From IMG/VR virus record IMGVR_UViG_3300029957_000038, positions 1 through 25,462 of that record: a stretch of DNA of 25,462 nucleotides; one strand, 5' to 3'. The DNA comes from a virus. Shown here one piece after another: positions 1 through 25,462 of the stretch (position 1 is its first letter; each line of letters starts with the position of its first letter). Position numbers and translations under genes: made by a program. The notes below the pieces were generated by a model that was not told the DNA's origin, made no database searches, and worked only from the letters and a program-made list of their open reading frames with translations.

Positions 1-700
1 TGGTCGCCGTGCTGCCGGCCTCAACGTCGTACACCTGGCCTTGGTTCAACTTCCCGGAGACCTGGTTGCTGTTGACGTTGGCCGCGTAAGCCAGCGCGCC
101 GAGTGCGTTGGTGGACATGTTCACCACCTGGTTGCTGGACAGCGTGGCCACGTTGCCCACCGCCGTGAACGCGCCCGATGCCAGCCCGTTGGTGGCCGCC
201 GCGGATGCCGCGGACGCGATGTTCGTTACCTGTGTGAAGTTTGGGCTGTTCGTTCCGCCGCCGCCGCCGCTGATGGTGATGCTGCCGTCGCCGTTGGTGA
301 CCAGCGTGATCCCGGAGCCGCCATTGAGCACGGGCGTCTGAAAAATCTGCAGCGGTGAAAACTGATTCGTGTTGATGAGCGTGGCCGCGTTAATGACATT
401 CGTGGAAAACGGAACCACGATGTGCGCCGACCGGGGCCAGCCGGAAACCGTTATGGTATAGCCCCAGGGCACGAGGTTGGTCAGTATTTGGCCGTTGGAG
501 GGCTGGAGCGTGAAATCAAACGTGGGCAGGAGATTGGTGCCGAACACCAGGGGATTTTGCGCTCGGTCGGGATGAACCAGGATCGAGCGGTTGTTCACGG
601 TGCCGGTAAGGCTTTGAAGCGTGAACAGCACCGGCGTGGTCTGGGCCGAAGCCAAATTGAGCCCGAGCAACAAAAGCAAAATGCGTGGTAGAGTTTTCAT
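1..700 (-). CDS. Secreted Asn/Thr-rich phage protein, possible fibre or tail-associated protein (C-terminus outside window)
   Basis: The reading frame starts with ATG at 700-698 and stays open for 233 codons to the left edge, so the C-terminus is missing. Residues 1-19 form a signal peptide: Lys at position 3, Arg at 6, a run of Leu, then a small-residue cleavage site (ASA before QTT). The mature part is rich in Asn, Thr and Ser, with a Gly run (GGGGG) near residue 147 and then an Ala/Asn-rich stretch with short repeated turns (SNQV occurs twice), as in beta-structured fibre proteins. The start lies one base after the stop of the upstream gene, so it belongs to the late operon. A signal peptide is odd for a virion protein. 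It could be a fibre-like protein that passes the membrane, a surface protein made by the lysogen, or a misread start. Function is not established. Confidence 0.7.
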   Translation of the reverse strand, partial: MKTLPRILLLLLGLNLASAQTTPVLFTLQSLTGTVNNRSILVHPDRAQNPLVFGTNLLPTFDFTLQPSNGQILTNLVPWGYTITVSGWPRSAHIVVPFSTNVINAATLINTNQFSPLQIFQTPVLNGGSGITLVTNGDGSITISGGGGGTNSPNFTQVTNIASAASAAATNGLASGAFTAVGNVATLSSNQVVNMSTNALGALAYAANVNSNQVSGKLNQGQVYDVEAGSTAT

Positions 701-701
701 A

Positions 702-1100
702 TTACGAGTTTCCGCCGGTGATGGTGATACGGGTGATGGTGGTCATGCCGATGCGCTGGGGAACGCCGATCTCCACCTTGGCGTTGGTGACGGTCCAAGA
801 CGTTTCCGTGTTGGAATAGTCGACGTGGGTCATGACCACGGTGGCCACGCCGGCCCAGGTGGCGATGGCCGTCTGGCGCCAGGTCTCGGCGAGCGTGTCG
901 GTGGTGTGCTCGCGCGTCATCGTGAATTTGCGCGCGACCTTGAGATTGCCCTGGTTGGCGAACTGCGGAGCGGCCGCGCCATAGCCGAGGTACTCGGCAA
1001 TGGCGGGTCCGCCCGACACATCGTCGCATTCGAGAATGTCGGTGTAATCGGCGAACGCGCTGCCGCCGATGCTCATCTTCCATGTGCCTTTGTTCGCCAT
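702..1100 (-). CDS. Putative small tail protein (132 aa)
   Basis: The ATG start follows the stop of the upstream gene by 12 bases, and the stop lies one base before the next start. The protein is 132 residues long, has no signal or membrane segment, and alternates short polar and hydrophobic stretches, especially in the second half (TVTNAKVEIGVPQRIG), which suggests a beta sandwich. Its place after the tail tube candidate and its all-beta look fit a minor tail or tube-like protein. I recognise no specific family. The function is inferred from position only. Confidence 0.65.
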   Translation of the reverse strand: MANKGTWKMSIGGSAFADYTDILECDDVSGGPAIAEYLGYGAAAPQFANQGNLKVARKFTMTREHTTDTLAETWRQTAIATWAGVATVVMTHVDYSNTETSWTVTNAKVEIGVPQRIGMTTITRITITGGNS

Positions 1101-1112
1101 TCCCGGTCGGTT

Positions 1113-1370
1113 TTATTTGACGGCCGGCGCGGGCGCGGGCGGCTGCGGCGGCGTTGGGGGCTTGATCTTGGCGCGGATCGCCGCGATGTAGTTGCCCAGG
1201 CAAGTGTCGTTGCAAAGGTCGACCTGCTGATTGATGACTAGGCCGGCGTTGCCGACGTCGTTGGCCACGGTGATCGTCAATCCGCCGCGCAGGGGTTGGA
1301 ACGAGATTTTACCCTTTTTGGCCTCAATCGGTTGCTTGCATTGGTCGCAGACGTTGGTGTTGTGTGTCAT
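1113..1370 (-). CDS. Small Cys-pair protein, probable zinc-binding (85 aa)
   Basis: This 85-residue protein has a CxxC pair at residues 8-11 (CDQC) and a second Cys pair near residues 53-57 (CNDTC), the pattern of a small zinc ribbon or knuckle. It ends in a Pro/Ala-rich tail (PPTPPQPPAPAPAV). The zinc site is inferred from the spacing of the cysteines. It sits between the tail tube candidate and a small tail protein, in the position where tailed phages often encode tail assembly chaperones, but it does not resemble those. Its role is unknown. Confidence 0.6.
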   Translation of the reverse strand: MTHNTNVCDQCKQPIEAKKGKISFQPLRGGLTITVANDVGNAGLVINQQVDLCNDTCLGNYIAAIRAKIKPPTPPQPPAPAPAVK

Positions 1371-1406
1371 AGTTTTTCGATGTGTTTATGGTGTTGAGGG
1401 GGACGA

Positions 1407-2387
1407 TTACGTGCCGGCGGTGAAGCCGAAGAGGGCGTTGGGCACGCCGGTCGTGACGGTCAGGTTGTTGACCATTTCGAGCGCGCCGCCAGGGAACCTG
1501 TGCTCGCCGATCCGATAGATGCGTTTGACGCTCTTGGCCCCGAGCTGGTTCGCCTGGAATATCCAACCATAGGTGAAGCCGGTCAGGACCAGGTTGCCGC
1601 TGGCGCTGGTCGCGTTGCCGAACGCCTGGCCGGGCAGCACGGCGTTGGCGCCCTGGTACGCCAGGAGCGTGTCCAGGTTGGCCTCAGTGAGATTGGAGGG
1701 GGCAAACTGGGCGGCGATGTTGAAGCCGTCGGAATCCAGGATAATGTCGGCGATGCCCACGTCGCCGGCCGTGATCGTTTTGGGCTTGAAGCCGAACTTG
1801 AACATGAAGCCCTCCATGGACCCGATGGAATTGAACGGCGAGGAAAGCGCGCCCAGCACGCCCTGGTAGATGTCGGACTTGATTTTGCTGGCGTCAAAAC
1901 TGGTGTCGGCCGTGACGGTGCCGATGGCGGCTTTCAGGAAATTGGCGTTGGTGGGCGCCGTGGCGGCCGCGCCGAGACACCAGATGCTCGCCTTGCCAAA
2001 GAGGGTCTTGCCTGGGCCGCATTGCAGGTCCGGCGGCGCGGCCAGGCCGCCACGCACGTAGCCATAGGTTTTATTCTCCATGAGCGAGCAGATCGTCACG
2101 GCATAGTTGCTGGTGGGGATGATGCTGGCGCCCACGTAGGTCTGCGGCGCCAGGTGCGCCTCGTAAAAGTAATTGAGCAGGCCGGTGGTCAGCATGCCGA
2201 CGGGCGTGAAGCTGATCTTGATGAGGCGCGACTTGAGCCGCTCGCCGGCATCGGCAAAGGTGGTCTTGGGCGTCCAGGACTCGACGGTCTCCTCGACCTC
2301 GATGTCGGACTCGACGTAGATGACCACGCCGCCGTGCAGAATGTAGGCCGGGCCTTGGATGATGGAGGGGATGACGATAGCGCTCAT
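1407..2387 (-). CDS. Probable major tail tube protein (326 aa)
   Basis: The protein has 326 residues and no membrane segment. It is rich in Gly, Ala, Thr and aromatic residues in alternating patterns. An N-terminal acidic stretch (ESDIEVEETVESW) is followed by segments that read as beta strands, including a late GFTYGWIFQANQLG stretch. The gene follows connector, completion and terminator genes, exactly where the tail tube gene is found in HK97-like and lambda-like gene orders. Assignment rests on order, size and beta-rich composition rather than on a diagnostic motif. An alternative is a sheath or other abundant tail protein. Confidence 0.6.
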   Translation of the reverse strand: MSAIVIPSIIQGPAYILHGGVVIYVESDIEVEETVESWTPKTTFADAGERLKSRLIKISFTPVGMLTTGLLNYFYEAHLAPQTYVGASIIPTSNYAVTICSLMENKTYGYVRGGLAAPPDLQCGPGKTLFGKASIWCLGAAATAPTNANFLKAAIGTVTADTSFDASKIKSDIYQGVLGALSSPFNSIGSMEGFMFKFGFKPKTITAGDVGIADIILDSDGFNIAAQFAPSNLTEANLDTLLAYQGANAVLPGQAFGNATSASGNLVLTGFTYGWIFQANQLGAKSVKRIYRIGEHRFPGGALEMVNNLTVTTGVPNALFGFTAGT

Positions 2388-2415
2388 GGTTGGTTAGTGG
2401 ATGATGGTTGATGGT

Positions 2416-3177
2416 TCAGTCGGATATGATGACGGTCCAACGCGCGATGCTGCTGGCCACGTAGCCATCGAGATAGCTGCAGGCGCGGATGATTAACGGT
2501 GTGTCGGCTTGCACGGCGATGGGCGCGCCGTACTGCTGGCTGGTGCTGTCGGGGAAGCTGTTTTGGTCGCCGGGATAGGGATAGCTGTCATCGGTCGTGT
2601 ACCAGATTGCGGCGCCGCCCGTGCCGGTGGCCAAGGCCACCGCGAGCGTGTTCGCGACTTGCGTGCAGGTCGGCACCTGGCAGTAGGAGATTTGTTCGCC
2701 GGAGGCTTCCTGGCAGACGAAGTTGACGCGATAGCTCAAGGTGCCTTCGCCGAATTCTTCGCCCAGAGGCACGGGCTCAAACGCGGGATTGTCGCAGGTG
2801 AGGCCCTGCACGAGGCCCTCGATGTTCAGTACCTTCAGGCATTTAATGATGTGCCGGCAGATTTTACGCACGCTCTTCTGCGTCCCGCTTTCGTCTTCGT
2901 TCAGCTCGCGATTCTCAATGACCTGAATGGAGGGCCGCAATTTGAGGGGAGCGCCCGGGAGGCCGGGATAAATGTCGTCGCCGAGCAATTGCAGGACGAA
3001 AACGGCCGCGCCGCGCTTGCCGGATTTTTCGGTGATGACGGCTTGCTTCTGCTGATATTCGCGCGCGACGTTGCCCTTGTCGGCGACGACGATGGGAATG
3101 CAGGTGAAGAAGGGATCGCTCTCCAGCCGGGCGGCCAGCTCATAGGGCAGCTTGTCCAGGATTTCGTCGAAGGTCAT
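2416..3177 (-). CDS. Tail terminator-like protein with C-terminal chitobiase-type domain (253 aa)
   Basis: The ATG start shares four bases (ATGA) with the stop of the upstream completion gene. Residues 1 to about 160 look like a mixed alpha/beta protein, and its position between the completion and tube genes suggests a tail terminator or minor tail role. From about residue 165 a second domain carries the hallmark of the chitobiase/beta-hexosaminidase C-terminal family (CHB_HEX_C type): AAIWYTTDDSYPYPGD, then a Tyr-Gly-Ala-Pro-Ile stretch, then TPLIIRACSYLDGY. In other proteins this Ig-like domain is an accessory carbohydrate-associated module. The fusion is unusual and could decorate the tail. 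The domain reading is fairly firm; the N-terminal role is inferred from order. Confidence 0.6.
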   Translation of the reverse strand: MTFDEILDKLPYELAARLESDPFFTCIPIVVADKGNVAREYQQKQAVITEKSGKRGAAVFVLQLLGDDIYPGLPGAPLKLRPSIQVIENRELNEDESGTQKSVRKICRHIIKCLKVLNIEGLVQGLTCDNPAFEPVPLGEEFGEGTLSYRVNFVCQEASGEQISYCQVPTCTQVANTLAVALATGTGGAAIWYTTDDSYPYPGDQNSFPDSTSQQYGAPIAVQADTPLIIRACSYLDGYVASSIARWTVIISD

Positions 3178-3758
3178 TGTAAACCTTTCCAGGCGGCCAA
3201 AATCTGGCGGCTGATGTTGCGCGTGTAGGCCGGGGCGGATTCGGCGATGCCGGTCCGGATCGGAGCGCGTTCGGGCATGGTCGTGTCGTGCGCGGGAATT
3301 TCCACCGTGGTTTCGCGGGCGCGCTTGGCGCCGGCCTTCGCGAATACGAGCAGCTTCTCATTCGAGAGCTGCTTGACCAGATTGCCGCGGGCGTCGGTTT
3401 TGTGGCGGACCTTGGCCTGGCGCGCCGGGTGATGGATGACGCCGCCAAATTCGTGAATGGCCGCGTAAATGACGTTGCTGCCAATGGCCGAATCGACTTG
3501 GCTGCCGCTGGTTTGCTGCGCGCCGCTGGCATAGACGCTGCCGCGCAGGCGGCCGGTGATGCGGCCAAGCTTGTGCTCCTCGACCGGAAACGGGCCTTGC
3601 CCGGTGAGGTGCTCGGATTTGATCTTGCCCAGGGCGATCTGGTTGGCCTGGTCCATGCCTAGGCGGATGGCGTCCATCACGCGGCCGGGCAAAGTCTGCA
3701 TGGAGGCCACCAGCTTTTGAGCCTGAGGCGTCAGTTCAATTTTGAGAGTGGTGGGCAT
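3174..3758 (-). CDS. Phage virion morphogenesis / tail completion protein (194 aa)
   Basis: A protein of 194 residues that belongs to the Mu gpG-like or HK97 gp10-like group. Its signature is a central SNVIYAAIHEFGGVI segment preceded by a TGRLRGSVY stretch, typical of virion morphogenesis proteins that complete the head-tail joint. I chose the ATG at 3758 because it overlaps the stop of the upstream gene as TGATG. The ATG at 3767 would add only three residues. The C-terminal half is basic (QAKVRHK, GAKRARE). The family assignment is from the motif; the exact place in the neck is inferred. Confidence 0.75.
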   Translation of the reverse strand: MPTTLKIELTPQAQKLVASMQTLPGRVMDAIRLGMDQANQIALGKIKSEHLTGQGPFPVEEHKLGRITGRLRGSVYASGAQQTSGSQVDSAIGSNVIYAAIHEFGGVIHHPARQAKVRHKTDARGNLVKQLSNEKLLVFAKAGAKRARETTVEIPAHDTTMPERAPIRTGIAESAPAYTRNISRQILAAWKGLQ

Positions 3759-4432
3759 CAGGTCCAAGCCATGCGCACATGGTCGTCCAGGATTTTTTCA
3801 ACGCTCGGAGCCCAGTCTTCGGGGAAGCGCAGCGACCGCACGTCGCCGGACTTAAGCAGGTCCACGCCGGTTTTGTCCTGATTCTTCCAGACGTGCTTGC
3901 ATTGGAGCAGCCACGCCAGGCGCACGCTGTCCGGCAGGAGCGAAGCGCCGGCGGGCACGGCGCTGGGATGGGCGGCGTCATCGGGCTCCAATTGCTCCCA
4001 GAAATAGCCGCCCGTGTAGGTGAAGCGCATGGCGCTGTAATACTCGCCGCAATCGTCGTCATCCGGGAAATAGATGATGCCGTTCTTTGTATCCAGGCTG
4101 CGGATTATCAGGGGAGCCGGCGCAATCAGATTGGCGGCGGACGTATTCTGCGGTTGCACAACCCAGCCGGTCTGCTCGTCCTGCTTGTATTCCACCAGGG
4201 TGATGGGGGCGACCACGGGAAAGCGTTCCAGCACAAAGCTGGACCGGTCGGCCTGAAATTCCTCCTGCGATCCGACTTGCCACATGAACTTGCGATTACA
4301 GTAGCGCTCGATCTGGCCGAAGATGCCCAGACCGATGGCGGCGATGAAATCGTCGAAGCGCGTGTCGCTCGAAATGGTTTTCGCGAGCAGGGTCTGCTTG
4401 AGCGTGGTCAGGTTGGAGAAGCCGGCGTTCAC
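3758..4432 (-). CDS. Head-tail connector protein, gp6-like (224 aa)
   Basis: The start is GTG at 4432-4430, overlapping the stop of the small upstream gene as GTGA. The N-terminal half has the pattern of gp6-like connector proteins: an early helix, then DDFIAAIGLGIFGQIERYC followed by a basic NRKF. The middle of the protein contains aromatic beta segments (IIYFPDDDD, MRFTYTGGYFWEQL), and the C-terminus returns to helices (LPDSVRLAWLLQCKHVWKNQ). Such proteins form the ring between portal and tail. It is longer than the HK97 protein, with an added beta insert. The context of capsid, connector and completion genes supports the call. Confidence 0.7.
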   Translation of the reverse strand: MNAGFSNLTTLKQTLLAKTISSDTRFDDFIAAIGLGIFGQIERYCNRKFMWQVGSQEEFQADRSSFVLERFPVVAPITLVEYKQDEQTGWVVQPQNTSAANLIAPAPLIIRSLDTKNGIIYFPDDDDCGEYYSAMRFTYTGGYFWEQLEPDDAAHPSAVPAGASLLPDSVRLAWLLQCKHVWKNQDKTGVDLLKSGDVRSLRFPEDWAPSVEKILDDHVRMAWT

Positions 4433-4596
4433 GGTGTTTGATCCTTGCGCTCGTTAAGGTTGCGGAATTTGCGCTCGCGGAGCCATTGATCCGTCTGGCG
4501 CACGTTGGATTGAGAGACCGCCAAAGGTCGCACGGCGATCCGTGTCTTGATGTACACGGGCCGCATCGCGCGATCCTTTGGCGGTTGGTTAAACAT
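4429..4596 (-). CDS. Small basic protein between capsid-associated gene and connector (55 aa)
   Basis: ATG at 4596-4594 opens a 55-codon frame whose TGA overlaps the GTG start of the connector gene (GTGA). The protein is strongly basic (KDRAMRPVYIKTRIAVRP, then WLRERKFRNLNERK) with no membrane segment. It fills what would otherwise be a 178-base gap, and the stop-start overlap is what makes it credible, since no good Shine-Dalgarno sequence is visible. A second ATG ten codons in could be the true start. The function is unknown; a small head or neck accessory is possible. Confidence 0.55.
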   Translation of the reverse strand: MFNQPPKDRAMRPVYIKTRIAVRPLAVSQSNVRQTDQWLRERKFRNLNERKDQTP

Positions 4597-4610
4597 GCGT
4601 TAAAGGCCGG

Positions 4611-5552
4611 TTAAGGCTGGCTGGCGCTGTCGTAGTGCGTGCTCAGCACGGGAATGGTGTTGCTCACGTTCGCCGGGGTGAGCGAGACAATGACCGGTCG
4701 GCCATAGGCGCCGCTGTAAATGGCGTCGCCGTTGATCCACTGGTTGGTGCCGGCGCCGACGTAGAGCGAGCTGACCGTTCCCATCACGTAGATTTCGTCG
4801 GACACGCTCGGGTAGACCGGGAAGGCCGCGGTCGTGACGATGTAGCTGACGTTGGTGGCCAACGCGCCGGCCGGGCCGGTGCCGTAGGTGCCGGTGGTCG
4901 TGACCTGGTTGGTAAGCAAACCGGCCGGCATGATGTTGGTGCCGGTGTTGTACCAGGAGGTCACGCCGTTGGTGTAGCCGACGCCGCTGGCCCAATGCAT
5001 CAAGACCACGGTGGCCGAGGTGGACAGGCCGTTGGTGGCGTTGACGATGTTGGTGACGGTGCCACTGTACATGCTGTTGCTGGTGGTCACGGAAAGCGCC
5101 GTGGTCCCGCTGCTCATGTTGAGGTTGGCGATGTTCGTGTCGCTCTTGTAGTTGATCGACACGATGCGAATCTGCGAGAACTGATCGGCGGGCAATACGA
5201 TGGTGCTCGGGGCGGCCGCGCTGCCGTAAGTGCCGAACGTGCGATAGGTCGGGATGTTCGCCAGCGCCTTTCGAACGCCAAGCGCGAGCAGCGCCAAGAG
5301 GAGAATCATCGCAAAATGCCAGGTGCCGCCGCCCATCTTGTCTTTCGGGCGATGGGGCACGGTGACTTTCTGCGTGGTCTCGACGGGATCACCGTCCGCG
5401 TTTTGCGTGGTCACCGGAACTTCCACGGTGACGAGCCGACCATCGTGTTTCTCGCTAACGGAGACCACTTTGGTCTTGGTGACTTTCAGGGTGTTGGGGG
5501 CGACGTGGTTGACCTCGTCGCCGACTTTCGGGGTTTTGAACGTTTCAGCCAT
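4611..5552 (-). CDS. Membrane-spanning beta-rich protein next to the major capsid gene (313 aa)
   Basis: The first 75 residues are charged and contain repeated TKV/VTV strands. Residues 79-94 form a hydrophobic segment (AMILLLALLALG) followed by RKALAN, which reads like an internal signal anchor or a late signal peptide. The remaining 210 residues are rich in Thr, Ser, Asn, Gly and Tyr and look like beta strands (TYGTGPAG, VLMHWASGVGYTNGV). The gene directly follows the major capsid gene, where decoration proteins are often encoded, but a decoration protein should not need a membrane segment. It may be a membrane partner of the equally membrane-tagged capsid protein. I recognise no family. 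Confidence 0.65.
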   Translation of the reverse strand: MAETFKTPKVGDEVNHVAPNTLKVTKTKVVSVSEKHDGRLVTVEVPVTTQNADGDPVETTQKVTVPHRPKDKMGGGTWHFAMILLLALLALGVRKALANIPTYRTFGTYGSAAAPSTIVLPADQFSQIRIVSINYKSDTNIANLNMSSGTTALSVTTSNSMYSGTVTNIVNATNGLSTSATVVLMHWASGVGYTNGVTSWYNTGTNIMPAGLLTNQVTTTGTYGTGPAGALATNVSYIVTTAAFPVYPSVSDEIYVMGTVSSLYVGAGTNQWINGDAIYSGAYGRPVIVSLTPANVSNTIPVLSTHYDSASQP

Positions 5553-5596
5553 ATTGGTAAAAACTTAAGGATTTCGGTTGTGGAGGTTTTCCGAAT

Positions 5597-5620
5597 GGCG
5601 GCGGACACTCGCCCGCCGCC
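5597..5620 (-). promoter_or_regulatory. Perfect 8-bp hairpin after the major capsid gene
   Basis: On the transcribed strand GGCGGCGG pairs with CCGCCGCC around an 8-base loop. It lies in the 82-base gap between the capsid stop (5635) and the next start (5552). No T-run follows, so it is not a simple terminator. It may stabilise the capsid message or reduce read-through to the next gene, which would suit the unequal copy numbers of head proteins. The regulatory role is inferred. Confidence 0.5.
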
Positions 5621-5634
5621 ACGCGGAACATTGT

Positions 5635-7155
5635 TTAGGCCGGCGGCAATTGGAGCGCCGACATGGCGTCCAGGGCCATGGCCTCGAAGTCAATACGCTC
5701 CAGGGCGCGCATCGCGAGTTCGTCCGTGGTGAAGAACACTTCGCGGCTGATCTCGACGCGGGGAGCCCCGCGTTCGCCCAAGTACCAAAAGCTTAGATCG
5801 CCGAAGAAGGCGATGAAGCCATTGGGATGCGCGTTGTTGTCGTTGGCCACGGACACGCCGATCCAGCGGATGGGCCAGCCGTCCAGGGTGGCGGGCTGAC
5901 CGTTGCGGCCCGGGATGTAGATTTGCGGAGTGCCAATCGTGTTGAAGGTCACCAGCAACGATTCGAGCGAGGGATGCAGGTAGTACGCCGCCATGGTCTG
6001 TCCACTGGCGGCCATGTTGGCGAGCACGCCGGCATTGACCAGGCCGCGCATGGCGCGGAAGTCGTTGATGGTGGCGTCGGTGGCCATCGTATTGCCGGCC
6101 TTGAGCACGCGAAGGTACGTGGGATTGTTGACGCAGAACTGGCCAATGCCGGTGATGTTGGCATAAGTGCCGGTGCCGTCGCCCAGGAACAGTGTCGTGT
6201 CTTCGAGCTTGGCGAGCTGACGGGCTATGTATCGCGCCAGGAACTGGCCGAGTTGGATGAACGTGTCCTCCTCCAGTTCAGTCGGGATACGGATGAGGCC
6301 GCCGGCCTTGTTGGCGGTGAAGGTGACGAGCGTGGCCGTGACTTCCTTCTGGGTGACGGTCTGGCTGATGCCGGCCGTTCCGGCGCCGAGGAACCCGAAG
6401 GCGTCTTCACCGGCGAGCAAGCGGGGCAGTTTGACGGTGCCGGCCCCGAGCGGGAAGACCGTGCAATATTGCCGGGCCTGGCCGTATTTGAACACCAGCT
6501 CGATGACCTGCGGCATGTAGATGGTGGGCAACGGAATGTCCGTGGGCGTGAGCGCGCCGCCGGCCTTGGTCTCGATGCCGAGATATTCACGGGAGAGATT
6601 CACCAGGGATTCCCAGGAGCGTTGCTCCTTGTTGAGCTGGCGCATGGCGTTTTCGCCGAGCTTGTGCGCTTCCAGGACCAACACGGAGGAAAGCGCCTTG
6701 GCGCAATCGTCGGTGACGAATGGGACGTTGCCGACCCAGCGCACGCCGGTCTGCATGGAGGAAGCCACATGCTTGCGCAGCTTGCGGACTTCGGCTTCCA
6801 GCTGGTCGACGCGCTTGGCTTCGGAGCTCATGAGTTCGGGAATCTTCTGCAACGATGCAAAGCCCTTTTCCTTGTCCTGGAGGGATTTGAACAGTTCGGA
6901 GTTGTCGCCGATGAATTTGGCGGCCGCCTTGGTGGCGTCCTCAAATTCCTTGATCTGCTCGGGAGTCAGGGCGGAGAAGAACACGCGGCCGCGGCGGTAG
7001 CCCTTGCTCATGGCAAACTGCGTGAGCTGGTACAGCACGACGCCGAACCAGGCGACGCCGGCCAGCGGCGGAGCGATGTGGGAGATGAGGGCCGCCAGGA
7101 GAATCACGCAGAACAAGGCGGTCAAATGGCGGTACGGTTTTAACAATTGTTTCAT
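5635..7155 (-). CDS. HK97-family major capsid protein with N-terminal membrane hairpin (506 aa)
   Basis: Residues 1-10 are basic. Two hydrophobic segments follow (about 11-28 and 31-48) with an APPLAG turn between them, then a basic GYRRGR stretch. Residues 64-132 are a charged coiled coil like the delta (scaffold) domain of HK97-type capsid proteins. The rest has HK97-fold signs: a central MPQVIELV region, a glycine-rich TNKAGG/IRIPTELEED segment, a HPSLESLL helix, and a C-terminal stretch FFGDLSFWYLGERG followed by REVFFTTDELAMRALERID. I chose the ATG at 7155, just past the protease stop (7190); an ATG at 7212 would overlap the protease. The protease upstream presumably removes the N-terminal part. 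The membrane hairpin is most unusual. Confidence 0.85.
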   Translation of the reverse strand: MKQLLKPYRHLTALFCVILLAALISHIAPPLAGVAWFGVVLYQLTQFAMSKGYRRGRVFFSALTPEQIKEFEDATKAAAKFIGDNSELFKSLQDKEKGFASLQKIPELMSSEAKRVDQLEAEVRKLRKHVASSMQTGVRWVGNVPFVTDDCAKALSSVLVLEAHKLGENAMRQLNKEQRSWESLVNLSREYLGIETKAGGALTPTDIPLPTIYMPQVIELVFKYGQARQYCTVFPLGAGTVKLPRLLAGEDAFGFLGAGTAGISQTVTQKEVTATLVTFTANKAGGLIRIPTELEEDTFIQLGQFLARYIARQLAKLEDTTLFLGDGTGTYANITGIGQFCVNNPTYLRVLKAGNTMATDATINDFRAMRGLVNAGVLANMAASGQTMAAYYLHPSLESLLVTFNTIGTPQIYIPGRNGQPATLDGWPIRWIGVSVANDNNAHPNGFIAFFGDLSFWYLGERGAPRVEISREVFFTTDELAMRALERIDFEAMALDAMSALQLPPA

Positions 7156-7189
7156 GGTTATATTGGGTGTTGATGTGCGGTTGAACTTG

Positions 7190-7909
7190 TCACGCCCGTT
7201 TGAGGACCTCATTTAGGCCACGAGCGATTTGCAGCAAATGCGCGTCAGGAGTTCCCTCACCGGACGCGCAGCCGGGGTGGGGAGCTTGCTTTTCTTCACT
7301 GCAAAATTGGTCCGAGCCGGACAGGCCCTGGAGATGCTCGATGACGGCCTTGATGTCGGCGCGAACGATGGCGCCGGATTTCAAGGCCAAGCCCACGGTC
7401 GCGCCGGGATTGGCGGGGACCACCACGAGCGAGATTTCGAGCAGCTCGGTCTTGGTATAGGTGCGGTCGGGCTTGTCCTTGTCGTTGCCGTTGATCCATT
7501 CCAGCGGAATAAAGCCGACGCTCTGCGACTTGATGAAGCCGCCTTTGGCCATTTTATAGGCCATGGCGCCCATGGGATTATCCAGGCAGAACTCGACGCG
7601 GTTGCAGAGCTGGCCGTTGGTGACGCCGACGGTTTGCGCGCGGCCCAGAATTTTGCCGACGCTGGAATAATCGTGGCAGTCGGGGATGACCGGGTTGGCG
7701 CGGAAGTTGTCGAGTTGCCAGCCGGCCTGGTCGATGACCTCGTTGTATCGGTCGACCGTGTTGTCGCTGCCGATGAAGTCCATCACCGGCGCTTCGCCGG
7801 CGACTTCCTTGACCGTGCAATGCACGCCGGCCCGGATGCCGGGCGCGCCAGTGTTGAGCGTGCAGATGCGGGCGCCGAATTCCTTGAGGAGTTGATCGAG
7901 TGTTTTCAT
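7190..7909 (-). CDS. HK97-family prohead protease (239 aa)
   Basis: The ATG at 7909 overlaps the portal stop as ATGA and is preferred to an upstream ATG at 8014 that lies inside the portal gene. The protein shows the serine protease pattern of the U35/S78 prohead protease family: an early MDFIGSDNTVDRYNEVID segment, His79 in a CHDYSSVGKILG context, Ser130 in KSQSVGFIP, and the ELLEISLVVVPANPGA motif at about 155-170. The enzyme matures the capsid by cutting the capsid protein delta domain and itself. The last 45 residues (SEEKQAPHPG and onward) look like a self-cleaved tail. Gene order portal-protease-capsid is the HK97 order. Confidence 0.88.
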   Translation of the reverse strand: MKTLDQLLKEFGARICTLNTGAPGIRAGVHCTVKEVAGEAPVMDFIGSDNTVDRYNEVIDQAGWQLDNFRANPVIPDCHDYSSVGKILGRAQTVGVTNGQLCNRVEFCLDNPMGAMAYKMAKGGFIKSQSVGFIPLEWINGNDKDKPDRTYTKTELLEISLVVVPANPGATVGLALKSGAIVRADIKAVIEHLQGLSGSDQFCSEEKQAPHPGCASGEGTPDAHLLQIARGLNEVLKRA

Positions 7910-10284
7910 AGCTTTCGTTTGGGAAATGTCATGCGGCCGATGCCGTAAATTTTGAAGGTCGCCGTGGTCTCGTCCTCGGATTCCAATTGCGCGGCGACCA
8001 CGTCGCATTGGCAATTAATGATGTTGCCGGCGGTGGCGCCGTGCTCTTCGTCCAGGGGCTGCATCATCTGTTCAACGGCGCCCTCTTCGTTGGGCACGTC
8101 GAAGAGTTCACCGATGGCGATGGGCGCGTCCACGGTGGCGTCCTCAACGCTCTGATGGCCTTCGCGCGCGTGCGGGCCGTGGCTGCCCAGCCAGGATTTG
8201 TGCTCGATGCCGACATCCTTCATGGCCACATAGCCGGCTTTGCAGGTGGCCGTGTTGACTTCGGTGCGGGCGATCACCTTGGCCTTGCCGGCCGTCAGAT
8301 CATTAAATTTGTCCATCACACGCTGCGCGAGCTGCTGATGCGTTTCGCCGGCCTCGACGCCTTCGCTCAACGTGGTGTTGAGTTCGTTGCGCACTGCGTC
8401 GCTGACACCCACGATCTTGAGCTGACGGCCCGTGATATATTCCAGGACCTGCTTGGGCGGATATTTCCAGGGATCTTCATAGCCGATCTCCGACAGCATT
8501 TGCTCACCGGCCGATTGCAACAGCGCTTGGATAGGCTGCTTGAGTTCATCCGATAGGGAGTTGGCGAAGTCGTGACGGTCAAATATGATGTCGACCAGGC
8601 TCTTGGCTTCCCAGCTCAGCCGGCCGGCGGCTTTCTCCAGGTGAACCTCGTCAAGCTTGGCCAGCGTTTTCTTTCGGAAAACGTTCAGGACCTTGCCGAC
8701 CTTGCCTTTGAAGAGATTGACGTGCGCCTGGCGGAAATTCATCCGTTTGCGCCACAGGGCCGCGGTATTGGCGCGCAATTGCTGCTGGGGGGCCGATGCT
8801 TGATTGGACGGCCTGATCGCGGCGAGCACACGGCCCATGCGCGCAAACGGATTGCTTTTGTTCTGATCCTCCTCATCGTCATCTTCGGTCTCGCCCTCCG
8901 GCGCTTCGCTCGGCATCGCCTCGGGCGGGTTGCTGATGTTCTGGAGGTTGAACGGAAGATAGGCGTCCTTGCCCCATTTGTATTCGGGCATGCCAAGATC
9001 AAGCGAGGTGTTGATGTCGTTGAGCGGGACGCCAATGCCAAACATTTTCCCGGCCGTATCCCAACGCTGCCGGCGCGCTGCCTGCATGATGGGCAGTGAA
9101 TCAATGTCGAACCAGCCGACCAGGTCGTCGCCAAAACTGGTCACCACGGGCTGCACGGCCGTTTCGCAACGCGTGCAGAGACTGCCGACGGTGCTCTCGA
9201 TGAAGCTGATCTTTTGCGCGTCCAGGCTGCCGCCGGCGCCGCCGTCGTTCAAATCCTCGGTAAAGCCCGCCATCACGTCGGGGACTTTCAGGATGGCGAA
9301 GATTTCGCGGCGAAGGAATTTGCGCGTTTCCAGGAATTGCATGTCCTGGCTGGTGAGGGTGGGCTTCTCCACCTTGGCGCCGCCCCACAAAAAGAGCGGG
9401 CGGTCCGCGGTGCCGGCCTTGCGCTTGCGCTCGCGCAGCGCGGCCAGGATGGCGGCTTGCTGTTCCTTGGTGGCCTGCTGGTCGGTGGTCACGATGACGC
9501 CGGTGTCGGCATTGTTGATCCACAGGCCCTTGGCGTATTGCTCGCCGGCGTAGTCCGTGCGGCAAGCCACGTCGGCAACGATCAGCGGGCTCATGCCGCG
9601 CCAGAATAGGTACGGATTGGGCTGGCGCGAGAAGAGCACTTCGCTGGGCAGTAGCATCTGGCTGGGCAGCGGCGTGAGCAGCGGGCTGCCGGTATAGCGC
9701 CAACCCTCCAGATCGTAACCCACCACGATGTGCCAAAAGAGTTCGGTGGGCAGGGTGATCATGCGCTCGACCCTCGGGTGACGGTCGGACATATCGACGG
9801 GGCCATCCATTCGGTCCAAGGGCAGGATGAAGAATTCGCCGCGCATGGCGTTCCACGTGACCACCATCTCCCAGAAGAGCTGGCGATCCATGGTCGGGTG
9901 CGGCCGTTCGAACAAGTCGACCACGGGGCCGCTCGTGATGATTTCCTCATCCAGGGCGCGCCGCACGATCTTGCGATGCTCGGGATGGGCGGAATTGCGC
10001 AGCGCCCGGACTTGCTTGGCGTTGCCGCCCTTAACCCGGGAGATTCGGAAAGGTATCTGCGCCACGGACTGCGCCAGGATGCTGACCGCGCAATAGACCC
10101 ATGCGCTCTGGGCGTAGGCCGTCACGAACTTGGAGGCGTTCCCGTTGTCGTAGGTGTCCAGGTCGGTGCCCTGGACGAAGGCTTGCATGTCCGGGGACAG
10201 GGATTTCTCCTCCCGGCGGGGGGGCAATTCGGCCCGGCGGAAGACGTTCCCGGTGAAGGGCGAGAATTGGAGGTTTTTAGACAT
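7906..10284 (-). CDS. Portal protein fused to MuF head-morphogenesis domain (792 aa)
   Basis: The start is the ATG at 10284, six bases after a perfect GGAGG (10295-10291); an ATG at 10353 would overlap the small gene upstream. Residues 1 to about 450 form an HK97-type portal: AWVYCAVSILAQSVAQIPFR near 61-80, and further on FLETRKFLRREIFAILKVPD. After an acidic linker (EGETEDDDEEDQ) a helical region leads to a MuF (SPP1 gp7) domain: ARTEVNTA at about 672, HAREGH at about 704-709, and NCQC at about 757. Portal proteins form the DNA channel; MuF proteins sit inside the head and may be ejected. Both usually come from separate genes, so this is a natural fusion with no visible frameshift. Confidence 0.88.
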   Translation of the reverse strand: MSKNLQFSPFTGNVFRRAELPPRREEKSLSPDMQAFVQGTDLDTYDNGNASKFVTAYAQSAWVYCAVSILAQSVAQIPFRISRVKGGNAKQVRALRNSAHPEHRKIVRRALDEEIITSGPVVDLFERPHPTMDRQLFWEMVVTWNAMRGEFFILPLDRMDGPVDMSDRHPRVERMITLPTELFWHIVVGYDLEGWRYTGSPLLTPLPSQMLLPSEVLFSRQPNPYLFWRGMSPLIVADVACRTDYAGEQYAKGLWINNADTGVIVTTDQQATKEQQAAILAALRERKRKAGTADRPLFLWGGAKVEKPTLTSQDMQFLETRKFLRREIFAILKVPDVMAGFTEDLNDGGAGGSLDAQKISFIESTVGSLCTRCETAVQPVVTSFGDDLVGWFDIDSLPIMQAARRQRWDTAGKMFGIGVPLNDINTSLDLGMPEYKWGKDAYLPFNLQNISNPPEAMPSEAPEGETEDDDEEDQNKSNPFARMGRVLAAIRPSNQASAPQQQLRANTAALWRKRMNFRQAHVNLFKGKVGKVLNVFRKKTLAKLDEVHLEKAAGRLSWEAKSLVDIIFDRHDFANSLSDELKQPIQALLQSAGEQMLSEIGYEDPWKYPPKQVLEYITGRQLKIVGVSDAVRNELNTTLSEGVEAGETHQQLAQRVMDKFNDLTAGKAKVIARTEVNTATCKAGYVAMKDVGIEHKSWLGSHGPHAREGHQSVEDATVDAPIAIGELFDVPNEEGAVEQMMQPLDEEHGATAGNIINCQCDVVAAQLESEDETTATFKIYGIGRMTFPKRKL

Positions 10285-10471
10285 CGGAAACCTCCAACCA
10301 CAAAAAACGGCTTCCGGGAGCCACCCCGTCCAGAGTACGCAGGCGCCAGACACCTGTTAAAAGTGATTTAATGGCCTTCTGAGGGGGGGATGTGCGCCCG
10401 GCGGCATGTTCGGACCCCCGGGGAGCTTCCGACGCAATGGCGGGCAAATTGGCTTTTTGGGTTTTGGTCAT
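10277..10471 (-). CDS. Small protein between terminase and portal (64 aa)
   Basis: The ATG overlaps the large terminase stop (ATGA), and the stop codon lies eight bases inside the portal start region, so the frame is locked at both ends. The 64-residue protein starts basic and polar (TKTQKANLPA) and ends with a more hydrophobic RLRTLDGVAPGSRFLWLEVS stretch that may be a small beta fold. It matches no family I recognise. The GGAGG that serves the portal lies inside this gene, so its translation may control access to the portal start. Confidence 0.6.
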   Translation of the reverse strand: MTKTQKANLPAIASEAPRGSEHAAGRTSPPQKAIKSLLTGVWRLRTLDGVAPGSRFLWLEVSDV

Positions 10472-11901
10472 CCGATGGCGGCTCCTATTTCGGCGATTTG
10501 CTGCCCGCGCGCTCGCTCAGCCAGGGCCTTGGCGGTGCATCGGTCGGCATGGCCGTCTTCGGTGTGCGGGGCGCGATAGGTGATATTCCCCTGGGGACTG
10601 ACCACCCGGCAGATGCTGTGGAGGTCCTCCCGCACCGCCCGGTTTACCGGCACGCGGGTTTTGCCCTGCTCGAAGACCATCCGCAGCTTGCTGAACATCT
10701 CCACCTTGTTTGTGTTGTTGAAGGTGACCAGTTCGATCTTGCCAAATTTGTGGGCCTCGGGTTTGTATTCGCCAAACTCCTTGACCAGGTAATCACCCAT
10801 GCCCACGCCGGGACCGGTATAGTCCAGGGCCACCCGCTGGCAGCATTTGATCCGGGGGCGCATTAGCTCGATCTGGTCGGGCGTGGACATGCTGCGCAGT
10901 TCGAGAACCTCCCGCGCCTGGGTCACATCGCCGACCAGCTCGTCGGTCCACATCACGCTGAGATCGCGCTTGCGGGCGAAGTCTATGCCGGCGAAGAGCG
11001 GCCGGGCTTTCGACACCAGCCAGAATTCTACGGTGACGGTGGTCGTGGCCTCCGGACTTTCGCATTTGGCGATCAGCTCGTAAGGCAGCAGGACGGTGCT
11101 GCTGTCCATCGGCTCACATTCATATTCCTGCGCCCAGGCGTCGGCGTCGTCCAGGGCGAGCCGCAACTTCTCCGCGTCCAACGGCATGCCGTCGGCAATG
11201 GCGTCGTGAATGGTCACCTTATGCGCGCTATACCCGTTTTGCTTGGCGCGTTCGAAAAGTTCGAAGAATTTGTTGTTTCTACCGTTGAAGGTGGAAACCA
11301 CGCGCAGTTTAAGCGTGCGCTGGATGTTGGTGTCCTCGCCCTTGATCAACGCGCGGAAGCGATCCAGAAATGTGCCGGCCAGTTTATTGGTCGTTGCCGG
11401 GAACATCGCGGCCCAGATTCCGGAGGGGTCTTCGTGATAGGCGAACTCGTCGAGGTTGACGTTGGCGGAGTAGCCGCGCGCGGTCTGGGGATTGGCCGGG
11501 ATGGCGATGATGCGCGAGCCGTTGCTGAACTGGATGTCCGCCGAACGCAACAGCCCCTCGGCCAGTCCGCCACGATCTTCCGCCACGTCCTCGATGACCA
11601 TCTGATAGGCGGCCTGCCATTCCTTGGCTTTACCGAGCCATTCGAGGCTCTGGCGCTCGCCGGCGCTCATGGTCACCCATTTGGTGCCGGGGTCGATCAG
11701 ACTGTCATGGACGGTCTCGCCGGCCGTGCAAGTGCTCTTGCCCCATTGGCGCGTAGTGACCGCGATCTTGTATTGGCTGTGGTCGTCGACGTATTTGCGC
11801 TGAAGCGGGAAGAGCAGGTCCTTGGGCGAGATGCGCGCGGGGATGGTGCTGTCGCGCAACGGGCGGACCTTGGTCTTGACGATGGGCTTGGCTTTGATCA
11901 C
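10468..11901 (-). CDS. Terminase large subunit (477 aa)
   Basis: The start is GTG at 11901-11899, overlapping the upstream stop as GTGA. The longer open frame running to 12444 is a shadow of the upstream gene. Walker A is TTRQWGKST at 49-57, in the form used by terminases; Walker B is VNLDEF at 148-153 with Asp151-Glu152. The C-terminal nuclease shows the acidic triad of the RNase H fold: Asp307 (AGIDFARKRD), Asp360 (VALDYTG) and Asp453 (HADRCTAKA). The protein packages DNA into the prohead using ATP and cuts it. It resembles Mu gp28-like terminases, which would suit headful packaging from integrated copies, but the subfamily is an inference. Confidence 0.88.
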   Translation of the reverse strand: MIKAKPIVKTKVRPLRDSTIPARISPKDLLFPLQRKYVDDHSQYKIAVTTRQWGKSTCTAGETVHDSLIDPGTKWVTMSAGERQSLEWLGKAKEWQAAYQMVIEDVAEDRGGLAEGLLRSADIQFSNGSRIIAIPANPQTARGYSANVNLDEFAYHEDPSGIWAAMFPATTNKLAGTFLDRFRALIKGEDTNIQRTLKLRVVSTFNGRNNKFFELFERAKQNGYSAHKVTIHDAIADGMPLDAEKLRLALDDADAWAQEYECEPMDSSTVLLPYELIAKCESPEATTTVTVEFWLVSKARPLFAGIDFARKRDLSVMWTDELVGDVTQAREVLELRSMSTPDQIELMRPRIKCCQRVALDYTGPGVGMGDYLVKEFGEYKPEAHKFGKIELVTFNNTNKVEMFSKLRMVFEQGKTRVPVNRAVREDLHSICRVVSPQGNITYRAPHTEDGHADRCTAKALAERARGQQIAEIGAAIG

Positions 11902-12440
11902 TGCAAAATTTCCTTGAGCTTGGCGCGCTGCTCTTCCGGCGTAAGCGTGGATTCCACCACTTCCTTGGCTTGGTCGAACGCGGCCGCCTTTTTCTCCAGC
12001 AAGACCACCTTGCGTTTGTCCAGGGATATCTTTTCCAGGTTCACGTCCTGCACAATTGTCTTGCGCGCTTCGCTGAAGTCCCCGCTGGCAATCGCCCGGG
12101 CGTAGGATTTTTTCAGGACCTTTTCCCGGACCAGCTCCATGTTGTCCGCGCCAAATTCCTCGGTGAACCTCCGGGCGTCCTCCGCCTGGCGCTCGGCCTC
12201 CAGGTCCAGCGCACGCTGCGCCAGCTCCCAATCCCGGAAGGCGTTCAGCTTGGAATCGTACTTGAGGTTGATCTTGAGCTTGGCAAACAGCTCCCGCCGG
12301 ATTTCCGCCTGCGACAATTCCGAGCACACAAAGCGCTCGCGCCAATAATCGCGCGCCTCCTCGGACATGGTGCGCCAAATGGCCTTGAGCTTGGTGATCT
12401 CGCTCTGGGTGCCGGCTCGCAGTTTTTCGGGTGCGCTCAT
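11898..12440 (-). CDS. Probable terminase small subunit (180 aa)
   Basis: A highly charged, nearly all-helical protein of 180 residues. The N-terminal third (FVCSELSQAEIRRELFAKL and neighbours) could hold a helix-turn-helix; the rest forms long helices with heptad-like spacing (LVREKVLKKSYARA, KRKVVLLEKKAAAFDQAKEV). It lies directly before the large terminase and overlaps its start by four bases, the usual place of the small terminase. It also recalls Mu gp27-like (DUF3486) proteins in size and composition. No sequence motif proves the role. Confidence 0.65.
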   Translation of the reverse strand: MSAPEKLRAGTQSEITKLKAIWRTMSEEARDYWRERFVCSELSQAEIRRELFAKLKINLKYDSKLNAFRDWELAQRALDLEAERQAEDARRFTEEFGADNMELVREKVLKKSYARAIASGDFSEARKTIVQDVNLEKISLDKRKVVLLEKKAAAFDQAKEVVESTLTPEEQRAKLKEILQ

Positions 12441-12444
12441 TCAT

Positions 12445-12693
12445 TCACATCTCCAGTCGGGCGGCTTCCCCGGCGTCGCTGATGTTCCAAAGGATGCCCT
12501 TGAACTTGGTGGATACGCCGATGATGAACCGCTGGGTGTCCAACTCCGTCAACACCGCGTCAAATTCCCGGGCCGGGCAGCTCGCCAAGCCGCCGATGCC
12601 GCCGTGGATGGTGAACACATGCACCTGGTGGCCGTCCTGCTCGTGCAGGAAGTCCAGGATTTTCTTGGCGATAGCTGTTTCTCTGGCGGTCAT
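12445..12693 (-). CDS. Small winged-helix-like protein (82 aa)
   Basis: The ATG overlaps the upstream stop as ATGA. The 82 residues start with a helix (TARETAIAKKILDFLHEQ) and continue with HGGIGGLASCPAREFDAVLTELDTQRFI and a short strand pair (GVSTKFKGILWNIS), which reads as a winged helix-turn-helix. Mu-like phages often carry such a small winged-helix protein just before the terminase genes, so the context fits. DNA binding is inferred from fold impression only. Confidence 0.6.
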   Translation of the reverse strand: MTARETAIAKKILDFLHEQDGHQVHVFTIHGGIGGLASCPAREFDAVLTELDTQRFIIGVSTKFKGILWNISDAGEAARLEM

Positions 12694-13097
12694 TGGTTGC
12701 TCTCCCGGTTGATTTTTAGCTCCGTGTTGATGCTGGCGAGCGACTCGCGGATGAAGGTGAATTGCTCATTGAGCTTCTCCATGGTGCGCTGCCGATCCAA
12801 ATTGATCTTGGAAACCTCCGCGCCGATTAACACCCGGGCCTCGCGCTCCACGTCCTCGATCCGCTTGAAAATTTGGCTGTGGCGTTGCGTGTTGCTGTTG
12901 ACGAGCTGCTCGAACTCGGCCTTTTGCGCGAACTCCTCATGCAGCGCCTTGACCAGGCGCACGTCGACGGGTTGCTCCAAAACGGTCTTGCGGCTCCGCC
13001 GGCCGTCGATCCACATGCCGAAAGTGCCGATGGCCATCACGAGAGTCGCGATGAGGCTCCAGTTGATTCCGGTGGCGATGGTTTCAGCAACGATCAT
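12690..13097 (-). CDS. Membrane-anchored coiled-coil protein (135 aa)
   Basis: The ATG at 13097 overlaps the upstream stop (ATGA); the longer frame to 13637 is a shadow of the upstream gene. Residues about 9-30 (GINWSLIATLVMAIGTFGMW) form one membrane segment, followed by a basic DGRRSRK stop-transfer. The remaining 100 residues form a long charged coiled coil (QIFKRIEDVEREARVLIGAE and on). Mu-like phages have similar single-pass coiled-coil proteins (DUF2730 type) in the lysis-to-packaging segment. A spanin-like or lysis accessory role is possible but not proven. Confidence 0.65.
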   Translation of the reverse strand: MIVAETIATGINWSLIATLVMAIGTFGMWIDGRRSRKTVLEQPVDVRLVKALHEEFAQKAEFEQLVNSNTQRHSQIFKRIEDVEREARVLIGAEVSKINLDRQRTMEKLNEQFTFIRESLASINTELKINRESNQ

Positions 13098-13489
13098 AAA
13101 ATATTTGGCTGCGTTTCCCTGGGGGCCACTGCGTGGCCATGGCGGGCCAGAAATTCCCCGGCCATCCCGCGGCTGGCCAGGCGGTAGACATTCAGCCAGC
13201 GAGACTTGGCGCCGGGCCGCTCGCTCTTGATCCGGTTGGCATACCAGGTGCCCTGTTGCACGATGCCGACGGGCTCGATCACCGATGCGTTTTGCAACAG
13301 GGTGACCACGCTCCCGGCAATGCCGTTGCCCGTGCCTCGCTCGGCGTCGGGCACGATGTCCGTGGTCCAACAGGCCTGGCCGGCGTCGAGCTTGGCCAGG
13401 GCGTGCTTGACCAGGGCCACGGCGAAAGCGAGGACCTCGTCGTTTTTCCAAACGACCTCCTGGTGGATGGCTGTGGCGGGGGCTGGCAT
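13094..13489 (-). CDS. Unknown late protein, possible winged-helix (131 aa)
   Basis: The start overlaps the lipase stop by one base (TAATG), and the stop overlaps the next start as ATGA. The 131-residue protein has an N-terminal helix (DEVLAFAVALVKHALAKLD) and a central segment ERGTGNGIAGSVVTLLQNAS followed by a beta pair (IEPVGIVQQGTWYANRIKS) and WLNVYRL. That order, helix-turn-helix then wing, suggests a DNA-binding fold similar in outline to the 82-residue protein two genes downstream. No family name can be given. Confidence 0.6.
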   Translation of the reverse strand: MPAPATAIHQEVVWKNDEVLAFAVALVKHALAKLDAGQACWTTDIVPDAERGTGNGIAGSVVTLLQNASVIEPVGIVQQGTWYANRIKSERPGAKSRWLNVYRLASRGMAGEFLARHGHAVAPRETQPNIL

Positions 13490-14268
13490 TATTCGGAAAG
13501 GCAGTCGAGGGCCGACGTGTAGTTGTTGATATGGTGGTCTTGGATGGGATCAATGGCGCCAGCGAACTTGCTGATGCAGAATGCGCGGTAGATTCCCCAG
13601 ACGTCCGAAGCCAGGAGCGACCAGATGGACGGATCAATCAAAGGAGCTTCGCCGCTGATGGCCGGCAGGAAAACCTCCGTGCCGACATGGCGATAAGGAT
13701 CGTGCCAGGCCGGAAGGTGGGGCACGCGCGCAACAATGTCCTCCTCATAGACCACCCGGAATGTACGATTGCCCAGGAATTTTTCATACCGCCGCTTGAA
13801 ATCGCCATTGCCAACCCGCGGCTGGCCGAACGTATAAACCTGCGCGACCTGGAAACCGTTGCGATGCAAAGTCAGCGCGGCGAGAATGGCCAGGGCACCG
13901 CCGAGCGAATGGCCGGTGACAAATATCGGCTTGCAGTTCTGCACGTTGAAAACTTGGGAACCGCCCAGCCTGGCGTATATCCGCTCCCACACGCTGTTCA
14001 GGGCGCGCTCAAAGCCCTTGTGAACTTTGGAAATGGAGCCGTCCTCGCAGGCAACCAGGTTCACCCGCTCAAACTCCGAGTCGGTGATCCAATTACGAAT
14101 GCTGGCGGTGCCGCGAAACGCCAAGATCAGATAATCAGCCGATTCGCCGATGAGTACGTGCGTGTCCGTGCCAGTGTCGCAAAGGGTCGATTGCCGATAG
14201 GCGTCGGCGCTGAAGCTGGCGCAGCTCCGGGCGTTGCCAGGGTCAAAAGATTTCGCGGCTAGGTTCAT
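13489..14268 (-). CDS. Class 3 lipase, alpha/beta hydrolase (259 aa)
   Basis: The ATG at 14268 is used because it overlaps the upstream stop as ATGA. The protein carries the full set of class 3 lipase marks: the oxyanion-region motif AFRGT at 50-54, the nucleophile elbow GHSLGGA with Ser121, a YTFGQPRVGN segment at 145-154, Asp177 in EEDIVARVPH, and His245 or His246 in QDHHINNY. Length is normal for the catalytic domain. There is no signal peptide, so the enzyme should stay in the cytoplasm until membrane damage. Its place among lysis-like genes (lipoprotein, coiled-coil membrane protein) suggests a role in lysis or envelope lipid attack; no muralytic enzyme is seen in this window. A metabolic cargo role is the alternative. 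Confidence 0.85.
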   Translation of the reverse strand: MNLAAKSFDPGNARSCASFSADAYRQSTLCDTGTDTHVLIGESADYLILAFRGTASIRNWITDSEFERVNLVACEDGSISKVHKGFERALNSVWERIYARLGGSQVFNVQNCKPIFVTGHSLGGALAILAALTLHRNGFQVAQVYTFGQPRVGNGDFKRRYEKFLGNRTFRVVYEEDIVARVPHLPAWHDPYRHVGTEVFLPAISGEAPLIDPSIWSLLASDVWGIYRAFCISKFAGAIDPIQDHHINNYTSALDCLSE

Positions 14269-14618
14269 GCGTTCCGTTCGATCCACTTGACGACATCGAG
14301 CAAGAGCTGTTGGCTGCGGACCTTGATCTCGGCGATGCGCGCATTCCGTCGCGCGCCAGCCGGCTGCAATTGAAGCGCCTCGAATTCGCGGCGGAGAAAC
14401 TTCCGCGTGTCGTCGAACATTTGAAGTTCCACGTGGAGCAAAGGAGAAGACGTGCCACCAGCTCCGACTGCGTCGGAGTTAATCCCATTGCCCGTTTGTC
14501 GCGGCTTTCGCATCAATGGCTTATATGCCGACGGGTCTTCACTTGCCCGGTCCTTCGGGCGCTGACACACACGCTTCGCGCTGGTGGCCCCACTAACGGT
14601 TGCCAGCTTGGTTTGCAT
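14265..14618 (-). CDS. Small helical protein upstream of the lipase (117 aa or shorter)
   Basis: The stop overlaps the lipase start as ATGA. The C-terminal half is clearly protein-like: a basic helix (MFDDTRKFLRREFEALQL) and then ARIAEIKVRSQQLLLDVVKW. The N-terminal half (SGATSAKRVCQRPKDR and on) looks disordered. An internal ATG that starts at MFDD would give a 51-residue protein and may be the real start. No membrane segment or family mark is seen. Function unknown. Confidence 0.5.
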   Translation of the reverse strand: MQTKLATVSGATSAKRVCQRPKDRASEDPSAYKPLMRKPRQTGNGINSDAVGAGGTSSPLLHVELQMFDDTRKFLRREFEALQLQPAGARRNARIAEIKVRSQQLLLDVVKWIERNA

Positions 14619-14640
14619 TATGCGCGGGAATTTCCAGGGA

Positions 14641-14955
14641 TTAGGACGCGGCCGGCGGCGGCGTGGCCGTCAAGGCCGTGGCGACCGCGGCGGACACCGT
14701 GGCCGGAATGGCGCTGAGGCTGTTGACCTCGCTGGTGAGGTCCACTCCGTTGGCGGCCGCCGCGGCTTGGATGGCCGTGATGACCGGAGCCAGCGCCGAT
14801 TCAACGGCGGTTTCGATTTGACCGGGGAGCGCGGCAATGGCCGCGTCCAACTGTGCTTGTGTGGTTGCCATGATTCGTTTCTCGCTTTCTTTGATCGCGT
14901 GTTTAATTGACTCCACCGCTTTGGCGATCAGCATCGCGTTGAAGTGTTGATCCAT
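14641..14955 (-). CDS. Ala-rich helical protein (104 aa)
   Basis: The open frame extends to 15480, but its first part is a shadow of the lipoprotein gene; ATG at 14955 is 17 bases after that gene's stop. Residues 1-28 form a charged helix (IAKAVESIKHAIKESEKRI). Residues 29 onward form an Ala-rich helical region (AQLDAAIAALPGQIETAVES) and end in ATPPPAAS. A second start at 14871 (MATTQAQ) is possible, with GAG 10 bases upstream. It is likely a coiled-coil oligomer. The role is unknown. Confidence 0.55.
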   Translation of the reverse strand: MDQHFNAMLIAKAVESIKHAIKESEKRIMATTQAQLDAAIAALPGQIETAVESALAPVITAIQAAAAANGVDLTSEVNSLSAIPATVSAAVATALTATPPPAAS

Positions 14956-14972
14956 TGTGTGCGAGCCCACGG

Positions 14973-15548
14973 TTAAAAGCTGGGCACGCTCAGCGGGAGC
15001 CCGGGCTTGCTGGTGGTCGTGGTCGTCACCCCGTTGGTGCCTGTGGAGCTGGTCTGGACGGTTTGCGTGCTCAGCGGCGTGGCCGCTCCGGTGGCCGTCT
15101 GAAGCTGCGAATACGTCATCAAATTGTTGGTGGAGTAAAAACCCTCGTTGATCGGCTGATGCTGGCCACCGACCTGGGTGAGCACGCCATTGCCGCTGGC
15201 CAGCGTGTGGGTCTGGCCGGCGCTGCCGAACAGGAACGATTTGCCGGCCAGCTCGAACGACTCGGACACGTCCGGCACCAGGAGCACCGGCAAGCCGTTG
15301 CTGCCCACGTAGGCGTAGATGGGGATGGTGGTGAGCGTGGCGTAGACATTGGCCACTCCGAGCGAAGCCTGGCCGGTGAGCGGATCGTAGACGATGCCGT
15401 CTTTGTTCCCGTTGCCGGTGAGATGGACGATGTGGGACGCCGGCGGGCTGGCGAGTAGTTTGGCCGCGCTGCTGGCGCATCCGGGAAGGACGGCCAGGGC
15501 GGCGACCAGGCCCACGGCGGCGAGAGCGGAGGTGAATTTATTTTTCAT
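14973..15548 (-). CDS. Phage-encoded lipoprotein, Thr/Ser-rich (191 aa)
   Basis: The N-terminus is a lipoprotein signal: MKNK, a hydrophobic core, and a lipobox LPGC with Cys24, so the mature protein should be lipid-anchored. The body contains short beta-like segments (IPIYAYVGSNGLPVLLVPD, FLFGSAGQTHTLASG), and the last 45 residues are very rich in Thr, Ser and Gly (TSSTGTNGVTTTTTS). It is the first firm gene of the main late operon. Phage lipoproteins are known as outer spanins and superinfection-exclusion proteins; this one is longer than a typical outer spanin. The role is open. Confidence 0.75.
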   Translation of the reverse strand: MKNKFTSALAAVGLVAALAVLPGCASSAAKLLASPPASHIVHLTGNGNKDGIVYDPLTGQASLGVANVYATLTTIPIYAYVGSNGLPVLLVPDVSESFELAGKSFLFGSAGQTHTLASGNGVLTQVGGQHQPINEGFYSTNNLMTYSQLQTATGAATPLSTQTVQTSSTGTNGVTTTTTSKPGLPLSVPSF

Positions 15549-15786
15549 GGTGTTTGTGGTTGTGGCCTATTGGCCGGGTTGATGCGCCCCGCCGGCCGGC
15601 CGGAAATGAAAGCGGCCGCGCAGGACACGGTGGGCAAACCGGAACAGACCTGCACGACCGCCCTTGACCGGGTGTGGTCAAAAGTGGCTTGGGTGTTTGA
15701 GTGAATCAGTTTGCCCTGCACGCCGCGAGAATGACACAGCTCCGCCAAAAGCGTGCCTGTGCGGCACCATCGATCTTTCGGGGAAT
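15549..15786. other. Intergenic region ahead of the main late operon
   Basis: This stretch lies between the terminator of the 161-residue lipoprotein gene and the start of the main late operon. It must supply a promoter for the operon if the terminator is efficient, but I find no convincing -35/-10 pair. It contains a perfect inverted repeat (15664-15681) and a self-complementary GGCCGGCCGG run near 15593-15603. A 67-codon frame on the minus strand ends at the lipoprotein start, but it reads like non-coding sequence. Confidence 0.4.
15664..15681. promoter_or_regulatory. Inverted repeat TTGACC-N6-GGTCAA, candidate regulator site
   Basis: Two perfect 6-base arms, TTGACC and GGTCAA, are separated by GGGTGT. 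The site lies about 115 bases before the first gene of the main late operon, in the only sizeable gap on that strand. Phages of the Mu type use dyad sites for their late activators, so this is a candidate for one, but the sequence resembles none I know. The centre GGGTGT is shared with the arms of the RHH operator near 16.9 kb, which may be chance. Confidence 0.35.
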
Positions 15787-15813
15787 AAAAAAGGCGGGCG
15801 GAAGGCGCCCACC
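15787..15813 (-). terminator. Intrinsic terminator after the first lipoprotein gene
   Basis: On the minus strand GGTGGGCG pairs with CGCCCGCC (one G-U pair) around a 5-base loop, and six T follow at once. The stem begins 35 bases after the stop codon at 15849. This is the clearest terminator in the window and separates the lone lipoprotein gene from the main late operon. Confidence 0.8.
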
Positions 15814-15848
15814 GTGCGCCGACTATTGAACCACGGATCGCCGGGATG

Positions 15849-16334
15849 TCACGGATTTAATTTGCGCCAAGCCTCGGTCTGCTTCTTGATTTCGTAAACC
15901 TGCATTTCGTAATCAGATGGCCATTGCAGCTGCGCGTCCGACCGAATGCGAGCGGCCACGGCTGCGGGCATCTGCCCTGGAGGAGACTGTGCGATGCGAA
16001 AAGAAGCTTGGCCCGGATGGGATGCGTTTAGGGTCGATATCAAATTCGATAGGGTTCCCGAAAGCTGTTTGGTTTGAAAATCATTTTCCAGTGAGTATGC
16101 GGCTATGACCTTAATGTCATTTACATTCGTTGCTGAAATTTCCACCAGGTTCGTAATTATTCCTGTCGCCCAATCCAAATAATTACTGGTGTTGTCCTGC
16201 CGCATTTTCAATAGCGCCACGTTGCTCTGAAGCATGGCAACTTGACTTTCAAGCTTGGCAACCTGGGGATCGGGCTTCTGCGTGCATCCGCAAAAACCGA
16301 TGATAATGGCAAAAAGAAGAAATGCGTTTTTCAT
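15849..16334 (-). CDS. Coiled-coil lipoprotein (161 aa)
   Basis: The N-terminus has a lipoprotein-type signal (MKNAFLLFAIIIGFCGC, lipid Cys at 17, or Cys15). Residues 20-45 form a heptad coiled coil (VAKLESQVAMLQSNVALLKM), a pattern common in trimeric or dimeric outer-membrane lipoproteins of the Lpp kind. The rest is polar and helical. The gene stands alone between a candidate promoter and a clear terminator, so it has its own transcription unit next to the regulator pair. It may be expressed in the lysogen, for example as a surface or exclusion protein, or be an outer spanin. Neither is shown by the sequence. Confidence 0.7.
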   Translation of the reverse strand: MKNAFLLFAIIIGFCGCTQKPDPQVAKLESQVAMLQSNVALLKMRQDNTSNYLDWATGIITNLVEISATNVNDIKVIAAYSLENDFQTKQLSGTLSNLISTLNASHPGQASFRIAQSPPGQMPAAVAARIRSDAQLQWPSDYEMQVYEIKKQTEAWRKLNP

Positions 16335-16354
16335 GGCGATGAAGTTATTGGCGA

Positions 16355-16383
16355 CTTATCCACATGGACAGCATTTGTCCAAC
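16355..16383 (-). promoter_or_regulatory. Candidate promoter with dyad operator upstream of the coiled-coil lipoprotein gene
   Basis: On the minus strand TTGGAC (16383-16378) and GATAAG (16360-16355) lie 17 bases apart, each matching four of six sigma-70-like consensus positions. A perfect dyad TGGACA-N5-TGTCCA (16365-16381) covers the -35 box and part of the spacer, the place for a repressor or activator. The ATG at 16334 is about 20 bases beyond the -10. A stretch TTATCCACA here equals a DnaA box but overlaps the -10 box and stands alone. Confidence 0.45.
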
Positions 16384-16407
16384 CAGTGGTGTGATGATTG
16401 CCACACT

Positions 16408-16632
16408 ATGAAAAACAAAAAAGCATATTGCCCGGTCCAACTGGAACTTGAACTTGAAACCATCGCCTCCCTTTGGCCCCCAATTGTGCGGTTGAACGAA
16501 GCCAAAAAGCTCCGCCGCTGGGCCAGGCAACTGGAGGTGAGCGCCCATGTGATGATCAACCGCTCTTCTTCCTACCGAAAGAAGAAGTCCGCTCTACCAA
16601 TGCTCCCATTGTGGAAGGCGGCGCTGAATTGA
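16408..16632 (+). CDS. Small helical protein, possible (74 aa)
   Basis: ATG at 16408 opens a 74-codon frame. The protein has a Leu/Glu-rich helix (VQLELELETIASLWPP) and then an amphipathic Arg/Leu helix (LNEAKKLRRWARQLEVSAHV), followed by a basic tail. This helix pair looks like real protein, not a shadow. Its last 77 bases overlap, on the opposite strand, the end of the RHH regulator gene. The longer frame from 16255 is not credible because it runs through the divergent lipoprotein gene. Function unknown; a small DNA-binding or helical partner is possible. Confidence 0.45.
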   Translation: MKNKKAYCPVQLELELETIASLWPPIVRLNEAKKLRRWARQLEVSAHVMINRSSSYRKKKSALPMLPLWKAALN

Positions 16633-16882
16633 CCGAAGGCTTTCGGGCATGCCGTGTTCCTGAATCTCCCTGCTTGGCGAGCGTTTTAAACTTCACGCGG
16701 CTCGGGGCGCTCTTCTCCTGATCCGGTATGGAAAAGCCTTTGCTGCGTAAATAATCCGCGATGGCGTCGCGCGTGAACTGAGAACGAGGGGTGCCTGCTC
16801 TGGCCTCCTCGATTTTGGCGGCCATCGAATCTGAAACCCAGATTCCGATGAAAACTTGGTCGACTGCTCGTTTGTTGGCCAC
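16556..16882 (-). CDS. Ribbon-helix-helix regulator with basic tail (108 aa; lysogeny repressor candidate)
   Basis: Residues about 8-48 form an RHH (Arc/CopG) unit: the strand QVFIGIWVSD, a first helix (SMAAKIEEARAG), a turn (TPRSQ) and a second helix (FTRDAIADYLRSKGF). A basic, probably disordered tail of some 55 residues follows. No ATG is available: a GTG at 16882 and a TTG at 16888 are both in frame, and a stop lies just upstream, so one of them must serve; I chose GTG. The gene is divergent from the early operon and its short RHH partner, the layout of a phage immunity switch. Repressor function is inferred. Confidence 0.65.
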   Translation of the reverse strand: MANKRAVDQVFIGIWVSDSMAAKIEEARAGTPRSQFTRDAIADYLRSKGFSIPDQEKSAPSRVKFKTLAKQGDSGTRHARKPSVNSAPPSTMGALVERTSSFGRKKSG

Positions 16883-16889
16883 GCCCAAT

Positions 16890-16941
16890 GTTTAACACCC
16901 ATTTATTTATATTCAAGAAAAAAGCTTGACGGGTGTTAAAC
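16890..16941. promoter_or_regulatory. Divergent control region with perfect 11-bp inverted repeat
   Basis: GTTTAACACCC at 16890-16900 and its exact reverse complement GGGTGTTAAAC at 16931-16941 flank an A+T-rich centre. The right arm abuts a TTGACG -35-like box (16926-16931) that faces the early operon. On the other strand a TATAAA-like -10 element lies in the centre, reading toward the larger RHH gene. The left arm touches the start of that gene. RHH proteins bind short operators as paired dimers, so the two arms are natural sites for one or both RHH proteins. A matching -10 for the rightward promoter is weak (TGTAAC, with a short spacer). Confidence 0.6.
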
Positions 16942-16962
16942 TGTGTGTAACCCTAAGAGCGG

Positions 16963-17139
16963 ATGATTAAATCCAAACAGAAAAGGGGCGCCTACCGCAG
17001 GTCGGAATGTGTCTTCATTGGGGCTTGGATACCCGCTGACTGGATACCGAGAATCGACGCATTAGTGCAAGCGGAAGACGCGGACCGGAGCAAAGTCGTG
17101 CGCAAAGCCCTTGAGCGCAAATTACAGGAGACCACATGA
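16963..17139 (+). CDS. Short ribbon-helix-helix protein, first gene of the early operon (58 aa)
   Basis: ATG at 16963 gives a 58-residue protein whose stop overlaps the next start as ATGA. After a basic lead (SKQKRGAYRR) comes the strand ECVFIGAWIPAD, then two helices (IPRIDALVQAEDA and SKVVRKALERKLQ), a minimal RHH fold. It shares the VFIG-x-W strand and the Arg-Ser turn with the larger RHH protein encoded in the opposite direction, so the two look like paralogues. Its place as the first early gene is that of Ner or Cro proteins, although those are helix-turn-helix proteins. A role in shutting off the opposite gene is inferred. Confidence 0.7.
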   Translation: MIKSKQKRGAYRRSECVFIGAWIPADWIPRIDALVQAEDADRSKVVRKALERKLQETT

Positions 17140-17636
17140 CAAACAAGGAGCAGGAACAGGCCGGTGACATGGCGCAGTTGCGCGTGGCGGCGAACTGGCT
17201 GCGACATGAACTGCGCCGGTTCAAGATCAGCGACCGGCCACGCACGTTGGCATCGGTAATCCTGTCGCTCTCATGGGAAGAAGGCCTGGGCGTTGTGCGC
17301 GTGCCGAAATTGGACTTCTTCGCGCAACTCACGGGCCTGAACACCACCCACATTTCAACCGCGCTTTCCGAGCTGCAGTTGATGCGGATAATTGAGGTGA
17401 TGGAGACGACTACGGGAAAGGTTTACGCGATTAACCCCCAGTCATCCACCTGGCAGGCCACGCCGCGGCAGAGCCGGCACGCGGTGGACGAGGCGGTCAA
17501 CTTGCTGCGGGAGATCAACGGCGTGATGCAGAAACGGAGCGCCGTGCAAAATTTTAAGATTGGGCCGGTTAATGTTTTTTTACCCGTGTCGCCTACCGAT
17601 CCGGTAGCGGCTACCAAATCGGAAACCACCCTATGA
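17136..17636 (+). CDS. Winged-helix DNA-binding protein (166 aa)
   Basis: The ATG overlaps the RHH gene stop. The first 60 residues are helical (LRVAANWLRHELRRFKI, then TLASVILSLSWEEG). Next comes a helix-turn-helix (LDFFAQLTGLNTTHISTALS) followed by helix and wing (LQLMRIIEVMETTTGKVYAI). This outline resembles the N-terminal DNA-binding domain of phage replication protein O and related regulators. The last 60 residues are polar and look like a flexible tail. It may be an early regulator or a DNA-binding replication factor; neither can be fixed from sequence alone. Confidence 0.65.
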   Translation: MTNKEQEQAGDMAQLRVAANWLRHELRRFKISDRPRTLASVILSLSWEEGLGVVRVPKLDFFAQLTGLNTTHISTALSELQLMRIIEVMETTTGKVYAINPQSSTWQATPRQSRHAVDEAVNLLREINGVMQKRSAVQNFKIGPVNVFLPVSPTDPVAATKSETTL

Positions 17637-17851
17637 GCAAATCCGAATACCTAGTGGCCATCAACGACGCCCAGACGGCCACCCAACTCCACAACCTGGC
17701 CAGACAGATCATTGGCGACGGAGAATTGTTTTCCAGCCAGCGCTTCGAGCTGGCTGAGGCCATCGCCGCCCGGTTCGGCGCGCTGAACTTCGCGGCCGCC
17801 AAACCAAACCCCCGCGGCCGCTGGGATCGGCAGGAGGCCACCAAGTCGTGA
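17633..17851 (+). CDS. Small unknown early protein (72 aa)
   Basis: Coupled on both sides by stop-start overlaps (ATGA before, GTGA after). It is helical and acidic in the first 50 residues (LVAINDAQTATQLHNLARQI, then RFELAEAIAARFGAL) and ends in a short basic tail. It has no membrane segment and no Cys. No family is recognised. Confidence 0.6.
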   Translation: MSKSEYLVAINDAQTATQLHNLARQIIGDGELFSSQRFELAEAIAARFGALNFAAAKPNPRGRWDRQEATKS

Positions 17852-18183
17852 CTCTTCTGGGATACATCCTGTTGGCGTGGCTGGGCCTGTCGGTGGCGAG
17901 CTTCGCCGTGCTCTGGTCAATCTTCCTGTCCTGCCGATGGCATGACCGCAGGTCATTTTCGAATTTCGAGCCTGATTCATGCTCGCCAGCGAATTGCGAG
18001 GGACGCGCGGCGGCTCGATACCGGCAGAATCACTGCGCGTCCAACAGTTCGGGAGCGACCCGTCTCCGCAAATTTCGCAACGGGTGGTTTTCCCGGTTCG
18101 GTTCGGCTCGCGAATGCCTCATTGACCTGGCCGGCATGACGGTGGTGGCGATCCTGATGATCATCCTCCTGTTTCTGGCATGA
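17848..18183 (+). CDS. Small membrane protein with two segments (111 aa)
   Basis: The start is GTG at 17848, overlapping the upstream stop, with GGAGG at 17833-17837 ten bases before it. A hydrophobic segment at about 4-27 (LGYILLAWLGLSVASFAVLW) and another at about 94-110 (MTVVAILMIILLFLA) flank a polar loop with five Cys and many Arg. The Cys could form disulphides if the loop is outside, but its positive charge points to the cytoplasm. Small early membrane proteins of phages often act in exclusion or against host defence; that is only a suggestion here. Confidence 0.55.
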   Translation: MTLLGYILLAWLGLSVASFAVLWSIFLSCRWHDRRSFSNFEPDSCSPANCEGRAAARYRQNHCASNSSGATRLRKFRNGWFSRFGSARECLIDLAGMTVVAILMIILLFLA

Positions 18184-18341
18184 AAATCCTTCGCGCCATC
18201 TATTACACGCCGCTGATCGCGGTGATCGGCCTAGCCGGCATGCTGGCGGAACTCTTTGGCTGTGACGACTTCTCGGATGTGTGCAAGTTGAAGTTGTTGC
18301 ATATCGCTTGCCTCATTCAAGGAGGGGGATCGAAGTCATGA
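18180..18341 (+). CDS. Single-pass membrane protein (53 aa)
   Basis: ATG at 18180 overlaps the preceding stop and the TGA at 18339-18341 overlaps the next start, so this 53-codon frame is locked into the operon. Residues 8-26 are hydrophobic (YYTPLIAVIGLAGMLAELF) after a short basic lead. The C-terminal half has three Cys (GCDD, DVCK, IACL). It follows another small membrane protein and the two may work together. Function unknown. Confidence 0.5.
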   Translation: MKILRAIYYTPLIAVIGLAGMLAELFGCDDFSDVCKLKLLHIACLIQGGGSKS

Positions 18342-18613
18342 CCGCTCCGCTCACACTCAAGGCGTTCCTCGCCGACGAATCCCGGCGCATAGGCGTTGGC
18401 TGTCACGGCGTATTCCGGCGGATGAGCAAAGGGTGGTACGGCCGATCCATCATCAAGGCGTACTTCAACCCGCGGCTGGTCTACGTTTTCCAGGTGGGAC
18501 CGCTGCCCACCGAGTTGCCGGCGCCTCGCCGGACCCGGCCAACCCAGAGCATGATCGCCCAGGCGATGCAAGCGGCCGCCTCGCGTTGGCTGCTGGCGCG
18601 TCGTAAAGCATGA
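18338..18613 (+). CDS. Small basic early protein (91 aa)
   Basis: ATG at 18338 overlaps the preceding stop; a purine-rich GGAGGGGG begins at 18321. The earlier ATG at 18281 in the same frame lies inside the membrane protein gene and is not needed. The protein is basic, with a RRMSKGWYGRSIIKAYFN segment, a beta pair (RLVYVFQVGPLP) and a C-terminal helix (SMIAQAMQAAASRWLLARRK). Nucleic acid binding is possible from its charge. No family is recognised. Confidence 0.6.
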   Translation: MTAPLTLKAFLADESRRIGVGCHGVFRRMSKGWYGRSIIKAYFNPRLVYVFQVGPLPTELPAPRRTRPTQSMIAQAMQAAASRWLLARRKA

Positions 18614-19062
18614 ACGCCCAACTCGTCAAACTCGACGTGGCCGCCGCCCGGCTCGGCTGGAGCGCGGTGAAGCTGCTCAGCCTGGCCGACGAAGGCACGC
18701 TGTTGGAGCCCGGTTTTATCTGGGTTTGGAATCTGGCGAACAATTTGCAGGGCGACCGCCGCGATCTGCGCTTCTGGTGGGATGAGGTCGTCGCCCGCGA
18801 CGAGGGCGGCGATGTTGGCGAGGGCCACGATCTTTCCCTCGACCAGGTCATTGAGAAAATTCTCCCGATCCGGCGCACGACCTTTCACGCAGGGGAAGTG
18901 GATTCGATGTTTCAGATTCGCCACCGCACCCGGCTGGACTACGGGCTGGAACTCAACGGCGGCTTGGTGAAAGGCCGCACGCTTTACCCGCGCGAGACGC
19001 TGGCGGCGTTCCTCCGGCGGCGCTGGCTGGGGCACAACAAATTGGCGACGCAACCCGCATGA
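18610..19062 (+). CDS. Unknown early protein with MerR/excisionase-like N-terminus (150 aa)
   Basis: Coupled by ATGA at both ends. The first 35 residues (KLDVAAARLGWSAVKLLSLA, then DEGTLLE) have the shape of the short helix-turn-helix found in MerR-type and excisionase proteins, where a Trp-x-x pattern follows the first helix. A Trp-rich middle (IWVWNLANNL, LRFWWDEVV) and a C-terminal segment with YPRETLAAFLRRRWLG, which recalls a second such helix, complete it. DNA binding is a fair guess; the actual role is unknown. Confidence 0.55.
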   Translation: MNAQLVKLDVAAARLGWSAVKLLSLADEGTLLEPGFIWVWNLANNLQGDRRDLRFWWDEVVARDEGGDVGEGHDLSLDQVIEKILPIRRTTFHAGEVDSMFQIRHRTRLDYGLELNGGLVKGRTLYPRETLAAFLRRRWLGHNKLATQPA

Positions 19063-19316
19063 ACCAAATATCCGAAGCGAGCCTGGAGAGGATCGGCACG
19101 ATTGTGGCGGGCCAGCAAGTGGTCATTCTGTTTGGCGACGCCAATGATTCGGCTCGGGCCTATGGCGTGATCACCGGCATCGTGGCCACGGTGTTCGAGG
19201 TGCTGCCGCCCGAGAAGCTGGCCGCGATCTTAGCCCAGTGGGAGATCGACTGTATTCAATTGGCCGCGCACCTGGAATCGGCCGGAGTTAAATCGCCGAC
19301 CGTGATCGAATCATAA
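19059..19316 (+). CDS. Unknown small early protein (85 aa)
   Basis: The ATG overlaps the preceding stop. The protein is acidic and compact: a helix (SEASLERIGTIVAG), a strand (QVVILFGDA), and two more helices (VLPPEKLAAILAQWEID and following). It has no membrane segment and no recognised motif. It ends seven bases before the next gene. Confidence 0.6.
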   Translation: MNQISEASLERIGTIVAGQQVVILFGDANDSARAYGVITGIVATVFEVLPPEKLAAILAQWEIDCIQLAAHLESAGVKSPTVIES

Positions 19317-19323
19317 TTTCGCA

Positions 19324-20202
19324 ATGAATCCCCCAACCACCAACTTGCATCCGTCCGCCGGCTTCAGCCCGGAGGAATACGCGAAGCTCTCGCCCGAACA
19401 ACAATCCGAAGCCTCCACGCCCCTGGCCAAAGCGAATAAATCCCCCGTGAAAGTCCGGGGCACCTGGGACGGCGTGCGCTATTGGCTCAGCGCGGCCAAG
19501 GCGTTTGAGCAAGGGAAGCTGTTTTCGCAGGTCATGGTGGGCTTCGAACTGCTGGCGCTGCACAAGGCTTTCGGCATCAGCCGGGGCAAAAGGAGCGACC
19601 TGGTGCCGCACCACTTCCCCCACGTTGGGGGAAGTGTAGCTAATACAGATCAGGAGGAAAAAAGCTCGGCTGATAGCTGGGAAGAGCTTTGCAAGCGCGA
19701 GGCGGGAATCGGGGACAGCACCGGCTATCGCTATATGGATATGGCCAAGGCAGCCACTCCGCGCCTGAAACAACTGCCCGGCCTGGCGACCTTCGATCCG
19801 TTCAAGCGCAGTCTCTCAAAGCTCAAGCCCGCGATGCGAGACCAATTGCAAACGGCGGTGAAGAAATTGACGGATGGAAAATCGCAGGGCGAATTCTTCG
19901 AGGAACTCTACAAGCAGGGCGGCAAAGGCGCCGGACGCGAACCCGGTTGCGACAACACGCGCAATAAATTGTCGATCTCGGAGACCGCGGCGCTGCTGGA
20001 GCAATCGGCGTTGGAGAGCATGGCGGGCATTGACAAGAGCCTGCGGGCGCTCAAGGCCGACTTCTGCAACGTGCGCACGGACGCGCCCATCATCGCCTTC
20101 CAGGCCAGCCTGGAGCAGACATTGAACGCGGTGAAAGCCTGGCTTAAGCAGCCGTTAAACGACCGCAAACCGCAGGCGATTTTAGACATGTTCGCACTAT
20201 GA
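19324..20202 (+). CDS. Unknown early protein with DUF3102-like pattern (292 aa)
   Basis: An ATG seven bases after the previous stop opens a 292-residue protein. It has a Pro/Ser-rich lead, a helical block (WDGVRYWLSAAKAFEQGKLF), a short linker, and then WEELCKREAGIGDSTGYRYM. That segment resembles the helix-turn-helix that phage DUF3102-like proteins use (a GI-x-x-x-T-x-x-RY pattern). A long helical C-terminal part follows. The linker is encoded by a perfect hairpin (19612-19636). The gene is a stable member of the early operon, coupled to the next gene by ATGA. The role is unknown; a replication or partition accessory is possible. Confidence 0.6.
   Translation: MNPPTTNLHPSAGFSPEEYAKLSPEQQSEASTPLAKANKSPVKVRGTWDGVRYWLSAAKAFEQGKLFSQVMVGFELLALHKAFGISRGKRSDLVPHHFPHVGGSVANTDQEEKSSADSWEELCKREAGIGDSTGYRYMDMAKAATPRLKQLPGLATFDPFKRSLSKLKPAMRDQLQTAVKKLTDGKSQGEFFEELYKQGGKGAGREPGCDNTRNKLSISETAALLEQSALESMAGIDKSLRALKADFCNVRTDAPIIAFQASLEQTLNAVKAWLKQPLNDRKPQAILDMFAL
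19612..19636 (+). repeat. Perfect 10-bp hairpin inside the 292-residue gene
   Basis: CACTTCCCCC and GGGGGAAGTG flank the 5-base loop ACGTT, giving an uninterrupted 10-bp stem that is very stable. It encodes part of a linker (PHHFPHVGGS), where protein constraint is low. No T-run follows, so it is not a terminator. It could be a small inserted palindrome or a structure that pauses transcription or protects the message. Confidence 0.6.
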
Positions 20203-20648
20203 AAATATACCTAGCGTCAAGATACAGTCGGCGAGAGGAACTGTGCGGCTATCGCGAACAGCTTCGGACAATGGGCCACGAGGTTCAAGCCCGTTGGCTG
20301 GACGGCAAACACCAGTTGGATAACGCAGGGAAGCCCATTGGTGGCTCTGGTGAAAAACTTGTCGAAGAAGACGGAGACGAATCCACTGAAATTAAAAATG
20401 CGCAGTTGCGCTCGAAATTTGCACAGGACGATTGGGAGGATTGTATGGGGGCCGATCTTCAAATCAATTTTACGGAGCCTCCACGATCATCGGCTAACCG
20501 CGGTGGGCGGCATGTGGAATGTGGAATAGCTCTTGCCCGTGGAATTCCGCTGATAGTTGTCGGGCATCGCGAAAACATTTTTCATTGGCTGCCGAGCGTT
20601 AGATTTTGCCCATCATTTTCGGACGCCTTACTTCTCGTGAAGGGATAA
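20199..20648 (+). CDS. Nucleoside 2-deoxyribosyltransferase-like protein (149 aa)
   Basis: The start overlaps the preceding stop (ATGA). The N-terminus MKIYLASRYSRREE is the usual opening of the nucleoside deoxyribosyltransferase-like fold, with Tyr4 and the first loop. Further marks are an acidic cluster (DDWEDCMGADL, about 77-87) and GGRHVECGIALARGIPLIVV at 102-121, where Glu107 matches the nucleophile. An insert near residues 40-65 enlarges it. The family moves or cleaves bases on deoxynucleosides, and some members act on other nucleotides. A hand count gives 149 G+C in the 300 bases 20341-20640, against 202 in 21001-21300, so the gene may have been acquired recently. Confidence 0.75.
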   Translation: MKIYLASRYSRREELCGYREQLRTMGHEVQARWLDGKHQLDNAGKPIGGSGEKLVEEDGDESTEIKNAQLRSKFAQDDWEDCMGADLQINFTEPPRSSANRGGRHVECGIALARGIPLIVVGHRENIFHWLPSVRFCPSFSDALLLVKG

Positions 20649-20660
20649 TCGTTTCTCACT

Positions 20661-20870
20661 ATGGACAACGCACAAAAAGCAGCGATGATGGCCGCAATGG
20701 CCGATGCCGCAGCGTCGGAATTAAGAAATGGTTGGGGGTTTTGCATTATTGCTGCTCCGTTCGGCGAACTCTTAGAGTCCGGTGGAGAATTCGTGAGCAA
20801 CATTCGTCGCAAGGAATGCATTTCCCTTATACGCGACACGGCTGACAGACTCGAACGGAATTCTTCATAG
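20661..20870 (+). CDS. Small unknown early protein (69 aa)
   Basis: ATG at 20661, 12 bases after the preceding stop. The N-terminus is Ala/Met-rich and helical (AQKAAMMAAMADAAASELRN); then come a short hydrophobic strand (GWGFCIIAAPFG) and a basic helix (NIRRKECISLIRDTADRLER). It stops 11 bases before the transposase. It shares the lower G+C of the gene before it, so the two may have entered together. No family is recognised. Confidence 0.5.
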   Translation: MDNAQKAAMMAAMADAAASELRNGWGFCIIAAPFGELLESGGEFVSNIRRKECISLIRDTADRLERNSS

Positions 20871-20881
20871 TTCAATCAATC

Positions 20882-22810
20882 ATGACCGCCCTCATTCCCC
20901 ACGACGAAATTGCGGAGTTCATGCGCCTGCCGCTTGACCTGCGTCAGGAACTGGAATTATGGCTGGCGGAGCTTACAGGCGTCTGCAAGCCCATCCAGAA
21001 AAGCCTGGCCGCCGTGGCCGCGCGCATGGGCGTGAGCATGAAGACCGCGCGCCGCAAATACGACATGTGGCGGCAGAGCCGCAACTGGCGCGCGTTGTTG
21101 AATAAGTCGAAGGTGCCCGAGGCGCGCGGGCTGGCCCCGGAGTTTGTCAGCTATTGGCAGGGCCTCTGCAAGCAGAACGGCCGGAAGTGCGCGCCGGCCT
21201 ACCGCGAGTTTGTGCGCCAGTTCCGCTCCGGCCAACCAATCCCCGGCATTGACGCCACGGTCTCGCGCGACAAGTTGCCGCTGGGCTACGGCTACGACAA
21301 CCTGATGCGGTACCGTCCCAGTGATTTCGAACTGACTGCGGCGCGCATCGGCCGCAGTGCGGCGGCGGATTGCCGGCCCAAGCTGGCCCTCACGCGCGTG
21401 GGGATGAGCGTGGGCCAGCGCTATATTTTCGACGACTTGTGGCATGACTTCCAGGTGATCACCGTGGGCCAGCGTCGGCCCATGCGCCTGCTCCAGCTCC
21501 ACGCCATGGACCTGTTCGCCGCCTGCAATTTCGCGCGCGGTCTGAAAGCGCGGGTGGAAGACGAGGCCACGGGCAAGAGCGTCGGACTAAAACAGCACGA
21601 GATGCTTTTCCTGGTCGCGCACGTGCTTTCGGAATTTGGCTACCATCCGGACGGCTGCGTGCTCATGGTGGAACATGGCACGGCCGCCCTGGCGGACCAG
21701 ATCGAGCAGGCGCTCTTCGACCTGACCGCCGGCCGCGTCACCGTGGAACGATCCGGCATTGACGGCGCGGCGGCGTTCGCGGGTCAGTACGGCGGCGTCT
21801 CGAAGGGCAATTTCCGATTCAAGGCGGCCCTGGAATCATCCGGCAACCTGATTCACAACGAGACGGCCAACCTCATTCAGTTCCCCGGCCAGACCGGGAG
21901 CAATTCGCGCATCAACAAGCCCGAGGAGCTTCACGGCCGGTTGCGACACGCGGATGCGTTGATCAAGGCCATTGAGACTTTGCCGGCCGAACGAGCGGCC
22001 GCGTTGCGGCTGCCGTTTCTCGAAGTCAACCAGGCCAAGTGGCTGGTGGAAGAGGTCATGGAAAGGATCAACCAGCGGACCGAGCACGATCTCGAAGGCT
22101 GGCTGCAAGCCGGCTTGACCACCATGGACTTCGACATCCCGGATGTGGGCATCATATCGGCGGGCAAGTTCCTGGCCATGCCGCCCGAGAAGCAGGCGGC
22201 CCTGCAAGCCATCGCCACGCCTGTCCCGCGCAAGATGTCGCCGCGGGAGGTGTTTGACCAGGGCCGTTCGCGCCTGGTGCGTTTGCGGCCGGAAAAGACC
22301 GCGCTGCTACTCAAGGATGCGGCCGGGCGCGAAGTGACCGTGGGCACGGACCACCTGATCACCTTCGAAGACGCCAGCATCTCGCCGGCGCCGTTGCGTT
22401 ATCTGGCCCACCACTTTGCGGCGGGCGACAAGTTCACGTGCGTCGTCAATCCCATGAGCCCGAATACCGCGCACCTGTTCAACGCGCGCGGCGGCTGGGT
22501 GGGCGTGGTGACCGTGTGGCAGACCGTGCAGCACGACGACATCGAGGGGCTCAAGCGCCAGATGGGCGCGGCCCGCAAAGTCGAGAGCGAGCTGCTCACC
22601 CCGCTGGCCGCCACGGGCGCGCGGATGATCAAGGCGCGCATCGAGGACGCGCAGCACAACGCCGAGGTGCTCGGCGGCGGGGCCGCGGCGGCGCGCAAGA
22701 AGACCGAGCTGCGCCGGTTCGATGGCGACGCCAGCGACCTGCTGGAGGAGCCCACGACGCCGACCAGTGAGACGGAGACGAATCAATTTTCGGCGGAGGG
22801 GCTGTTGTAG
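20882..22810 (+). CDS. MuA-like DDE transposase (642 aa)
   Basis: Length is close to Mu MuA (663). The N-terminal 150 residues hold helical DNA-binding regions (SLAAVAARMGVSMKTARRKY). The RNase H-like catalytic core follows: Asp185 in IFDDLWHDFQVI matches MuA D269, Glu264 in CVLMVEHGTAAL matches D336 by position, and Glu318 in FRFKAALESSGNLIHNE matches E392. Spacings of 79 and 54 compare with 67 and 56 in MuA. The glutamate at the second position is unusual. A beta-barrel-like region (RLVRLRPEKTALLLKDAAG) and a basic helical tail follow, as in MuA domains II and III. It would join phage ends to target DNA; its partner MuB is encoded next. Confidence 0.88.
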   Translation: MTALIPHDEIAEFMRLPLDLRQELELWLAELTGVCKPIQKSLAAVAARMGVSMKTARRKYDMWRQSRNWRALLNKSKVPEARGLAPEFVSYWQGLCKQNGRKCAPAYREFVRQFRSGQPIPGIDATVSRDKLPLGYGYDNLMRYRPSDFELTAARIGRSAAADCRPKLALTRVGMSVGQRYIFDDLWHDFQVITVGQRRPMRLLQLHAMDLFAACNFARGLKARVEDEATGKSVGLKQHEMLFLVAHVLSEFGYHPDGCVLMVEHGTAALADQIEQALFDLTAGRVTVERSGIDGAAAFAGQYGGVSKGNFRFKAALESSGNLIHNETANLIQFPGQTGSNSRINKPEELHGRLRHADALIKAIETLPAERAAALRLPFLEVNQAKWLVEEVMERINQRTEHDLEGWLQAGLTTMDFDIPDVGIISAGKFLAMPPEKQAALQAIATPVPRKMSPREVFDQGRSRLVRLRPEKTALLLKDAAGREVTVGTDHLITFEDASISPAPLRYLAHHFAAGDKFTCVVNPMSPNTAHLFNARGGWVGVVTVWQTVQHDDIEGLKRQMGAARKVESELLTPLAATGARMIKARIEDAQHNAEVLGGGAAAARKKTELRRFDGDASDLLEEPTTPTSETETNQFSAEGLL

Positions 22811-22847
22811 CCGTTCGCCGAGTCAACAAAAACACGAAAGGGCAAAC

Positions 22848-24002
22848 ATGTCAGAAAATACTACACCAGACCTCGCGCCGCTGCCGCCAGCGGATCAGAA
22901 GCTGATGGAGAACCCCGGCGACACGGTGCGCGCCAGTTGGAATTATTCCGTGGACCTGATCCGGCAGAACACGGCCCACATGAAACCGGAGGAGACGGAA
23001 GGCTTGATCTCGCTCTTCCGTTGGTGCATCGACCCGCGCCACGCCATGCGCCAGGAGGACGCCGCCGCGCGCCTGGGCTGCTCGCCGCAGCTCATTTACC
23101 AGCTCATGACCGGCCGCTATCGGAATCCCGACAAAACCCCGAAGGGACCCAGCTCCGAGTTCATGCGCAATCTGCGCGAATTCCTGGCGCTGGAGGCCAA
23201 GCGGTTCGCGTTGGGCAAAACCGAGTTCATCCTGATCCCCACGGCCAGGAAAATAATCACGGCCCTGGACCTCGCGCGCGAGAGTCAGAGCATTGTCTTC
23301 ATCTACGGCCCGAGTCACATCGGCAAGACGTGGGCGGCGGAGCTGCATTACACGCCGCTAAACAACCACGGCAAGACCGTCTATTGCCGCATGAAGGCCG
23401 CCAGCGGCCTGGGCGGCATGGTGCGGTCCATGGCCAACGCGGCGGGCATTAGCGACAAGTCCAACACGGCCGACCTGATCCAGCGCATCAAGAACGCGTC
23501 GTCCCCCAACACCCTGTGGATTCTCGACGAGGTCCATTTGCTGGCGAACACCTACCGCAAGGGCAGCTTCTTCGCCTGCATGGAGGTGATCCGCGAAATC
23601 TACGACGAGACCGAGTGCGGCATGGCGCTGATCTTCACCATCCTGGACGACGTGAAGGCGGCCAGCCAGCGCGAGCTGCAACAGCTCTGGCGCCGGGGCG
23701 TCCACAAGGTGCCTTTGCCGCTCATGCCAACCAAGGGCGACATCGCCGCGATTCTGGACCATGCCGGGCTGGATTTCCCGGACAAAAAGTTCACCGTGAC
23801 CATCGGGGACATCGTGGAGATGCCCTATGAGATTCTGCGCCAGCAGGCCAAGCTGAACGGCCTGAAGGCCATCACCGAGCGCATCCGCTACGCGCGCAAG
23901 CTGAGCGACAAGGCCCATTCCAAGCACGTGAGCTGGCAGCATTTCGTCGAGGCGCACCTGATCATTGAGAAGCAGGCCCAGCAGGAAGGAGAATGGTCAT
24001 GA
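22848..24002 (+). CDS. MuB-like AAA+ ATPase, transposition target selector (384 aa)
   Basis: ATG at 22848 lies 37 bases after the transposase stop, with a purine stretch GAAAGGG before it; the earlier in-frame start lies inside the transposase. Residues about 66-92 form a helix-turn-helix (RQEDAAARLGCSPQLIYQLM), as in MuB. Walker A is GPSHIGKT at 154-161, Walker B is LWILDEVH at 223-230. Next come NTYRKGSFFACMEVIREI and LQQLWRRGVHKVPLPL, which fit the AAA+ core of MuB/TnsC-like proteins. At 384 residues it is longer than MuB (312), mainly at the N-terminus. It should bind DNA with ATP, deliver targets and stimulate the transposase. Confidence 0.88.
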   Translation: MSENTTPDLAPLPPADQKLMENPGDTVRASWNYSVDLIRQNTAHMKPEETEGLISLFRWCIDPRHAMRQEDAAARLGCSPQLIYQLMTGRYRNPDKTPKGPSSEFMRNLREFLALEAKRFALGKTEFILIPTARKIITALDLARESQSIVFIYGPSHIGKTWAAELHYTPLNNHGKTVYCRMKAASGLGGMVRSMANAAGISDKSNTADLIQRIKNASSPNTLWILDEVHLLANTYRKGSFFACMEVIREIYDETECGMALIFTILDDVKAASQRELQQLWRRGVHKVPLPLMPTKGDIAAILDHAGLDFPDKKFTVTIGDIVEMPYEILRQQAKLNGLKAITERIRYARKLSDKAHSKHVSWQHFVEAHLIIEKQAQQEGEWS

Positions 24003-24163
24003 ACAAACATCTCGACCGCAAGCCGGCCCGCCTGGGGCGCTTCATGCTCTGGCTAAAGTCGACCGATCCGCGCACGCGCCCGTCCCGGGCCGCTCGGAAA
24101 TTCACGCACCATCAGGAACGCCGCGCCGCCATGCGCGAGATCAGGGAGGAAGTATGCCAGTAG
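23999..24163 (+). CDS. Small basic protein after MuB-like gene (54 aa)
   Basis: ATG at 23999 overlaps the ATPase stop (ATGA). The 54-residue product is strongly basic (RKPARLGRFMLWLKS, then RTRPSRAARKFTHHQERRAA). Its end overlaps the next start by ten bases, and the good GGGAGGA used by that next gene lies inside it. Nucleic acid or ribosome contact is possible from the charge alone; no family is recognised. Confidence 0.5.
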   Translation: MNKHLDRKPARLGRFMLWLKSTDPRTRPSRAARKFTHHQERRAAMREIREEVCQ

Positions 24164-24378
24164 CCACGCTCGCGCCCGTCGCTCAGACGGCCCAGGATCG
24201 TCTGGTCGAGAAGCTGCCGACGGCTTTCTTCGTGCTGGCCAAACGCGATCCGGCATTGGCCATCGCCATCCATGCTCTGACTGACCTGGTGGAGGACGGC
24301 TGTTATCGCGAGGCCGCCAAGCTCAATGCGGCCATCGAGACCAGGCTTAAGCTGCTGGCCATCACCCAGGGGGAATGA
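24154..24378 (+). CDS. Small helical early protein (74 aa)
   Basis: ATG at 24154 has one of the best Shine-Dalgarno sequences in the window (GGGAGGA, 24144-24150); the same frame is open further upstream, but this start fits best. The protein is helical: VAQTAQDRLVEKLPTAFFVL, then IAIHALTDLVEDGCYREAAK and LNAAIETRLKLLAI. No membrane segment or recognised family. It lies in the segment where Mu carries its small semi-essential early genes. Confidence 0.6.
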   Translation: MPVATLAPVAQTAQDRLVEKLPTAFFVLAKRDPALAIAIHALTDLVEDGCYREAAKLNAAIETRLKLLAITQGE

Positions 24379-24382
24379 TCCT

Positions 24383-24625
24383 ATGGGCCTTCAACTTCTG
24401 CTCGCTCCGCAGGGCGGCATCAGCAAATCCGAGCTTCACCGCGTTCATGCCGAGCGCTTGGACGGCCAGCCGCTTTGCGGGGGCGGGTATCGCGCCAAAC
24501 AGGCCAGCGCCTGGCAAGCCGATATCGGCCCGGTGAATTGCTCCGCCTGCCTGACAATCATGGGCAACCGTGCCCGCAAAACCGCAACCACAACCACGAA
24601 AGGAAAAAATGATCGCATCGACTGA
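24383..24625 (+). CDS. Small Cys/His protein, possible zinc-binding (80 aa)
   Basis: ATG at 24383 lies four bases after the preceding stop; the longer frame from 24326 overlaps that gene. The protein has His-x-x-His (LHRVHAERLDG), a single Cys in PLCGGGYRAK, and a CxxC in VNCSACLTIM. Together these could hold one zinc ion, as in small finger proteins. Its last 17 bases overlap the start of the Gam-like gene. Role unknown. Confidence 0.55.
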   Translation: MGLQLLLAPQGGISKSELHRVHAERLDGQPLCGGGYRAKQASAWQADIGPVNCSACLTIMGNRARKTATTTTKGKNDRID

Positions 24626-25190
24626 ACAAATCGCCGGTGGCCCCGCCACCAAGGCGTCGCTCGCACTCAAACAAATGGAGCCGCTCTGCGCGGCCTACGA
24701 TGTGGAGTGCGTCGAATTGGAAATCAAAATTGCCCAACTGGAGGCGGACTTGGAAGTGGTCAAGCAAAACCACTTGCCCGGCCTGAAGCGCCAAGCCGCC
24801 AAGCTGGCCGCGCGCGAGGCCGAGCTGTACAATGCCATTGAGAATAACCCGGACCTGTTCGTTAAACCGAAGACGCTCGTGATCGCCGGCACCAAGATCG
24901 GCTATGCCAACAGCATCGGCAGCGTCACGTTTGAGGATGAGGACTATGTGGTCAAGCAGGTGGAAAAGCTGCTCCCGGATCGTTTCGACGAGCTGGTCAA
25001 GACCGAGCGCACGCCACGCAAGGACGCCCTGCGGACGCTCGACGGCAAGGACCTGGCCAAACTGGGCTGCTCCATCACCGGGGACGGCCCCACGGTCATC
25101 CTGAAGCGCGTGGCCGGCGACGTGGAGAAGCTGATCAACAAGCTGATCGAGAAACTGGTCGGCACCATGGTGGATGGAGGTGGGAAATGA
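24609..25190 (+). CDS. gam: Gam-like host-nuclease inhibitor / DNA-end protection protein (193 aa)
   Basis: ATG at 24609, with AGGA just upstream. The protein has the layout of Mu Gam: a long N-terminal coiled coil (LELEIKIAQLEADLEVVKQN region, about 35-75), a core with FVKPKTLVIAGTKIGYANS, and a helical end that includes KLINKLIEKLVG. Mu Gam (174 aa) binds double-stranded DNA ends, is related to Ku, and blocks exonucleases. The position downstream of the A and B genes fits as well. The family call is by pattern and context. Confidence 0.75.
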   Translation: MIASTEQIAGGPATKASLALKQMEPLCAAYDVECVELEIKIAQLEADLEVVKQNHLPGLKRQAAKLAAREAELYNAIENNPDLFVKPKTLVIAGTKIGYANSIGSVTFEDEDYVVKQVEKLLPDRFDELVKTERTPRKDALRTLDGKDLAKLGCSITGDGPTVILKRVAGDVEKLINKLIEKLVGTMVDGGGK

Positions 25191-25462
25191 AAATCGAAAT
25201 CAAACATTGGCTCACGGCAAAGCTGCTGTTTTCCGCTGATGCCGACAATCTGAAGCTGGCGGTGGAATTGGCCGTGAAACAGGGCGCTTCCCTCACGGGC
25301 GCTGACCTCACGGGCGCTGACCTCACGGGCGCTGACCTCACGGGCGCTGACCTCACGGGCGCTGACCTCAAGGGCGCTTACCTCACGGGCGCTGACCTCA
25401 CGGGCGCTGACCTCACGGGCGCTTACCTCAAGGGCGCTGACCTCAAGGGCGCTTACCTCACG
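25187..25462 (+). CDS. Pentapeptide-repeat protein (N-terminal part, cut by window edge)
   Basis: ATG at 25187 overlaps the Gam-like stop (ATGA). About 33 residues of helical lead (WLTAKLLFSADADNLKLAVE) precede a run of A(D/Y)L(T/K)G pentapeptides, the pattern of right-handed beta-helix pentapeptide-repeat proteins; at least 11 complete units are present when the window ends, 92 codons from the start. Known members include Qnr and MfpA, which mimic DNA and bind gyrase, and others of unknown role. The repeats are almost identical even at the DNA level, which suggests recent expansion. Confidence 0.85.
   Translation, partial: MKIEIKHWLTAKLLFSADADNLKLAVELAVKQGASLTGADLTGADLTGADLTGADLTGADLKGAYLTGADLTGADLTGAYLKGADLKGAYLT
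25286..25462 (+). repeat. 15-bp tandem repeat, 11.8 copies to window edge
   Basis: The unit GCTGACCTCACGGGC repeats with a period of 15 bases from 25286 to the right edge. Variants differ only at the first base of the Asp codon (GAC to TAC), at the Lys/Thr codon (ACG to AAG), or at TCC in the first unit. The array encodes pentapeptides, so it is coding, not a CRISPR array. Confidence 0.9.

Follow-up and report, generated by a model that had tools for sequence, protein, structure and literature searches.

The site at which the prohead starts is known for few tailed phages. The proheads of T4 and SPN3US are tethered to the inner membrane and released after proteolysis (PMC9026906), and that of T4 is attached at one vertex by way of its portal gp20, together with gp40 and YidC, the portal being without transmembrane (TM) sequences (PMC4493910). 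According to a 2011 review, membrane association of the prohead had not been demonstrated beyond T4 (PMC3185693), and SPN3US has since been added as a case (PMC9026906). The coat protein pVIII of filamentous phages stays in the inner membrane until assembly (PMC3185693), but it has an unrelated fold and the phage is extruded with no prohead. The closest precedents are found among encapsulins that have an export or membrane segment, namely the anammox Family 1 members with a Sec-like signal and the Mesorhizobium Family 3 members with C-terminal TM helices (PMC8346489). No description of a membrane segment on the capsid protein of a tailed phage was found in a search of part of the open-access literature.

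The capsid protein described here belongs to an uncultured Mu-like phage. It is like the HK97 gp5 type in its PF05065 core, its N-terminal coiled-coil delta domain and the separate S78 protease gene just upstream, and unlike it in that some 57 additional residues at the N-terminus form a hairpin of membrane type ahead of delta. As in the encapsulins, an HK97-fold shell protein has an added segment of export or membrane type, except that theirs is a signal peptide or a C-terminal domain of 4-5 TM helices on a cellular compartment, whereas here it is a hairpin placed on a phage delta domain. The first-pass annotation of this DNA had pointed to T4 as a parallel. That holds to the extent that membrane-linked proheads with proteolytic release would be common to T4, SPN3US and this phage. 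The comparison is imperfect because in T4 the portal provides the link, at a single vertex, whereas in this phage the membrane segment belongs to the capsid subunit and the tether would be on the inner face of every subunit. Having a capsid protein with its own hairpin and close natural relatives with none makes the question directly testable by comparing both forms.

The phage and its head genes

The window, by which we mean the whole stretch of DNA analysed, is a virus record from IMG/VR, 25,462 bases long. Its plus strand has a Mu-like gene set of a transposase (with weak likeness to PHROG 310), an AAA protein resembling MuB and a Gam-like protein, and its minus strand has the head genes, among them a terminase, a portal fused to a Mu F domain, an S78 protease and the HK97-type capsid protein. 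A relative at 63% identity sits in a genome bin of Pedosphaera (Verrucomicrobiota), from which the host is probably also a member of that phylum. The genes flanking the capsid gene are as follows.

7906..10353, minus strand: portal fused to a Mu F-like domain, start uncertain (PF04860 4e-40, PF04233 3e-7)
7190..7909, minus strand: prohead protease (S78) gene, directly upstream of the capsid gene (PF04586 8e-10; PHROG 80 head maturation protease)
4611..5552, minus strand: next gene after the capsid gene, with a TWHW-type beta domain of about 75 aa, a TM/signal segment at residues 77-97 (DGpred -2.14; the signal peptide of relatives starts at the same place) and an exported beta-rich domain (AF2 pLDDT 79)

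Across the virion block from terminase to tail, TM-type segments are present solely in the capsid protein and in the product of the next gene. A TM segment was looked for in the portal and none was found, no stretch scoring below +1 by DGpred, and in this it resembles the T4 portal (PMC4493910). Elsewhere on the minus strand there is a class 3 lipase gene (13489-14286, PF01764 5e-32) between the terminase and lipoprotein genes, the latter encoding two small proteins with lipobox-like N-termini, LPGC and FCGC (14973-15548 and 15849-16334), which are possible spanin or exclusion lipoproteins.

The capsid protein and its N-terminus

The capsid open reading frame runs from 7155 to 5635 on the minus strand and encodes 506 aa, beginning MKQLLKPYRHLTALFCVILLAALISHIAPPLAGVAWFGVVLYQLTQFAMSKGYRRGRVFFSALTPEQIKEFE. 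Its core matches PF05065 over residues 214-492 (5e-23, 82 bits against a cut-off of 24.2) and PHROG 10 major head protein at 1.7e-31; Foldseek gives weak matches of which the top ones are HK97-type capsids or shells. All the features tested, namely these matches, the predicted delta coiled coil and the adjacent S78 protease gene, place the protein in the HK97-type family, with a new N-terminal module added. The parts are as follows.

7126..7155, minus strand: start codon and basic N-flank MKQLLKPYRH; ATG 7155 aligns with the starts of homologues, and Y8, H10 and L11 are near-invariant
7072..7125, minus strand: predicted TM1, residues 11-28 (DGpred -1.39 with best window 8-28, Kyte-Doolittle 2.26, predicted helix 6-27)
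7009..7065, minus strand: TM2 or amphipathic helix, residues 31-49, with motif YQLxQFA (DGpred borderline; Q43, L44 and Q46 invariant in 20/20; predicted helix 29-49)
6985..7008, minus strand: basic C-flank SKGYRRGR, residues 50-57 (net +4, S50 invariant)
6760..6963, minus strand: delta (scaffolding) domain, residues 65-132 (predicted helices 65-84 and 95-132)
5638..6744, minus strand: HK97-fold capsid core, residues 138-506 (PF05065, PHROG 10, Foldseek)

The two hydrophobic stretches, residues 11-28 and 31-49, have no charged residue in between, and are flanked by a net +3 over the first 12 residues and the net +4 of SKGYRRGR. For insertion energies we re-implemented the DGpred scale; it finds 12 spans in E. 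coli LacY and none in LacZ or LacA, so the scale behaves. By this measure TM1 scores -1.39 kcal/mol and the next-best stretch in the rest of the protein +2.99, while TM2 comes out at +1.8 to +2.1 kcal/mol. Kyte-Doolittle gives 2.26 for TM1, 1.38 for the second segment and at most 0.99 for the remainder of the protein, and GES agrees with it. TM1 is predicted as a strong membrane segment by three scales and TM2 is borderline, at about 0.6 to 3 kcal/mol. AlphaFold2, supplied with 19 homologues, models helices at 6-27 and 29-49 joined by a tight turn, and then the delta helices at 65-84 and 95-132; mean pLDDT is 60.5, which makes the model as a whole one of low to moderate confidence, and that of the hairpin helices is about 60, so these are of moderate confidence only. 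The first-pass annotation had described two hydrophobic segments and a basic flank ahead of the delta domain, which is what we find, except that the second is marginal as a TM helix. Near the end of the delta coil, K125 and K128 are invariant, making that region a candidate protease cleavage site.

Conservation of the hairpin

Searching with the whole protein found ten relatives in IMG/VR and one genome bin, and profile searches added more. The hairpin is present in 20 distinct relatives, in each case N-terminal on the capsid protein. When IMG/VR was scanned with the hairpin only, it was found at 23 loci, every one of which (23/23) is the N-terminus of an HK97-type capsid protein of the same kind; no free-standing hairpin gene was found in that database. 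L14, Q43, L44, Q46 and S50 are invariant in the 20 distinct carriers, with Y8, H10, L11 and A48 nearly so, and the best-conserved motif, [YWF]QLxQxxxS, falls in TM2. QLxQ and S50 stay invariant although the capsid cores diverge to 40% identity. Both flanks are positive in 20/20, with 0-2 charged residues in between (20/20), the C-flank has a net charge of +1 to +4 in all hairpin homologues, and TM1 is strongly hydrophobic in every one, with a best dG from -3.3 to +1.1. A pattern retained in 20 distinct carriers takes the hairpin beyond chance. By Nei-Gojobori counts over the hairpin, dN is lower than dS in most pairs with measurable divergence, for example 0.08 versus 0.39 for L002/L003, and the two are about equal in two distant pairs, L011/L019 and L012/L019.

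Pfam and PHROGs, searched with the hairpin to E values up to 5, returned chance-level matches only, and PDB sequences gave nothing useful. Neither the whole protein nor the hairpin has a match in 50,697 cultured-phage records. Among 289 Verrucomicrobiota genomes the sole strong match to the hairpin is the known capsid protein in G001, the others being weak.

Exchange, presence and absence of the hairpin among relatives

A scan with the capsid core only gives 79 loci. There are 51 distinct cores in the clade, 21 with this hairpin, 12 with some other hydrophobic N-terminus, also with a positive N-flank, and 18 with none. Hydrophobic and non-hydrophobic N-termini separate cleanly, with a best dG of +1.06 or lower for the former and +1.6 or higher for the latter. 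The first-pass annotation had held that homologues lacking the hairpin at the same start would tell against its reading, and in part they do: many relatives carry the hairpin, but in L009/L010, L097, L099, L103 and L107 the delta domain comes first in the capsid protein, which makes the hairpin an optional module. A hydrophobic N-terminus was found in none of 10 outgroup cores and, with cultured phages as the control outside Verrucomicrobiota, in none of the 7 nearest cultured-phage capsids; one or two of 21 other Verrucomicrobiota capsids of PF05065 have one. A quick tree suggests about 12 gains or losses of a hydrophobic N-terminus within the clade, an approximate count because the deeper forks are weakly supported.

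The hairpin is exchanged between cores and dispensable in relatives. Hairpin identity is about 48% irrespective of whether the cores are 43% or 70% identical, and in L062/L067 cores that are 97% identical have hairpins that are 50% identical, the divergent DNA consisting mostly of the protease gene and capsid codons roughly 8-55. In L002 and L003, identity at the DNA level is 100% beyond about codon 40 but falls to about 80% or less in the part ahead of it. Both pairs place recombination boundaries inside or at the edge of the hairpin, at capsid codons of about 8-55. In both, the protease gene is divergent and the capsid core near-identical, and in L062/L067 the portal end is likewise near-identical.

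The other hydrophobic N-termini are mostly unrelated in sequence (L120, L122-L124, L126, L127, L134-L136, L141, L142 and L106; for example MKIIRNLIWLLAAITCMTAYNLLKLGGLNTVPLALCVVAEEKK), so in these 12 further relatives the property recurs in different sequences. The one in L126 resembles a degenerate version of the hairpin described here. We left L043 out of the hydrophobic count since its TM-like stretch lies upstream of a plausible later start; L041, with a GTG/ATG start and MYHLFLNLFGLSAFLRVFRLGVV, could be one more independent case. L084 3490-4863 (G191), a verrucomicrobial capsid at greater distance, also has a hydrophobic start, MYHLFLNLFGLSAFLRVFRLGVV, ahead of a coiled coil.

The gene after the capsid gene

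In relatives, the next gene encodes a Sec-type signal peptide followed by a conserved mature start, for example SASA and then ALPTYRSF. In the window and its close relatives, the exported part is preceded by a further domain of about 75 residues whose end reads TWHF, TWHL or TWHW. The TWHW-type domain by itself is the next gene in L113 (4434-4706), L115 and L116 (4434-4730), with no exported gene after it. The 4611-5552 product is thus laid out as a fusion of a small phage domain with a signal-peptide-led, beta-rich exported protein that is a separate gene in L009, L012, L018 and others. Its AF2 model (pLDDT 79) gave no convincing fold match.

The first-pass annotation had taken the membrane segment of this product as a sign of a membrane-linked assembly site, and this we reject. 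Exported next genes are present beside the hairpin-less capsids of L095, L097, L099, L103 and L107 and missing beside the hairpin capsids of L113, L115, L116 and L065; in a second clade, most phages with a hydrophobic N-terminus have a plain head-tail adaptor as the next gene. The segment therefore tracks the clade and not the hairpin, giving no support to a membrane assembly site, and the 4611..5552 product is probably outside the hairpin mechanism.

A possible role in head assembly

A conserved pair of membrane-type helices on the N-terminus of its capsid protein suggests that the shell of this phage may be built on the host inner membrane. Our best inference is that the conserved, basic-flanked hydrophobic hairpin ahead of delta looks like a membrane tether that is removed with the propeptide. 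The N-terminal residues, to about 57, would form a membrane-binding helical hairpin with both ends cytoplasmic and a short loop outside, extending the removable delta domain of the HK97-type capsid protein. The hairpin would direct newly synthesised capsid subunits to the inner membrane, on its cytoplasmic face, where the conserved Q/S face of helix 2 could drive subunit clustering and favour prohead nucleation, and the adjacent S78 protease would later cut off hairpin and delta domain, freeing the shell, so that mature virions would be without the hairpin. We lean slightly towards accepting this role, in which the hairpin, as a membrane-binding section of the delta propeptide that can be cleaved off, recruits capsid subunits to the inner membrane or nucleates them there. 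Should assembly at the membrane prove true, a membrane-dependent version would join the ways in which HK97-type shells are scaffolded.

The positive flanks with 0-2 charges between them fit the positive-inside rule for a hairpin with both ends inside. Against a membrane role are the borderline dG of TM2, the evidently functional capsid genes of relatives with no hydrophobic N-terminus, and the two distant pairs ending in L019 with dN about equal to dS. There is also the matter of geometry. In HK97-type capsids delta is on the interior of the prohead, and the same is expected here, so tethering every subunit by it would wrap the shell round membrane; several hundred tethers on the inner face would enclose it, and either tethering would then have to be transient or limited to early subunits, or the shell would briefly contain lipid.

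The same interior position suits the main rival to membrane binding, in which the hairpin stays out of the membrane and forms a hydrophobic knot at delta's inner end, hundreds of them packing centrally as an internal scaffold until cleavage. A marginal TM2 and conserved polar residues (Q43, Q46, S50) are appropriate to helix packing, and the several unrelated hydrophobic N-termini would serve equally well. However, TM1 is as long and as hydrophobic as a true span, for which co-translational insertion is expected, and a protein core has no need of the basic flanks, both of which fit the positive-inside rule. We consider this reading unlikely.

In another reading, the shell would form round an inner-membrane bud or lipid vesicle held by the capsid hairpins, a transient scaffold lost on protease action, in a large group of uncultured tailed phages. 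An interior-facing N-terminal propeptide would curve tethered subunits round membrane, as this needs, and the phage does encode a class 3 lipase, though in a different gene block and with many other possible roles for such an enzyme. To our knowledge there is no lipid-containing tailed-phage prohead, and relatives manage without the hairpin, and we hold such a vesicle to be improbable.

The swapping of the hairpin, as shown by the identity contrasts in L062/L067 and L002/L003, could also be that of a passenger on the capsid gene with no part in assembly, freed by the protease and then active at the membrane, perhaps in lysis or in the control of superinfection. This we regard as quite improbable: all 23 loci are on capsid proteins only, a free gene would be the simpler design, and, since capsid proteins are so abundantly produced, damaging the membrane too early would come at a high cost.

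Finally, it is very improbable that the hairpin is an artefact, being untranslated DNA with translation beginning after it, for example at ATG 7011; the corresponding M49 is present in the window and would yield a normal capsid N-terminus, but half of the homologues have Q, R, L, T or I there with the hairpin still in frame, and a later start is rejected because no start codon downstream of the hairpin is conserved across the homologues while the hairpin frame and motif are. The hairpin reading frame is open in all carriers, with indels of whole codons, and GC3 is of coding type, both of which speak against untranslated DNA. The capsid start at 7155 is supported by the absence of a common later start and by a GC3 of 0.85 in the hairpin, 0.84 in the rest of the capsid gene, and 0.63 immediately upstream of the ATG.
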